From Brytella acorum (lineage in GTDB: Bacteria > Pseudomonadota > Alphaproteobacteria > Acetobacterales > Acetobacteraceae): 64,000 nucleotides of DNA. This document shows, one piece after another, positions 1 to 64,000 of the stretch. The notes beneath the pieces are model-generated. The model did no database searches. It saw only the letters and a program-made list of their open reading frames with translations, and was not told the DNA's origin. Each line of letters opens with the position of its first letter. Position 1 is the stretch's first letter. The position numbers and the translations under genes were made by a program. The stretch covers positions 372,001 through 436,000 of the forward strand of contig NZ_JARBJP010000002.1 in the NCBI RefSeq assembly GCF_029309905.1, in the 5' to 3' direction.

Positions 1-1102
1 AGATCAGGGCCTGCCACGACGGAAAGGGCAGGGTCCAGAAGAGCGCCAGTGCGAAGCTCAGGGCAAGCGCGGGGCCGGGGACGCCGGTTTTCGCGTCCAC
101 GCGGCTGAACAGGGCAGGAAGCGTGCCGCCTTTCGCCCACGCATAGACGACGCGCGGCGTCGCGGAGAGATAGATGTTGCCGGTACCGGTCGGTGACAGG
201 ATGGCGTCGATGACGACCAGCGTTGCCAGTGCCCCCAGTCCGAGAGCAACCGCGATATCGTGGAAAGGCAGGGGAAGATGGCTGGAAATGTCATTCCAGC
301 CATTGGCCAGTTCCGACGCCGGAAGACTACCGATGAACGCTGTCTGCAGGAGGACATACACCAGGGTGGAAAGCGCCACGGATGCTACGAGGGCGATCGG
401 AATCGTGCGTTGGGGATTTTTGACCTCGCTGGCGACCGCAAGGATCGGCGTCAGCCCGAGATAGGCGAAAATGATGCCGCCCGTGGAAACGGCGACCTGA
501 ACTCCCGAAGCGCCATGAGGGGCGAAGCCATGAGCCGAGAAGTTCGCGCCGTGCATGTGGGCGAGCAACAGAATGATGACCAGCCCCGGCACGCAGAATT
601 TGAAAACGGTGACGATGTTGTTGATGAGCGCGAACGTGGCGATTCCACGCCGGTTGATCGCATAGAGAACGGCGAGGACCGCCGTCTGGAGGCACCAGCC
701 CGTCAGTGTCGGATTTCCGGCCGCATCCCTGTTGAGGCCGGGAATCCAAGCCCCAGCATATTGACGCGCGGCCACGATTTCGATGGCGATCAGGCTCGTA
801 AAAGCGATGGTCGTGATCAGACCCATTAAAAAACCCGCGACCGGGCCATGGGATGTTTCGGGAAAACGGACGACACCGCCCGCGACGGGCAGGGCAGCGC
901 CGAGTTCACAGTAAATAACGCCGAGCAGCAGGACGGCGACGCCGCCGATGATCCAGGACAGGATACTGGCGGGACCAGCCACGTCCGCGACATGCGCGGC
1001 GGCGAAGAGCCAGCCCGACCCGAAAATCGAGCCAAAGCCGATCATCGTGAGATCGAGAAGGCCAAGATTGCGTTTGAAGGCGTCGGGACGGGTCTCTGAC
1101 AT
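1..1102 (-). CDS. APC-superfamily amino acid permease (partial, C-terminus beyond window)
   Basis: Predicted inner-membrane amino acid/polyamine permease of the APC superfamily. I translated it from the reverse strand: the first 367 codons are in the window and the reading frame runs off the left edge. The N-terminus begins MSETRPDAFKRNLGLLDLTM and continues into IGFGSIFGSGWLF, the glycine-rich unwound first transmembrane segment typical of APC proteins. At least eight further hydrophobic segments follow. The motif ASEVKNPQRTIP lies between helices and is also typical. An AGGAG ribosome site 5 bases before the ATG supports the start at 1102. It lies 145 bases downstream of the methyltransferase gene on the same strand. 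Substrate cannot be assigned. Confidence 0.85.
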   Translation of the reverse strand, partial: MSETRPDAFKRNLGLLDLTMIGFGSIFGSGWLFAAAHVADVAGPASILSWIIGGVAVLLLGVIYCELGAALPVAGGVVRFPETSHGPVAGFLMGLITTIAFTSLIAIEIVAARQYAGAWIPGLNRDAAGNPTLTGWCLQTAVLAVLYAINRRGIATFALINNIVTVFKFCVPGLVIILLLAHMHGANFSAHGFAPHGASGVQVAVSTGGIIFAYLGLTPILAVASEVKNPQRTIPIALVASVALSTLVYVLLQTAFIGSLPASELANGWNDISSHLPLPFHDIAVALGLGALATLVVIDAILSPTGTGNIYLSATPRVVYAWAKGGTLPALFSRVDAKTGVPGPALALSFALALFWTLPFPSWQALI

Positions 1103-1247
1103 CGGCTCCTGGGGGGTTCTCACGGATCAAGACCGCGAATGTGACCCCCATTCGTTTCGTTATCAATAGGGCTATCGGCAACCGGTCCTGTGCACGCGGC
1201 TGTTCGTGCGAAATCGCTGGTTACGGAAGGAGCTTGGAAGTGCGGAT

Positions 1248-2021
1248 TCAGGCGGCTCGACCGCCATTGACGATACCGGGCATCCATGGCTGCTGCTCGC
1301 GCAGTTTCCCGGCTTCCGCAGGTGCGCTGCGAATGACCATCGCCTGCGTCGTTGCAAGTTCGATGACGCGTTCCGGTTTGTCTCCGAAGAACTCCGAGAA
1401 AGCGCGCGCTACGCCTTCGATAATGGAATGATCGTGCGTCAGAATGATTCCGCCCGGCACCATGCGGGGGTAGAAAAACTCCAGCCCGGCGAGCGTGGCG
1501 TCGTGAAGATCCACATCGAGGTGAACGAAGCTGAAGCGCAGGTCTTCCAGACCATGCGCGGTCTCAGGGAAAATACCGCGATGATAATGCACATCCGTAT
1601 AGCCCCGGAGCGCATTCTTCACGCGCGGGAGCGTGCCTTTGAACTGCCCGCTGCTGAAAACTTTCCCGTCCTTTGTCGAGGGCTCAGGGAGGCCCTCGAA
1701 CGTATCGAACAGATGCAGTGGGCGGCTACCCTTGGCGGCACACAACACGGCGGCTGATGCGCCCTGATAGACACCGAACTCCGCCATGACGCCAGGAAGC
1801 GCGGCCTGGGCCTGGGCGAACTCGTGAAGCATGAAGGCTTCGTCACTGCTGAGCAGGGAAGCACTGCGTCGCGTGGCGTCTCGCAGGCGCTCGATGGTGA
1901 CGGGTTTCTTGTGACCGGCGAGAAGACTCATCTGAAGCCGGTTCTGAAGACCGCAGGTGAGCGAGCGGGCCAGGGAATTACCACCGATGAAACGGCGCAG
2001 CTTTTCGTTTCGCATCCACAT
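1248..2021 (-). CDS. TylF/MycF-like class I SAM-dependent methyltransferase
   Basis: A 257-residue protein resembling the macrocin O-methyltransferase (TylF) family, which methylates sugar or small-molecule hydroxyls using S-adenosylmethionine. The SAM-binding segment reads GVMAEFGVYQGASAAVL (about residues 76-92). It is followed by LHLFDTFEGLPEP, and then by FVHLDVDLHDAT and GGIILTHDH, which fit the metal-binding aspartates of the family. The window holds no macrolide cluster, so a role on a polysaccharide or small metabolite is more likely. The next gene upstream is gpsA, 33 bases away on the same strand. No strong ribosome site is visible, and the second ATG two codons later is also possible. 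Confidence 0.75.
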   Translation of the reverse strand: MWMRNEKLRRFIGGNSLARSLTCGLQNRLQMSLLAGHKKPVTIERLRDATRRSASLLSSDEAFMLHEFAQAQAALPGVMAEFGVYQGASAAVLCAAKGSRPLHLFDTFEGLPEPSTKDGKVFSSGQFKGTLPRVKNALRGYTDVHYHRGIFPETAHGLEDLRFSFVHLDVDLHDATLAGLEFFYPRMVPGGIILTHDHSIIEGVARAFSEFFGDKPERVIELATTQAMVIRSAPAEAGKLREQQPWMPGIVNGGRAA

Positions 2022-2054
2022 GATCGGGTCAGAAGTCCTTATCCAGGCACCGTG

Positions 2055-3014
2055 TCACTCCACGGTGGGCGGGCGTTCGAGAAGAAGCTCTCGCGCCCGA
2101 GCGAGATCGATACCGCCGTCGAGAAACCGCGCCACGACATTCGTGACGGGCATATCGACGCCGTGTCTGCGTGCGAGTGCAAGCAGCGCGGGAGCCGTCG
2201 CCACGCCCTCCGCGACCGTCGTCCGGCTGCGAAGGATTGTGTCGAGTGTCTCGCCCTGTCCCAAAGCAATACCGAGACTATAGTTCCGTGAACCTGCGCC
2301 TGTGCACGTTAATATCAGATCCCCAAGGCCGCTTAGACCGGCGATGGTGGCGGCTTTGCCGCCCAATGCTTCCGTCAGTCGCCCGATTTCCACGATACTG
2401 CGGGTGATGAGGGCGGCACGGGCATTTTCGCCAAGTCCAGCTCCGATCGCGATCCCGGCAGCGATCGCCACGACATTTTTCGCGGCGCCGGCGATCTGCA
2501 CGCCCAGCGGGTCATCGCTGGCGTATAGGCGCAACGTCGGCGTGGAGAGCAGGGCGGCGTAGCGTCGGGCGTCGTCCAGCCTCGCTGCCGCGAGCGTTGC
2601 GGCGGCGGGAAGACCGCCGGCGATCTCGATGGCGAAATTCGGACCCGAGAGCATCGCGTGCGACCGGTGCGGCTGTGTTTCGGCCAGAATGTCCAGAGGC
2701 AGCGCGCCAGTAACGTTTTCCACACCCTTGCAGCATGCGACGAGCGGAGACGTGCCAGGCAGGCGGGCTGCCACGGATCGCAGGGTTTGCAGCGGTACCG
2801 TGAGCAGTGTGAGGTCCGCGTCGAGTGGAAACGTGCCCGTCACGGAAACGTTGTCCGGCAGGGAAATCTGGGGAAGTCGCGGCAGGCTGCGCACCGTTCC
2901 GGCCACGGGGGAGCGCATCCACAGGGTGACGCGGCGTCCCGCAAGACCCTCGGCGCAGGCCAGGGCGATCCCCCAGGCACCCGCTCCGATAATCGCGATA
3001 TGACGCTCCGCCAT
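2055..3014 (-). CDS. gpsA: glycerol-3-phosphate dehydrogenase [NAD(P)+]
   Basis: Cytoplasmic enzyme that reduces dihydroxyacetone phosphate to sn-glycerol 3-phosphate, the backbone of phospholipids. It is 319 residues, the usual family length. The N-terminal Rossmann motif IAIIGAGAWGIALA carries GxGxxG. The conserved segments CCKGVENVTG, LSGPNFAIEIAGGLP and the catalytic-lysine region AGAAKNVVAIAAGIAIG are all present, as is the late SGLGDLILTCTG motif. The start is one base after the rlmJ stop codon, with GAGGAATAGG just upstream. The two genes are therefore almost certainly co-transcribed and translationally coupled. Confidence 0.95.
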   Translation of the reverse strand: MAERHIAIIGAGAWGIALACAEGLAGRRVTLWMRSPVAGTVRSLPRLPQISLPDNVSVTGTFPLDADLTLLTVPLQTLRSVAARLPGTSPLVACCKGVENVTGALPLDILAETQPHRSHAMLSGPNFAIEIAGGLPAAATLAAARLDDARRYAALLSTPTLRLYASDDPLGVQIAGAAKNVVAIAAGIAIGAGLGENARAALITRSIVEIGRLTEALGGKAATIAGLSGLGDLILTCTGAGSRNYSLGIALGQGETLDTILRSRTTVAEGVATAPALLALARRHGVDMPVTNVVARFLDGGIDLARARELLLERPPTVE

Positions 3015-3015
3015 C

Positions 3016-3840
3016 CTATTCCTCCGCGATCCATTCTACAGAAGCTTCGCCGTTTTCCGGGGCCAGCAATGGGGTCAACGCACGAAGGATCGAAGCGGCT
3101 TCTTCGTCGAAACGATAAGGTGGCCGCGCGACCAGCAGGCCGCTGCCATTCAGACGCGCGGGATCGAGGGGCGGCCGAAGATTCAGTTCGCAGGCGAGGA
3201 GCGCGCGTTGTCCCTGGTCGCGGAGGGTATCGAAGAAGGCGCGGACGGGCGCGCGGTGCTTGATGGGATACCACACCGCGATGACTCCCGTCGGGAAGCG
3301 CTCTCGCGTCTCCACGATCGCGCTGGCGAGCCGGGAGAATTCGTCGGTCTGTTCGAACGGAGCGTCCATGAGCACCAGGCCTCGCTTCTGGGGCTTCGGC
3401 GGCAGCAGCGCCCGCATGGCCTCATACGCGTCCCGATGGTGAACCGCGACCTGCGCGTTGCCACGAAAGAGGCGCCGCAATGGCCGCACGTCATCGGGAT
3501 GGAGTTCGCAGGCCATCAGCCTGTCCTGAGGGCGCAGAGCGTCGGCGATGAGCGCGGGCGAGCCGGGATAGCACGCCGGTGCTCCGAGGCGGCGTATCGT
3601 CGCGAGATAGGGCGCGAGAACTTCGGCGTCGCTGTCCAGAACACGCCCGACGCCATCACGCCATTCTCCCGTTTTTTCGGCTTCCTCGCCAGACAGGTCG
3701 TACAGACCGCAACCCGCATGGGTGTCGAGTACGGCAAAACCGCCGTCCTTGCGTCCGAGGGCCGCGAGGAGAGAAAGCAGAAGGGTGTGTTTCATCACAT
3801 CGGCGAAGTTGCCGGCGTGATAGGCATGTCGGTAGTTCAT
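3016..3840 (-). CDS. rlmJ: 23S rRNA (adenine(2030)-N6)-methyltransferase RlmJ
   Basis: Methylates A2030 of 23S rRNA using SAM. It is 274 residues and starts with MNYRHAYHAGNFADVMKH, the characteristic RlmJ N-terminus. The SAM-binding segment VLDTHAGCGLYDL is at about residues 38-49. The catalytic motif IV, normally D-P-P-F/Y, reads D159-A-P-F-E here, with alanine in place of the first proline. That proline is part of the base-flipping active site, so activity may be altered, or the change may be lineage-specific. The gene leads directly into gpsA, with one base between stop and start. tsaD lies 99 bases upstream on the same strand. Confidence 0.92.
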   Translation of the reverse strand: MNYRHAYHAGNFADVMKHTLLLSLLAALGRKDGGFAVLDTHAGCGLYDLSGEEAEKTGEWRDGVGRVLDSDAEVLAPYLATIRRLGAPACYPGSPALIADALRPQDRLMACELHPDDVRPLRRLFRGNAQVAVHHRDAYEAMRALLPPKPQKRGLVLMDAPFEQTDEFSRLASAIVETRERFPTGVIAVWYPIKHRAPVRAFFDTLRDQGQRALLACELNLRPPLDPARLNGSGLLVARPPYRFDEEAASILRALTPLLAPENGEASVEWIAEE

Positions 3841-3939
3841 GCCGGTCTTCGTATGGCGGCGCGGCTCCGGCGTCCAGAAGCGGATGTTCCGGGCAAGGCT
3901 TTCCGCCTGTCTGTCCGGATTTTCAGGCGTGCCGGATTT

Positions 3940-5061
3940 TCATGCGTGAACGGGGACCAGTTCATCCAGCGGCCAGCGAGGGCGGGGAAGGACGGCCAGT
4001 TCGTCCTCCATGCCGAGATCGAGGGTCGAGCGCGCGCGCAGACGCTCGAGGGCTGCCCAGCCGACCATGACGGCATTGTCGGTGCACAGGCGCAACGGCG
4101 GCGCAACGAAGCGGATGCCATGCTGATGCGCGACAGTTTCGAGTCTTGCGCGCAGTTCGCCATTCGCCGCCACGCCTCCGGCGACGACGAGGGCGGAAGC
4201 GTCCGGCGCCATGCCCAGCGCGTTTTCGGCACGATCGGCCATGACGTCCGCAACGTTGCGCTGAAAGCTTGCGGCGATATCGGCGGCGTGCTGACGCGGC
4301 AGGGGTTCCCGTCCATAAGGCGCGAGCACGCGTGCGACGGCGGTCTTGAGGCCTGAGAAAGAAAACTCGCAGCCCGCGCGTCCCATCAGCGGGCGGGGAA
4401 GTGCCACGGCTGTTGGATCGCCTTCGCGCGCGAGCTTTTCGAGGGCCGGTCCGCCCGGCCAGCCGAGGCCGAGCAGTTTCGCGACCTTGTCGAACGCCTC
4501 GCCCGCCGCATCGTCGATCGTGCCGCCCAGCTTTTCATAGTTGCCGATGCCGCGAACCGCGACGCACTGACAATGGCCGCCCGAAACCAGCAGCAGGAGA
4601 TAGGGAAAGGAGAGCGGCGGCGATGAGAGGCCGGGCAGGCGCGGCGTCAGGGCATGAGCTTCGATGTGATTGACGGCGATGAAAGGCCGTTGCCGTGCGA
4701 TCGCCAGTCCTTTGGCGAAGGAACTTCCGACGATCAGGCCGCCAATCAGGCCCGGGCCGGTGGTCGCTGCGAAAGCCCCGATCTCGCCGAGTGTCATGCC
4801 TGCCTGTTCGACGGTGCGGGCCACCAGTCCGGGTAGCACCGTGAGATGGGCGCGGGCCGCGATTTCGGGCACGACGCCGCCCAGCGGCGCGTGTTCGTTC
4901 TGGGAATGCACGGCTTCCGCAAGAATGCGTCCGTCCGCCGCCAGAATCGCGCATGCGCTGTCATCGCATGATGACTCAATGGCGAGGAGTGCGCCCCCGG
5001 AAAGCAGGCCTCCGGAAAGCAGACCTCCTGGAAGCAGATCAGGTCGTGTATCGGCAGTCAT
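3940..5061 (-). CDS. tsaD: tRNA N6-threonylcarbamoyladenosine synthase subunit TsaD
   Basis: Transfers threonylcarbamoyl to A37 of ANN-decoding tRNAs, working with TsaB and TsaE (neither is in the window). It is 373 residues, longer at the N-terminus than usual. The family normally begins close to LAIESSCDD, but here about 26 residues containing three near-repeats of LLSGG precede it. The ATP/metal site is complete: NHIEAH (the two iron-binding histidines), LVSGGH, GGTIDDAAGEAFDKVAKLLGL and VVAGGVAANGELR. No clear ribosome site is seen at 5061. hemC is divergent, so promoters for both genes should lie between 5061 and 5211. Confidence 0.95.
   Translation of the reverse strand: MTADTRPDLLPGGLLSGGLLSGGALLAIESSCDDSACAILAADGRILAEAVHSQNEHAPLGGVVPEIAARAHLTVLPGLVARTVEQAGMTLGEIGAFAATTGPGLIGGLIVGSSFAKGLAIARQRPFIAVNHIEAHALTPRLPGLSSPPLSFPYLLLLVSGGHCQCVAVRGIGNYEKLGGTIDDAAGEAFDKVAKLLGLGWPGGPALEKLAREGDPTAVALPRPLMGRAGCEFSFSGLKTAVARVLAPYGREPLPRQHAADIAASFQRNVADVMADRAENALGMAPDASALVVAGGVAANGELRARLETVAHQHGIRFVAPPLRLCTDNAVMVGWAALERLRARSTLDLGMEDELAVLPRPRWPLDELVPVHA
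4997..5041. repeat. three tandem 15-base repeats inside the tsaD start region
   Basis: Three adjacent 15-base units start at 4997, 5012 and 5027. The first two differ at one base and the third is more diverged. The length is a multiple of three, so copy-number change would keep the tsaD frame and only lengthen the LLSGG-repeat N-terminus. Confidence 0.85.
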
Positions 5062-5210
5062 GACGACCGATATACGTGCGCGCCGCGCTCCACGCGAGAG
5101 CGAAGCGCGCCAGTGACTGTGTGAACGGCGGACGGCCCCTCAGATGAAGGCTTGGAAAGCCTTGCATATGACATCTTTTCACGCCCGCGCGCGTGGACTA
5201 CGTATCGCGC

Positions 5211-6335
5211 ATGAACGCACACCCGCAGATCGGGGCCGTGAGCGCCCTGGCTGATTCCCTGCAACGCGTTGCCGCCGAAGCGATGCGACGTCAGGCCGAA
5301 TCTCATCCGCCGTCCCACAAGCGGACGCTTCCCCTGCGGGTCGGCACACGAGGCTCTCCGCTGGCGCTGGTCCAGACACGCGCTTTCCTCACGCGGCTGA
5401 CGCGATTCTGTCCTGTTCTGCGGGACATGGGCGCGTTTCAGGAACACCAGATCAGCACGACCGGCGATCAGGTCCTTTCGCGTGCTCTCGCAGAAATCGG
5501 CGGCAAGGGGCTGTTTTCGAAAGAAATACATGAGGCTTTGTCGGCGGGCCGTATCGATTTTGCCGTGCATAGCCTCAAGGATCTCGAGACCACTCTTCCC
5601 CCCGGTCTGGAACTGGCCTGCACGTTGCGGCGCGAAGATGCCCGGGATGTCCTGATCCTTCATCCGCGTCTGCGCGCCGAACTGGCCAAGCTGCCGCCCG
5701 ACGCGGACCCGCTCGATATCCTGCCGATGAACGCGGTGGTCGGCTGTTCGTCCGTGCGCCGTCAGGCGCAGATGCTCCACCGGCGGCCCGATCTGCGGTT
5801 CTGCCTGTTGCGCGGCAACGTCCAGACGCGTCTGGACAAGCTGGCGGGAGGAGCTTGCGACGCCACGTTGCTCGCGTTGGCGGGGTTGCGTCGGCTTGGC
5901 ATGGAAGACCGGGCGGATGTGATTCTCTCGCCCGCCGACATGCTTCCCGCGTCGGGACAGGGCATCGTGGGCGTGACGGCGCGTTCTTCGGACGAGGAAT
6001 TGCTCGACCTGCTTTCGGCCATCGAAGATCCTGAAGCCCGGGCGGTCGCAACCGCCGAGCGTTCGCTGCTGGCCGTTCTCGACGGATCGTGCCGCACGCC
6101 GATCGGTGGTTATGCGCGGCTTCTCCCGCGTGAAAACGGGGAGGTTTCGCCCGGCCCCTTGGGTGCCTACGACCTCGTTCTGACGGGTCTCGTCGCACGC
6201 GAAGATGGATCGTTCCTTCTGCGCCGTGAAGTGCGCGGAGCGCCTGCGGACGCGTACAGGCTCGGTCAGGAGCTTGGCGCGTCGCTCAGGGCGGAGTCTC
6301 CCGCGGATATTTTCGCGGATATCGCGCCGAACTGA
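5211..6335 (+). CDS. hemC: porphobilinogen deaminase (hydroxymethylbilane synthase)
   Basis: Joins four porphobilinogens into hydroxymethylbilane for haem and related tetrapyrroles. The substrate-binding N-terminus LRVGTRGSPLALVQT is preceded by an unusually long leader of about 40 residues. The core motifs ISTTGDQ, GKGLFSKEI, DFAVHSLKDLETTLPPGLELAC and GCSSVRRQAQ are present. The cysteine that carries the dipyrromethane cofactor lies in LDGSCRTPIGGYA. An in-frame GTG at 5193 and an ATG at 5283 are alternative starts; none has a good ribosome site. hemD follows after 8 bases, so the pair is an operon, divergent from tsaD. Confidence 0.95.
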   Translation: MNAHPQIGAVSALADSLQRVAAEAMRRQAESHPPSHKRTLPLRVGTRGSPLALVQTRAFLTRLTRFCPVLRDMGAFQEHQISTTGDQVLSRALAEIGGKGLFSKEIHEALSAGRIDFAVHSLKDLETTLPPGLELACTLRREDARDVLILHPRLRAELAKLPPDADPLDILPMNAVVGCSSVRRQAQMLHRRPDLRFCLLRGNVQTRLDKLAGGACDATLLALAGLRRLGMEDRADVILSPADMLPASGQGIVGVTARSSDEELLDLLSAIEDPEARAVATAERSLLAVLDGSCRTPIGGYARLLPRENGEVSPGPLGAYDLVLTGLVAREDGSFLLRREVRGAPADAYRLGQELGASLRAESPADIFADIAPN

Positions 6336-6343
6336 CCAGACCG

Positions 6344-7048
6344 ATGAACTCCGGTCGATGCGTGATCGTCACCCGTCCGGAGCCGGGACTGTCCGATACG
6401 CTCGCCCGGGTGGAAGATCTCGGGTGGCGACCGATCGCCTCTCCGATGCTCGAGATCCGACATAAAGCGATGTCGAGGCCGCCGGGAGTGTTTCGCTGTG
6501 TCGTGGTGACGAGCGGGCAGGCGCTTCCGGCCTGCGCGGCGGCGCTGCCTTCAGACAGTCCGATTCTGGCTGTGGGCACGGCGACGGCCGAACGCGCGCG
6601 CGATGTCGGCTTTACGCAGGTTCGGGCGGCGCAGGGGGATGCTGAAAGCCTGCTGGATCTCCTCGGCTATTCACCGCAACGGGGTGAACGCATCCTGCTT
6701 CCGACCGGCAGCCGCGTTGGGCAGGATTTCGCCGCCCGAATGCGTGCGAATGGTTGGCATGTCGTGCGCCGTATCGCCTACGAGATCGCTCCCATCCGAA
6801 CGCTCTCCGATGAGGCGTCTCAGGCGCTGGACGCCCATGAAACGCATGCCGTTCTGTTTTTTTCGGCAGCGACGGCGCGCGCTTTTAACCTTGCCGCGCA
6901 AGCGTGGCGACCCGCTCTCCGGGCGTGCCGGGCGGTCGTCCTGTCAGAGCAGGTTGCGACCGGGCTTCGTCGTGAGGACTGGAAAACTATCGAGGTCGCG
7001 CGTCAACCGGGACAGGCTGCTTTGCTTGATGTTCTCGGGCGTCCCTGA
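6344..7048 (+). CDS. hemD: uroporphyrinogen-III synthase
   Basis: Cyclises hydroxymethylbilane to uroporphyrinogen III with inversion of ring D. It is 234 residues, the family size. Sequence conservation in HemD is low, so the call rests on the position directly after hemC and on typical features. These are the N-terminal VIVTRPEPGLSDTLARVEDLGW, the AVGTATAERARDVGF segment and the LLPTGSRVGQDFAARMRANGW hinge region, followed by FFSAATARAF. The start is 8 bases after the hemC stop codon, consistent with co-transcription. Confidence 0.88.
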   Translation: MNSGRCVIVTRPEPGLSDTLARVEDLGWRPIASPMLEIRHKAMSRPPGVFRCVVVTSGQALPACAAALPSDSPILAVGTATAERARDVGFTQVRAAQGDAESLLDLLGYSPQRGERILLPTGSRVGQDFAARMRANGWHVVRRIAYEIAPIRTLSDEASQALDAHETHAVLFFSAATARAFNLAAQAWRPALRACRAVVLSEQVATGLRREDWKTIEVARQPGQAALLDVLGRP

Positions 7049-7154
7049 CAAGCTTCCTCTGTAAATGTCGCGGGCGAATGTCGTGAGCAAGTTTCGTAGG
7101 CGCGATCGAGGACTCCGGCATACATCGGAAGAAAGCGGAAGCAGGGAGGATAAA

Positions 7155-8324
7155 ATGGCGCAGGGTCAGCCAGGTGGGGCGTCGCGCGTGAGGCGCAGGC
7201 GAAGCGCCGTCGCGATGATGGCGTTTTCCGTTCTCGCCGTTCTCGCGAGGGTCACGCCCGCATTCGCTGCGACGCCGATCCTGCCCGCCGTGGCTCCGGG
7301 CTATGGCGTCGGCGTTTTCGCACCCGGCGTACCATCCGCCCGCGAGTTCGCCGCGGGGCCGCCGGGGCTAATGTTCGTAGGGTCGAAAACGGCGGGAAAT
7401 GTTTATGCCTTGTCTTACGATCCGCTCAGTCCGACAAAAGCGACCCGAGTGCGTGTGATCGCGCGCGGGTTCGAGATGCCGACCGGAATCGCCTACCGCA
7501 ACGGGGATCTTTATATCGCCGATATACGCCGGATACTGGTCGTACGCGACGTTCTTCATCATCTCGACGCCCCTGCGAAGCCAGAGGTGATCGTCAACGA
7601 CCTTCCCTGGAAGGAGGGCGATCACGACTGGAAATTCATAGCATTCGGGCCGGACGGGAAGCTTTATGTCCCGATCGGCTCGCCTTGTAACGCCTGTTAC
7701 ACCGGCCCTGATTTCGCGACGATCCTGCGTATGAACGCCGACGGTTCGCAGCGCGAGCGGATCGCGTCAGGGGTTCGCAATACGGTCGGATTCGACTGGC
7801 AGCCGGGCACGGGCACGTTCTGGTTTACCGAAAACGGTCGCGATAATCTGGGCGACGACCTCCCGAGTGACGAGCTGAACAGGCTGGATAAGGTCGGGGC
7901 GCATTTCGGCTTCCCCTATTGTCATCAGGGCGATCTTGCCGATCCGGAACTCGGCCAGGGGCATCCTTGCGAGCGTTATACGCCTCCCGCGGTGCGGCTC
8001 GGCGCGCATCTGGCCCCGCTGGGCATGCGGTTTTACACGGGCACGGCCATGCCGGAACTTCGGGGAGGCGTCGTCATCGCGGAACACGGCTCCTGGAACC
8101 GGACGGGATATGCGGGATACCGGGTGATCGGGTTGCCGCGCGTTCCGACCACAGGAACCGCCACGGCGAAGGGAGAGATCGTCCTGATGAATTTCCTGAC
8201 GCCTGATGGTCAGGTCACCGGGCGGCCCGCGGACGTCCAGCCGCTTTCTGATGGCTCGATTCTGGTCAGTGACGACCGTCAGGGCGCGATCTTTCGCCTG
8301 GTCGGCAAAGAAAAGGCGTCCTGA
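7155..8324 (+). CDS. exported sorbosone dehydrogenase-family protein (PQQ-type sugar dehydrogenase fold)
   Basis: A predicted periplasmic six-bladed beta-propeller related to L-sorbosone dehydrogenase and soluble PQQ-dependent glucose/aldose dehydrogenases. I place the start at 7155, because GGGAGGA lies 4 bases upstream and the residues after it form a signal peptide. This has an arginine-rich start, a hydrophobic stretch AVAMMAFSVLAVLARV and a likely cut after AFA, giving 389 residues. Propeller features include GFEMPTGIAYRNGDLYIADI, FGPDGKLYVPIGSPCNACY, GVRNTVGFDW and WFTENGRD. The last two correspond to the sugar/PQQ pocket of the family. No haem motif is present, so electrons would have to pass to a separate acceptor. 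The substrate is unknown. Confidence 0.85.
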   Translation: MAQGQPGGASRVRRRRSAVAMMAFSVLAVLARVTPAFAATPILPAVAPGYGVGVFAPGVPSAREFAAGPPGLMFVGSKTAGNVYALSYDPLSPTKATRVRVIARGFEMPTGIAYRNGDLYIADIRRILVVRDVLHHLDAPAKPEVIVNDLPWKEGDHDWKFIAFGPDGKLYVPIGSPCNACYTGPDFATILRMNADGSQRERIASGVRNTVGFDWQPGTGTFWFTENGRDNLGDDLPSDELNRLDKVGAHFGFPYCHQGDLADPELGQGHPCERYTPPAVRLGAHLAPLGMRFYTGTAMPELRGGVVIAEHGSWNRTGYAGYRVIGLPRVPTTGTATAKGEIVLMNFLTPDGQVTGRPADVQPLSDGSILVSDDRQGAIFRLVGKEKAS

Positions 8325-8334
8325 AAAGGACGCC
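8315..8334 (-). terminator. intrinsic terminator for secB (minus strand)
   Basis: A 7-base-pair stem, GGCGTCC/GGACGCC, has a 6-base loop. On the minus strand it is followed by TTTTCTTT, the orientation expected for ending secB transcription. It overlaps the last codons of the convergent sorbosone dehydrogenase-family gene. Confidence 0.65.
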
Positions 8335-8393
8335 GTTACAGGCTTTTCAGCCCCGACGCCGCCGTCAGGGCGTCAGGGTTTCGCGGAGCCGGT

Positions 8394-8921
8394 TCAGGCG
8401 TGGCCGGCGGGTTCCGGGAACTGGGCCGCGCGCTTGGACTGCCACAGAGCCATGAAGTCGATCGGCGCCAGCACCACGGGCGGGAAGCCGCCGTCACGTG
8501 TGATGTCGCTGATGATGCCGCGAGCGAACGGGAAGATCAGGCGGGGTACTTCGATCAGCAGGAGTGGCTCGATCAGTTCCTGAGGGGCGTTGGTCAACGT
8601 CACGATGGCCGCATAGGACAGCTCCGCGATGAAAACCGTGCGACCGGGCTTGCCGCCTTCCTGTTCAGGCGCTTCGGAGGCTTCGACGCGCGTGACCAGC
8701 GTGACTTCGTAAACGGGGTCGTTTTCCTCGAGCGATTCGACCTTCACGTCGATGTTCACGCCCACCTGGGGAGGATTGCGCAGCGTGCGGAAAATGGCTG
8801 CGCCCGCGGGCACCTCGAAGGAAAGATCCTTCGTGTATTGCAGGTTGATGGTGAGCGGGATGCCCGGCGGTCCGGCGTTTTCCATGGCGTCATTGGCGGG
8901 GGGCGTATTGGTCTCGGACAT
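8394..8921 (-). CDS. secB: protein-export chaperone SecB
   Basis: Cytosolic tetrameric chaperone that keeps preproteins unfolded and hands them to SecA. I use the ATG at 8921 (product begins MSETNTPPAND, 175 residues), because the upstream extension in the same frame has no SecB similarity. Family features are INLQYTKDLSFEVP at the first strand, VNIDVKVESLEENDPVYEVTL, then AELSYAAIVTL and PRLIFPFARGIISDITRDGGFPPV. The last of these lines the peptide groove. It is divergent from the Tim44/TimA-like gene, an arrangement common in alphaproteobacteria. Confidence 0.95.
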   Translation of the reverse strand: MSETNTPPANDAMENAGPPGIPLTINLQYTKDLSFEVPAGAAIFRTLRNPPQVGVNIDVKVESLEENDPVYEVTLVTRVEASEAPEQEGGKPGRTVFIAELSYAAIVTLTNAPQELIEPLLLIEVPRLIFPFARGIISDITRDGGFPPVVLAPIDFMALWQSKRAAQFPEPAGHA

Positions 8922-9150
8922 AGGCTCTCTCGATAGGACGTCGATGCCCGCGCCGGGGCGACGCAGGCATTCTTTCATCGGCGGTAGCATGGAGCGGCGA
9001 AGTCGCCAACAGCCGAATGATGGCGGCGGTTCAACCATCGGGCTTTCTCGCCGTCGCGACACACGCAGAGAAAACGACGCGTATCGGTTGTGAAGCCGCG
9101 GACAAAAACCTAACTAAAGGGACGTCCGTATTTTGCGAGTTCCGTTGTCC

Positions 9151-9837
9151 ATGTCCGCGCTATCCCATATTCCGTACGATATCATCATATTCGGCATCGT
9201 GAGCGTGCTGCTGGCTTACAGGCTGCGCGGCGTGCTTGGCCGGAGGATGGGCAGCGAGCCCATGGTCGCCGTGTCTCCCGCCGCTGCCGTGGCGCCCGTG
9301 GTCCCTCCTTCTTCGAAACCCGAAACGGACGAGCCCGCGGCGTCGTTCGATGTCCCCGCGCCTGGCACCCGTGTGGGTGATATCCTGGTCGAGATCGCAA
9401 AGGCCGATCCAGGCTTTTCGGCCACGCAGTTCCTCCGGGGCGCGGAGACGTCTTTCCGCGCGATCGTCACCGCGTTCGCCATGGGTGATCGCGACAAGCT
9501 TGCGCATGCGCTCACGCCAGCCGCCTGCAAGGACTTTGTAGCGGCGATCGACGCGCGCGAAGCCGAGGAGCAGGTCCAGCAAACCGAAATCGTCGCGGTG
9601 AACTCGCTGGCCATTCAGGACGCTGTCCTGACGACGCTGGCGGACGGTCAGAGGGAGGGGACGATCGACGTGCTGATCGTCTCCCGTCAGATCAGTCTTC
9701 TTCATGACCGCGATGCCCAGCCGCTCGTCGGAACCGAGTCCGTCACGGAGTTCTCCGATCTGTGGCGTTTCGAGCGGATCTTCGGCGCGCCGGTTTCGGG
9801 CGCATCCTGGCGTCTTGCTTCGGTACGCGCCGCCTGA
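9151..9837 (+). CDS. Tim44/TimA family putative adaptor protein
   Basis: A membrane-anchored protein of the bacterial Tim44-like family. The ATG at 9151 gives 228 residues. An N-terminal hydrophobic segment (DIIIFGIVSVLLAYRL, about residues 9-24) is followed by a Pro/Ala-rich linker. The C-terminal Tim44 domain begins near ADPGFSATQFLRGAETSFRAIV and ends with FSDLWRFERI. The mitochondrial homologue tethers Hsp70 to the import channel; the bacterial role is not settled. It sits divergent from secB, as in many alphaproteobacteria. An mltA gene that commonly follows in related genomes is absent here; the next gene is a DNA methyltransferase. Confidence 0.85.
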   Translation: MSALSHIPYDIIIFGIVSVLLAYRLRGVLGRRMGSEPMVAVSPAAAVAPVVPPSSKPETDEPAASFDVPAPGTRVGDILVEIAKADPGFSATQFLRGAETSFRAIVTAFAMGDRDKLAHALTPAACKDFVAAIDAREAEEQVQQTEIVAVNSLAIQDAVLTTLADGQREGTIDVLIVSRQISLLHDRDAQPLVGTESVTEFSDLWRFERIFGAPVSGASWRLASVRAA

Positions 9838-9943
9838 CCCGTCGTTCCGGGCATCATTTAGGCAGCAGCTTCATGACGCATGGCAGCGATGGTTGCCTCT
9901 GGGCTCCATCAGGCGACCGCCCAAAGAGAAGGTCCATCGTGAC

Positions 9944-10807
9944 GTGACCCGAGCCGCCGCTGTCTCCAGCGATTGTCACATCCGCACGCGTCGGGAAGAG
10001 GTCGGGCCTCATACGCTCATCCGGGGGGATTCCCTGCGGGTGCTGCGTCGCATGGAGGCGGGGAGCGTGGACGTGGTGATCACGTCGCCGCCCTATAATA
10101 TCGGCCTGTCCTACCGCAGTTATCAGGATTCCCTGACGGAAGAGGCTTATCTCGACTGGATGACGGCCATAGCCGCCCAGTTGGCGCGGGTCCTGCGACC
10201 GGGAGGATCGTTTTTTCTGAACATCGCCGGTTCATCGGCGGCGCCCTGGCTGCCATTCGAACTCATGGTCCGCCTCAGGGCGCTTTTCGTGCTTCAGAAT
10301 CATATCACGTGGATCAAGTCCGTCGCCATCGCGGATGTGACGCACGGTCATTTCAAACCCGTCAATTCCTCCCGCTACGTCAATCGTAATCATGAGCACG
10401 TTTTTCATCTGACTCTCGACGGCAACGTGCCGCTCGAACGTCTCGCGGCAGGCGTTCCGTTTACGGACAAATCCAATATTGCCCGACGTCAACACGCGGC
10501 CGACCGCCGCTGCCGTGGGGACACCTGGTTCATTCCCTACGAAACCGTTCAGACGCGGAAACAGAAATTTCTCCATCCGGCCACGTTTCCCGTGGCTCTG
10601 CCTCTGGCCTGTCTGAAACTGCATGGAGCGGGCGACGGGTCGGTCGTCCTCGACCCTTTCATGGGAACCGGCACGAGCCTACTGGCGGCTGAGTCCGTCG
10701 GGGCCGTCGGGATCGGCATCGACCGCGATACCCGATACGTCGCCGTCGCGCGCGCGCGTCTCAGGGAAGCTCTTGGGGAACGGCTTGATCGGCCTGACCG
10801 ATCATAA
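9944..10807 (+). CDS. orphan site-specific DNA methyltransferase (N4/N6, beta class)
   Basis: Modifies an exocyclic amino group of adenine or cytosine in a specific DNA site. The catalytic motif IV, TSPPYN, comes first (about residues 47-52 from the GTG at 9944). The SAM motif VLDPFMGTGTSLLAAE comes near the C-terminus, which defines the beta-class order. HFKPVNSSRYVNRNHEHVFH and TWFIPYETV lie in the central target-recognition region. No restriction endonuclease gene is adjacent. The frame is open back to 9704, overlapping the previous gene. I choose 9944 because it falls outside that gene and leaves all motifs intact, but the true start is uncertain. Confidence 0.85.
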   Translation: MTRAAAVSSDCHIRTRREEVGPHTLIRGDSLRVLRRMEAGSVDVVITSPPYNIGLSYRSYQDSLTEEAYLDWMTAIAAQLARVLRPGGSFFLNIAGSSAAPWLPFELMVRLRALFVLQNHITWIKSVAIADVTHGHFKPVNSSRYVNRNHEHVFHLTLDGNVPLERLAAGVPFTDKSNIARRQHAADRRCRGDTWFIPYETVQTRKQKFLHPATFPVALPLACLKLHGAGDGSVVLDPFMGTGTSLLAAESVGAVGIGIDRDTRYVAVARARLREALGERLDRPDRS

Positions 10808-10885
10808 TCATTGGTAGCATCATTTTGACAATATATTCCAAATCCTGACATGACGGTCACGACTTAGTGACTTTCGACGGGGGAT

Positions 10886-12355
10886 ATGGGCGTGCGGCAA
10901 GGTTTGGTGAAGAAAGCGGTGGCTGGACTGGCCCTCGCGGGCGTGGTGGCTTATGGCGGGACGATCGCCTACCTGACGCATTTCGATCACGCCGGTGCGC
11001 CGACACTTCCGGCTGACAGCCCGACGCTCAAGGATCCGGTCGCTCTGGCGGCGTTCAACGCTCTGCGTGAGACGCGCTGCGATTATTGTCACACGAGGGG
11101 CGCCGATCTACCGTTTTATTTCCATGTGCCGATCGCCAAACAGATCATGTCGCGCGATCTGGAGCAGGGTCTGCGCCATTTCCGGATCGAGCCGGTCCTC
11201 GCGGCGTTGCGGTCTGGGCAGGCGCCGACGGTTGAGCAACTGACCCGCATCGAGACCGTCATCGAACAGAACCGGATGCCGCCGGGCGCTTATCTGCTGA
11301 TGCATCCGCATGCGTATATGACCGGGAAGGAGCGTCGTGACGTGATCGCCTGGACGCGTGAAGTGCGCGCGCGTCATTATGCTGGACAGGGTGTTGCTCC
11401 GCAGTTCGCCGCGGAGCCCATCCAGCCCATTCCTGAGAAGATGGATGTGAACTGGGAGAAAGCCGCTCTGGGCCGCGATCTTTTTTTCGACAAGAGGCTT
11501 TCAGGAGATGGCACGCTCAATTGCGCAAGCTGCCATGGTCTCGATAAGGGGGGTGTCGATCATCTGGTCACGGCCACGGGGATTCACGACCAGAAGGGGC
11601 CGATCAATGTCCCGACCGTCTATAATTCCGTTTTCAACCTTGCGCAGTTCTGGAACGGGCGTGCGCGGGATCTGGCCGCGCAGGCGGCTGGTCCCGTGAC
11701 CAATCCGGTGGAAATGGGCTCTCATGACTGGACGGTGGCGGCGGCCCATATCTTGGCGGTCCCCGGTTATGCGGCGCGTTTCGAGGCCGTTTATGGCGCG
11801 GATACCGTCAATCAGGCGACGATCACCGACGCCATCGCCGAATATGAAAAGACGCTGGTCACGCCGGACAGTCGTTTCGACAGATATCTCAAGGGCGATA
11901 ACAAAGCGATCTCGGCGCAGGAATTGCGGGGGTATGAGCGGTTCAAGGCAATCGGTTGCGCCGCCTGTCACAACGGTGTGGCCGTAGGTGGCGGGGCTTA
12001 CGAGATCATGGGGCTGGAAGGCCCGTATTTCGCGGATCGCAAACTCCCCATCACCGACGCGGACAAGGGACGTGAGACCTTTACAAGCAGCCGCGACGAT
12101 TTTGAACGTTTCAAGGTTCCCAACCTGCGCAACATTGAGCTGACCGGGCCGTATTTCCATGATGGCAGCGCCAAAACGCTTCCTGACGCCGTTCGTGCCA
12201 TGGCGCGCTACCAGACGACGGATCACGCGGTCAGCGAGCAGGATGTCGCGGATATTACGGCGTTTCTCAAAACGCTGACGGGCACCTATGACGGCATGCC
12301 GCTCAAGGACGTCCCGGCGGATGCGCCGCTTCGCATGGATGCTCCTGCTCCCTGA
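10886..12355 (+). CDS. triheme cytochrome c peroxidase, membrane anchored
   Basis: Predicted periplasmic peroxidase reducing hydrogen peroxide with electrons from the respiratory chain. It is 489 residues with one N-terminal hydrophobic anchor (about residues 9-30). Three CXXCH haem sites are visible: CDYCH at 65-69, CASCH at 213-217 and CAACH at 358-362. Classical bacterial cytochrome c peroxidases have two haems. The extra N-terminal one matches the YhjA-type quinol peroxidases, which take electrons from the quinol pool. GPVTNPVEMG and the C-terminal NLRNIELTGPYFHDGS are typical of the peroxidase core. A G-rich ribosome site precedes the ATG. Confidence 0.9.
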   Translation: MGVRQGLVKKAVAGLALAGVVAYGGTIAYLTHFDHAGAPTLPADSPTLKDPVALAAFNALRETRCDYCHTRGADLPFYFHVPIAKQIMSRDLEQGLRHFRIEPVLAALRSGQAPTVEQLTRIETVIEQNRMPPGAYLLMHPHAYMTGKERRDVIAWTREVRARHYAGQGVAPQFAAEPIQPIPEKMDVNWEKAALGRDLFFDKRLSGDGTLNCASCHGLDKGGVDHLVTATGIHDQKGPINVPTVYNSVFNLAQFWNGRARDLAAQAAGPVTNPVEMGSHDWTVAAAHILAVPGYAARFEAVYGADTVNQATITDAIAEYEKTLVTPDSRFDRYLKGDNKAISAQELRGYERFKAIGCAACHNGVAVGGGAYEIMGLEGPYFADRKLPITDADKGRETFTSSRDDFERFKVPNLRNIELTGPYFHDGSAKTLPDAVRAMARYQTTDHAVSEQDVADITAFLKTLTGTYDGMPLKDVPADAPLRMDAPAP

Positions 12356-12468
12356 TCCTTCCCGCGTTCCCTGCGCATGGTTTACGGCCTGAAGCCCCCG
12401 CTGTTCTCTGGACGGCAGGGGCTCTCTCCTTTAGGGGCGGAGAGGAGCAGGGGTGAAAAGGATCAGTT

Positions 12469-13098
12469 GTGGCGCGGCGGACACTGGGAGAAGATGAAGC
12501 TGCGTTGTGGTCCGCCTTCGCGCGCGGGATCAAACCCCTCAAATCGGCAAAGGCCCGGAAGGCCATCGGCACCGTGACTGGGAAGTCCGGGGATATGTCG
12601 ACACGCTCTGTGGATGCCTCCGCGACCGGCATGCCTCTTGCGAGAGCGCAGAAGGCGCCTGCGCGTGTCTGGCTCACCATTGGCGGTGCGGGATCCGAAC
12701 CTCCCCGCAAAACGGTCTCGATGCAGACGGCCGTCGAAATCGGAGTCCGTCGGCCGGGCCTCGACGATACAAGCTGGCGCGCGCTCTCGACGGGTCGCAT
12801 GCGCCCCCAGAGAACACTCGATCTGCATGGCCATTTTGCGCAGGATGCCTTCGAGGAGCTTCATGCCTTTCTGGCGCGTTGCAGCGCTCATGGCATACGC
12901 TGCGTCGAAGTCGTGACGGGGCTCGGAAGCGGTCGTGAGGGCGGTGTCATTCGTCGTGAACTGCCGCTCTGGCTGGGCCGTGCCGATCTCAAACCGATGA
13001 TTCTGGCTGTCGTTCATACACATGCACGCAACCACGGCGCTGTGAGGATATTGCTTCGTGCCCGTCAGGCCGGGCGACGTCCGGGAAATGCGCCGTAG
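12469..13098 (+). CDS. Smr-domain protein (DNA/RNA-nicking endonuclease family)
   Basis: A 209-residue cytoplasmic protein with a C-terminal Smr (small MutS-related) domain. The family nicks branched or damaged nucleic acid. The domain starts at TLDLHGHFAQDAFEELHAFL, where LDLHG is the family signature. It continues through VVTGLGSGREGGVIRRELPLWL and ends near HGAVRILLR. The first 110 residues are basic and low in recognisable structure. The start is a GTG with AAAAGGA 6 bases upstream. A 113-base gap separates it from the peroxidase gene and holds only an imperfect hairpin with no T-run. Confidence 0.85.
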   Translation: MARRTLGEDEAALWSAFARGIKPLKSAKARKAIGTVTGKSGDMSTRSVDASATGMPLARAQKAPARVWLTIGGAGSEPPRKTVSMQTAVEIGVRRPGLDDTSWRALSTGRMRPQRTLDLHGHFAQDAFEELHAFLARCSAHGIRCVEVVTGLGSGREGGVIRRELPLWLGRADLKPMILAVVHTHARNHGAVRILLRARQAGRRPGNAP

Positions 13099-13141
13099 TC
13101 TTTTTCATCTTCGCCTGGCGTGCATCACTTCTGGACGCCAC

Positions 13142-13159
13142 GACCTGATCCATCAGGTC
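13142..13159. repeat. 18-base perfect palindrome in convergent intergenic region
   Basis: GACCTGAT-CC-ATCAGGTC is perfectly self-complementary apart from the central two bases. It overlaps the stop codon of the Bug-type gene and sits between convergent genes. No T-run follows on either strand, so it is a weak terminator candidate or a protein-binding site. Confidence 0.55.
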
Positions 13160-14277
13160 GGGCGCGTTTCCTGATGGGCGCGCCAGCGCGGCGTGTTGGC
13201 GTTGACCCATCGACGCAAGGCCAGGAGAGCGGTCAGATCGGGCGTGAGATCGCTCAGGAAGCGCGTCGTGCTGGACCCGGCGGACAGGGCGAGCCCGCGG
13301 TTTTTGGCCCAATCGGTAAGGTTGGGCGTTGCAATGGCGAGTTCCGCCGCATGACGCCAGCGCGCGACATTCTGGGGCGAGGTGAGCATCGGCACGACGA
13401 GGGCGGCGTCAATGGCCGCCGCCGCGGCGATGGCTTTCCAGGCTGTGAAGAGGGCGCCGTCCGGCAGGCGGTGATGCGTCTGCTGGTAGGCCTGTTCGAA
13501 TGTCGGATAGGCGCCGTCGATCAGGCCCGTCTGGAAGATGGGCGTCACACCTTCCGGTGCTTCCGCCAGAATCTGGTCGAGCGTTGTCCCTTCCGCTCCC
13601 GGCGTGATCTGAACGGCATCGACCGTCCCGGCGGAGAGCGCGGCGAAGGCTTCCCTGTAGGTCGGAATGTTCGGCACGGGCGTGGGGCGCAGGCCGAGGA
13701 TGGACAGTCCGAGCAGGCTCGTCAGCTCCGCGCCGGTGGGCTGTGAAACCGCCAGACGCACGGAGCGGTCTCGAAAGAAATCCGAAACGCGGGCGCGCAG
13801 ACTCGCGTGCAGGAACGGACGCGCCAGCGTGACGACAGGCGCGCTGGCCATGAGAATGGGCACCCAGCGCGTATAGTCGAAATGAACGCGCTGATCGGCG
13901 CACATGGCCGCGATGACGGCCGCACCCGGCACCAGAAGGGAGGTCGACCCGTCTCCAAAGGAGCCGATGTCGAACGCATTGGCGGCCGTGACGCCGTCCC
14001 GTCCAATGTCAGGATTGGTCGAGAGCGGCATGCCGCCGGAGAGGCTCGACGCCAGAGTGCGGGCAAGCAGAGGGCCAAGCTGCCCCGGCACGGTCCCTGG
14101 CGCGCCTCCGACGATGATCGTGGGGCGGGCGCTGTCCGAGGCCGCGTTATCGTCGCCTATATCCAGGGCGACCGCCGCATGTGCACGGCCTGACGCGACG
14201 CCCAGCATGGCCGCCCCGCCGAATGCCCGCACGAGGCCCCGGCGCGTCAGCCCTCGCATCGTCTCAGCCCCGGGCAT
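13153..14277 (-). CDS. Bug/TctC-like periplasmic solute-binding protein
   Basis: Resembles the tripartite tricarboxylate transporter receptor (Bug) family, periplasmic proteins that bind carboxylates or related ligands. The ATG at 14277 has GAGGGAG 6 bases upstream and gives 374 residues. The frame is open to 14343, but no ribosome site precedes the earlier ATGs. The N-terminus LTRRGLVRAFGGAAMLG followed by AHA resembles a twin-arginine signal peptide. Further on are IIVGGAPGTVPGQLG, the first ligand loop of the fold, and GTVDAVQITPGAEGTTLDQI. No TctA/TctB membrane partners are nearby. The assignment is by overall pattern and is less certain than its neighbours. Confidence 0.6.
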   Translation of the reverse strand: MPGAETMRGLTRRGLVRAFGGAAMLGVASGRAHAAVALDIGDDNAASDSARPTIIVGGAPGTVPGQLGPLLARTLASSLSGGMPLSTNPDIGRDGVTAANAFDIGSFGDGSTSLLVPGAAVIAAMCADQRVHFDYTRWVPILMASAPVVTLARPFLHASLRARVSDFFRDRSVRLAVSQPTGAELTSLLGLSILGLRPTPVPNIPTYREAFAALSAGTVDAVQITPGAEGTTLDQILAEAPEGVTPIFQTGLIDGAYPTFEQAYQQTHHRLPDGALFTAWKAIAAAAAIDAALVVPMLTSPQNVARWRHAAELAIATPNLTDWAKNRGLALSAGSSTTRFLSDLTPDLTALLALRRWVNANTPRWRAHQETRPT

Positions 14278-14398
14278 CGTCGGCTCCCTCGAGTCATGCG
14301 ATTCTTCAATCGATGCGTGTCCCTCGTCGTTCATGCGAACCATTCAGAATAGGCGACATTGAGGCAAAAGGACGGCGCGAGGTTAACGAGGGCCTGAC

Positions 14399-15337
14399 TC
14401 AAGGCCATTTCACTTCCGGAGGCATGCTCATCAGGATGGCTTCGGTATTTCCACCGGTACGCAGACCGAACGTCGTGCCGCGATCATGGAGGAGGTTGAA
14501 CTCCACATAACGGCCGCGTCTGATCAGTTGCGCGTCGCGGTCGTCGTCGCTCCATGGCTGCATCATGCGGGCACGCACGACGGCCGGGTAGGCTTCGGCG
14601 AAAGCGTCCCCCACGTCGCGGGTGAACGCGAAATCGGCTTCGACATCGCCCGTCGCAAAATGGTCGAAGAAAATGCCACCGAGTCCGCGCGGTTCGTTAC
14701 GATGCGGGAGAAAAAAATACTCGTCGCACCACTTCTTGAAACGCGGGTAATATTCCGGGTCGTGCCGCTGGCAGGCGTTCTCGAAGGCGGCATGGAACAG
14801 CCTGGCATCCGCCTGTGCCGCCTCGGTGTCGGGGAACATTGGCGTGATGTCCCCACCGCCGCCGAACCAGCCATGCGACGTCACGATCATGCGTGTGTTG
14901 AAATGCGCTGCCGATACGTGCGGATTGCAGGGGTGGGCCACCAGGGACACGCCCGTGGCGAAAAAGCGCGGATCGTTGTCCGCACCGGGAATCGCGGAGC
15001 GGAATTCGGGAGAAAATTCTCCCCAGACGGTCGAGACGTTGACGCCGACTTTCTCGAACACACGCCCGCGCATCACGGACATGACGCCGCTACCCTTCAG
15101 AGCGCCGGTTTCGTCATCGCGCGTCCATGGCGTTCGTTCGAAGCGGCCAGCCGTCACGCGGTCCTTCAGAACAGGGGAGCCGAGCTGGGCGGCTTCGTCC
15201 TCGATGGCTTCGTACGACGCGCATATGCGGTCGCGCAGGGACTGAAACCACGCGCTCGCACGGGTTTTCAGGGCGTCATGGGGTACGTCGGCCCGTATCA
15301 GGTCGGCGAAGGTGACGGAGGGGGCCGTTTCGCTCAT
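14399..15337 (-). CDS. hemF: oxygen-dependent coproporphyrinogen-III oxidase
   Basis: Converts coproporphyrinogen III to protoporphyrinogen IX using O2, the aerobic route in haem synthesis. The ATG at 15337 gives 312 residues beginning [10 protein letters not shown], the normal HemF length; the longer open frame upstream is not conserved. Motifs include [67 protein letters not shown] and [20 protein letters not shown]. Together they are diagnostic. It runs divergent from mtnP, and no anaerobic hemN is seen in the window. Confidence 0.96.
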
Positions 15338-15493
15338 CTCAGATTCCGCTTCACTCACCGCGGGCGGCCGTGCCCGCGGAACGGGAGAAGCCCATAGCAG
15401 AAATGTGATGCGGATGACATAGGCCGCTTGCGGGAGAGGGGCGTCTCGTGTTCCTACCGATCCCAACAGTTTTTTTTACGGAGAAGCGGCCAG

Positions 15494-16384
15494 ATGGCTG
15501 AGCATGACATGATCGAACCGGTCATCGGTGTCATTGGTGGGTCAGGACTTTACAATATCGATGGTTTGGAAGACCGCGAATGGCGCAAGGTCGAGACGCC
15601 TTGGGGGGATCCGTCCGACGAATTGCTGTTCGGTCGTCTCGACGGTGTGCGCTGCGTGTTTCTGCCGCGCCACGGACGCGGCCATGCGATTCCTCCGTCG
15701 GATCTGAATTATCGCGCCAATATCGACGCGCTGAAGCGGTCCGGTGTCACCGATATCGTGGCGGTTTCCGCGGTGGGTTCCCTGCGCGACGATCTTCCGC
15801 CGGGAAGCTTCGTGCTCGTCGACCAGTTCATCGACCGCTCGTTTGCACGACAGAAAAGCTTCTTCACGACGGGTTGTGTCGCGCATGTGCCGATGGCGGA
15901 CCCGACCTGTCCGCGGATCGGCGACGTGATCGCACGTGAGGCCGGGCGGCTCGACTTCGCCATGCGCAAGGGGGGCACCTATCTCGTGATGGAAGGACCC
16001 CAGTTTTCGACTCGTGCGGAAAGTGAACTTTATCGTCAGTGGGGCTGCTCGGTCATCGGCATGACGAACATGCCCGAAGCCAAGCTCGCCCGTGAAGCCG
16101 AGATGGACTACGCAAGCATCGCAATGGTGACGGACTTCGACTGCTGGCATGAAGACCATGACAGCGTCACGGTGGATGCCGTCATCAAGGTGATGAAGCG
16201 TAATGGCGAGCGCGCGCGCGCGCTCCTGACCGCCGTCATTCCGGCGCTCGGACAGGCGCGCGGCGCTTGTCACGCCGGTTGCGATCGGGCACTCGAACAT
16301 GCGCTCATTACACCGGCCGACAAGCGTGATCCTGAACTGATGGCCAAGCTCGATGCCGTGGCAGGACGCGTTCTCGCCCGGTAA
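15494..16384 (+). CDS. mtnP: S-methyl-5'-thioadenosine phosphorylase
   Basis: Cleaves 5'-methylthioadenosine with phosphate to adenine and methylthioribose 1-phosphate, in methionine salvage and polyamine metabolism. From the ATG at 15494 (GGAG about 10 bases upstream) it is 296 residues. The phosphate-binding GVIGGSGLY, the PRHGRGH loop and NYRANIDAL are typical of the PNP/MTAP superfamily. So are VAVSAVGSLRDDLPPGSFV, YLVMEGPQFSTRAES and IGMTNMPEAKLAREAEMDYA. In the latter, aspartate in MVTDFDCW replaces the base-contact asparagine of guanine-specific enzymes, favouring adenine-type substrates. Confidence 0.93.
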   Translation: MAEHDMIEPVIGVIGGSGLYNIDGLEDREWRKVETPWGDPSDELLFGRLDGVRCVFLPRHGRGHAIPPSDLNYRANIDALKRSGVTDIVAVSAVGSLRDDLPPGSFVLVDQFIDRSFARQKSFFTTGCVAHVPMADPTCPRIGDVIAREAGRLDFAMRKGGTYLVMEGPQFSTRAESELYRQWGCSVIGMTNMPEAKLAREAEMDYASIAMVTDFDCWHEDHDSVTVDAVIKVMKRNGERARALLTAVIPALGQARGACHAGCDRALEHALITPADKRDPELMAKLDAVAGRVLAR

Positions 16385-16470
16385 CATGCTGGCGTGTGGT
16401 TGGGATGTCTCCATCCCGATTACCTGCGAAGCCGATCAGAACCCGTTGCGGGGTTGAAAAAAGGATTGCC

Positions 16471-17694
16471 GTGACGATGGATCGGAACAATGCTCATCGG
16501 GTCCCAGACCGGAGACCGAAGGAGAAAAAGCGTTCTCCTTTCTCTCGGGCATTTCTGATCGCTTCTGTGAGTCTCGCGGTCTTTGATTGTCGTGCTCTGG
16601 CTGACGAGCCGACAGGTCGCGCTCTGGAACTCTCCGATGCCGCTCTCAAGGCGGAAGGTGTGGAAACGCAGGTCGTGATCGCCTCGTCGCTGCATACGGT
16701 CGTCGACGCGATGGGCAGCGTGCAGGCGGATGCCAGTCGCAACGTCACGATCCGCTCCGCCGGCAGCGGCAAGGTTTCCCGTGTACTGGTCGTGCCCGGC
16801 CAGCGCGTGAAAACGGGGCAGCCCCTGATCGAATATGTCGACCATTCGCTGCATGTGATCCACCTGCAACTCGCGCAGGCGGAAGCTTCCCTGGCCTCCG
16901 CGCAGGCCGCGGGCAAGGAAGCGCGGGAGGCTCTGGCACGTGGGCGCCGTCTGGCGGGCGGCGCTGTTTCCTCCGGTGAGGTGGAAAGGCGTCGGGCCAT
17001 CATGGACCGGGCGCAGGCGGACGTTGTCGCGCGTCAGGCCGATATCGGCACCATTCGTCATCGTCTCGAGGAGGAATTCACCTCGACGACGGAAAAAATC
17101 GTTGCGGACGAGGATTCCGTGCTGATCGCGCCTTTTGACGGTGCCGTGCAATCGCTTTCCACAGCCGTGAGCGCGGATATCGAACCGGGTATGCCGGTCG
17201 CGAGTGTGGTGGACCTGTCCTCGATCTGGGTTATCGCTCAGGTTCTGCCGCAGGATGCCGCCCGTCTGCATGTCGGGGCGCCGATGCGGATGCGGATCAG
17301 CGGCGAGGGGCCGGGTGACAGCGTGGAAGGACAGGTGACGACCATCGACGGTCTCGCGGATCCGCAGACCGGGCTGGTGCGTGTCGTCAGTGTCCTGTCC
17401 CATGCGTCCGAAGCGTTCCGTCCCGGCGTGATGCTCGATGTGTCGATCGAGACGGATCAGTCAGTCGGCGGATTGGTGGTACCGCGATCGGCTGTGCAGA
17501 CGCTCGGCGGCGAGTCGGTTGTTTTCGTGGCGAACGGGGTCGGGCATTTCATCCCGCATGTGGTGCGGACCGGGGTGGGGAATGAAAGCGATGTGTTGAT
17601 CGAGGGCGGAATCCACCAGGGCGATCGCATCGTGACACGCGGCAGCTTTGCCCTGAAATCCATGACGTTACTGGCGCAGACGGATGGCGAGTAA
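16471..17694 (+). CDS. RND efflux periplasmic adaptor (membrane-fusion) subunit
   Basis: Periplasmic linker subunit of a CzcCBA/CusCBA-like pump. I start at the GTG at 16471, with AAAAAAGGA 5 bases upstream; an ATG two codons later is equally possible. About 407 residues follow. There is a signal peptide (FLIASVSLAVFDCRALA), then a barrel-sandwich half VTIRSAGSGKVSRVLVVPGQRV. An Ala-rich coiled-coil hairpin covers about residues 120-200. The second lipoyl half is LIAPFDGAVQSL, followed by the beta-barrel. It overlaps the pump gene by 11 bases, so the two are translationally coupled. No outer-membrane channel gene is in the operon. Confidence 0.88.
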   Translation: MTMDRNNAHRVPDRRPKEKKRSPFSRAFLIASVSLAVFDCRALADEPTGRALELSDAALKAEGVETQVVIASSLHTVVDAMGSVQADASRNVTIRSAGSGKVSRVLVVPGQRVKTGQPLIEYVDHSLHVIHLQLAQAEASLASAQAAGKEAREALARGRRLAGGAVSSGEVERRRAIMDRAQADVVARQADIGTIRHRLEEEFTSTTEKIVADEDSVLIAPFDGAVQSLSTAVSADIEPGMPVASVVDLSSIWVIAQVLPQDAARLHVGAPMRMRISGEGPGDSVEGQVTTIDGLADPQTGLVRVVSVLSHASEAFRPGVMLDVSIETDQSVGGLVVPRSAVQTLGGESVVFVANGVGHFIPHVVRTGVGNESDVLIEGGIHQGDRIVTRGSFALKSMTLLAQTDGE

Positions 17695-20600
17695 CGGGTC
17701 GACTTCACGTTCGGGTCTATGGTTCGCACTTCAGACCCGCAGGAAGACTCTCGCTGCGTTTGTCATGGCCCTGCTCGTTGGCGCCATGTTTCTCCTTCTG
17801 GGTCTCGCTGTGGAGCCGGTGCCGGATATCTCTCCCCGACTCGTTCTCGTATCCGCGACCCTGCCTGGCCTGGCGACGGAGGAAGTCGAAAAACAGATCA
17901 GTTTTCCGCTGGAAAGCGCGATGGTCGGCCTGCCGGGGATCGTTGATCTCCGCTCCGTGTCGAGAACGGGCGTCTCGGTCGTTTATATCCAGTTTTCCGA
18001 CGACACCGACATCATTCTGGATCGGCAATACGTGTCCCAGCGTCTCCAGACCGCGCGCGACATGATCGAACTGCCCGGACTGTCGCTGCGCATGGGGCCG
18101 TTCGCGACAGGCATGGGCGAAATCATGCAGCTCGAATTGACCGGGGGGCGGTACGACGGAATGGCGTTGAACCGGCTCATGACGTGGACCGTCGCGCCGC
18201 AGCTCAAGCTCGTTCCCGGCGTCGCGGATATCAACGTCAACGGGGGCGCCGAGGAAACATTCCAGATTGCCCTGGAGCCTTCGCGTCTGAGCGCCTTCGG
18301 CGTTTCGGTCCAGGACGTCGAGCGTGCGATCGATACCAACAATGCATCGGCCGGGGGCGGATGGATTACGCGCCAGGCAGAGCAGGAGATCGTCGTGGGG
18401 CGCGCGCGCGTCACCGATCTTGAAGCGTTTGGCGCCATACCCGTCCGGCTGGGAGGGGATGGCCGTACAATCCGTTTGACGGATATAGGCACGGTGTCGC
18501 GGGGGCCACGAACGCGCCTCGGGGCGGTCACGCGCAATGGGCTCGGAGAAACCGTGCTCGGCGTCGTCATGATGCAGCAGGGCGAGAGCTCGGATGCGGT
18601 CCTCCAGCGGATCGACGCGGCGCTGCCCGCGATCCGCAAGTCCCTGCCGCCTGGGGTGAAGCTCCTGCCGATCTATCGGCGGTCCGAACTCACGGATCTC
18701 ACCATCGATACGGTCAAGGAAAACCTGCTGATCGGGGCGGTGCTGGTTCTGCTCGTGCTGGGGGTGGTGATCGGAAACTGGCGGGCCGCGCTCGTCATCG
18801 CGTCCGTTATTCCCGTTTCGTTGCTCGCCGCGATGGCCGGAATGCGGGTCTTCGGAATTTCAGCCAATCTCCTCAGCCTGGGGGCCATAGATTTCGGCAT
18901 GATCGTCGATGCCTCGCTCGTCATCGTGGAGCATTTTCTCGCCCATCGGGATGTTTCACGCGATGCGCAGGAAAACGCCGTCCTGACCCTGCGAACCATC
19001 ATGCGTCCCGTGTGCTTCGCGGTGACCGTCATCATCATGGTCTATCTGCCGATCCTGACCCTGCAGGGGGTGGAAGGGAAGATGTTCCGGCCCATGGCGC
19101 AGACGATCATCATGGCGCTGGTGGTATCGCTGATCTATGCGCTCATATGTGTGCCGGTCCTTGCGGGTTGGGCATTGCGCAGGCCCGAGCCCGACCACGA
19201 GACGCGCTTCGTGCGTTTTCTGCGGGCCCGTTACGAACCGGCGCTGCGATGGAGCGAGGGACATTCCGGCGTTCTGATCGCCGCCGTTCTGGTTGTTTTC
19301 GCGTTCGCGGTTCTGTGTGCGTCCCGCCTTGGCGGAGAATTCGTGCCGACGCTTGAGGAGGGCGCGCTGATCGTGACCTCGATCCGTCTGCCGAGCGCCT
19401 CGCTGCCGACCGTGCTGCATTCGGTGACGGAGCAGGAAAAACTGTTGCTGGGCTTCCCCGAAGTGCGTTCGGTGGTCAGCAATACAGGGACATCGGCGAT
19501 CCCGACCGATCCCATGGGACCCGAAGAAACGGACACGTTCATTTATCTGCGTCCACGCTCACAGTGGAAAACCGCCCATACGCAATCCGAACTTGTGACG
19601 AAAATGGATGCGACGCTGATGGCGACGCTTCCCGATGCGCAATACGAATGGTCCCAGCCGATTCAGATGCGCATGGATGACATGCTGTCGGGTGTTCGCA
19701 CCACGCTGGCCCTGTCCATTTACGGGGACGATCTCGATACGCTCTGGCGCCTGGCCCACAGGGCCGCAGATACTGTGCGTCACATTCCCGGGGCCGCCGA
19801 TGTGTCTGCGGCAGGTAACGGAACCGTCCCTTTTCTGCAGGTGGATGTGGACCGGGACAGGGCGGCCCGGCTTGGCGTGGCGGTGCCGGATATTCTGTCC
19901 GTGATCGAAGCCGTGGGGGGGCATGCGGGCCGGCCGGTGGTGGTGGATAATGCGCTCGTGCCTACGCAGGTCCGCTTCGCCGCCGCGTCCGTGAGCGACG
20001 AGAAAAAAATCGGACGCTTGCGCGTGCGCCGCGCGGATGGGCGCGCGGAAGTTCTGCTCTCGGAAGTGACGCATTTCCGCGTTGTGGACCAGCCGCCCCG
20101 CATCGACCGCGACGGAATCAGGCGACGCGTGATTGTGCAGGCCAATGTGCGGGGCCGCGATACGCAGTCATTCGTTGACGAGGCCCGACGCGCGGTCGCG
20201 AAAGAGGTGGTGTTGCCGTCGGGATATCGCATCGTCTGGGCCGGACAGTTCCGTAATCTCCAGTCCGCCATGCACCGTCTCCAGATCGTCGTGCCGATCG
20301 CGCTGGCGCTGATTTTCGGGCTGCTGGTCGTGGCGCTGGGTTCCTTCGGCCTGTCGGCCATGGTCTTCGTCAACCTGCCCGTCGCAGCGACCGGCGGAAT
20401 TTTCGCACTCAGTCTGAGAGGGCTGCCGTTCAGTATCGCGGCGGGTGTCGGTTTCATTGCGCTGTTTGGCGTGGCCATTCTGAACAGCGTGGTTCTCGTC
20501 AGCCAGATTCTGGTTTTGCGTCGTGAAGGACAGAGTGCGATGGACGCCGCCTTCGGAGCCGCGCGAAGCCGTTTCCGGGCAGTGATGGCGACGGCACTGG

Positions 20601-20767
20601 TGGCCAGTCTGGGGTTCTTTCCCATGGCTTTTTCCGGTAGCGCCGGTGCGGAAGTGGAGCGTCCCCTGGCGACGGTTGTCATCGGCGGTCTGATATCTTC
20701 GACCATCCTGACGTTGCTGGTGCTTCCGACGCTTTACGCCCGACTGTTCGGACGACGCGTCGGCTGA
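17684..20767 (+). CDS. heavy-metal efflux RND transporter, CzcA/CusA family
   Basis: Inner-membrane proton-driven pump of 1027 residues, the normal size. The HME subgroup is supported by the transmembrane-4 signature AIDFGMIVDASLVIVE, with acidic residues D403, D409 and E416. These match the proton-relay positions of CzcA. The N-terminal AVEPVPDISP and the repeated large periplasmic loops with LELTGGRYDGMALNRL and ADINVNGGAEETFQI are also typical of the group. Two sets of hydrophobic segments flank the periplasmic domains. The metal cannot be named. The adaptor overlaps upstream, and a His-rich aquaporin-like gene follows 238 bases later on the same strand. Confidence 0.92.
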   Translation: MASNGSTSRSGLWFALQTRRKTLAAFVMALLVGAMFLLLGLAVEPVPDISPRLVLVSATLPGLATEEVEKQISFPLESAMVGLPGIVDLRSVSRTGVSVVYIQFSDDTDIILDRQYVSQRLQTARDMIELPGLSLRMGPFATGMGEIMQLELTGGRYDGMALNRLMTWTVAPQLKLVPGVADINVNGGAEETFQIALEPSRLSAFGVSVQDVERAIDTNNASAGGGWITRQAEQEIVVGRARVTDLEAFGAIPVRLGGDGRTIRLTDIGTVSRGPRTRLGAVTRNGLGETVLGVVMMQQGESSDAVLQRIDAALPAIRKSLPPGVKLLPIYRRSELTDLTIDTVKENLLIGAVLVLLVLGVVIGNWRAALVIASVIPVSLLAAMAGMRVFGISANLLSLGAIDFGMIVDASLVIVEHFLAHRDVSRDAQENAVLTLRTIMRPVCFAVTVIIMVYLPILTLQGVEGKMFRPMAQTIIMALVVSLIYALICVPVLAGWALRRPEPDHETRFVRFLRARYEPALRWSEGHSGVLIAAVLVVFAFAVLCASRLGGEFVPTLEEGALIVTSIRLPSASLPTVLHSVTEQEKLLLGFPEVRSVVSNTGTSAIPTDPMGPEETDTFIYLRPRSQWKTAHTQSELVTKMDATLMATLPDAQYEWSQPIQMRMDDMLSGVRTTLALSIYGDDLDTLWRLAHRAADTVRHIPGAADVSAAGNGTVPFLQVDVDRDRAARLGVAVPDILSVIEAVGGHAGRPVVVDNALVPTQVRFAAASVSDEKKIGRLRVRRADGRAEVLLSEVTHFRVVDQPPRIDRDGIRRRVIVQANVRGRDTQSFVDEARRAVAKEVVLPSGYRIVWAGQFRNLQSAMHRLQIVVPIALALIFGLLVVALGSFGLSAMVFVNLPVAATGGIFALSLRGLPFSIAAGVGFIALFGVAILNSVVLVSQILVLRREGQSAMDAAFGAARSRFRAVMATALVASLGFFPMAFSGSAGAEVERPLATVVIGGLISSTILTLLVLPTLYARLFGRRVG

Positions 20768-20946
20768 GAGTCCGCCGGGTTCCGAGGGCGCGGATGCACC
20801 CGGCCTGTGTGCGGAGAGAGCGCTGCATCTCCGGTTGCGCCGTATGAGAATAGAAAAACAATTTATGGAATATCTGTAATGTCGCGGCATCGTGACTGCA
20901 GAATGCTGTCGTCCGACCTACATCTCATCCGGAAGCTGCGATCTCA

Positions 20947-20961
20947 CGCAAAGTCTTTGCG
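20947..20961. promoter_or_regulatory. perfect 15-base palindrome upstream of the aquaporin-like gene
   Basis: CGCAAAG-T-CTTTGCG is an exact inverted repeat 44 bases before the start codon of the His-rich channel gene. Position and symmetry fit an operator. The remaining 238-base gap after the pump gene holds an AT-rich patch near 20845-20880 that could carry a promoter, and nothing else I can identify. Confidence 0.4.
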
Positions 20962-21005
20962 GGTGATTCTGATCGCAGGGGCGTGATGAATACATAGGCA
21001 GGGCA

Positions 21006-22073
21006 ATGTCAGATCTGAATGATTTGAAGGAGCCGGATCACAAGGACTGGAATCCTCACCTTCCACATCTTCATTTGCCGCATTTTCATCGCCCGCATGT
21101 GAAAATTCCTCATTTTCACTGGCCGCATTTCCATCGCCACTTTCATGATCGGCCACTCTCCGGCGAGCCTCATCCCGAAAAGCCTTTTCACTGGCGTCTT
21201 TACTGGTGCGAGGCGCTGGCCACAGCCGTCTTGATGATGGTCGGGCTCGTCTGCGTCATTCTGCTATCGGCGCCGGACGCCGTGTTCGGAAACCGTCTGG
21301 TCGTTCATCCCGTGCTCCAGACTGCCCTGTGCGGGTTGTGTTTCGGGATGGCCGGGACGGTCGCGGCCATGACGCCCTTTGGCAAGGTGAGTGGCGCCCA
21401 TCTCAATCCTTCCGTGACGCTTGCTTTCATGCTTTCAAAAAAAATCGTCTGGATCGACGCTCTCGGATACGTTCTGGCTCAGATTCTTGGCGCAGTGCTC
21501 GGTACGGCTGCGGTCTATGCTCTGGGTGCGATTTTCGAACCGTGGCGCGCTTACGCCATCGCGGCGCATTATGGCGCGACAACACCTTATGGCGGCATTT
21601 CGATCTGGTATGCGCTGGCCTCAGAAATGCTTGTCACGGGCCTGCTGATCTTCATGCTTTACTGGCTGGCGGCGCATCCCCGCTTCAACAGGCTGACGCC
21701 CTGGGTCGGCGGCATGTTCTTCTTCATCATGAATCCGATCACGGCCTGGCTCTCAGGAAACAGCGTCAATTTTGCGCGGACGTTCGGGCCGGATCTGTTC
21801 GCGGGCAACTGGAACGGTTTGTGGATCTATCTTCTGGGGCCCTTCATCGGCTCATCTCTGGCCGTGCTTGCCATCCAGGCGGATGTTTTCGGTAAGATCC
21901 ATCTGCTCGAGGCCCGGTTGGTGAACTTCGGCCACCATGGGCGCGTGCCTCATCTCGAGGATCCCGATTTCAAACATGCGGCTCCCGAGCATTACGACGC
22001 CTATCGCCAGCATATCGAAACAGTGCGTCGTATCCAGAACGGAGAGATTTCCCCGACGCCCGAGACGGACTGA
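21006..22073 (+). CDS. aquaporin-like (MIP family) membrane protein with His-rich N-terminus
   Basis: A 355-residue member of the major intrinsic protein family. The first 62 residues contain 15 histidines, 12 of them between residues 18 and 47 in repeated PHFH/WPHF patterns. This resembles a metal-binding tail. The channel core begins near FHWRLYWCEALATAV. The first pore motif is SGAHLNPS (N134-P-S in place of NPA). The second is SGNSVNFARTF (N255-F-A in place of NPA, with the following arginine kept). A C-terminal tail of about 55 residues follows the last helix. Altered NPA motifs usually change selectivity or block water flow, so transport is uncertain. It lies downstream of the metal pump, with its own upstream palindrome and a terminator after it. 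Confidence 0.85.
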   Translation: MSDLNDLKEPDHKDWNPHLPHLHLPHFHRPHVKIPHFHWPHFHRHFHDRPLSGEPHPEKPFHWRLYWCEALATAVLMMVGLVCVILLSAPDAVFGNRLVVHPVLQTALCGLCFGMAGTVAAMTPFGKVSGAHLNPSVTLAFMLSKKIVWIDALGYVLAQILGAVLGTAAVYALGAIFEPWRAYAIAAHYGATTPYGGISIWYALASEMLVTGLLIFMLYWLAAHPRFNRLTPWVGGMFFFIMNPITAWLSGNSVNFARTFGPDLFAGNWNGLWIYLLGPFIGSSLAVLAIQADVFGKIHLLEARLVNFGHHGRVPHLEDPDFKHAAPEHYDAYRQHIETVRRIQNGEISPTPETD

Positions 22074-22099
22074 CGGCGCGGATCCGGATGTCACAAAAA

Positions 22100-22131
22100 A
22101 AATCGGGGAGGGCTTGAATCCGCCCCGATTT
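22100..22131. terminator. bidirectional intrinsic terminator
   Basis: A 9-base-pair stem, AAATCGGGG/CCCCGATTT, has a 14-base loop. On the minus strand eight T residues follow, ending the DUF2934 operon. On the plus strand TATTTCT follows, ending the aquaporin-like gene. Confidence 0.85.
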
Positions 22132-22151
22132 ATTTCTGAGCTTCCTTTTTA

Positions 22152-22469
22152 TCAGGCGTCGCGCTCGTTTTCCCTTTCAGGGAAATGCGCGCGATCGCCC
22201 TGATCGGTCAGGCGTTCGGGGAACTCCCCAAGATTTTCCTGAATGCGGGCATTCTCGACCTGTATGTCCGCGAGGTCGGGGGGCGGAAGGTCGGACACGG
22301 GGATTTCGCCCGCCGTGGGATTTTCTTCCATGCCGACGAGATCGCCCGCCTGTTCGAGATAGGCGTCCGCGCCGCAGCCGGGTTTGCCGTCAGCTTCCCA
22401 TAATGCCCGGGCCCTGGCCTGGATCCTGGCGTTGCGGGTCTCGCTGGGTTCGAGAGGGTTGTCGGACAT
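22152..22469 (-). CDS. DUF2934 domain protein
   Basis: A 105-residue, acidic, probably cytoplasmic protein. The N-terminal part, IQARARALWEADGKPGCGADAYLEQA, matches the short helical DUF2934 domain. The remainder (about residues 45-105) is Pro/Glu/Asp-rich and looks disordered. The function of the family is unknown. It lies 18 bases downstream of the dienelactone hydrolase gene on the same strand, so the two are probably co-transcribed and share the terminator at 22100-22131. Confidence 0.75.
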   Translation of the reverse strand: MSDNPLEPSETRNARIQARARALWEADGKPGCGADAYLEQAGDLVGMEENPTAGEIPVSDLPPPDLADIQVENARIQENLGEFPERLTDQGDRAHFPERENERDA

Positions 22470-22487
22470 GAATTCTCGTTTCCGTGC

Positions 22488-23177
22488 TCAGAGGTGTTCT
22501 TTGAAAAACGCGACGGTGCGTTCATGCGCCAGATCGCGCGCGGCTTTGTTGAAGCTGGCCCTGTCCGGGCAGCCGAACCCGTGATGGGCGTCGTCATAGA
22601 CGAAGATTTCCGCCTCGGGACGGTTGTCGCGGATGGTGCTGATGTCGGTGTGGGGGATATGGCTATCCTCGCCGCCGAAGTGAAGCTCGACGGGGCAGTG
22701 GGGTTTCTCGTGGCTGAGGGCCGCGATGCCGCCGCCATACCAGGCCACGGCTGCACCGAAATCATGCGTACGCGTCGCCGCCATCCACGAGACGAGACCG
22801 CCCCAGCAGAAACCAAGAATGCCGACCTTGCCATGGCCATGCTTCCTGAGAGCGGCGGCGGAGGCTACGACGTCTGCCACCAGGTCCTCCGGCTCGATTT
22901 TCGCGCGCAGTTCGAGGCCTTTCTTCATGCCGCTTTCGTCGTAGGGCAGGACGACGTCGCGCTCCACCCGGTCGAACAAAGCCGGAGCGATGACGTGAAA
23001 GCCATGATGTTCCGCGAACTCGTCGCAGACGGCCCTGATATGATGGGTGAGGCCGAAGATTTCCTGCACGACGACAATGGCGATCCCCGCATCGGGATTT
23101 CCGGCCTCATAGGCGGCGAAATGGTGGGTATCCGCCGCGGTCAGCGTTATCATGTTTCCCAAGACATCAGACTCCAT
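22488..23177 (-). CDS. dienelactone hydrolase family protein
   Basis: Alpha/beta hydrolase of the carboxymethylenebutenolidase family, with a cysteine nucleophile. The nucleophile elbow reads GFCWGG. The aspartate lies in GGEDSHIP and the histidine in DDAHHGFGC, completing the Cys-Asp-His triad. VVVQEIFGLTHHIRAVCDEFA is the characteristic N-terminal segment. I use the ATG at 23177 (229 residues). An ATG at 23153 also fits, because homologues begin near ITLTAADTH. No aromatic-degradation genes are nearby, so the physiological substrate is unknown. It is divergent from the DUF4169 gene and followed by DUF2934. Confidence 0.88.
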   Translation of the reverse strand: MESDVLGNMITLTAADTHHFAAYEAGNPDAGIAIVVVQEIFGLTHHIRAVCDEFAEHHGFHVIAPALFDRVERDVVLPYDESGMKKGLELRAKIEPEDLVADVVASAAALRKHGHGKVGILGFCWGGLVSWMAATRTHDFGAAVAWYGGGIAALSHEKPHCPVELHFGGEDSHIPHTDISTIRDNRPEAEIFVYDDAHHGFGCPDRASFNKAARDLAHERTVAFFKEHL

Positions 23178-23210
23178 ATCATACGATGCGATTGAGGGAG
23201 GACACGTCCT

Positions 23211-23408
23211 TTGGGTGAGATCGTCAATCTCCGGCGGGCCCGTAAACGCCTTGAGCGCGAGAAGGATGTCGCGCAAGCCGAAACGAACCGCGCCGCTTTC
23301 GGCCGTAGCAAAGCCGAAAAAGCCCGCGATATCATGATTTCGGAGCAGCTGAAGCGCGCGCTCGACGGAGCCCTGCGCGAAGATGACAAATCGGAGAAAA
23401 ACGGGTGA
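23211..23408 (+). CDS. small DUF4169 protein
   Basis: A 65-residue, strongly charged helical protein beginning [17 protein letters not shown], the signature of the DUF4169 family common in alphaproteobacteria. The start is a TTG at 23211, with GGGAGG 8 bases upstream. No function is known. It ends 49 bases before the groES CIRCE element, and the groES promoter lies between. Confidence 0.7.
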
Positions 23409-23425
23409 CGCGATCGGGAGGCCCC

Positions 23426-23454
23426 TTGACGGCGCACGGGGTCGCTCTTACCTG
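23426..23454 (+). promoter_or_regulatory. groES: candidate groESL promoter
   Basis: TTGACG (23426-23431) and TACCTG (23449-23454) are separated by 17 bases and lie immediately upstream of the CIRCE element. The preceding CCCC and spacing would also suit a heat-shock sigma factor. The -10 match is only moderate. Confidence 0.5.
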
Positions 23455-23456
23455 CA

Positions 23457-23483
23457 TTGGCACTCTCTAAGCGGGAGTGCCAA
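23457..23483 (+). promoter_or_regulatory. CIRCE operator (HrcA binding site)
   Basis: TTGGCACTC, 9 bases, then GAGTGCCAA form a perfect inverted repeat with the canonical 9-base spacer. This is the binding site of the HrcA repressor, and its position between the promoter and groES predicts HrcA control of groESL. hrcA itself is not in the window. Confidence 0.93.
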
Positions 23484-23571
23484 CGCGCTGCGGCTTAGCG
23501 CGCGCGCAAACCGGCTGCGTCGCTTGTCTCAAAAAGGGCGTGGCCTCAAAAAGATTGTGGAGCGATCCATT

Positions 23572-23862
23572 ATGACGAAATTTCGGCCTTTGCATGACCG
23601 TGTTGTGGTCCGTCGCATCACCGGCGAAGAGAAGACCAAAGGTGGCATCATCATTCCGGACACCGCTAAGGAAAAGCCGATGGAAGGCGAAGTGATTTCC
23701 GTCGGTCCCGGTGCACGCAATGAGCAGGGTCAGATTGTTGCGCTGGACGTGAAGGCGGGCGACCGCGTTCTGTTCGGCAAGTGGTCCGGCACCGAGGTGA
23801 AGATCGACGGCGAAGAGCTGCTGATCATGAAGGAAAGCGACATCATGGGTGTGACCGGCTGA
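23572..23862 (+). CDS. groES: co-chaperonin GroES
   Basis: Heptameric lid of the GroEL chaperonin. The ATG at 23572 gives 96 residues, the standard length; the longer open frame upstream runs through the CIRCE operator and is not coding. [12 protein letters not shown], the mobile-loop segment [24 protein letters not shown] and [27 protein letters not shown] are all diagnostic. groEL follows after 47 bases. Confidence 0.98.
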
Positions 23863-23909
23863 ACAAGCCCGCCCTGCGACGCACGACAACCTCACACGGA
23901 GTTAGATAA

Positions 23910-25553
<1,644 letters not shown>

Positions 25554-25583
25554 TCCGTCGCTCCGCTCACGCGGTCGAAAAGG

Positions 25584-25616
25584 AACCGCCTCGTCGCAAG
25601 ACGGGGCGGTTTTTTT
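25584..25616 (+). terminator. groESL intrinsic terminator
   Basis: AACCGCC and GGCGGTT pair, with an inner GTC/GAC extension around a GCAA loop. The stem is followed by a run of T residues, about 30 bases after the groEL stop codon. Confidence 0.9.
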
Positions 25617-25652
25617 GTGCTGTACGGTTTCTACTCAAAGCAGATTCCAGCG

Positions 25653-26114
25653 TCATCCCATGGCGAGGTGCAGGAATTGGTTGAAGCTACTCTGCTCGTA
25701 ACCTCCGAATGCCTCGCCGTTCACGAAGCCCCGACGCCGATAAAGAGTGAGTGCGGGCTCGAACGCCGTTCCACTACCCGTTTCCAGACTGAGCCGATGA
25801 ACGCCTTTGGCTTTTGCCGCGGCAATAATCGTTTCCAGAACGGCGGCTCCAGCTCCCATTCGCAAAAAATCGGAATGAGTGCGCATGGATTTCACCTCAG
25901 CCGTTCCATCCGGCAGCATCTTTAAGGCGCCAATGGCTGCGATACGATCCTGATACCAGACCGTCCAAACCGTTATGTCGGGCGTTTGCAGGCCGGATAA
26001 ATCAAGGGCGAACACTTCCCCGGGCGGCGAGTCGGCACGCATGCCCGCAAGGTGCAGCCTCAGCAGTTCGCACGTCGGCTCCCCCGATAGATCGTCTTCC
26101 CGAATCTCGAACAT
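25653..26114 (-). CDS. GNAT family N-acetyltransferase
   Basis: A 153-residue acetyl-CoA-dependent acetyltransferase from the ATG at 26114 (GGAAG upstream). The acetyl-CoA-binding segment reads MRTHSDFLRMGAGAAVLETI. It is followed by AKGVHRLSLETGSGTAFEPALTLYRRRGF, which matches small YsnE/PsnA-like GNAT proteins. The substrate is unknown. It is convergent with groEL and isolated from the helicase gene by about 110 bases. Confidence 0.85.
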   Translation of the reverse strand: MFEIREDDLSGEPTCELLRLHLAGMRADSPPGEVFALDLSGLQTPDITVWTVWYQDRIAAIGALKMLPDGTAEVKSMRTHSDFLRMGAGAAVLETIIAAAKAKGVHRLSLETGSGTAFEPALTLYRRRGFVNGEAFGGYEQSSFNQFLHLAMG

Positions 26115-26225
26115 GTGCTTCCTTCGCATGCGCCCGCGGTGTCGGCCGGTCATACTCCAGCCATGACATTTCAGTGGTTTTTTACTTTGTACAGAGGCCG
26201 CATCCACAACGATGGCCTCCGCGCA

Positions 26226-29141
26226 TCATGAGAGTGACTGCGCGTCGGTGCTCCTCAGGGTCCGCTCCTGAAGAAATTCCGAAATATCTCCAAGCGTCTC
26301 ATTCAGTCCCATGCGCCGGACGGTGACACCTTCAGGAAAAGCCGAAAACAGTCGTGAAGGCATGCGTCGGTCGAGCATGACGAACACCCCGTAATCGCTT
26401 GATTTGCGGATCAGCCGTCCGAAAGCCTGACGAAGTTTCATGCGTGTCAGCCGGTCGTCATATTCTTTGGGTGCGCCGTGGGAGAGGTACAGGCGCCGCT
26501 CACGATGAAGGATGTCCGGACGTGGCCATGGCGTGCGCTCGAAGACCACCATGCGCAGGGCATCGCCCGGCACATCGACGCCGTCCCGCATGGCATCGGT
26601 CCCGAGCAGGCAGGAATCGATTTCGGTACGGAAAATATCGACGAGCGTCGCATTGTCCATGGCATCCACGTGCTGCGCGTAAAGCGGCAGCCCCGCGACT
26701 TCCAGCGGCTCCACGATGCGCTTATGCACGGCGCGCAGCCGTGAAATGGCGGTGAACAGCCCCAGGGCACCGCCATGGGCCGCGAGGAAGAGAGAGCGAT
26801 ACGCGGACGCCAGGACCGCAATATCATCTCTGGGCAGATCGTCGACCACGTAGGCACGTGTCTGGTGCGCATAGTCGAACGGGCTGATGAGGGACGCCCG
26901 GATGGCGGGTGCCGGAAAGTGAGTGGCGCCGAGCCGCTCTTCAGCAGCGTCCCAGGCCGTCTCATGGGTCGCTTCGTCGGGTGTGTCGCGGGTCTGGTCC
27001 CTGAGCGTGGCCGAGGTGATGAGCAGTCCATGAGCGGGCGCCTGCATGATCGCCGCAAAAGGCACTGTGGGATCGAGCCAGTGGCGATGGAGACCGATAT
27101 CATGCTCATCGCCGCGAACGCCCCGGGCGGCGATGCTCTCGCTGCGGATGAAGTCGATATGGACCGGGCGCGTATCGGGCTCCAGAGGAATCTGTGTCGC
27201 TTCCAGTAGGCCGGTCCATCCGGCAACCCGGCTGATGGCGCGACGGCGCAAAGAGCGGACGAGCGCCTCGATTCTTCCACGCATCGCGCTGTCGAGCGTC
27301 TCCTGGTCCTCGGAAAGCTGATGGGTCAGCCGCTTCGTCAGGGTTTCGAGGGGCTCATGCAGACGTTTGAGCGCGCGGAGCAACGTTTCGGCCGCTTCCG
27401 CCACCGCGGGATCGACGGGATGAAGGTCGCATTCCGCGTCTCCTTTCTTTCGCGCTGTCTGCATGCCGCCAGACCGGGCCGAGACATGGCGCGCGCGGGT
27501 CTGGACTTCGAGTGCTCGCAGAAGACGCTCAGTCGGATTCTCGATTTCGTCCTGAGTTGGAGAGGGTGTCGCCGGATCGTGCAGACGACCCAGCCAGCCG
27601 GGAGCGGGAAGCGCGCGGGCGGCCTGCAGGACGGCGTCGAGTGGTGCTTCGAGGCCGGGCGCGAAGGCGACCAGATCTTCCAGCCTGCGGCGAAGACCAC
27701 GGGCGCGCGAGCGACTGCCCTCGGCGCCAAGAAGCCAGCGGCGCAGTTCGGCGGTTTCCAGTCCCGACAAGGCGACGGCGAAAGCGCTGTCGGCGGCGTC
27801 AGGCAGGTGGTGGCCTTCGTCGAAGACATAACGTGTCGGCGTCGTGTCCTCTTCCGGAACGTCATCCTTCGACAGGGAGGCCCACGCGGCCTGGGTCATG
27901 ACCAGAGCATGGTTCGCGACGACGAGGTCGGCATCGCGCGCCCGTCGGATGGTATGTTCGACGAAGCAGCGTTGATAATGTGGACATGCGCCGTGAATGC
28001 ATTCGCCGCGACGGTCCGCCATGCCAAAGACGGTGCCGGAACCGAAGAGTTCGCCAAACCAGCCGGGCAAGTCGCCGCCCATGAGGTCGCCGTCGCGCGT
28101 GGCTTCCGCCCAACGCGCCAGGAGCGCGAGGCTGATGACATTCGGCGCGGCCATCTCTCCGCGCGAGGCGGCGGTATTGACGGCATCCTCCATGTTCAGA
28201 AGGCACAGGTAGTTCTCGCGTCCCTTGCGCACCACGACGGCGCGGCGACGCGTCGCCTCGTCAGGATGAAGGCGCGTCAGCTCCTGCTCGATCTGGCGTT
28301 GAAGGTGTTTGGTGTATGTGCTGATCCATACCGCGCCGCCATTGCGTTCGGCCCAGAGGCTGCTCGGCGCGACATAGCCAAGCGTTTTGCCAGTGCCGGT
28401 CCCGGCCTCGGCCAGCACAACATGCGGGCTGCCGAATTCCGCACGAGGTTCGAAGGCGGCCGTTGCGACCGAAGCGAAATCGGCCTGTCCGGGCCGTGCT
28501 TCCGCATTGGAACCGAGAATTTCGCCAAGCCGCGCCCGTGCTTCCGCCTGCGTTACGCGCTGGCTGCCTGGCTGCGGGCGAGGGGCGACTTCTTCCCATT
28601 TGGGGAGGCGGCGCCAGACACGCACGGCTTCCAGCGGGTGGAGCGACTCCATCCGTGCGGGGCCGAGGCGTTCACCGAGCGCGGGTGCCCATGCCCACCC
28701 GGCGCGGCTCAGTGCTGGCAGGAGGGCTCTCATCGCGTCTCCATCAGTTCCGCCCGAGCGACGCTCGAGGTCCTGAAACATGACGTTGAGCAGCATGTGC
28801 AGAAAATCGGCCTCAAGCGTGACTGGCGGTGGCACGTCGAGGGCCAGCGCCAGTCCGAGCGGCGTGGGAGCAACGTTACGGGCGGGGTGGAGGAAGAGGA
28901 AAAGTTCCAGCAGGTCGAGCCAGGGGGCCGGGGGGGCTGGGATCGCACAATCGAGCTGCCGCATCGTCGCAGGCCCGTGAACGAGCAGCGGCGGCGCGGA
29001 ACGGGCCAGGAGCGCGAGCGTTTCCGCCCGTGCGAGCGAGAGGATCTCGCCATCCTCCGTCAGGACCGAAGAGACGCCGCGGCGGGCAATCAGTGCCGGG
29101 CAGTCGTAGGGGGAAACGTCGTGGGCGGGCAGGACAGGCAT
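26226..29141 (-). CDS. DinG-like superfamily 2 ATP-dependent DNA helicase with 4Fe-4S site
   Basis: A 971-residue helicase of the XPD/DinG type, which unwinds 5'-overhang, R-loop or structured DNA. Walker A is AEAGTGTGKT at residues 244-253. The DEAH box reads DEGH (441-444), a form I recall from other alphaproteobacteria. Four cysteines (313, 381, 386, 392) lie between these motifs in the Fe-S domain arrangement of DinG/XPD. LLGTDAMRDGVDVPGDALR and LRQAFGRLIRKSSDYGVF are C-terminal helicase motifs. The first 230 residues form a leucine-rich extension without recognisable motifs. The gene stands alone, divergent from lysK. Confidence 0.88.
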   Translation of the reverse strand: MPVLPAHDVSPYDCPALIARRGVSSVLTEDGEILSLARAETLALLARSAPPLLVHGPATMRQLDCAIPAPPAPWLDLLELFLFLHPARNVAPTPLGLALALDVPPPVTLEADFLHMLLNVMFQDLERRSGGTDGDAMRALLPALSRAGWAWAPALGERLGPARMESLHPLEAVRVWRRLPKWEEVAPRPQPGSQRVTQAEARARLGEILGSNAEARPGQADFASVATAAFEPRAEFGSPHVVLAEAGTGTGKTLGYVAPSSLWAERNGGAVWISTYTKHLQRQIEQELTRLHPDEATRRRAVVVRKGRENYLCLLNMEDAVNTAASRGEMAAPNVISLALLARWAEATRDGDLMGGDLPGWFGELFGSGTVFGMADRRGECIHGACPHYQRCFVEHTIRRARDADLVVANHALVMTQAAWASLSKDDVPEEDTTPTRYVFDEGHHLPDAADSAFAVALSGLETAELRRWLLGAEGSRSRARGLRRRLEDLVAFAPGLEAPLDAVLQAARALPAPGWLGRLHDPATPSPTQDEIENPTERLLRALEVQTRARHVSARSGGMQTARKKGDAECDLHPVDPAVAEAAETLLRALKRLHEPLETLTKRLTHQLSEDQETLDSAMRGRIEALVRSLRRRAISRVAGWTGLLEATQIPLEPDTRPVHIDFIRSESIAARGVRGDEHDIGLHRHWLDPTVPFAAIMQAPAHGLLITSATLRDQTRDTPDEATHETAWDAAEERLGATHFPAPAIRASLISPFDYAHQTRAYVVDDLPRDDIAVLASAYRSLFLAAHGGALGLFTAISRLRAVHKRIVEPLEVAGLPLYAQHVDAMDNATLVDIFRTEIDSCLLGTDAMRDGVDVPGDALRMVVFERTPWPRPDILHRERRLYLSHGAPKEYDDRLTRMKLRQAFGRLIRKSSDYGVFVMLDRRMPSRLFSAFPEGVTVRRMGLNETLGDISEFLQERTLRSTDAQSLS

Positions 29142-29244
29142 CCGCCGCAGCTTACATTCCGGGCGGTCGTCAGCCTAGAGAAGAGCATCGGTTCATGCGA
29201 GTTGCTTGACCCGGGGGCTGACCATCCATAATTTTCAGCCAATC

Positions 29245-30870
29245 ATGTCAGATCATTCAAAAACGACCGTCGCTCCTCCCGATGCGGGGACGCTGCCCAA
29301 AGCATGGCCTTTCGAAGAGGCCCGCAAGATCGTGGCGCGTGTGGAAGCGTGCGACGGCGACGCTCCGGCCCTGCTGGAAACCGGTTATGGCCCTTCCGGC
29401 CTGCCGCATATCGGCACGTTCGGAGAGGTGGCGCGTACGACCTGGGTCCGCCAGGCGTATGAAGCTCTTACCGGCAGGCCCACCCGCCTGCTGGCATTTT
29501 CCGACGACATGGATGCGTTGCGAAAGGTGCCGACCAACGTGCCCAATCAGGACATGCTGGCCCGGCATATCGGTCTGCCGCTGACGCGCATTCCCGATCC
29601 TTTTGGCCGCTTCGAAAGCTTCGCCCACCATAATAACGCGATGCTGCGTGAGTTTCTCGACAGTTTCGGTTTTCATTACGAATTTGCGTCCGCCACGGAT
29701 TATTACACCAGCGGCCGCTTTGACGCGGCCCTGCGACGGGTTCTTGAGGTTCATGACGAGGTCGTCGCCACCATTGCGCCGACCTTGGGGCCGGACCGGC
29801 GTGCGACGTATTCTCCGGTTCTGCCGATCCATCCGAAGACGGGCCAGGTGATGCAGGTGCCGGTGATCAAGGTCGATCCGGACGCGGCGACGGTCGTCTG
29901 GAAGGATCCGGATAGCGGGGACGTCTTCGAGACTTCGGTTCTCGGCGGCCATGCTAAAATGCAGTGGAAAGCTGACTGGGCCATGCGCTGGTATGCGCTG
30001 GGCGTCGATTATGAAATGTCGGGCAAGGATCTGATTGACAGCGTGAAGCTGTCCAGCCGGATCTGCCGGATCCTTGGCAAGGAGCCGCCAGCCGGACTGA
30101 CCTATGAGCTTTTTCTCGACGAAAATGCCCAGAAGATCAGCAAGTCGAAGGGGAACGGTCTTTCCATCGAGGAGTGGTTGCGTCTCGCACCTCCCGAGAG
30201 CCTCGCGCAATATATGTTCAACCAGCCCACGCGCGCCAAGCGGCTGTTTTTCGACGTTATTCCCCGCGCGATGGACGAGTATCTCGCCAATGCAGAAAAG
30301 GCGCAGGCGGAAACCGACGAGCAAATCCTCCGGGCAAATCCGGCCTGGTTTGTCGAAGGCGGCAAACTGTCCGGGGCGACCACCAGCCCGGTGTCGTTTA
30401 CGATGCTGCTCAACCTCGCAGCTGTGGCCAATGCCACCTCCGCGGATGTTCTATGGAAGTTTCTGCGCCGTTACGACGCCAGCCTGTCACCGGAAACGCA
30501 TCCTTATGTCGACCGTCTGATCCATCATGCGCTCGTCTATTTTCAGGACTTCGTGAAGCCCTCCAAGACCTTTCGCTCACCCACGGAGCAGGAGCGTGCA
30601 GCGCTTCGCGATCTCGCGGACGCGCTTGCAAAGGCCGATCCGAACCTGTCTCCCGTGGAAGTTCAGGACATTGTCTTCGAGATCGGAAAGAAGCATAAAA
30701 TCCAGCCTTTACGTTCATGGTTTGGCTGCCTGTATGAAGTTTTGCTTGGTCAGAGCGAAGGCCCGCGCTTCGGTATTTTTGCAGCCCTTCTCGGCCTGCC
30801 CGAAACCGTGAAGCTGATCGAGGATGCGCTGGCGCGGGACACAGCACAGACGGTATCGGAGCCGGTCTGA
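29245..30870 (+). CDS. lysK: lysyl-tRNA synthetase, class I
   Basis: Charges tRNA-Lys with lysine. It belongs to the archaeal-type class I LysRS rather than the common class II enzyme. The ATG at 29245 gives 541 residues. The HIGH signature appears as H55-I-G-T within GPSGLPHIGTFGE, and the KMSKS motif as KISKSKG at about 297-303. These are class I Rossmann features that class II LysRS lacks. Class I LysRS is known in many alphaproteobacteria. The mprF-like gene starts 3 bases after its stop codon, so lysyl-tRNA synthesis and a lysyl-tRNA-using-type protein are encoded together. Confidence 0.95.
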   Translation: MSDHSKTTVAPPDAGTLPKAWPFEEARKIVARVEACDGDAPALLETGYGPSGLPHIGTFGEVARTTWVRQAYEALTGRPTRLLAFSDDMDALRKVPTNVPNQDMLARHIGLPLTRIPDPFGRFESFAHHNNAMLREFLDSFGFHYEFASATDYYTSGRFDAALRRVLEVHDEVVATIAPTLGPDRRATYSPVLPIHPKTGQVMQVPVIKVDPDAATVVWKDPDSGDVFETSVLGGHAKMQWKADWAMRWYALGVDYEMSGKDLIDSVKLSSRICRILGKEPPAGLTYELFLDENAQKISKSKGNGLSIEEWLRLAPPESLAQYMFNQPTRAKRLFFDVIPRAMDEYLANAEKAQAETDEQILRANPAWFVEGGKLSGATTSPVSFTMLLNLAAVANATSADVLWKFLRRYDASLSPETHPYVDRLIHHALVYFQDFVKPSKTFRSPTEQERAALRDLADALAKADPNLSPVEVQDIVFEIGKKHKIQPLRSWFGCLYEVLLGQSEGPRFGIFAALLGLPETVKLIEDALARDTAQTVSEPV

Positions 30871-30873
30871 TCC

Positions 30874-32973
30874 ATGCAGGCTGAGCGGCACACGGACGTG
30901 ACCCACAAGGAAACATGTCCGGGCACCTCTTCGCCAGCCCGCAAGCTGCTGCACAGGCTGCCTGCACTGGTCGGACTCGTGCTGCTGGTGGCGGCGTTTT
31001 TCGTCATTCAGCGCGAGGTCCGTCATCTCGCGCTGAGTGACGTCCGTCATGCGTTACACGCGATGCCGGTGTCCGCGCTTGTCGCGGGCGCGGGCTGCAC
31101 GGTGCTTTCGTATTTTATCCTGTCATTTTACGATTATCTCGCCTGTGTGCATGTGCGCGCCCACCAGCGCTACCGTCGCGCTGCATTTGCGGCCTTCTGC
31201 TCCTACGTCCTGTCGCACAATCTCGGATGCGCGGCCATTTCGGGGGCGGCGGTCCGCTTTCGTCTTTATCGGAACTGGGGCGTTCCACCCGGCGCGATCG
31301 CGCAGATCATTGCTTTCTGTTCCACGACTTATCTGCTCGGCGCCTCCGCCCTGATCGGCGGTGTCCTGGTATTCGAGCCGGAGCAGATCCCGCTCATGGA
31401 CAGACTGCCGACGGTGCTCGTGCAGTTTTGCGGTCTTGCGGCATGGGGGCTGGATGTCGCTTACCTCGTGGCGTCCCTGCGTCTGCGGGAAGTGCGCGTC
31501 TGGGGCTACGCGGTGGAAGTGCCTTCGTTCGGTATTGCGCTGGCGCAGATCCTGATCAGCGCCGGAGACATGGCCGCGACCGCGCTCATCGCCTATGTCA
31601 TGTTGCCGGCCTCCACTCCGATCGGATTCGGTGCGTTTCTGGCGATCTATCTCGCAGCCTATACCGCCGGTCTGCTCGCCAGTGTGCCGGGAGGTCTGGG
31701 CGTATTCGACAGTGCCATGCTGCTGGCGTTGCGACCTTATATGCCCGCGCCGGACATTCTCGGCGTCATCTTCGTTTTTCGGCTGTTCTACTATTTCGTG
31801 CCTCTCGTGATGGCGGGCGTGATGTTTGCCGGTCACGAGTTGTTTCTTCGGGGAGACGCGGCGCTTGCCCGCAAGCGCGGGCTCTCCGCGGCAGGGCCCG
31901 AGCCACGTCGCGTCAGCCAGGCGATCCGGGAATCGGAAGCTGATTTTTCGGTCTCGGTCGCGACCGGCGTAACCGCGTGCACGGGCGTGCTTCTGGTGTT
32001 CTACGCCGTCGCGGCGCCAGTTCCGCACGATGCCTTCCTTGGACATTGGCTGCCGCAATTCGCGGATCTGCTTCTCTGTTTTGCAGGTGTCGTGTTCGTC
32101 GGGCTTTCATTCGGCTTGTCGCAGCGCGTAACGCTGGCCTGGCGTGCCACTCTGATCATGCTTATCGTTTCGTTGCTCCTGTCGCTGCTGCGTCAGGCGG
32201 CTCTCGCCGTACCTTTGTCGCTGCTGCTCGTGATCTTCCTCATCGCCCCTTTTCGAGCCTGCTATTATCGGCGCGCCCATTTGCTGGCCGAACCGGGACA
32301 CCGGGGAACAATTCTCTGGATGGGGCTATGGTTCTCAAGCGTGGCGCTGTTCGGCATTTTTCTCCTGAACCGCCGACTGGGGCAGGGATGGTGGCATGCG
32401 CTCATCTATGAAGCGCACACATCGGTCATTCGATGGGCTCTGGCGATCTCCGCTGTCTTCGGATTGATCGCGGTGGCACAGATGACGCGGCGAGGTCGTG
32501 TTCGCATTCGTGCCTGGAATGAGGAAAGCGCGTCGGTCTACAGGACGCTCGACCATGCGCTCGAAGAATTTGGGCCACGACGTCCCAACGGGTTGCTGCT
32601 CGATGAAACCGGCAAGGCCGCAATTCCCTTCATGCGAACCGGGCGTTTCATCATTGGGCTGGGTGACCCGGCTGGCCCTGAGCGTGAGAGCATCGCGGCG
32701 ATCTGGCGTCTGCGTGATCTTGCTCTTCAGGAGGGACGGCGTCTTGCTTTTATCAAGATTGGTGATGCTCTTGAAAGTGTCTATAACGATATAGGAATGA
32801 CCGTGTGCCAGGGTGATGCACCGATGATCGGCACCCTTTGCTGCGGCGCTCAGGATATCAAAGCCATCAAGACCCTGCTTGCCAGCGACCGACGACGCCT
32901 TCTCAGGCATAGCCCACGACCGGCATCGGACAGGAGCGCTGCTGTGCGGCTGAACGGCGGGGCCGAATCATGA
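30874..32973 (+). CDS. MprF-like membrane protein with shortened lysyl-phosphatidylglycerol synthase domain
   Basis: MprF proteins add lysine from lysyl-tRNA to phosphatidylglycerol and flip the product, giving resistance to cationic peptides. This one is 699 residues, against roughly 840-860 usually. The flippase half is intact: about 14 hydrophobic segments, SGAAVRFRLY near 123-132 and VPGGLGVFDS near 271-280. The soluble part (about 541-699) aligns only with the first GNAT-like fold of the tandem synthase domain (LLLDETGKAAIPF, GLGDPAGPERESIAAIWRLRDLA). The second, catalytic fold is absent and the frame closes cleanly into marC. Flippase or a diverged transferase role is possible. Immediate linkage to lysK supports a lysyl-tRNA connection. 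Confidence 0.8.
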   Translation: MQAERHTDVTHKETCPGTSSPARKLLHRLPALVGLVLLVAAFFVIQREVRHLALSDVRHALHAMPVSALVAGAGCTVLSYFILSFYDYLACVHVRAHQRYRRAAFAAFCSYVLSHNLGCAAISGAAVRFRLYRNWGVPPGAIAQIIAFCSTTYLLGASALIGGVLVFEPEQIPLMDRLPTVLVQFCGLAAWGLDVAYLVASLRLREVRVWGYAVEVPSFGIALAQILISAGDMAATALIAYVMLPASTPIGFGAFLAIYLAAYTAGLLASVPGGLGVFDSAMLLALRPYMPAPDILGVIFVFRLFYYFVPLVMAGVMFAGHELFLRGDAALARKRGLSAAGPEPRRVSQAIRESEADFSVSVATGVTACTGVLLVFYAVAAPVPHDAFLGHWLPQFADLLLCFAGVVFVGLSFGLSQRVTLAWRATLIMLIVSLLLSLLRQAALAVPLSLLLVIFLIAPFRACYYRRAHLLAEPGHRGTILWMGLWFSSVALFGIFLLNRRLGQGWWHALIYEAHTSVIRWALAISAVFGLIAVAQMTRRGRVRIRAWNEESASVYRTLDHALEEFGPRRPNGLLLDETGKAAIPFMRTGRFIIGLGDPAGPERESIAAIWRLRDLALQEGRRLAFIKIGDALESVYNDIGMTVCQGDAPMIGTLCCGAQDIKAIKTLLASDRRRLLRHSPRPASDRSAAVRLNGGAES

Positions 32974-33710
32974 TTTCACCCCAGGCGGTGAATGGTGGCA
33001 TCGGTCTGGCGGGTATGATCAGCGCGTGGCTGATGGCGTATTCGGCGTTGTTTTCGATCGTGAATCCGATCGGCGCGTCACTCATTTTCGCTCAGGCAAC
33101 CGCGGGGCGTACACGCGCTGAAGTCGTTAACCTCGCGCGCCTCGTCGCCTTTTATTCATTTATCGTTCTGGTGATTTCACTTTGGTTCGGCGGGTGGATT
33201 CTTGGTTTTTTCGGGATTTCCATGGATGCCTTGCGGGTAACCGGAGGGCTTGTCGTCGCGACGCGCGCATGGGTGTTGCTGCAGGCGCCGGAGCAGAATG
33301 AAGCCCGCAAGGAGCGTCAGGCGCTTCAGGGGGGGCGTACGGTTTCCGCGGTGGACCTCCGCGATACGGCCTTTTTCCCACTTGCCATGCCATTCACGGT
33401 CGGCCCGGGCAGCATTTCGGTCGCCATCGCGCTGACATCGGATCGCCCGGCGGGAGATCCTTTGCCGGGCTATTTCATGGCCCTGACCCTGGCGGCGGTA
33501 GCGATCGCTGTGACCGTCTGGCTGGTTTATAATTCCGCTGACAGGATCGTGGCTTTTCTCGGCGTAACCGGAGCGCGGATTGTCAGCCGTATGGCCGCTC
33601 TGATCCTGCTTTGCATCGGCGTCCAGATCCTGTTTTCAGGAATAGAGGGATTCGCGACGGCGATCGCGGAGCATATTATGGTGACCTTGCCGGAGTTGCG
33701 GGCAAAATAG
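32970..33710 (+). CDS. MarC family integral membrane protein
   Basis: A 246-residue protein with about six membrane segments. FSIVNPIGASLIFAQATAG is the characteristic MarC N-terminal motif, and PLAMPFTVGPGSISVAIAL is the mirrored second one. Once linked to multiple antibiotic resistance, the family has no proven transport substrate. Its ATG overlaps the mprF-like stop codon (ATGA), showing translational coupling in a lysK-mprF-like-marC operon. Confidence 0.88.
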   Translation: MISPQAVNGGIGLAGMISAWLMAYSALFSIVNPIGASLIFAQATAGRTRAEVVNLARLVAFYSFIVLVISLWFGGWILGFFGISMDALRVTGGLVVATRAWVLLQAPEQNEARKERQALQGGRTVSAVDLRDTAFFPLAMPFTVGPGSISVAIALTSDRPAGDPLPGYFMALTLAAVAIAVTVWLVYNSADRIVAFLGVTGARIVSRMAALILLCIGVQILFSGIEGFATAIAEHIMVTLPELRAK

Positions 33711-33716
33711 TTCGGC

Positions 33717-34313
33717 TCAGCATCGCGGGGCTGCATTGATCAGATCGTGTACGATCATCCGCAGCGCGGGGATGACATCGTCCCGAAACCAGGGGTTGCG
33801 TTTCTCCCATCCTCCCGTGCGCCAGGACGGGTGGGGGAGTGGGAAGTAAGATGGCAGATAGTCGCGATAGTGATAAACGCGCTCGGTCATACGGCCCCGA
33901 CCCAGAACGTGGACCTGGCTATAGCTGCCGACGAGGAGGGTCAGACGCACGCTCCTGAGATGCGAGAGGACTTCGCTCCGCCAGCGTGGGGCGCATTCCG
34001 GCCGGGGCGGACGATCGCCGCCCTGGGGCAGGCGGCCCGGGTAGCACATGCCCATGGGCAGAATTGCGAATCTCCGGGGATCGTAGAACTGGTCGGCCGA
34101 CACAGCCAGCCACTCCCTCAGGCGGTCGCCCGAAGCATCGAGAAAGGTTTGGCCTGACGTATGGGCTTTGGTTCCGGGTGCCTGACTCGCGATGAGAATG
34201 GGCGCATGTTCGGAAACCTGGAGGATCGGCTTTGGTCCCAACGGCAGATGGTCTGCGCAAAGGCGACAGTCACGTACTCGCGCTATCAGGGTTGAAAGGC
34301 TTTCGGTGGTCAC
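33717..34313 (-). CDS. uracil-DNA glycosylase family protein
   Basis: A 198-residue protein of the UDG superfamily, which excises uracil or related bases. RDCRLCADHLPLG near the N-terminus keeps two cysteines of the family's Fe-S types. LIASQAPGTKAHTSGQTFLDASGDRLREWL corresponds to the active-site loop, and PLPHPSWR near the C-terminus to the H-P-S motif. Only two cysteines are seen, so a full 4Fe-4S cluster is doubtful. The start is a GTG with GGGAG 5 bases upstream, 12 bases after the thpR stop codon, so the two are co-transcribed. Confidence 0.8.
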   Translation of the reverse strand: MTTESLSTLIARVRDCRLCADHLPLGPKPILQVSEHAPILIASQAPGTKAHTSGQTFLDASGDRLREWLAVSADQFYDPRRFAILPMGMCYPGRLPQGGDRPPRPECAPRWRSEVLSHLRSVRLTLLVGSYSQVHVLGRGRMTERVYHYRDYLPSYFPLPHPSWRTGGWEKRNPWFRDDVIPALRMIVHDLINAAPRC

Positions 34314-34325
34314 GGCGACTCCCGA

Positions 34326-34898
34326 TCAGTCATCCAGCCCTTCGGGATAGACGTGATCGAAGGCGGAGCCATAGGTGGCTCGCTTCTCGTGGGTGGGGCC
34401 ATCCGGGCCACGGAAAACTTCGAGAAGCGTGAAGTGATCGACAAGTGTTTCTTCCGATCGAAGAAGGTTGTGCACACGAACCCACGGCTCGGCATCAAAC
34501 GGTTCCGGAAGCTGTGCGATCGTGACATGGGGACGGAAGCGTCGCTTGTCAGGGGGTAGGCCCGCCTGCCTCAGGGCGGATTCGATTCGCACATGAAGCT
34601 GGATCAGTCCGTCGCAGGGCACGACGTCAATTCGGAGGTTGCGGCTCGGTGGCCTGCTCCCGGAGGCGTCAGAGATGCTGACACCCATGAGTTGCAGATT
34701 GAATGGAGAGAAAGAAACGCCTGCAAGGGCATGATCGATATCCTCTGCGACGTGACGCGATTCGACGTCTCCGACTGGTCGCAAGGGCACATGATAATGG
34801 CTTGGGGAAACCCAGCTCGCGGCTGGAATTCCCGTTCGTAACGCGGAGAGAAAGCGCTTTTGTGACGGGGCCAGCGAGAGGGCAACAAGAAGCCGCAT
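34326..34898 (-). CDS. thpR: RNA 2',3'-cyclic phosphodiesterase-like (2H phosphoesterase)
   Basis: Predicted member of the LigT/ThpR 2H family that opens 2',3'-cyclic phosphates on RNA ends. The ATG at 34898 gives 190 residues, the family length. Two HxTx motifs normally form the active site. The second is intact (H124-V-T-I in RPHVTIAQL). The first reads H36-V-P-L instead of H-x-T-L, losing the threonine that binds phosphate. The surrounding sequence (LLVALSLAP, GDVESRHVAEDIDHAL) is otherwise typical. Activity may be reduced, or this is a diverged paralogue. It is followed by the UDG-like gene. Confidence 0.8.
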   Translation of the reverse strand: MRLLVALSLAPSQKRFLSALRTGIPAASWVSPSHYHVPLRPVGDVESRHVAEDIDHALAGVSFSPFNLQLMGVSISDASGSRPPSRNLRIDVVPCDGLIQLHVRIESALRQAGLPPDKRRFRPHVTIAQLPEPFDAEPWVRVHNLLRSEETLVDHFTLLEVFRGPDGPTHEKRATYGSAFDHVYPEGLDD

Positions 34899-35060
34899 GA
34901 GGAAAACTCCGGGATGGAGGTCGGAAGAGCAACAGCATGACATGATTACAATGCGTGAAAAGACCGTAGAGAAAGCGTTTGCTGCTTGATTGCCAGGCCC
35001 GATCACCCACATTCTTACCAAAGTGACAGGGCGATCGCGCCCGATTCAGGAAAGGGTGTC

Positions 35061-35846
35061 ATGGCTTTCGTACCTAATTATCGTTCCGGCAATCAGACCT
35101 CCGGGTCAGGGGCAGCGCCCTTTGCTGGAGTCGATGCCGGACTGCGTGCCTATATGCTGAGCGTCTATAACTGGATGACAGCGGGCCTCGTCGTGACTGG
35201 GCTTGTCGCTTATGGCGTGGCGGAGACGTCCCTGCGCGGGTTGTTCTATGCAACGGTGCAAACTGCATCGGGAGCATGGGGCTATCGGCCGACGCCGCTT
35301 GGCATGCTCGTCACCTTTGCTCCTCTTGCTTTCGTTCTCGTGCTGTCGTTCGGGATCAACCGTCTCTCGCGTCCAGTCGTTCAGGGTCTTTTCTGGGCGC
35401 TCTGCGCTACGATGGGTGCCAGTCTCGCCAATATCCTGATGGTCTATACCGGCGTGTCCGTGGCGCGAGCCTTCTTCGTGTCGGCCGCGACGTTCGGGGC
35501 GATGTCCCTTTGGGGCTATACGACCCGACGCAGCCTTGCGAGTCTCGGATCGTTCCTGATGATGGGCATGATCGGGCTGCTGATCGCCATGGTCGTCAAC
35601 ATCTTCATGGCGAGCAGCATGATGGCGTTCGTGGTGTCCGTCGCGGGCGTCCTCATCTTCACGCTGATGACGGCCTATTCGACGCAGGCCATCCGGGCGA
35701 CATATCTGCAGTCTGTTGCGTATCTGGGCCCGGACGAAGTCTCCAAACGCTCGGTTTATGATGCGTTGGGTCTTTACCTCAACTTCATCAATCTTTTCAC
35801 ATTCATTCTGCAATTTATGGGTGTGCGCTCGAACAGCAACGACTGA
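35061..35846 (+). CDS. Bax inhibitor-1/YccA family membrane protein
   Basis: A 261-residue integral membrane protein of the BI-1/YccA/YbhL family. From the ATG at 35061 (AAAGGG upstream) a short polar start is followed by DAGLRAYMLSVYNWMTAGLVVTG, the family's first helix. Six to seven hydrophobic segments follow, including SLWGYTTRRSLASLGSFLMMGMIGLL and the C-terminal YLNFINLFTFILQFMG. Bacterial homologues are thought to be ion channels or regulators of the FtsH protease. A strong terminator follows. Confidence 0.92.
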   Translation: MAFVPNYRSGNQTSGSGAAPFAGVDAGLRAYMLSVYNWMTAGLVVTGLVAYGVAETSLRGLFYATVQTASGAWGYRPTPLGMLVTFAPLAFVLVLSFGINRLSRPVVQGLFWALCATMGASLANILMVYTGVSVARAFFVSAATFGAMSLWGYTTRRSLASLGSFLMMGMIGLLIAMVVNIFMASSMMAFVVSVAGVLIFTLMTAYSTQAIRATYLQSVAYLGPDEVSKRSVYDALGLYLNFINLFTFILQFMGVRSNSND

Positions 35847-35868
35847 TTGCTGTTTCCGTGACTGAATG

Positions 35869-35908
35869 AAAAGGCGGCCTCCCTTGATGGGGGTCGCCTT
35901 TTTTTTAT
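35869..35908 (+). terminator. intrinsic terminator after the BI-1 family gene
   Basis: AAAAGGCGGCCTCCC pairs imperfectly with GGGGGTCGCCTTTT around a TTGAT loop, followed by a run of T residues. Confidence 0.88.
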
Positions 35909-36422
35909 TGGGACTTCATTTGTCCTGTTATCGCAATTGTTCCCGGTTCGCCAACCTCTGCCTTAAAAATCAGCAAGATTTGATGGGTCAATTTTTGCGT
36001 ATTTTCGTAAGTGCATGAAAAAACACACAAATTGAAAAATTCATTTTTCTTTACCGGCTCGCGTGCGAGTGAAGAATGCTTGCTTTGAGGGTCGTTCAGG
36101 CGGAATACAACAGGCAGAGCCGGGACAAACGGAGCCCGGTGTTGGTGGTTTGGGCTGTTGATCGTCCGCGTGGGCGGCTGACGGCGTTCTCCGAACGGCC
36201 AGAATGGAGCGAGCAAGGGTGCGGCAGGGCAAATTCTGTCGGTTGAACGCTGGGTGCGTGATGCTGTCTGATGATGTTCGTGGTTGCTCCCCTGCTTATG
36301 AAGGAGGGACGGCGTGAGATTTTCTGACCACGCTACGTCAGTTTGCGGTCGTTTTCTGTCCGTATCCGCGCGTAGCCCGTCGCCGCACGGTCTGACGGTC
36401 GGATCAAGGAGCGGGGCCTATT
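35909..36422 (+). promoter_or_regulatory. 514-base gene-free region upstream of cyoABCD
   Basis: I see no gene that I can support here. The first 150 bases (to about 36060) are markedly AT-rich against the GC-rich surroundings and probably hold the cyo promoter. They include a 12-base palindrome, TTGA-TGGG-TCAA, at 35980-35991. It resembles but is two bases shorter than an FNR/Anr box. A clear -35/-10 pair is not identifiable. The last 360 bases are GC-rich with short inverted repeats and could be a long untranslated leader. The cyoA ribosome site AAGGAG lies about 11 bases before the ATG. Confidence 0.45.
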
Positions 36423-37355
36423 ATGAAAGATAAGATTTTGCCGAAAATGCGGCGGCTTTTGCCGGTCGCGCCGGCATTCCTGCTATCGGGCTGCACGCTC
36501 GATCTGCTGGAACCCGCCGGGCCGATCGGTCTGCAACAGCGTAACATCATTCTGGCCGAAGCGGGCGTGATGCTTTGCATCGTGATTCCGGTCATCGTCC
36601 TGACACTGATTTACGCAGTTAAGTACAACGCGAAAAACAAGGATGCGGAATATCTTCCCAACTGGTCACATTCGACGAAGATCGAAGTGTTCATCTGGGG
36701 TATTCCCGCGATCATCATTCTGATCCTCGGCGGTATTTCCGCGTGGTCGAGTTTTGCGCTGGACCCGTATCGTCCGCTGACGACCGATACGGCCGGGGCC
36801 ACACACGCTCCGATCAATGTCGAAGTCGTGTCGCTGGACTGGAAATGGCTCTTCATCTACCCCGACCAGGGGATCGCCACAGTCAACGAACTGGAATTCC
36901 CGGTCGGTGCGCCGATCAATTTCCGCATCACCTCCGACGCCGTGATGACCTCGTTCTTCATTCCGCGTCTTGGATCGCAGATCTATGCGATGGCGGGTAT
37001 GCAGACGCAGCTTCATCTGATGGCGACCCAGCCGGGTATCTTCCATGGTGAGGCGGCCCAGTACACCGGTCGCGGCTTCTCCGACATGAAGTTCCTCACG
37101 CATGCCGTCAGCGATGACGAGTTCAACGCGTGGGTGGACAAGGTGAAAGCCTCTTCCGACACGCTCGACGCCGAGAGCTACAAGAACGTCTCCGCTCCGC
37201 AGGAGGCCGCTCCGGTACAATACTTCGCGCATGTGCAGCCGGGTCTGTTCGATGACATTGTCGCCAAATACAACAATGGCGTCGTGATCGATAAAAGCAC
37301 TGGTCAGACCCTGCATGTGCAGAACGCCATGTCCGACATGCAGATGAAGGAATAA
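36423..37355 (+). CDS. cyoA: cytochrome bo3 ubiquinol oxidase subunit II
   Basis: A 310-residue subunit of the terminal quinol oxidase. A lipoprotein signal peptide ends in LSGC with Cys24. Two transmembrane helices follow (about 44-66 and 88-110), then a periplasmic cupredoxin-like domain with [18 protein letters not shown] and [22 protein letters not shown]. The copper-A ligands of cytochrome c oxidases are missing, as expected for a quinol-oxidising enzyme. First gene of the operon; 7 bases separate it from cyoB. Confidence 0.97.
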
Positions 37356-37362
37356 GGCAACT

Positions 37363-39345
37363 ATGCTTGGCAAGTTGACATTTTCGGCTATCCCTCTGGA
37401 TGTGCCGATTCTCGTCGGCACCTTTATCGGTGTCGCCGTGGTGGGCGCGGCCGTTCTCGGTCTCGTCACCTATTACGGTAAATGGGGTTATCTCTGGCGC
37501 GAATGGCTGACTTCGGTCGACCACAAGCGTCTGGGCGTCATGTACATCATCCTCGCCCTCGTCATGCTTTTCCGCGGTTTCGCGGACGCCGTCATGATGC
37601 GTACGCAGCTGGCTCTCGCCTATAACGGCAATCCCGGCTATCTGCCTCCGCACCATTACGACCAGGTCTTCTCCGCTCACGGCACGATCATGATCTTCTT
37701 CATGGCCATGGCGTTCATGACGGGCCTGTTCAACATCGTGGTGCCGCTTCAGATCGGCGCGCGCGACGTGGCGTTCCCGTTCCTGAACTCGCTGAGCTTC
37801 TGGATGACGACCATCAGCGCCGTGCTGATCAATGTCTCCCTGTTTATCGGTGAGTTCGCGCAGTGCGGCTGGCTGGCCTATCCGCCGATTTCGGAGCTGA
37901 AATTCAGCCCGGGCGTCGGTATCGACTATTACATCTGGGCTGTGCAGCTTTCAGGCGTAGGCACATTGCTGACCGGCGTGAACTTCTTCACGACGATCAT
38001 CAAGATGCGCGCGCCGGGCATGGACCTGATGCATATGCCGATCTTCACCTGGACGGCGCTCTGCGCGTCCGTGCTGATCATGGCGGCATTCCCGGTTCTG
38101 ACCGTGACGCTGGGCTGCCTGTCGATGGATCGCTATTTCGGCATGCACTTCTTCACCAATGAAGCGGGTGGCAGCGTCATGCTCTACCTGAACATGATCT
38201 GGTGCTGGGGCCATCCGGAAGTTTATATTCTGGTTCTGCCGGCCTTCGGTGTGTTCTCTGAAGTGACGTCGACGTTCTCGGGCAAGCCGCTCTTCGGCTA
38301 CGCCACGATGGTCTATGCGACACTTTCGATCACCGTTCTGTCCTTCATCGTCTGGGTCCACCACTTCTTCACGATGGGCGCGGGACCGAACGTCAACGCG
38401 TTCTTCGGCATCATGACGATGATCATCGCTGTCCCGACGGGCGTGAAGATCTTCAACTGGCTGTTCACGATGTACAAGGGTCGGATCGAGTTTCACTCGA
38501 CCATGTACTGGACGATCGGCTTCATGATCACCTTCTCTATCGGCGGCATGACCGGCGTCATGATGGCGATGCCTGCAGCCGACTGGGTTCTGCATAACTC
38601 ACTGTTCCTGATCGCCCATTTCCACAACGTCATCATCGGCGGCGTGTATTTCGGCTATGTCGCGGGCATGAACTTCTGGTTCCCGAAAGTCTTCGGCTTC
38701 AAGCTGAACGAAGCCTGGGGCAAGCGGGCTTTCTATTGCTGGTTCGTCGGCTTCTATCTCGCTTTCGTGCCGCTCTATATCGCGGGCTTCGAGGGCATGA
38801 CCCGTCGTCTGAACCACTATGACAACCCCGACTGGCATGTTCAGATGCTGATCGCCGAAGTTGGCGTGCTGACGATCGCCTGTGGCGTGGTCTGCCAGCT
38901 CGTTCAGATCTATGTCTCGATCCGTGACCGTAATCTGCCGCAGAACATCGACTATACGGGTGACCCGTGGAATGGTCGTACGCTGGAGTGGTCGATTTCC
39001 TCGCCCCCGCCGGCTTACAACTTCGCCGTCCTGCCTGACATTCATGGCATCGACAGCTTCCACACGGAGAAGGAAATGGGTCGTGGCACGCATAAGCCGC
39101 TGACCGATATCCACATGCCGCGCAATACGGCTGCCGGTTTCTTCGTCGGTGCGTTCAGCTTCGTCCTGGGCTTTGCGGCCGTGTGGCACATCTGGTGGAT
39201 GGCGGCTCTCGGGCTGATCGGCGTCCTCCTGACGGTCATCCTGCGCAGCAACGATAACGACATCGACTATTACGTGCCTGTCAGCGAAGTCACTCGTGAC
39301 GTCGAAGCGCAGTCGCGTAAGCTGATGGCACAGGCGGCGGAGTAA
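37363..39345 (+). CDS. cyoB: cytochrome bo3 ubiquinol oxidase subunit I
   Basis: The catalytic subunit, 660 residues, which oxidises ubiquinol, reduces O2 to water and pumps protons. All ligand residues fall at the E. coli positions. H106 and H421 bind low-spin haem, and H419 binds the high-spin haem. H284, H333 and H334 bind CuB, with Y288 in GHPEVY for the His-Tyr cross-link. R71, D75, H98 and Q101 form the quinol site, and D135 and K362 mark the D and K proton channels. This strongly supports a ubiquinol rather than cytochrome c oxidase. In acetic acid bacteria it serves the periplasmic oxidation chains. Confidence 0.98.
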
Positions 39346-39347
39346 TT

Positions 39348-39962
39348 ATGGCACACGAAGCAACCATGCCGCCTGTCGCTGGCGGTCACGACGATCACGA
39401 GCATCACGAATCTCCCGTGGTGTTCGGGTTCTGGGTCTACCTGATGACGGACTGCATCCTGTTCGGGACGCTGTTCGCCGCCTTCGCGACGTTGCGCCAC
39501 CAGTACGCTGGTGGCCCGTCGGGCAAGGAAATCTTCGAGCTCGGCGGTGTCGCGCTCGAAACAGCAATCCTGCTGCTCAGCTCCATCACCTTCGGCTTCG
39601 GTGCGCTTGCAGCGCACGCGCAGAAGAAGGGGGCGTTCCTGGGCTGGCTGGGTATCACGTTCCTGCTGGGCCTCTCGTTCGTCGGCCTTGAGCTGCGTGA
39701 ATTCACGCACATGATCGCAGAAGGGAATGGTCCGGATCGCAGCGCGTTCCTGTCCGCTTTCTTCACGCTGGTTGCGACGCATGGTCTCCATGTCAGCACC
39801 GGTCTGATCTGGATCCTGGTCGTGATGGTGCAGAGCCTGGGCGGGGGGGCCGGGCCGCCGCGCGTCATGAGCAAGCTGACTTGCCTCAGCCTGTTCTGGC
39901 ACTTTCTGGACATCGTCTGGATCTGCGTCTTTACCTTTGTCTATCTGTTGAGTGTGATCTGA
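39348..39962 (+). CDS. cyoC: cytochrome bo3 ubiquinol oxidase subunit III
   Basis: A 204-residue, five-helix membrane subunit that stabilises the oxidase. VFGFWVYLMTDCILFGTLFA is the signature first helix, followed by SITFGFGALAAHA and ATHGLHVSTGLIWILV. The N-terminal DDHEHHE stretch is polar and cytoplasmic. It starts 2 bases after cyoB, and its stop codon overlaps the cyoD start (TGATG). Confidence 0.96.
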   Translation: MAHEATMPPVAGGHDDHEHHESPVVFGFWVYLMTDCILFGTLFAAFATLRHQYAGGPSGKEIFELGGVALETAILLLSSITFGFGALAAHAQKKGAFLGWLGITFLLGLSFVGLELREFTHMIAEGNGPDRSAFLSAFFTLVATHGLHVSTGLIWILVVMVQSLGGGAGPPRVMSKLTCLSLFWHFLDIVWICVFTFVYLLSVI

Positions 39963-40306
39963 TGAGCCACGCATCCTCAAGCGCGGGCCACGACGTGCAT
40001 GGAGAGAGCCACGGCTCCTTCGGCTCGTATCTCGTAGGCTTCGTGATTTCAGTGGTGCTCACGGCGGCTGCTTTTGCGGCCGTCATGATGCACGCGATGT
40101 CACCCGGCGTGACGATCGGCGTCATTTCCGCTCTGGCGGTGGTGCAGATCTTCGTTCACGTCATTTACTTCCTGCATATGAACGGAAGTTCGGCGCAGGC
40201 CTGGAACCGTATCTGCTTCTTCTTCGCAGTGGGTTGCTGCCTCATCATCGTTTTCGGTGTGTTGTTCGTCATGCACGACACGTCGATGAACATGATGTCG
40301 CGTTAA
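39962..40306 (+). CDS. cyoD: cytochrome bo3 ubiquinol oxidase subunit IV
   Basis: A 114-residue, three-helix subunit needed for assembly of the CuB site. The ATG at 39962 overlaps the cyoC stop codon. FGSYLVGFVISVVLTAAAFA, VVQIFVHVIYFLHMN and the C-terminal FAVGCCLIIVFGVLFVMH are the three membrane helices in CyoD order. No haem O synthase (cyoE) follows; a terminator closes the operon. Confidence 0.94.
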   Translation: MSHASSSAGHDVHGESHGSFGSYLVGFVISVVLTAAAFAAVMMHAMSPGVTIGVISALAVVQIFVHVIYFLHMNGSSAQAWNRICFFFAVGCCLIIVFGVLFVMHDTSMNMMSR

Positions 40307-40360
40307 AAGCAGATATTCGGGAAGGTGGGTACGCCCGCCATTCCGGTTGTCTGATCGGGA

Positions 40361-40393
40361 AACGGCAGGGGATTTTTCTCCTGCCGTTTTTTT
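40361..40393 (+). terminator. cyoABCD intrinsic terminator
   Basis: AACGGCAGG and CCTGCCGTT pair in a 9-base stem with a T-rich loop, followed by seven T residues. Confidence 0.9.
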
Positions 40394-40422
40394 GTATCTA
40401 TCTTTCAGTCTGCAGGAACGAA

Positions 40423-40452
40423 AAAGGGCGCGTCCCGAAGGACGCGCCCTTT
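40423..40452 (-). terminator. fdxA intrinsic terminator
   Basis: AAAGGGCGCGTCC and GGACGCGCCCTTT form a perfect 13-base stem around CGAA. On the minus strand T residues follow, ending fdxA transcription. Confidence 0.85.
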
Positions 40453-40478
40453 CAAAGGCTTTCACGCAGGTTCGTCTT

Positions 40479-40811
40479 TCAGCCTTTGTGTGGCTCGGGA
40501 GAGAGAAGAGCCGCTTTGTTGGGCTTATCCTTCCATTCTTCCGCATCGGCGGGTGCCTCGCCCTTGCGGGTGATGTTCGGCCAGACCGCCGCGTATTTGG
40601 CGTTGATCTCCATCCATGGCGTCGCCTGGTTGTCACTGTCCGGAAGGATTGCTTCAGCAGGGCATTCTGGCTCGCAGACACCGCAGTCGATACACTCGTC
40701 CGGGTTGATCACGAGGAAATTGTCGCCCGCATAGAAGCAATCGACCGGGCACACCTCAACGCAGTCCATGAATTTGCAGCGAATGCAGTTTTCAGTGACC
40801 ACATAGGTCAT
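40479..40811 (-). CDS. fdxA: 7Fe-8S type ferredoxin FdxA
   Basis: A 110-residue small electron carrier from the ATG at 40811; the longer frame upstream lacks similarity. Two cluster-binding stretches are visible: [18 protein letters not shown] and [16 protein letters not shown]. The extra cysteine in the first stretch and the C-terminal tail of about 50 residues mark the 3Fe-4S plus 4Fe-4S FdxA type found in alphaproteobacteria. The electron partner is unknown. Confidence 0.94.
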
Positions 40812-40976
40812 CGTCGTCTCCGATCGTTCGAAAGACCCCACGGGGTCACGGTGGCCTTCTGAAGCCCGGCGGTCAGAACCGGTGCAGTGCCATATATATA
40901 TACGGTGGGACGTATGGGGTTCTTTCGTGCGTGTGGCAAGCATATGATTGCGTCAATATAACGCTTTTTGCGCGTG

Positions 40977-41245
40977 CTACTCGACGATTTCCTCGTAAAG
41001 CATGGAAGCTTCAGTGGCATTTCCCCGTCGCTCGCCCAGAGCAACGACACGCAGAACCCGCACAGTTACGCCGCCCGGCATCGGAATGGTCAGGACGTCC
41101 TCTCTGTGAACGCGGGCATGGGGTTTGTCCGTGGGCTGACCGTTGATCCTGAGCCGACCCTTGCGGATCAGGGCCGCGCAGTCCGTACGCTGACGCGCGA
41201 CCCTGGCGTACCATAGCCACAGGTCGAGCCGACGATGCCCGTCCG

Positions 41246-41249
<4 letters not shown>
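40977..41249 (-). CDS. S4-domain RNA-binding protein (HslR/Hsp15-like)
   Basis: A 90-residue protein with an S4 fold: LDLWLWYARVARQRTDCAALI, then KGRLRINGQPTDKPHARVHREDVLTI. E. coli Hsp15 uses this domain to recycle stalled 50S subunits. Its ATG overlaps the stop codon of the SUV3-like helicase by 4 bases, so translation is coupled. The pairing of these two genes is frequent in alphaproteobacteria as I recall it. An RNA-handling role fits both. Confidence 0.87.
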
Positions 41250-43879
<2,630 letters not shown>

Positions 43880-43955
43880 GAGGGCGCTAAAAGCAAGCGC
43901 ATCATGCATGTTCGTGGTTCCCGCGGCCTGCAACGTTACGACGAGGAGGAGCGCC

Positions 43956-45347
43956 ATGCGCGATCCGTTAAAAATCTGCCTTACAGATGAAGCCGTGGAC
44001 GCACGGCTCATCCGCGTCGTCCGCGCGCGACCGGATTGGGACGACGTGCTGGGAGGGCATGCCGCCTATCTGCGCGAAAGCGGCTTCCGGGGCGATGCCG
44101 GCGACGTCGCGCTTTTGCCGGGCGCGCAGGGAGTCGCGGAGGCCGTCATCGTCGTCAGTGACGACGGACGACGTGATCCCTGTGTGTTCGGCGGTCTGGC
44201 GCAGCGTCTTCCAGACGGGAACTGGCGGCTCTTGTTCGAAGAGGCGTTGGCCGCGCGCGCGCCGACCCTCGCGGAAGACGCCGTTCTTGGGTTCTGCATG
44301 GGGGCTTACAGTTTTCATCTCCCCGAGGCGCCACCGGCCAGTGTGCGGCTCGTGTGTCCGGAAGGCACCGAAGACGCGGTGCGTCTGGCGCGGGCGAACT
44401 GGCTCGGGCGTGACCTGATCAACATGCCCGCCAATCTTCTGGGGCCCGACGAACTGGCGTTTCGTGCCGGATCGGCGTTGCGCGAGGCGGGAGCGGATGT
44501 CGAGATCTTCCAGGACGGCATGCTGGAGGAAGCCTATCCCTGTCTGGGGGCGGTCGGAGCCGGGTCCGATCGGTCGCCCCGCGTTCTGGTCGCGCGGTGG
44601 AGCGGAAGCCGGGCTTCCGGCGATGCGCCCCTGATATCTCTCGTCGGCAAGGGGGTGTGCTTCGATAGCGGCGGCTACGACATCAAGCCATCGGCCGGGA
44701 TGTTGCGCATGAAGAAGGACATGGGTGGCGCGGCCCTCATGCTTGCCGTGGCGCTCGTGACCATCGGGCGCGATCTGCCTGTTCGGCTGGAACTGCGTCT
44801 GGGCTGCGTCGAGAACAGTGTGTCCGGCCATGCGATGCGGCCGGGTGACATCCTGAAAACCAGAGCGGGTTTAAGCGTGGAGATTGGAAACACCGACGCG
44901 GAAGGCCGTCTGGTGCTTTGCGACCTTCTGGCGGAGGCCTGCGAGGCCGACCCCGACTGGCTGATCGATGCCGCCACGCTGACCGGTGCTGCGCGTATCG
45001 CGCTGGGGCCCGATCTGCCCGCGCTGTTCGCCAATGACGATTCTCTTTGTGAAGCGCTGATTTCCGCCGGTAAAGAGCGTCGGGACGATCTGTGGCGTTT
45101 GCCGCTCTGGCATGCGTACGACGCATGGCTTGACCGTAAAGTTGCCGATATTGGCAATGTTACGGAAAAACCGGGGGCTGGTGCGATCACGGCGGCCCTC
45201 TTTCTCGCCCGCTTCGTGAAAGAGGGAATAAAGTGGGCACATTTAGATACTTACGCATGGAATGATGCCCAGTCTCCCGGACGTCCGCAGGGCGGCGAGA
45301 CTCCCGCCCTCAGGGCCGTGGCCGATGCGTTGTTACGCATTGTTTAA
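43956..45347 (+). CDS. leucyl aminopeptidase family (M17) metallopeptidase
   Basis: A cytosolic zinc aminopeptidase of 463 residues. The ATG at 43956 has an excellent GAGGAGG ribosome site. The two-metal active site is present: LVGKGVCFDSGGYDIKPSAGM, KKDMGGAALML, and the family signature NTDAEGRLVLCD, with DAATLTGAARIALG after it. The C-terminal HLDTYAWN is also typical. The N-terminal domain is short and diverged, placing it with the M17 family rather than canonical PepA. It is divergent from the helicase gene. Confidence 0.92.
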   Translation: MRDPLKICLTDEAVDARLIRVVRARPDWDDVLGGHAAYLRESGFRGDAGDVALLPGAQGVAEAVIVVSDDGRRDPCVFGGLAQRLPDGNWRLLFEEALAARAPTLAEDAVLGFCMGAYSFHLPEAPPASVRLVCPEGTEDAVRLARANWLGRDLINMPANLLGPDELAFRAGSALREAGADVEIFQDGMLEEAYPCLGAVGAGSDRSPRVLVARWSGSRASGDAPLISLVGKGVCFDSGGYDIKPSAGMLRMKKDMGGAALMLAVALVTIGRDLPVRLELRLGCVENSVSGHAMRPGDILKTRAGLSVEIGNTDAEGRLVLCDLLAEACEADPDWLIDAATLTGAARIALGPDLPALFANDDSLCEALISAGKERRDDLWRLPLWHAYDAWLDRKVADIGNVTEKPGAGAITAALFLARFVKEGIKWAHLDTYAWNDAQSPGRPQGGETPALRAVADALLRIV

Positions 45348-45410
45348 AACTTGCAACGTTCGCGACGATGCGTGTTTTTAAAACTTCATATGTTCGAGGT
45401 GAACCAATTG

Positions 45411-45445
45411 CCGAAACGAACCTATATGCAGGTGGATCGTTTCGG
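45411..45445. promoter_or_regulatory. 9-base inverted repeat upstream of the MarR gene
   Basis: CCGAAACGA and TCGTTTCGG are exact inverted copies separated by 17 bases, in the 280-base gap between the aminopeptidase and the MarR gene. This could be an operator or an RNA hairpin. Nothing else recognisable is in the gap except a ribosome site, AAAGGA, before 45628. Confidence 0.45.
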
Positions 45446-45627
45446 TCATTGCCGCACGGGAAGCGATCGGACAGCGTTCGTCGCGGGTTTTCGTCACGCA
45501 GGGTGGCGAGAGCGACGGACGGAAACACAGACACGCACCCAAGGCGTGCCGCCTGGTCGGGCGACTAGCTTGGGCGACGGAAATTGGACGCCGCGCAACA
45601 CTATGGGCGGCAAGAAAGGATGTAGTC

Positions 45628-46026
45628 ATGAGCCAGAACAACAACGACCAGATGCTGGGTCTTCTTCGCGACACCATCGTCGCCATGGTGCGCAAGGATG
45701 GTCCCGATCTTTCGGCCCGTCAGCTCGGCGTGTTCCTGACCTGCTATCTGCAGGAAGGCGCACACACCGTTCGCGGTCTCGCCGCCGAACTGAACGTTTC
45801 GAAGCCGGCGATCACGCGCGCGCTCGATCGTCTCGGCGAACTGGACCTCGCGCGCCGTAAGGTCGATCCGCTGGATCGTCGCTCGGTGCTCGTGCAGCGC
45901 ACGTTGCGCGGTGCCGCGTTCCTTCGTGAAATGCGCTCGGTGATGAACGAGGCGGCTGGTGTGAAAGCGCCGAAAGCCAAGACGGCTCCGGTTGCTCGCA
46001 TCGCCACCCGTCGCGCCGCCGGCTGA
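45628..46026 (+). CDS. MarR family winged-helix transcriptional regulator
   Basis: A 132-residue DNA-binding regulator. The winged helix reads LSARQLGVFLTCYLQEGAHTV then RGLAAELNVSKPAITRALDRL, the recognition helix. The wing is DLARRKVDPLDRRSVLV, with the DRR motif of MarR proteins. The C-terminal tail is basic and alanine-rich. No target gene is obvious; the inverted repeat upstream may be its own operator. A terminator follows directly. Confidence 0.88.
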   Translation: MSQNNNDQMLGLLRDTIVAMVRKDGPDLSARQLGVFLTCYLQEGAHTVRGLAAELNVSKPAITRALDRLGELDLARRKVDPLDRRSVLVQRTLRGAAFLREMRSVMNEAAGVKAPKAKTAPVARIATRRAAG

Positions 46027-46053
46027 ACATAAGACCTGCTCTCAGGTAAGAGA

Positions 46054-46089
46054 AAGGCCGCGACCGGAACCCGGTGGCGGCCTTTTTTA
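46054..46089 (+). terminator. intrinsic terminator after the MarR gene
   Basis: AAGGCCGCGACCGG pairs with CCGGTGGCGGCCTT with one internal mismatch around a short loop, followed by a T-run. Confidence 0.88.
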
Positions 46090-46107
46090 TTTTGAAACCC
46101 CGCCAGA

Positions 46108-47124
46108 TCACCAGGGACGGCTCACCGTGCGACTTGCCTGTCTCAGGACGCCGAGAGTCCAGAGGGCGAGCGGGACGGCTATGGCGACCGCGAGCAGGGG
46201 CCATGTCTGGATCGTGAGAGTCGCGATTGCGTTCCAGAGGGCAAGAAACCAGTAAAGAAGCGTGACGCGAACGGGCGAAGCGCCAGCGCGAACGGCCAAC
46301 TGGTAGAGGTGTCCTCGATGGGCTTCCGTCAGGCGGCGACCTTCCAATGCGCGCCGGATGAGTGTGAAGCCGACGTCGTAGAGAATGGGCAACAGCATGA
46401 GAGGCATCAGAAGCGGTGTCGCGGTGTGCTGGAAAGCCCTCAGCCCAAACCAGGCCGTGGCGAGCCCCGCGCCCTGACTGCCGACATCGCCCATGAAAAT
46501 ACGGGCCGTAGGAAAATTGAACGGCAGGAAAACGAGAAGACAGGCTGCCAGCGCCAAAGGCGCCAGCGCGTCATCCAGGCGATCGACGATCATGAAACCG
46601 GACGCGGCGGCGAGCGCTGTAAGTGCCATGCTGCCTGAGGCCAGACCGTTCACCCCATCGATGAAGTTGATGGCATTGGTCACATACAGAAGCCAGAAGA
46701 GAGCGATTGACGCATACAGCCATATATGGGGCGTATTCGCAGGCCATTGTGTCGCGACAAGGACGATCAGCGCGGCCCCAAACTGCATGCCGAGCTTGCT
46801 GGCGGCGCTGAAGGAATGCACATCGTCGAGCCATGAAAAAAGAGCGAGAAGGCCGATGGCCGTGAGGGGCGCCGTAACTGCAAAGGAAGCGGGAGAGAAA
46901 CCTGCGGCCCAGTACAGGGCCGGAACACCCAGAAGGAAACCCGCCATGATTCCGATCCCGCCGCCCTTCGGGGTTGGGCGGGCATGCGAACTGCGATGGC
47001 CGGGAACATCCATGACGCCGACACGGATCATCACGATGACGAGGCCCATGCAGACCGTCATGATCGCGATCAGAACGGATGTGGGCCAGACAAGATGAGA
47101 CCAGGAAAGACGCGGCCAGGACAT
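46108..47124 (-). CDS. MraY/WecA-like undecaprenyl-phosphate glycosyl-1-phosphate transferase
   Basis: A polytopic membrane enzyme of 338 residues that moves a sugar-1-phosphate from a UDP-sugar onto undecaprenyl phosphate. This starts polysaccharide or O-antigen chains. The family motifs are all visible: RPTPKGGGIGIM, WLDDVHS (the magnesium-binding DD pair), NAINFIDGVNGLASG, FMGDVGSQGAG and EAHRGHLYQ (the HxH segment). Around ten membrane helices are present. The WbpL/WecA branch is favoured over MraY because no murein genes are adjacent. It is divergent from the sugar dehydratase. Confidence 0.9.
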   Translation of the reverse strand: MSWPRLSWSHLVWPTSVLIAIMTVCMGLVIVMIRVGVMDVPGHRSSHARPTPKGGGIGIMAGFLLGVPALYWAAGFSPASFAVTAPLTAIGLLALFSWLDDVHSFSAASKLGMQFGAALIVLVATQWPANTPHIWLYASIALFWLLYVTNAINFIDGVNGLASGSMALTALAAASGFMIVDRLDDALAPLALAACLLVFLPFNFPTARIFMGDVGSQGAGLATAWFGLRAFQHTATPLLMPLMLLPILYDVGFTLIRRALEGRRLTEAHRGHLYQLAVRAGASPVRVTLLYWFLALWNAIATLTIQTWPLLAVAIAVPLALWTLGVLRQASRTVSRPW

Positions 47125-47206
47125 GATGATGGAACAGCCTTTATGATGATCTGGGCGCCGTGTTTCGCGCCGGCCATCGCGACATGGTGGCGTTCGGGGC
47201 TATAAG

Positions 47207-49204
47207 ATGCGGGTGGAAGCATCGCAACAACATGAGCTGACGGCAACGTCCCCAGTCTCCCATCCTCCAGCGGCGCGGGCGCGCTCGGTTCGTCGGATCG
47301 CCGTCAACGTCCTGCTCGATGGCGTCGTGTCCGGGCTCGCCGTGCTATTCGCCCGTTTCCTTGCCGACCCGCATGGAGGCATGCTGCATCCGCTGTGGTT
47401 CGTCGCGGGAGGCGCGATCACGCTGCTCGTGAGCGGACTGCCGTTTCGCATGCCGCAGCAATACTGGCGTTTTTCGGGCGTGGCCGATCTGATTGGCATT
47501 GCCGGTGCCTCGGTGGCCAGTGCCGCCCTTTTTTCCACGATCCTCACGCTCGCCGGGTTTCCGCTTCCGTCGCCGACGTTTCCTGTCATCCATGCCCTCG
47601 TGCTTCTGGTCGGGCTGGGAGGCATTCGGCTGATTTCGCGTGTGGCTGCGCGCCTGCGCCTGAATGCGGGTGGCGAATCGGTTCGGGTTCTTCTTCTTGG
47701 TTCGGACCAGACGGCTGACCTGTTCATGCGTGCGATCGAGAATGAGGAGAGGCGCCGTTATCACGCGCTCGGTTTGCTTACGGCGATGGACGGGCAGGTG
47801 GGGCGCCGTATCCATAACGTTCCTATTCTGGGCACGCTGACGGATTGCGACGCCGTCCTTGAACGGTGCGCCCGGCTTGGAACGCTGCCTCAGGAACTCG
47901 TTCTCACCGACCCGGAGACGCGCGGCGGCGTGCTGGCAGGAATTGTCGAGGCCGCGCAGCGTTTCGGCGTGACCGTTAAGCGCTCGCCGTCGCTGACGAG
48001 TCTGACCCCGGCTTCTCGCGTTGAATTGCGTGAAGTCCTGCTGGAAGATCTGCTGAACCGACCTCAGGTCTCCCTGGATCATGCGGGCATGGCGCGCATG
48101 ATCGGCGGGCGCGTCGTGCTGGTGACGGGAGCCGGAGGAACGATCGGTTCGGAGCTGGCGCGACAGATCGCCGCACTCCGACCCTCCCGGCTGCTGCTGG
48201 TCGATCACGGTGAATTCGAGCTGTGGCAGATCGATCTGGAGCTTTCGGAGGTGGCTCCTGACGTCCTCCGGGAAGTCCTGGTGGCGGACGTACGGGACGC
48301 GGCCCGCATCGAGGCGATCATGGAAACGTATCGCCCGGCGCTCGTTTTTCATGCGGCGGCGCTCAAACATGTGCCGATCGTCGAGGCCAATCCCTGCGAG
48401 GGCATTCTCACCAATGTGGTCGGCACCCGTATCGTCGCGGATGCGGCGACGCGGCACGGTGTCGAGGCCATGGTGCTGATTTCGAGCGACAAGGCCGTCA
48501 ATCCTTCGAGCCTGATGGGCGCCAGCAAGCGATGCGCGGAAATTTACTGTCAGGCGCTGGATATCCGGAACCGGGCTCTTGCGCAGGGCATGCGCTGCGT
48601 GACCGTCAGGTTCGGCAATGTACTGGGTTCCACCGGTTCCGTCGTTCCGCTTTTCCGGCGTCAGCTGGCGCGCGGGGGGCCTTTGACGATCACCCATCCG
48701 GACATGACGCGTTATTTCATGACGGTGTCCGAAGCCGTCAGTCTCGTGCTTCAGGCCAGTGTGCGCGGCACGGTGTACAGGGGCGGCGCCGATGAAACCG
48801 ATCAAAGGTTGAAGGCAGGGGGTATTTTCGTTCTCGATATGGGCGATCCGGTCAAAATCGTCGATCTCGCACGACAGATGATTCGCCTGGCCGGGCTACG
48901 TCCCAATGAGGATATTCAAATCGAATTCACCGGTCTCAGGCCGGGCGAAAAGCTTTTCGAGGAGCTTTTTCACGGGCGCGAAGCGCCGGTGCCGACCGAT
49001 GAGCCCGGATTGAAAATCGCCATGCCGCGTACCGTGGATCTCGATGCGGCGGCGGTGGCGTTGGACCGGTTGCGAGACGTCTGTCGGGAGGGCAAAGCGT
49101 CCGACGCGCTGCGGCAGCTCCAGGTGCTCGTGCCGGAATTCGCTCACAACCCTTTGGGAGAGGTTCCGGACAGCGCGGCCCGGTCGATTTCGGAACATGC
49201 CTGA
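47207..49204 (+). CDS. membrane-bound UDP-N-acetylhexosamine 4,6-dehydratase (PglF/WbpM-like)
   Basis: A 665-residue enzyme of the nucleotide-sugar dehydratase family that removes water from UDP-GlcNAc to give the 4-keto-6-deoxy sugar. The first about 140 residues hold four membrane helices. A CoA-binding-like domain with LLLGSDQTADL follows. The C-terminal extended SDR domain contains the NAD motif VTGAGGTIGSELARQ and HAAALKHVPIVEANP. The active site is in SSDKAVNPSSLMGASKR, the S-x-D-K form without the usual YxxxK tyrosine. The product could feed the aminotransferase encoded next. Confidence 0.92.
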   Translation: MRVEASQQHELTATSPVSHPPAARARSVRRIAVNVLLDGVVSGLAVLFARFLADPHGGMLHPLWFVAGGAITLLVSGLPFRMPQQYWRFSGVADLIGIAGASVASAALFSTILTLAGFPLPSPTFPVIHALVLLVGLGGIRLISRVAARLRLNAGGESVRVLLLGSDQTADLFMRAIENEERRRYHALGLLTAMDGQVGRRIHNVPILGTLTDCDAVLERCARLGTLPQELVLTDPETRGGVLAGIVEAAQRFGVTVKRSPSLTSLTPASRVELREVLLEDLLNRPQVSLDHAGMARMIGGRVVLVTGAGGTIGSELARQIAALRPSRLLLVDHGEFELWQIDLELSEVAPDVLREVLVADVRDAARIEAIMETYRPALVFHAAALKHVPIVEANPCEGILTNVVGTRIVADAATRHGVEAMVLISSDKAVNPSSLMGASKRCAEIYCQALDIRNRALAQGMRCVTVRFGNVLGSTGSVVPLFRRQLARGGPLTITHPDMTRYFMTVSEAVSLVLQASVRGTVYRGGADETDQRLKAGGIFVLDMGDPVKIVDLARQMIRLAGLRPNEDIQIEFTGLRPGEKLFEELFHGREAPVPTDEPGLKIAMPRTVDLDAAAVALDRLRDVCREGKASDALRQLQVLVPEFAHNPLGEVPDSAARSISEHA

Positions 49205-49300
49205 AATTTCGGAACATGTCTGAACATGTGTCATAATCGCCCGAAGCAATGACACGGGCCGCCGGGCCGCAAGACCGCCGATAGCAGAGGACATTCATTC

Positions 49301-50455
49301 ATGAGCAAACCGGCTCCGATCGCATTTCTCGATCTTCCGAGACAGCAGGCCCGGCTGGAGAGCGGCATCCGCTCGCGGGTTGATACGGTCATGAAGCACT
49401 GTCGCTTCGTGATGGGACCGGAGGTCGTCGAACTCGAGGAGCGCCTCGCCGCCTATTGTGGCGCGTCTTATGCGATCGGCGTGTCGTCCGGGACCGACGC
49501 CCTGCTGATGGTGTTGATGGGTGAAGAGATCGGGCCGGGCGATGCGGTGTTTCTGCCCGCCTTTACCTATACGGCGACTGCCGAGGTCGTTTTGCTGCTG
49601 GGCGCGACACCCGTTTTCGTGGATGTCGATCCTGAGACCTTCCAGATTGCGCCAGCCAGCCTCAAGGCGCGCATCGAGGCCATCGACGAGGCCGATGATC
49701 TGGAGCCGCGCGTCATCATCGGCGTCGACCTTTTCGGGCAACCCGCGCCGTGGAATGAATTGCGGGCGATCGCCGATCAGTTTGGTCTCTTCCTGCTCGA
49801 CGACTGCGCGCAGTCCTTCGGCGGCGCTTATCACGGGCGTAAGCTCGGCCGCGAAGCGGTGGCATCCACATTGTCCTTTTTTCCATCCAAGCCTCTGGGC
49901 GCGTATGGAGACGGAGGCGCGATCCTCACCGACGATCCCGAGCGGGCGGAGCTTTATCGCTCCCTGCGCACGCATGGTGAGGGCAGGACGCGCTATGAGG
50001 TTCTGCGGATCGGCATCAATGGCCGTCTCGACACGTTGCAGGCGGCCATATTGCTGGCGAAACTCGACGCGTTCGAAGACGAACTTGCGCGGCGTGAAGA
50101 GATCGCCTCTTCCTATGATGCAGGATTGCGTGACGTCGTGAAGGTGCCGACACGCGTCCCCAACACGCAGAGCGCATGGGCGATCTACACGATTTTACTG
50201 CCGGACGCGGATGCGCGGGACAGCCTGCAATCCACACTCGCGCGGGCCGGGGTTCCGAGCGCGATCTATTATCCGAAACCGCTGCATTTCCAGCCCGCCT
50301 ATCGCGAGCAGCACGACGAAACGATCTCTTTGCCGGTCGCGGAAGCTCTGGGAGCGCATGTGCTTGCGCTTCCAATCCATCCGGAACTGACGCAAGAGGA
50401 AGTCGAGCGGGTCATTGAGGCCATCCGGAACTGGTCGGCTTCACGCACGAAGTGA
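49301..50455 (+). CDS. DegT/DnrJ/EryC1/StrS family sugar aminotransferase
   Basis: A PLP-dependent enzyme of 384 residues that aminates keto-sugar nucleotides. YAIGVSSGTDALLMVLM binds PLP phosphate, FLLDDCAQSFGGAYHG follows, and the PLP lysine is in FFPSKPLGAYGDGGAI. With the 4,6-dehydratase 96 bases upstream, it could make a UDP-4-amino-4,6-dideoxy-N-acetylhexosamine, as PglE does. The acetyltransferase that completes bacillosamine is not nearby. Confidence 0.92.
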   Translation: MSKPAPIAFLDLPRQQARLESGIRSRVDTVMKHCRFVMGPEVVELEERLAAYCGASYAIGVSSGTDALLMVLMGEEIGPGDAVFLPAFTYTATAEVVLLLGATPVFVDVDPETFQIAPASLKARIEAIDEADDLEPRVIIGVDLFGQPAPWNELRAIADQFGLFLLDDCAQSFGGAYHGRKLGREAVASTLSFFPSKPLGAYGDGGAILTDDPERAELYRSLRTHGEGRTRYEVLRIGINGRLDTLQAAILLAKLDAFEDELARREEIASSYDAGLRDVVKVPTRVPNTQSAWAIYTILLPDADARDSLQSTLARAGVPSAIYYPKPLHFQPAYREQHDETISLPVAEALGAHVLALPIHPELTQEEVERVIEAIRNWSASRTK

Positions 50456-50497
50456 ACGCATACGCGGTCTAAAAAGAAAAAGCAGGAGCGCCGGACG

Positions 50498-50962
50498 ATG
50501 AGAAAAGAGACACTTTTGGTGGTGGTTTTTCTGACGATTGTCGTCGGGACTTCGGCCCTGATTTTCTTCTTCGCCCTGCCGCATGTGCGTCCTCCCCTGC
50601 ATTTCGAGAACGTCGCGAGCGCGTCCGTTTCTGTCGGGCCGATGCGCTCGCAGAGAGCTTTGTCGCCGACCGAGCTTTCGTCGCTGAACGACTGGTTGAA
50701 GCATCATGAATCCGGTTGGGGCCCGATGCACGCCGCCCCGCCATCCACAGGGGACGCGGTGCTCAACATCGTTCCGGAAAAGGGAGCACCGTTTTCCATC
50801 ACGTTGTGGAACGGTCTTAGCGGCGGTGACTGGAACAATACCGCCGTCATTCAGTTTTCCCAGGATGAACCCTTACGCAAGCAGAGTTTTTCCGATCGGA
50901 ATTATGCACCGTTGCGCCTGCTGATCGAGCATGAAGCTTACCAGCGTAGCGCGGCGCCGTAA
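50498..50962 (+). CDS. hypothetical membrane-anchored or secreted protein
   Basis: I do not recognise this 154-residue protein. It has one N-terminal hydrophobic segment (LLVVVFLTIVVGTSALIFFF, about residues 6-25), then a polar domain with SPTELSSLNDWLKHHESGWG and a predicted beta-rich end. The segment suggests anchoring with the domain outside the cytoplasm. It starts 42 bases after the aminotransferase on the same strand and could be its last operon member. Confidence 0.7.
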   Translation: MRKETLLVVVFLTIVVGTSALIFFFALPHVRPPLHFENVASASVSVGPMRSQRALSPTELSSLNDWLKHHESGWGPMHAAPPSTGDAVLNIVPEKGAPFSITLWNGLSGGDWNNTAVIQFSQDEPLRKQSFSDRNYAPLRLLIEHEAYQRSAAP

Positions 50963-51001
50963 GCGGCGGGATCAGGAGAGGCAGCCAGCTTACGGCTGCA
51001 A

Positions 51002-51778
51002 TCAGCTTCGCCCGTGTTTTGCTCGGGCCGCGGCCTGGACGAAGGCAAAGACCTCGGGGCTGAAGGGCGCCTGACGGTCCGCGTTCCGCCACTGGTCCAT
51101 TTCGGCATACATCCGTCCGGTCTTTTGCAGCATCTCCGTACCCATGACCTGTTCCAGAGGTTCGAGAAGCGCAAGCCACTCCTCGAGCAGCAGTTGCGCT
51201 TCGGGACGTTCGGGACTTTCGTTCCGGGCGATCGCGTTTTCAATGCGGGCGATGACGGCGACCCAGCGATCCTCGTATTCGGTCGGGGCCTCGCCGGGGA
51301 AGAAACGGCGCCCCGCCTCGTGCCATTTCTGCTGTTCGTCAGGTGTGAAATAATGATCGATGACGGGTTTCATGTTGCGCGTGTTCATGACGTTCTGTCC
51401 TTGCCGGATGATGGAACACAGGCCCGGAAGGTCCAGATCTACGCCGTCGGACAGCAAGGCCCGCGCCGCGCGTAGCTGATCGAGAGCCAGCGCGAGGGCT
51501 TTCACGCGCTGTTCGATATACAGGATCTGGCCATCCACAAGGCCCGCGGGGTCTGGAGAGGGGCTGGTCATCAGCTCGCTGATCTGGCGCAGACGAAAGC
51601 CCGCCCTTTGCAGCATCAGGATGCGCCCGACGGCGAGCGCATCGTCTTTTCCATAGGCGCGGCGGCCGTTTTCGCCGCGGCGTGGCGCCAGCAATCCGAG
51701 CGCTTCGAAATGACGCAGCCTCCGGATCGAAACACCGCAGGCCGTCGCCATTTCACCGATCGTCAGAAGTGCGGACAC
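51002..51778 (-). CDS. MerR family transcriptional regulator with TipAS-like domain
   Basis: A 258-residue regulator. The N-terminal MerR helix-turn-helix is LLTIGEMATACGVSIRRLRHFEALGLL, with an arginine-rich wing GENGRRAY, followed by a dimerising coiled coil (about residues 75-120). The C-terminal part (HYFTPDEQQKWHE, RFFPGEAPTEYEDRWVAVIARIE) resembles the ligand-binding TipAS domain. Its ligand and target genes are unknown. It is convergent with the small membrane-anchored gene before it. Confidence 0.85.
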   Translation of the reverse strand: MSALLTIGEMATACGVSIRRLRHFEALGLLAPRRGENGRRAYGKDDALAVGRILMLQRAGFRLRQISELMTSPSPDPAGLVDGQILYIEQRVKALALALDQLRAARALLSDGVDLDLPGLCSIIRQGQNVMNTRNMKPVIDHYFTPDEQQKWHEAGRRFFPGEAPTEYEDRWVAVIARIENAIARNESPERPEAQLLLEEWLALLEPLEQVMGTEMLQKTGRMYAEMDQWRNADRQAPFSPEVFAFVQAAARAKHGRS

Positions 51779-51856
51779 GAACCGTTTCCTCTCAAGCTCC
51801 GGACATCATCAGCGTTGATGACACTGTGTCAGGAGCAAGAGAAAAAAAGACCGATT

Positions 51857-53026
51857 TCAACTTTTACGCTTTGCGTCCGGACCTTCAGAACTCTCCTCTT
51901 TATCCCGGTCGTCGGAAGGGTCCGTTTCGCCGACCGTCCTGCCCACGCGCATGTCATCGGCGAGCGGGGGCGTCGCGCGATCACCCACGGCCAGCAGGGC
52001 GGCCGTCAGTGGTGAGGCCAGGATCAGGCCCGGGACGCCGAGGATAGATCCGAAGACGGTCTGCGACAGGATGGCCAGGGCAGGCGGCATATGGACGGCG
52101 TGGCGCTGGATGAAAGGCGCCAGGACGTTCCCCTCGAGAAACTGGATCACGCAGTAGAGGCCAAACACCGTCAAGGTGGTTTTCGTGCCCATCGACAGCG
52201 CGATCAGGACCGCCGGAATGGCGCCCATGATGGCGCCGATATAGGGGATGAAGTTGCACAGCCCCGCAACCACCCCCAGGGCGAGAGCCAGAGGCACGCC
52301 GATCACGGCGAGTCCGATCCCCGAGGCGACGCCGACCACCAGCATGTCGAAGGCCTGCCCGATGGTCCATGACCATAGCGTGCGGCCAGCGACCAGGAGA
52401 AGCTTGCGCGCTCCCGGACGCTGGTGTTCCGGAATGAGACGAAGCGTGCCCTCCACGTAGATGGCCGGAGTCAGGGCGAAATAAAGGCCCGCGATCAGGA
52501 TGACGAGCAGGGTGCCGATCACGCCGAAGGCGCTGCTGAGTATGCCGGTGACGGAATTCGCAAAGCCCAGCCCGAGATTGCCGAGGCCGCTGCTGCCTTT
52601 CTCATTGCCGCCCAGCGATTCGGGCAGGTGATCCAGAACCATCGCCCCGATGCTCGATTGGCTCATGCGTCCCTTCAGTTCCCCATACTGCGTAACGAGA
52701 GCCTGCTTGAGCTTGATGAACTGGTCCCCGATCTGGGGGCCGCTGAAATAGAACAGGGCGATCACGCCCAGTACGATCAACGCCGCGACGATGCCGACGG
52801 CCGCCTGATAGGGGATGAATGGCATGCGCCGACGCAGGGCGCGTGCCACACCGTGCAGAACGACGGCGACGAGCGCCGATGCGAACACGACCGTCAGGAC
52901 ATCGCCGATCAGCCAGATGGCGATGATCACGATCGTGATGATCAGGGCGAAACGGAGGAGGCGAAAAATATAGGATGTGTCTGCCTGGGATTTTGAGGCG
53001 GGGAGGTCGCCTGACGTGTCAGCACT
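51857..53026 (-). CDS. AI-2E family transporter (PerM/YdiK-like)
   Basis: A 389-residue membrane protein from the ATG at 53026. Six to eight hydrophobic segments are visible. An early pair lies near IITIVIIAIWLIG and FASALVAVVLHGVARALRRR, and the family-typical C-terminal half is GLAVIGVPLALALGVVAGLCNFIPYIGAIMGAIPAVLIAL. It ends with a charged cytoplasmic tail. Members are named for TqsA, but most have no proven autoinducer role. Its promoter region overlaps the end of the ABC-F gene area. Confidence 0.87.
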   Translation of the reverse strand, partial: SADTSGDLPASKSQADTSYIFRLLRFALIITIVIIAIWLIGDVLTVVFASALVAVVLHGVARALRRRMPFIPYQAAVGIVAALIVLGVIALFYFSGPQIGDQFIKLKQALVTQYGELKGRMSQSSIGAMVLDHLPESLGGNEKGSSGLGNLGLGFANSVTGILSSAFGVIGTLLVILIAGLYFALTPAIYVEGTLRLIPEHQRPGARKLLLVAGRTLWSWTIGQAFDMLVVGVASGIGLAVIGVPLALALGVVAGLCNFIPYIGAIMGAIPAVLIALSMGTKTTLTVFGLYCVIQFLEGNVLAPFIQRHAVHMPPALAILSQTVFGSILGVPGLILASPLTAALLAVGDRATPPLADDMRVGRTVGETDPSDDRDKEESSEGPDAKRKS

Positions 53027-53106
53027 CATGAAAGATTGGCCTCGATAGAGAGACTCGCGCACAGCGAGGTTTTACGAACGTGGAAACATGTTGGGCTGGT
53101 GCGGCG

Positions 53107-54999
53107 TCACTGGGTGTTGGCAGCCTCGATGGCCGCTTCAGCCTCGAGCCAACGCTCTTCGGCGGCTTCCTGTTGCGCGTTGAGTGCCCCGAGTTCGGTA
53201 TTTAGTCGCGTGATCTCGCGGGAATCGCCTCTATCATATAGAGCGGGGTCGGCCAGACGCGCCTCGACGGCTTTCCTGTCCTGAAGAATTTGCGTGAGCA
53301 GAGCCTCGGCCGCGCGTGCTGCCTTACGCAAGGGAGCCTGTGTTTTCCGCTGATCCGCGCGGTCCCGGCGCGCGTCCTTTCGGGCCGATGTCTCGCCGAT
53401 ACTTCGGTTTTCTTCTCCGTCGCCCGCACGTCGAGCGCGCTCGAGAAGCCAGCCGCGATAGGCTGCCATGTCTCCGTCGAAGGGCTGGATGGTGCCGTTT
53501 TCCACAAGCCAGAGGCGGTCCGCCACCGCTTCGACGAAATGGGCATCGTGGCTGACGAGCACGACGGCGCCCTCGAACGCGGACAAGGCACGGATCAGGG
53601 CGTCGCGTGCGTCCAGATCGAGATGGTTGGTCGGCTCGTCGAGCAGCAGCAGATGCGGCGCGTCCCGGGTGGCCAGCGCCAGCAGCAGCCGCGCTTTTTC
53701 GCCGCCGGACAGATCGCCCACACGCGATTCGGCCTTGCCTGCGTCGAGACCGAAGCGGGCAAGCTGCGCGCGGACCGCTGCCGGAAGGGCGTCAGGCATG
53801 GCTCTCGCCATGTGGTCGATGGGGGTCTCGGTCAGGACGAGTTCGTCCCCCTGATGCTGGGCGAAATAGCCGATTTTCAGCCTGGGAGAGTGTTGGAACT
53901 TCCCGGCCATCGGCGTCAGGCGTCCGGCCAGCAACTTCGCGAACGTGGATTTGCCGCGTCCGTTCTGGCCCAACAGGGCGATACGATCGTCCATATCGAG
54001 ACGCAGCGACAGATCGTGAAGGACGACGCGTCCGTCATAACCCACCGACACATGTTCCATGGTCATCATGGGAGGGGGCAGCTGCGAGGGTTCGGGGAAA
54101 GCGAATCGCGTCGGCGTGTCCTCGATGACCGAGTCGATCTGGGGCAGGCGTTCGAGTGCTTTCAGGCGCGCCTGCGCCTGACGGGCTTTGGTGGCCTTGG
54201 CGCGGAAACGGTCCACGAAAGATTGCATATGGGCGCGCTGGGTCGCGATGCGTTCGGCGGCGCGGTTCTGCTGGAGCGCCTGTTCGGTCCGAATACGGAC
54301 GAACTCCTCGTAACCGCCCGGAGTCAGTGACAGTTTTCCGCGATCGAGATGGGCAATGGCGTTGACCGTGCTGTCGAGGAGCGAGCGATCGTGGCTGACG
54401 ATGATGGCCGCGCCCTGAAAGTTCCGGATCCAGTTTTCGAGCCAGATCGTGGCTTCGATATCGAGATGGTTCGTCGGTTCGTCGAGCAGCAACAGGTCGG
54501 GGTTGAGGAACAGCGCGGTTGCGAGCGCCACGCGCATCCGCCAGCCGCCTGAGAAATCCGACACCGCGCGCTGCTGGGCGCTGGCGTCGAATCCGAGGCC
54601 AGCGAGGATCGAGGCCGCGCGCGCGGGCGCGCTGTGCGCGTCGATGGCCAGCAGCCTGTCATGGACGTCCGCAAGCCGCGCGGGGTCCGTCGTGGTCTCC
54701 GCTTCATGCAGCAGCGCCGTGCGCTCGAGGTGTCCCGCCAGCACCGTCTCGATAAGGGACTGCTCGCCTTCGGGTGTTTCCTGCTTCACCCGGCCCAGCG
54801 TCGCGCGCGATGAGAGCGTGATGGAACCGCCATCCGGCGAGATGTCGCCTGCGATGGCGGCGAGAAGCGTCGATTTTCCGGCGCCGTTGCGACCGACGAG
54901 ACCGATCTTGCGACCGGGGTCCACGCTCAGCGAGGCTTCGTCGAGCAAAGTCCTTCCGGCGATGCGAAGGGTCAGATCGGTGATGGTCAGAAGACTCAA
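53107..54999 (-). CDS. ABC-F family ATPase (Uup/YheS-like)
   Basis: A 630-residue cytosolic protein with two ATP-binding cassettes and no membrane segments. It is an ABC-F factor that acts on ribosomes or related RNPs. Cassette 1 has GRNGAGKSTLLAAI and FSGGWRMRVALATALFLNPDLLLLDEPTNHLD. Cassette 2 has GQNGRGKSTFAKLLAG and LSGGEKARLLLALATRDAPHLLLLDEPTNHLD. Between them lies the basic linker FRAKATKARQAQARLKALERL. The C-terminal 100 residues form a charged coiled coil. The exact subfamily is uncertain. Confidence 0.92.
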   Translation of the reverse strand: MSLLTITDLTLRIAGRTLLDEASLSVDPGRKIGLVGRNGAGKSTLLAAIAGDISPDGGSITLSSRATLGRVKQETPEGEQSLIETVLAGHLERTALLHEAETTTDPARLADVHDRLLAIDAHSAPARAASILAGLGFDASAQQRAVSDFSGGWRMRVALATALFLNPDLLLLDEPTNHLDIEATIWLENWIRNFQGAAIIVSHDRSLLDSTVNAIAHLDRGKLSLTPGGYEEFVRIRTEQALQQNRAAERIATQRAHMQSFVDRFRAKATKARQAQARLKALERLPQIDSVIEDTPTRFAFPEPSQLPPPMMTMEHVSVGYDGRVVLHDLSLRLDMDDRIALLGQNGRGKSTFAKLLAGRLTPMAGKFQHSPRLKIGYFAQHQGDELVLTETPIDHMARAMPDALPAAVRAQLARFGLDAGKAESRVGDLSGGEKARLLLALATRDAPHLLLLDEPTNHLDLDARDALIRALSAFEGAVVLVSHDAHFVEAVADRLWLVENGTIQPFDGDMAAYRGWLLERARRAGDGEENRSIGETSARKDARRDRADQRKTQAPLRKAARAAEALLTQILQDRKAVEARLADPALYDRGDSREITRLNTELGALNAQQEAAEERWLEAEAAIEAANTQ

Positions 55000-55226
55000 G
55001 GCTTGAAAAATCCATGATGGAATGAGGGCCGCAGCGCAGGATGGAAGCGCATGTTTTCTCTTACCCTGACGGGCGACGGGGCGCCAATGTCCTGAAAATG
55101 GATCTCTGACGAGCCGTAATAGGGATGGAACGCCCTTTGAACTGTCCGATTTCTGGGCTACATGGCAGCGGATTTCGAACGACCGGGAGCGGTTCCGGCG
55201 TTCAATTCAAGCCTCAGGAGACAGTC

Positions 55227-55649
55227 ATGGCCACGGAACGCACCCTTTCCATCATCAAGCCCGATGCGACGCGCCGCAATCTGACCGGCAAGATCAACGC
55301 CGTGTTCGAGGATGCCGGTCTGCGCATCGTCGCCCAGAAGCGCATCAAGCTCACGGAAGACCAGGCCAAGGCGTTCTATGCGGTTCACGCCGAGCGTCCG
55401 TTCTATGGCAGCCTCGTGTCCTCCATGATCACCGAGCCCGTGGTCGTGCAGGTTCTGCAGGGCGAGAACGCCGTTGCCAGGCATCGTGAAGTGATGGGTG
55501 CGACGAACCCGGCGCAGGCTGCTGAAGGTACCGTGCGCAAGCTGTTCGCCGAGAGCATCGAAGCGAATTCGGTCCATGGTTCGGACAGCCTTGAAAATGC
55601 GAAGAACGAAATCGCGTTCTACTTCGCCGAGACCGAAATCCTCCCGTAA
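55227..55649 (+). CDS. ndk: nucleoside diphosphate kinase
   Basis: Balances nucleoside triphosphate pools by phosphate transfer through a phosphohistidine. The ATG at 55227 has AGGAG upstream and gives 140 residues, the family length. [16 protein letters not shown] contains K11, and the catalytic histidine is H117 in NSVHGSDS. The earlier frame from 55125 lacks conservation. It is followed by an unrelated membrane protein gene 24 bases later. Confidence 0.97.
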
Positions 55650-55673
55650 GAACCGGTCTGGAGGATGCGCATC

Positions 55674-57074
55674 GTGCAGCCTGTTTTCACGATGCGCCGC
55701 CTTCTTTTCGGTCCCTGGCGCGCAATCTGGCACGAGCCTCTCGCGCGCCTGTACGTCTGTCTGGTCCTACCCATCGGCGTCGTCTTTCTTCTGACGATTC
55801 CGCCCATGCAAATGCCCGACGAAATGACGCATTTTCTCAAATCCGTCGCGATTTCGCGGGGCGACTTCGTCGGCATCCGGCTCAACACGCGTGACGCGGG
55901 TTCGTCTCTTCCCGCATCCGTCGTCCGTTTTGCATGGTCTTACGACCAGTGGATCGGGCGCGCGCCGCAGCCCTATCGGCTCAAGACCCTGTTGGGCAAT
56001 ACGTCGGAGGGGCTGGGTGGTCCGGTTCTGCCCGCCGGATATCCCAACACCGTCATTTATCCGCCCGCGTTCTACCTGCCGCAGGCCCTTGGGATTGTGC
56101 TGGCGCGGCTCTGCGGTTTTCCGGCGATTGTCGCCTATTTTGCCTCCTGTCTTGCCGTTCTTCTGGTCTCGACGTTCGTGGGGGGCTGGGCCATCGCCCT
56201 GGCGGGGCGTGCGCGCCTGCTGCTCGCGATGGTGCTTTCCCTGCCCATGACGCTGAGCCTGTTCGTCTCGTGTTCGCAGGACGCGGAGCAGATCGCTTTC
56301 ACGGCCCTGGCCGTCGCGCTGATGGTGCGATGGCGCGAAAGATTATCGCCGGGCAGGGCTGTTGTGATCGCGCTGCTGCTCGGGCTGATCGTCGCGGCGA
56401 AACCATCCTATCTGCCGTTCATCCTTCTGTCGGCTGTGGTCGCTGATATCGGGCGATGGAAAATGGCGGCGGCGATGGCGATCGTCAGCGGCATGATTGT
56501 GATGGCGTGCGGCTTTGTTTTTACCCGCCCCGCCAAGGTGGGTTTTCTGCCGGACAATCATGTGGATGCACATGCGCAGGCCCTGGGCATCCTTCATCAT
56601 CCGCTCCATTTTCTGAAGGCGCTTCAACTGACGCTCGACGTCACGGCGGGCTCTTTATATCGACAATGCCTCGGGGTTTTAGGGCGGCTGAATATCGATC
56701 TCTCACATTTCGATTATGGCTTTCTGACAATGGCGATGACCGCGGCCAGCCTCCTGGCACTGTGGAAGGCGCGCCCCTTCGCGGCCGCGCCGATCGACTA
56801 TCTCAGGCGTTGCGGTGTTCTGGTGCTGCTGGCGGGCAGTGTCGTCCTGTGTTTCGTCGCGCTCTACATGATCTGGACGCCGGTCGGGCATGACGGAATC
56901 GATGGCGTGCAGGGCCGGTATTTCCTGCCTGTCGCAGTGTGCGCCACGCTGTTGTTCCCGAACAGTCGGGCCGCGCGGACATCCATGGCGGAGATCGGCC
57001 TGTTCGCTTTCTATCTGGTCGCTGTCGGCTACATGACGGAGATGAAGCTGCTGCGTTTCTTCTGGCTGGTCTGA
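55674..57074 (+). CDS. DUF2142 family polytopic membrane protein
   Basis: A membrane protein of about 466 residues with ten or more hydrophobic segments. IPPMQMPDEMTHFLKS in the first loop and GYPNTVIYPPAFYLPQALG are the hallmarks of DUF2142. The family resembles GT-C glycosyltransferases and is often found with surface polysaccharide genes. I choose the GTG at 55674 because a GGAGG site lies 9 bases upstream; an ATG at 55665 abuts that site. It may be co-transcribed with ndk. It is convergent with the next membrane protein gene. Confidence 0.82.
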   Translation: MQPVFTMRRLLFGPWRAIWHEPLARLYVCLVLPIGVVFLLTIPPMQMPDEMTHFLKSVAISRGDFVGIRLNTRDAGSSLPASVVRFAWSYDQWIGRAPQPYRLKTLLGNTSEGLGGPVLPAGYPNTVIYPPAFYLPQALGIVLARLCGFPAIVAYFASCLAVLLVSTFVGGWAIALAGRARLLLAMVLSLPMTLSLFVSCSQDAEQIAFTALAVALMVRWRERLSPGRAVVIALLLGLIVAAKPSYLPFILLSAVVADIGRWKMAAAMAIVSGMIVMACGFVFTRPAKVGFLPDNHVDAHAQALGILHHPLHFLKALQLTLDVTAGSLYRQCLGVLGRLNIDLSHFDYGFLTMAMTAASLLALWKARPFAAAPIDYLRRCGVLVLLAGSVVLCFVALYMIWTPVGHDGIDGVQGRYFLPVAVCATLLFPNSRAARTSMAEIGLFAFYLVAVGYMTEMKLLRFFWLV

Positions 57075-57108
57075 ATCCGGACTGAGACGCGAGGATGCGA
57101 CGCGAGAA

Positions 57109-58542
57109 TCAGTGCACCCGGGTCGGGATCGACACGGGCATGGCGGGCCGGACGATGACTTCCTGCTTTCCGAAGAACTTCATCATCGACTGCACGTCCC
57201 AGCCGGGACCGCCCGCCTTGTAGTCGCCCGGCTCCCAGGGCCAATAATAGAAAAGGGATGAGTTCGTTCCCTGACTCATCGTCATGAGGGGGCCTGCAGA
57301 TCGACCGGACAGCCACGTCTTCTGCCGGGCATCGGCTTCGAGAGCGCGGCTCGCCAGGAACAGGTGCAGGCCGGGCCAGCGCCAGCGCATCGTCTCGGCG
57401 GTGAACAGCGTCATGGCAGCACAGGCGATCATGAGGGCGCGATCCCGACCGCTCGGGAAAAAACGGACGGCTCCGGCGCCCAGGAGCAAGGCGATGAGTT
57501 CGCTGAAATCCAGACGCAGCGTCTCATGCCTCTGGCAGCACAGGAAGCCGAACTCGTAATCCGCGGCGGCGATGGTTAGAAAGGACGTCGCCATCAGCGC
57601 GGCGACGAGACAGGCAAGTCGGGAGAGCCGCGGACGCCATCCCGTCGCACGGCACAAGGCCGCGGCGCCGACGGCGATCAGGAGCTTCAGAAGGACGCCG
57701 TCCCGGACTGAACCCCCTGTGGTTCCGCCAGCGCTGATTTCGTCGGGTTGCAGCATCAGAAGGTTGTGGATGAACGGGCGTATGGCAGCGCGCAGGCTGG
57801 CGAGCGCATTGCCCTGGGTGGGTGTGTCGTGCGGGTGGGGCATCCCGGCGCGACCCATCATCAGCCGCCAGACGATGATGGCGCCCAGAATGGCCGGCAG
57901 GCTCAGCCATGCCCAGTCACGTGGAGATTCCCGCCGCGCGGTCACGCCGATACCGCGAAGAACCAGATAGCTTCCGGCCAGGAAAACGCCCGCTTCGCTC
58001 GAAGCCGCGGCGATGGAGAGATAGAGCGCTTCAAGCCGTGGCGTGCTTTTGCCCACGATCAGGGTGAGGGAGAGACCGGTTGCCGCGGCGACCACCGGAA
58101 GATGCGCGACCGCCGCCATCGGCCAGTAATGAAGGTCCGCGACAGGATGGCCAAGAAATACCAGCATGGCCGCGAAGGCGACGAGGAAGAGACGGGCGAA
58201 GGGCTGCCCTTTGCCCAGCAAAGCCGGGCCGAATGCCAGGATCGCGCATAAGGACCAGACGATACCCAGAGCCCAGCCGATCAGCGGACGATTCCAATGC
58301 GCGACCGCGAGCCCATACAGGGCGATGGCGGTTTCAGAGAGCGGGCGCGGGCTCCACAGCAGGAGGCGTTGCCAGAAAAAGGCCGGTCCCTGCGTCCTCA
58401 GGTTATGGAAATAGTCATACTCGTCGCCCTGCCACAGAGCGTAGGGGATCGCGACACTATGGAGCGATACGATCAGCGCCGCGAGCGCGATGCAGGCGAT
58501 CACGGCCAGTCGTGCGAACCGATCGAACTGCTGTGACGTCAT
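57109..58542 (-). CDS. polytopic membrane protein, GT-C-like (function unknown)
   Basis: A 477-residue protein I cannot assign by name. It has about ten hydrophobic segments. The first loop contains ALWQGDEYDYFHNL, an acidic pair placed as in GT-C glycosyltransferases, and PRPLSE. A polar C-terminal region ends with YYWPWEPGDYKAGGPG and about 40 soluble residues. Its ATG overlaps the purN stop codon by 4 bases (ATGA), so it is translated as the last gene of a purM-purN operon. It is convergent with the DUF2142 gene. Confidence 0.72.
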   Translation of the reverse strand: MTSQQFDRFARLAVIACIALAALIVSLHSVAIPYALWQGDEYDYFHNLRTQGPAFFWQRLLLWSPRPLSETAIALYGLAVAHWNRPLIGWALGIVWSLCAILAFGPALLGKGQPFARLFLVAFAAMLVFLGHPVADLHYWPMAAVAHLPVVAAATGLSLTLIVGKSTPRLEALYLSIAAASSEAGVFLAGSYLVLRGIGVTARRESPRDWAWLSLPAILGAIIVWRLMMGRAGMPHPHDTPTQGNALASLRAAIRPFIHNLLMLQPDEISAGGTTGGSVRDGVLLKLLIAVGAAALCRATGWRPRLSRLACLVAALMATSFLTIAAADYEFGFLCCQRHETLRLDFSELIALLLGAGAVRFFPSGRDRALMIACAAMTLFTAETMRWRWPGLHLFLASRALEADARQKTWLSGRSAGPLMTMSQGTNSSLFYYWPWEPGDYKAGGPGWDVQSMMKFFGKQEVIVRPAMPVSIPTRVH

Positions 58543-59135
58543 CTCGCCGAGATTGCGCGGTTTAGCAGAAAAGTCGCAAGGGTTGCGGGATACAGGCGGT
58601 GTTCCTCCTCGAGCACGCGCGCGGCCAGCCCATGCGGCGTGTCATCGGGATGAACGGGGACCTCGGCCTGACCGAGGATCGGCCCTTCGTCGACGCCGTC
58701 GGTCACGAGATGGACCGTGCATCCATGGCGCGTCATGCCGGCCTCGATGGCGCGTTCATGAGTATCCAGACCCGGAAATGCCGGCAGAAGGCTGGGATGG
58801 ATGTTCAGCATGCGGCCTTTCCAGGCACCGACGAGAAAAGGCGTCAGGACGCGCATGTAACCGGCGAGGCAGACAACTTCGACGCCAGCCTCTTCGAGGG
58901 CCGCGTTGACCTGCTCTTCATGGGCGAGGCGGTTACGTCCTAAAGGCTTCGATTCGATGATTTTTGTCGGCAGCCCCGCTTGGCGGGCGACTTCAATTCC
59001 CGTGGCGTCGGCGCGGTTGCTGAGGACGAGGGCGATGCGGGCCGGATAGTCAGGCCTGGCGCATGCCTCGATCAGGGCACGCATATTGCTGCCACGCCCG
59101 CTGATCAGAATGGCGATCGGGTGTTTGACGGTCAT
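58539..59135 (-). CDS. purN: phosphoribosylglycinamide formyltransferase
   Basis: Third step of de novo purine synthesis: transfers a formyl group from 10-formyl-THF to GAR. It is 198 residues. The phosphate loop is ILISGRGSNMRALIEAC. The catalytic trio is in NIHPSLLPAFPGLDTHERAI (Asn, His) and VTDGVDEGPILGQAEV (Asp). It lies 12 bases after purM, which makes the enzyme two steps later in the pathway. Confidence 0.96.
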   Translation of the reverse strand: MTVKHPIAILISGRGSNMRALIEACARPDYPARIALVLSNRADATGIEVARQAGLPTKIIESKPLGRNRLAHEEQVNAALEEAGVEVVCLAGYMRVLTPFLVGAWKGRMLNIHPSLLPAFPGLDTHERAIEAGMTRHGCTVHLVTDGVDEGPILGQAEVPVHPDDTPHGLAARVLEEEHRLYPATLATFLLNRAISAR

Positions 59136-59147
59136 CGGCCTGGCCGA

Positions 59148-60215
59148 TCAGGCGGCGAAATCGGGCGTGCCGTGCAGGGCATACGCCGTGTCGCTCTCGA
59201 TCACCGAGCCGATCATGTAGCCCACCTCACCGCGCGCATGGAGTTCGGCCAGCACGGCGTCCGGGTCCGGCGTGATGAGAACCATGCCGACGCCGCAGTT
59301 GAAGACGCGCAGCATTTCATCGGGCGCGATATCGCCGACCTGCGCCAGCCACTGGAACACCGGCGGGATGGGCCAGGTCGAGGCTTCGATGCGGGCGCCG
59401 AGACCTTCCGGAAACACGCGCGGCAGATTGCCGGGCAGACCGCCGCCGGTGATGTGCGCGCAGCCGTGCAGCAGGCCGCGCGCATGCAGCGCCATGACCG
59501 TGTTGACGTAGAGCGCGGTCGGGCGGAGCAGGGCGCTGCCCAGTGTCTCGCCGCGTGCGAAGGGCGCGTCGTCATTCCAGCCCAGTCCGCTCATGCGTAC
59601 GACGCTGCGGACCAGGGAGTAGCCGTTGGAGTGCACGCCGGATGACGGCAGGGCGATCAGGGCGTCGCCCGCCTTGATTCCGCGCGGGAGGAGGGCGTCA
59701 CGTTCGGCGGCGCCGACGCTGAAGCCCGCGAGATCGTAGTGGCCGGGGGCGTACATGCCCGGCATTTCGGCCGTCTCTCCGCCGACCAGCGCGCAGCCGG
59801 ACTCGCGGCATGCCTGTGCGATGCCGCTGACGACGCGGGCGGCATCCGCGACCGCCAGCTTGCCGGTCGCGAGATAGTCGAGAAAGAACAGCGGCTGGGC
59901 GCCCTGCACGACGAGATCGTTGACGCACATGGCGACGAGATCGATGCCCACGGTGTCATGCTGGCCGCTTTCGATGGCGAGCATCAGTTTCGTGCCGACG
60001 CCATCCGTGCAACTGACGAGAACCGGGTCGTTGAAACCGGCGGCCTTGAGATCGAACAATGCGCCGAAACCGCCGAGGCCGCCCATCGTGCCGGGACGGT
60101 TCGTGCTGCGGGCGGCGGGCTTGATGGCTTCGACCAGCGCATCTCCGGCCTCGATATCGACACCGGCTTCGCGATAGCTTGTTCCGGACGGGGCGGAAGA
60201 ATCGATGGAGGTCAT
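59148..60215 (-). CDS. purM: phosphoribosylformylglycinamidine cyclo-ligase
   Basis: Closes the imidazole ring of aminoimidazole ribonucleotide using ATP. The ATG at 60215 gives 355 residues. [63 protein letters not shown] and [10 protein letters not shown] are diagnostic for PurM. The later [19 protein letters not shown] is also conserved. It heads the purM-purN-membrane protein operon and is divergent from the hdaA-like gene. Confidence 0.97.
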
Positions 60216-60345
60216 GATGCGTCTCGCTTGGCGGTCGATGGTCGTTTGTCGCGTCCTTCTATAAGGACACAAGGCGCAAGGCAAAGCACTCGCGTGTGTA
60301 TCGTATCGCGCACGAACATATATTTTCAGGAAAGGCAGCGCTGGC

Positions 60346-61086
60346 ATGGCACGAGATCAGCGTTCGGAACCGGAAGGCAGGGAGCAGTTCGCCTTCGCGC
60401 TGCGACCGCCCGCCGACATGACCGAGGCGCGTTTCGTGCGGGCGAGAAGCAATGCGGACGCCCGGGCATGGCTTGCGCAGGAGGAATGGCCCGATCGCCG
60501 TTTGTGGCTCTGGGGTCCCGAAGGCTGCGGCAAGACCCATCTTCTGCATGTCTGGGCGTCGCGTCGCGGCGCGCGCGTCATGGATGCGCGGCTTCTGGAT
60601 TCTGTGACGATGGAGCCGAAAGCGGTCCCGGGGGCTCTCGCGCTGGACAATGTCGGCGCCGTCGGAGATGAGCGGGCGCTACTGCACCTTCTGAACATGG
60701 CCCGCGACAGCCGGGCGCATGTCCTTATGGCGGGCGTCGCGCCGCCTTCGCGTCTGGACGTGGCGCTTCCCGATCTTGCGAGCCGTCTGCGCGCGACGGT
60801 CGCGGTCGCGGTCGGGAAACCGGAAGATACGCTGCGTGCCACCGTTCTGCTGCGGCTGCTCGCGGAACGGCAACTGGTCGTCGGTCAGCATGTGACGGAC
60901 TGGCTGTGCCGCCGTCTGCCACGCACGGGGAGCGCGCTTCTGGAGGCCGTCGAGCAGCTCGATGCCGCAGCCCTGGCCCAGAGACGACCCGTCACCCGGA
61001 CGATGGCCCGGCATGTCCTGGCAGATCTGCTGAAACCGGAAGAAACACAGACGGCGCCCGATGAAAGTCGGCGTGACGCGCGTTGA
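60346..61086 (+). CDS. HdaA-like AAA protein (DnaA regulatory inactivator homologue)
   Basis: A 246-residue protein related to the AAA domain of DnaA but lacking its DNA-binding domain. Hda-type proteins work with the sliding clamp to convert DnaA-ATP to DnaA-ADP after initiation. Walker A is [16 protein letters not shown], and the Walker B region [22 protein letters not shown] follows. [10 protein letters not shown] at the start may be the clamp-binding segment. The divergent purM and downstream ppk are the usual alphaproteobacterial neighbours of hdaA. Confidence 0.87.
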
Positions 61087-61156
61087 CTTAATTTCGACGT
61101 TTGACAGGCATTGCGGTCATCATGATGCTTCACTGATTATTGCAGAGGACTCTGAC

Positions 61157-63436
61157 GTGGACACCGAGCATCCCCAAGATAACCAAAATTCCGTCACGAT
61201 TAAGGGAGCTTCGGCGATACGCCGGATACGTGCGCCCCGTCGGCGCACCATCCGTCGCCCCAAAGCGGAAACGGATGTCACATCGACGTCGCCCAAGCGG
61301 TTCATCAATCGCGAGCTTTCCTGGCTGGACTTCAACCAGCGCGTGATCGAGGAGGCGGAGAACCGTCGGAACCCGTTGCTGGAGCGCGTGCGCTTTCTGT
61401 CGATCAGCGCGAGCAACCTCGACGAGTTCTATTCGGTTCGCGTGGCCGGTCTGGTCGGGCAGGTGCGTGAAGGGTTGGTGACGACATCGGCGGACGGGCT
61501 GACGCCTGCTCAGCAGCTGACGCGGGTTCGTGAGGGGTTGTCGTGGCTCCTGCGTGAGCAGCAGCGTATCTGGCACGCGCTGCGCTCGGAGCTCGATGAG
61601 GGTGGAATCGAACTGATCGCGCCCGAGACGCTGAGTGACGCCGAGCGGGCCGAAGTCGATTCGATTTTTGATGAACGTATTTTCCCCGTTCTCACGCCGC
61701 TGGCGGTGGACCCTTCGCATCCGACACCGTTCATTCCGAATCTCGGCATGGCGCTGCTCCTGCGTCTGACCAAGGCGGTCAATCCGGCTTTCAGTATGCG
61801 GGCGCTCATTCTTCTGCCCGCGCAGCTCAGCCGCTTCATTCGTTTGTCGACGCCGAAAGCGGAGGCGGAAAAGCAGCCGACCGCGCGCTTCATCCTGCTC
61901 GAAGATATTATCCGCCTGTCCATCGGGCGGCTTTTTCCCGGCATGACGATTGCCGAGGGCGGCGTGGTTCGCGTCATCCGCGATTCGGATGTCGAATTCG
62001 AGGACGAGGCCGAAGATCTCGTCCGGTCGTACGAAACGGCGCTCAAGCAACGTCGTCGCGGCGTCGGCATCCATCTGGCGCTGGACGCCCATCTTCCGAT
62101 GGCGCTCGGACGTGAGTTCGCCGAGGAGCTCGACGTTTCGGAGGAAGATATTTTCGTCCAGACCGATATGGTCGGGGTCGTCGATCTCAAGCAGCTCATC
62201 GTGTCGGATCGACCGGATCTGGTTTTCCCGCCTTACACCCCGAGATTTCCCCAGCGCATTCTGGATTACGACGGCGACTGTTTCGCCGCGATCCGCGCCA
62301 AGGATATCGTCGTTCACCACCCGTTCGAGAGCTTCGACGTGGTGGTGCAGTTCATCAAGCAGGCGGCGCGCGATCCGAACGTCGTCGCTATCAAGCAGAC
62401 GCTTTACCGAACGTCGCGTGACAGCCCGATCGTCCGCGCCCTGATCGAAGCGGCCGAGTCAGGGAAATCCGTGACGGCGATGGTGGAACTCCGTGCCCGT
62501 TTCGACGAGGAAGCGAATATTCGCCTTTCGCGTGCACTCGAGGCCGCGGGCGTTCAGGTCGTATTCGGATTCGTAAACCTCAAGACGCATGCGAAGCTCA
62601 GCCTCGTCGTGCGTCGCGAAGGCTCCAACATGCGGTCCTACGCGCATTTCGGGACCGGAAACTACCATCCGGTCACGGCGCGTATTTATACCGACCTGTC
62701 CTTCTTCACCTGCGATCCCCGCCTGACGGGCGATTCCGCGCGCCTGTTCAACTACATGACGGGCTATGCGGCGCCGACCAAAATGGAGAGCATCGCGTTC
62801 GCTCCGATCACGTTGCGCAAGACCCTGATCGGTCTCATCGCGGACGAGCAGGCGCATGCCGAGGCCGGGCGACCGGGGCGGATTTGGCTGAAGATGAACA
62901 GTCTTGTCGATCCTGAACTGATTGATGCGCTCTATACGGCGTCACAGGCGGGCGTGAAGATTGCCTGCATCATCCGCGGCATATGCTGTCTGCGACCGGG
63001 TGTACCGGGGCTTTCGGAGAACATCGAGGTGCGTTCCATCGTCGGGCGCTTCCTAGAGCATGCGCGGATTTTCGCCTTCGGAAACGGGCACCGCCTGCCA
63101 TCTCATCAGGCGAAACTCTATATTTCCTCGGCGGACTGGATGGGGCGCAACATGGACTGGCGCGTCGAGAGCATGGTGCCGATCTATAATCCAACGGTGC
63201 ATGCGCAGATTCTCGGTCAGGTCATGACGATGGATCTCAAAGACAGTCTGCAATCCTGGCTGCTCCATTCCGATGGAACGTGGAAGCGTGTGGCTCCTGG
63301 CGCGACGCCATTTTCCGCGCATGACTATTTCATGCATAACCCTTCGCTTTCCGGCCGTGGTTCTGCGGCAAGGGAGAAGAACGCGACTCCGGCTCTGACG
63401 CATCGTGTGCGACAGGACCGGATTCTGGAGGACTGA
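61157..63436 (+). CDS. ppk: polyphosphate kinase
   Basis: Makes and uses long-chain polyphosphate from ATP. The GTG at 61157 has AGAGGA 7 bases upstream and gives 759 residues. The frame is open to 61061, where an ATG overlaps the hdaA-like gene. An arginine-rich start is followed by [19 protein letters not shown] and [19 protein letters not shown]. The phosphorylated histidine is in [16 protein letters not shown], and the second active-site motif is [23 protein letters not shown]. ppx follows 7 bases later, so synthesis and degradation of polyphosphate are encoded together. Confidence 0.96.
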
Positions 63437-63443
63437 TCGCCGA

Positions 63444-64000
63444 ATGACATCATCCGTCAGTGCAGGGGCGATTCCGGACGATTCGGTCGTGCATGTGCCT
63501 CCAACCGAGCATCAACGTGCTGCGATTGTTGATCTGGGTTCCAACTCTGTGCGGCTTGTGGTCTTCGAGGGCGTTACCCGCAATCCCATTCCGATCTTCA
63601 ACGAAAAGGCCACGCTGCGTCTCGGGCGCGGCCTGCAGGCCACCGGCCGCCTGAATGAAGACGGTGTCGCGGCCGCCATGGACGTCATGAGCCGCTTCTA
63701 TGCGATCGCGCGCTCGATGAAGGCTGATCCTTTCGAGGTGCTGGCGACGGCGGCGGTCCGGGATGCGACGAACGGTCCGGAATTCGTGCGTGCCGTGCAG
63801 GAGCGATTGCCGGACGTGCCGATCCGGGTCATTTCCGGTGAGGCCGAGGCGGATTATTCCGCCACGGGCGTTCTGTGCGGCATCCCGGAGGCTGACGGGC
63901 TCGTCGCCGATATCGGCGGCGGTTCGCTCGAACTGATCCGGGTTGCCGGAGGCAGGCACCATGAGGCCTGCACCCTGCCGCTCGGCGTGATCCGGCTGAG
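63444..64000 (+). CDS. ppx: exopolyphosphatase / Ppx-GppA phosphatase (partial, C-terminus beyond window)
   Basis: The first 185 codons of a Ppx/GppA enzyme, which removes terminal phosphate from polyphosphate or the gamma-phosphate of pppGpp. IVDLGSNSVRLVVFEG is the ASKHA phosphate-1 loop. VLATAAVRDATNGPEFVRAV, VISGEAEADYSATGVL and VADIGGGSLELIRV follow in family order. The start ATG at 63444 follows GGAGGACTGA. The frame is open at the right edge. Ppx and GppA cannot be separated here; linkage to ppk favours polyphosphate. Confidence 0.92.
   Translation, partial: MTSSVSAGAIPDDSVVHVPPTEHQRAAIVDLGSNSVRLVVFEGVTRNPIPIFNEKATLRLGRGLQATGRLNEDGVAAAMDVMSRFYAIARSMKADPFEVLATAAVRDATNGPEFVRAVQERLPDVPIRVISGEAEADYSATGVLCGIPEADGLVADIGGGSLELIRVAGGRHHEACTLPLGVIRL

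Follow-up and report, generated by a model that had tools for sequence, protein, structure and literature searches.

The window, by which we mean the whole 64,000-nucleotide stretch of Brytella acorum DNA that was analysed, encodes an aquaporin-family variant that is conserved and apparently undescribed within the literature searched; titles and abstract openings on the aquaporins and MIPs of acetic acid bacteria and on His-rich aquaporin tails, with few subscription journals covered, yielded no description of the subfamily. The protein combines two altered pore motifs with a long histidine tail, and it belongs to a clade of altered-motif MIPs that, judging from sequence comparison, appears to be confined to the Acetobacteraceae so far as searched. 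The explanation that we tentatively favor, at rather less than an even chance, is a small-solute channel that replaces AqpZ and is perhaps gated by cytosolic acidification.

The channel gene and its pore

The coordinates, frame and length that a sequence-only reading had assigned to the gene are correct (Table 1), and its view of the product as aquaporin-like is borne out by the Pfam MIP profile (126.2 bits, the cut-off being 25), which places it in the MIP superfamily, and by the structure modelling for which it had asked. None of the NCBIfam cut-offs is reached, the score against NCBIfam aquaporin Z being 64.7 bits where 256 are required. A first structure prediction, of the full-length protein from 17 rows, was of low quality (mean pLDDT 48.6); a second, of residues 40–330 with more diverse MIPs as rows, reached a mean pLDDT of 74.1 and a pTM of 0.76, and matches solved aquaporins with Z of 24–26, fold matches that do not distinguish among aquaporin types. 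The His tail region has no confident placement in either prediction. In the model the half-helix HB spans residues 135–143 and HE starts at residue 256, which is consistent with an unbroken half-helix. As a member of the MIP family, the protein is presumably tetrameric. The host genome (3.3 Mb, completeness 99.81) encodes three MIPs; besides the window gene there are one of GlpF type and a second relative.

Table 1. Positions in the window of the channel gene, its parts and the adjoining pump genes.
Feature	Position	Strand	Basis or remark
CzcB	16396-17694	+	upstream of MIP
CzcA	17684-20767	+	TIGR00914, 920.5 bits, cut-off 701.45; ends 238 nt before MIP
MIP (aquaporin-fold) channel gene, 355 aa, ATG start	21006..22073	+	ORF list, Pfam, model
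Freely varying N-terminal leader, residues 1-17	21006..21056	+	dN/dS
Conserved histidine tail, residues 18-47, 12 His	21057..21146	+	counts, alignment, dN
Signature DRPL[AS]GxPHPxxxxH before first membrane helix, residues 48-63	21147..21194	+	alignment
Loop B motif N134-P135-S136	21405..21413	+	sequence, family alignment
Loop D His224	21675..21677	+	21/21 in alpha
N243-P244 in TM5; N243 is the H5 filter position	21732..21737	+	56/56 family members
N252, the LE1 filter position (N or D in family)	21759..21761	+	family alignment
Loop E motif N255-F256-A257 with R258	21768..21779	+	sequence, family alignment
Conserved cytosolic C-terminus, residues 299-338; His299, 310, 311, 316, 324, 329, 336	21900..22019	+	

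The pore motifs depart from the orthodox NPA/NPA pair, reading NPS and NFA with the following arginine kept, exactly as had been noted from the sequence, and these departures are conserved in relatives. The loop E proline is absent in all 56 of the clade members compared (window gene included), in which the motif reads NFA, NLA, NFM or NFT; residue 256 is a phenylalanine in 34 and a leucine in 22, and Ser136, Asn243, Pro244 and Arg258 are identical throughout, the variation lying at residues 252 (Asn or Asp) and 134 (Asn or Ser). All 56 therefore have the alternative arrangement in which one motif carries a serine and the other has lost its proline. The three proteins of the sister group are NPA/NPA, each with an alanine at the third position of the loop B motif. 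In a non-random sample of 70 other Pseudomonadota MIPs there is not a single case of a missing loop E proline, of an asparagine at H5, or of an asparagine or aspartate at LE1; two of the 70 have NPS together with NPA, so the serine by itself does not compel loss of the proline.

Similar pairs are known elsewhere. The structure of the Plasmodium aquaglyceroporin PfAQP (3C02) has NLA and NPS, and Ostreococcus MIPB has NPS and NAA, for which it has been suggested that hydrogen bonding between the serine hydroxyl of NPS and the main-chain amide of the replacing residue restores the lost contact; the same paper suggests that the NPS/non-proline arrangement has arisen several times (PMC3111385). The Trypanosoma aquaglyceroporin TbAQP2 likewise has one NPS motif and one without proline, although there the proline is lost from the first motif (residues 130–132) and NPS is the second, whereas in the window protein it is the second that has lost its proline (PMC12803511). 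The order seen here, NPS first, is that of MIPB and of a Bartonella apis GLP (NPS with NAA), but these have an alanine where the window family has phenylalanine or leucine, the likeness is by motif, and the MIPB filter is Y-L-G-R or Y-F-G-R; the passages concerned mention no His tail in either protein (PMC3111385; PMC6912568). Because a survey of prokaryotic aquaporins also records NLA in Leuconostoc carnosum and NPN with NEA in Sulfolobus, loss of the loop E proline is already known in prokaryotes, and a term search of that survey's text gives neither Acetobacter nor Gluconobacter (PMC6912568). Solved PfAQP is no better a match to our model (Z of 24.3) than many other aquaporins, and is distant in sequence (E of 4.6e-9 by profile). 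By analogy with PfAQP and MIPB, Ser136 and the non-proline residue 256 look like the two halves of one compensating pair, and the two odd motifs are thus probably a single coupled change.

Alignment with AqpZ- and GlpF-type proteins gives a selectivity filter of F113-N243-N252-R258. AqpZ (F-H-T-R) shares with the window protein the MIP fold, the phenylalanine at H2 and the arginine at LE2, but differs from it at H5 and LE1, both asparagine here, and in the pore motifs; the aquaglyceroporins of GlpF type have a tryptophan at H2 and a glycine at H5, where the window protein has phenylalanine and asparagine. Among prokaryotes generally, H5 is mostly His/Ile in AqpZ homologues and Gly/Ile in GlpF homologues (PMC6912568).

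Relatives with 71–77% identity in their best segments were found at 17 loci in named genomes of Acetobacter, Gluconobacter, Gluconacetobacter and Novacetimonas. Across the taxonomic family, 86 of 249 genomes match at E <= 1e-10, many of the matches being ordinary MIPs of 25–39% identity. A 36-member profile, the search with which was limited to the class, gave four matches at E <= 1e-30 in a sample of 385 genomes containing few Acetobacteraceae; those in the host genome and in a second genome of the same family (G066) score 453–596 bits, and the other two score 111–113 bits and have NPA in loop E. In a maximum-likelihood tree of 74 rows, 57 rows, all from Acetobacteraceae, form one clade (support 100/99), with loop E reading NFA in 28, NLA in 22, NFM in five and NFT in one, the last row being a fragment; the sister group consists of three proteins from two Acetobacteraceae genomes. 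With a midpoint root and several long branches, a single loss of the loop E proline in this clade is the simplest reading of the tree rather than a proof. A phage origin was considered and rejected, as the sole IMG/VR match is on a contig equal in length (31,896) to the A. senegalensis contig that carries one of these loci, and is taken to be chromosomal.

Histidine-rich ends and subclades

The count of 12 histidines among residues 18–47 that had first drawn attention to the N-terminus holds, and the tail is kept in relatives. It is built of a repeat of about five residues, P-H-(hydrophobic)-[HKR]-(hydrophobic), and no 30-residue stretch in the non-random sample of 70 other MIPs contains more than five histidines. 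With 14 in residues 1–61 and seven in residues 294–355, the window protein has 21 at its two termini taken together. The signature following the tail is invariant at D48, R49, P50, L51, G53 and H62 in 36/36 rows. We divide the clade into five subclades, under names of our own (Table 2), of which alpha alone is marked by the long His tail.

Table 2. Histidines at the two ends of clade members, counted in the 30 residues before DRPL and then after FGHxGxxP.
Subclade	n	His before DRPL	His after FGHxGxxP	Remark
alpha	21	8-12	4-6	window gene included
alpha_k	4	5-6	3-5	some counted residues may precede the true start
beta	8	0-2	1-2	
gamma	15	1-3	0-4	second host-genome relative included
delta	8	4-8, plus 3-7 Lys/Arg	0-1	

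In alpha, His31, 38, 41, 43, 45 and 47 are kept in 21/21 members and the sequence H-W-P-H-F-H-x-H-F-H at residues 38–47 is likewise retained in all, while residue 36 is not a histidine in 8/21. Delta members have histidines at residues 31, 36 and 41 in 8/8, an arginine at residue 43 in 5/8, and at residue 38 either a histidine (4/8) or an arginine or lysine (3/8). Residue 33 is a lysine or arginine in 28/36 rows, and together with delta residue 43 this hints, at the level of sequence, that one position of the repeat calls for positive charge, a hint that is compatible with metal binding as well.

Comparison of 17 close pairs, not independent because some sequences recur among them, shows that dN in the tail (residues 18–47) is 0–0.06 in 12 pairs and 0.095–0.178 in five Gluconobacter pairs; it is lower than that of the pore core in ten pairs, equal in one and higher in six, these being the five Gluconobacter pairs and one of A. 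estunensis. Tail dS could not be computed in 5/17 pairs and is at least 0.8 in ten of the remaining 12. In the leader (residues 1–17), dN/dS is about 0.4–3.5 in ten of 11 measurable pairs, and since tail dN is low while the leader evolves in this manner, the tail is not a product of chance.

The idea that the altered loop E motif and the tail would occur together is upheld within alpha, where both are conserved, but fails for the clade at large, as 23 beta and gamma paralogues have altered motifs with 0–3 histidines before DRPL. One of these lies in the host genome itself (C2:316649-317317, about 55 kb before the window); it reads SPS/NFA and has no His tail. His-rich N- and C-tails do occur together in all 21 alpha members (8–12 and 4–6 histidines), and in the alpha C-tail H316, H324 and H336 are present in 21/21 and H329 in 20/21. 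None of positions 316, 324, 329 and 336 is a histidine in alpha_k, in which the C-tail has 3–5 histidines elsewhere. The loop D His224 is found in alpha (21/21), alpha_k (4/4) and beta (8/8), and is often replaced by arginine or lysine in delta and gamma; because beta has it without a tail, it is not tied to the tail.

Gene neighbourhood, host MIPs and possible functions

The sequence-only reading had joined the channel to the CzcA-type pump and proposed a role with metals. As a general link this pairing fails: CzcA, CzcB and ten other window neighbours have no match (E <= 1e-4) at any other locus fetched, including 24 from alpha and alpha_k in genomes other than that of the window (L004-L020 and L078-L084, two of which have a short upstream flank, L004 with 1.3 kb and L012 with 0.4 kb), and a metal operon is rejected as a conserved arrangement. 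It had also named what would count against it, and here the outcome is divided, in that the clade is non-canonical and its tail is not free to vary, whereas a conserved link to metal genes is lacking; its interpretation is, overall, partly supported. We note that czcB runs 11 bases into czcA, and that no outer-membrane czcC-like frame was recognised beside them in the list of open reading frames. Besides the MIP and the frames that overlap it, at least two groups recur across genera in L004-L020, aldehyde-dehydrogenase-domain genes and aldo/keto reductases, each at 6/17 loci, with distances and strands that vary, so that neither is an adjacency; the remaining groups among the clusters listed are within Gluconobacter, and ten frames near the MIP gene at five loci belong to varied Pfam families or to none. 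Aldehyde-dehydrogenase-domain genes lie less than about 5 kb from the MIP gene in L005, L011, L015, L018, L019 and L020 (PutA in L011 and L015), a proximity that is probably due to chance.

We surveyed the MIPs of 21 alpha and delta genomes, classing those outside the family by motif reading. An AqpZ-type filter is present in one (G037) and was not seen in the other 20; GlpF-type MIPs are present in 15. In six delta genomes of about 2 Mb (G242, G032, G169, G210, G117 and G066) the His/Arg-tailed family member is the only MIP, and its loop E motif is NFM or NFT. Two gamma-like places (G042:C2 and G183:C4) were assigned by identity alone, and one G042 fragment is left outside the classes. Because no AqpZ was seen in most hosts, the family seems, from these sequences, to stand where AqpZ would, although the GlpF-type MIPs in 15/21 genomes mean that replacement is not proven.

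The reading that we tentatively favor is that of a passive channel, from a distinct MIP subfamily of the Acetobacteraceae, acting in place of AqpZ. Its half-helices would probably be held, by analogy with PfAQP, through a hydrogen bond between Ser136 and the backbone amide that is free in Phe256. As its polar filter lacks the AqpZ histidine, the pore would be expected to admit water and perhaps small uncharged solutes, undissociated weak acids possibly among them, and not metal ions. In alpha the cytosolic face would comprise the His-rich N-tail, the His-rich C-tail and the loop D histidine; these would titrate when the cytosol acidifies, for example through leakage of acetic acid into the cell, and once charged the tails would shut or otherwise set the channel. 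Conduction, substrate, hydrogen bond, pH sensing and its direction are all steps that we infer. The MIP profile and predicted fold, the Ser136/non-proline 256 pair in 56/56 beside an NPA/NPA sister group, and the aligned F-N-N-R filter speak for the channel, the survey of 21 genomes (AqpZ filter in one, sole MIP in six delta genomes) for its place, and the low tail dN in 12/17 pairs, the joint occurrence of both tails in alpha (21/21), the basic residues at position 33 (28/36) and at delta position 43 (5/8), and His224 in 21/21 alpha members for a titratable face. Plant PIPs are not known to carry such a His tail, and show no special closeness to the window protein in sequence. They do share with it a conserved loop D histidine, which serves them as a cytosolic acid sensor (PMC9604103). 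Against the reading as a whole, N- and C-tail histidines are not strictly linked (4–8 against 0–1 in delta, and elsewhere in position in alpha_k), His224 is also present in tail-less beta (8/8), the tail evolves faster than the core in 6/17 pairs and lacks a confident model, and GlpF-type MIPs accompany the family in 15/21 genomes.

Several of these observations would fit other explanations. It is possible, though somewhat unlikely, that the channel is an ungated substitute for AqpZ, conducting water or small solutes, with a tail that serves in holding the tetramer, in binding anionic lipid or in sorting; the failure to see an AqpZ type in 20/21 genomes suits this, as do the beta and gamma paralogues with the same pore motifs and no tail, and the alternation of basic and hydrophobic residues in the repeat is suited to lipid binding, but the six histidines kept in 21/21 alpha members suggest a titratable or metal-binding role. 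A metal-responsive channel or reservoir, in which Zn, Ni, Cu or Co would bind to the tails, either to gate the channel or to be stored, with no need of the Czc pump, we consider unlikely. The density of histidines, the invariant alpha sequence at 38–47, the His-rich C-tail and the CzcA-family pump adjoining the gene in the window genome are in its favor, and a metal site would also explain delta His38 (4/8) and His31, 36 and 41 (8/8); the missing czc match at 24 other alpha and alpha_k loci, the lack of any conservedly adjacent gene in L004-L020 among the clusters listed, and the arginine or lysine at delta residues 43 (5/8) and 38 (3/8) weigh against it.

Yeast Fps1 reportedly combines NPS/NLA motifs with long regulatory cytosolic tails, a likeness to the window protein in working principle and not a claimed kinship. 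A role for Fps1 in acetic acid entry, perhaps condition dependent, has been proposed, and yeast cells regulate this channel by way of Hog1 and endocytosis (PMC8361955). That the window protein is itself a facilitator of this sort, its NPS/NFA pore and polar filter passing undissociated acetic acid, lactic acid, glycerol or dihydroxyacetone, is in our view improbable: the motif arrangement and the occurrence of its relatives in acetic acid bacteria agree with it, but the filter is unlike the W-G type of the aquaglyceroporins, GlpF-type channels are present alongside in 15/21 genomes, and an open acid channel without gating would damage the cell. Returning to acid gating, its boldest form, which we regard as distinctly doubtful, is that acetic acid bacteria have swapped their water channel for an alternative-NPA channel with its own acid sensor, His clusters at both ends giving about 80 histidines per tetramer and gating water or undissociated acetic acid by internal pH, as an independent bacterial counterpart of Fps1.

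Exclusion or passage of acid in acetic acid bacteria is an old question of vinegar microbiology, and this conserved channel, unusual in its pore and putatively titratable on its cytosolic face, offers a single gene open to deletion and assay. Paralogues that have the same pore motifs, some with a tail and others without, amount to a natural experiment on what the tail does, and the clade is a bacterial set for probing the effect of NPS/N-x-A on selectivity; in TbAQP2, pentamidine transport falls by 95% when the pair is changed to NPA/NPA (PMC12803511). Genes of this kind may be concealed by the annotation aquaporin Z, of which a Komagataeibacter paper counts three copies, possibly but not necessarily of the window family (PMC8621423).

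Sequences upstream of the gene

A sigma-70 pattern scan of positions 20740-22200 found no promoter. Directly upstream of the ATG, at 20984-21005, is a block like GAATACATG, and similar blocks precede the A. oeni, Gluconobacter and Novacetimonas genes and are missing upstream of those of A. sicerae, A. estunensis and A. senegalensis; the block may serve as a promoter element or, in some species, may provide an alternative in-frame start. The gap that separates czcA from the MIP gene contains, at 20947-20961, a perfect inverted repeat, CGCAAAG-T-CTTTGCG, which is possibly an operator.
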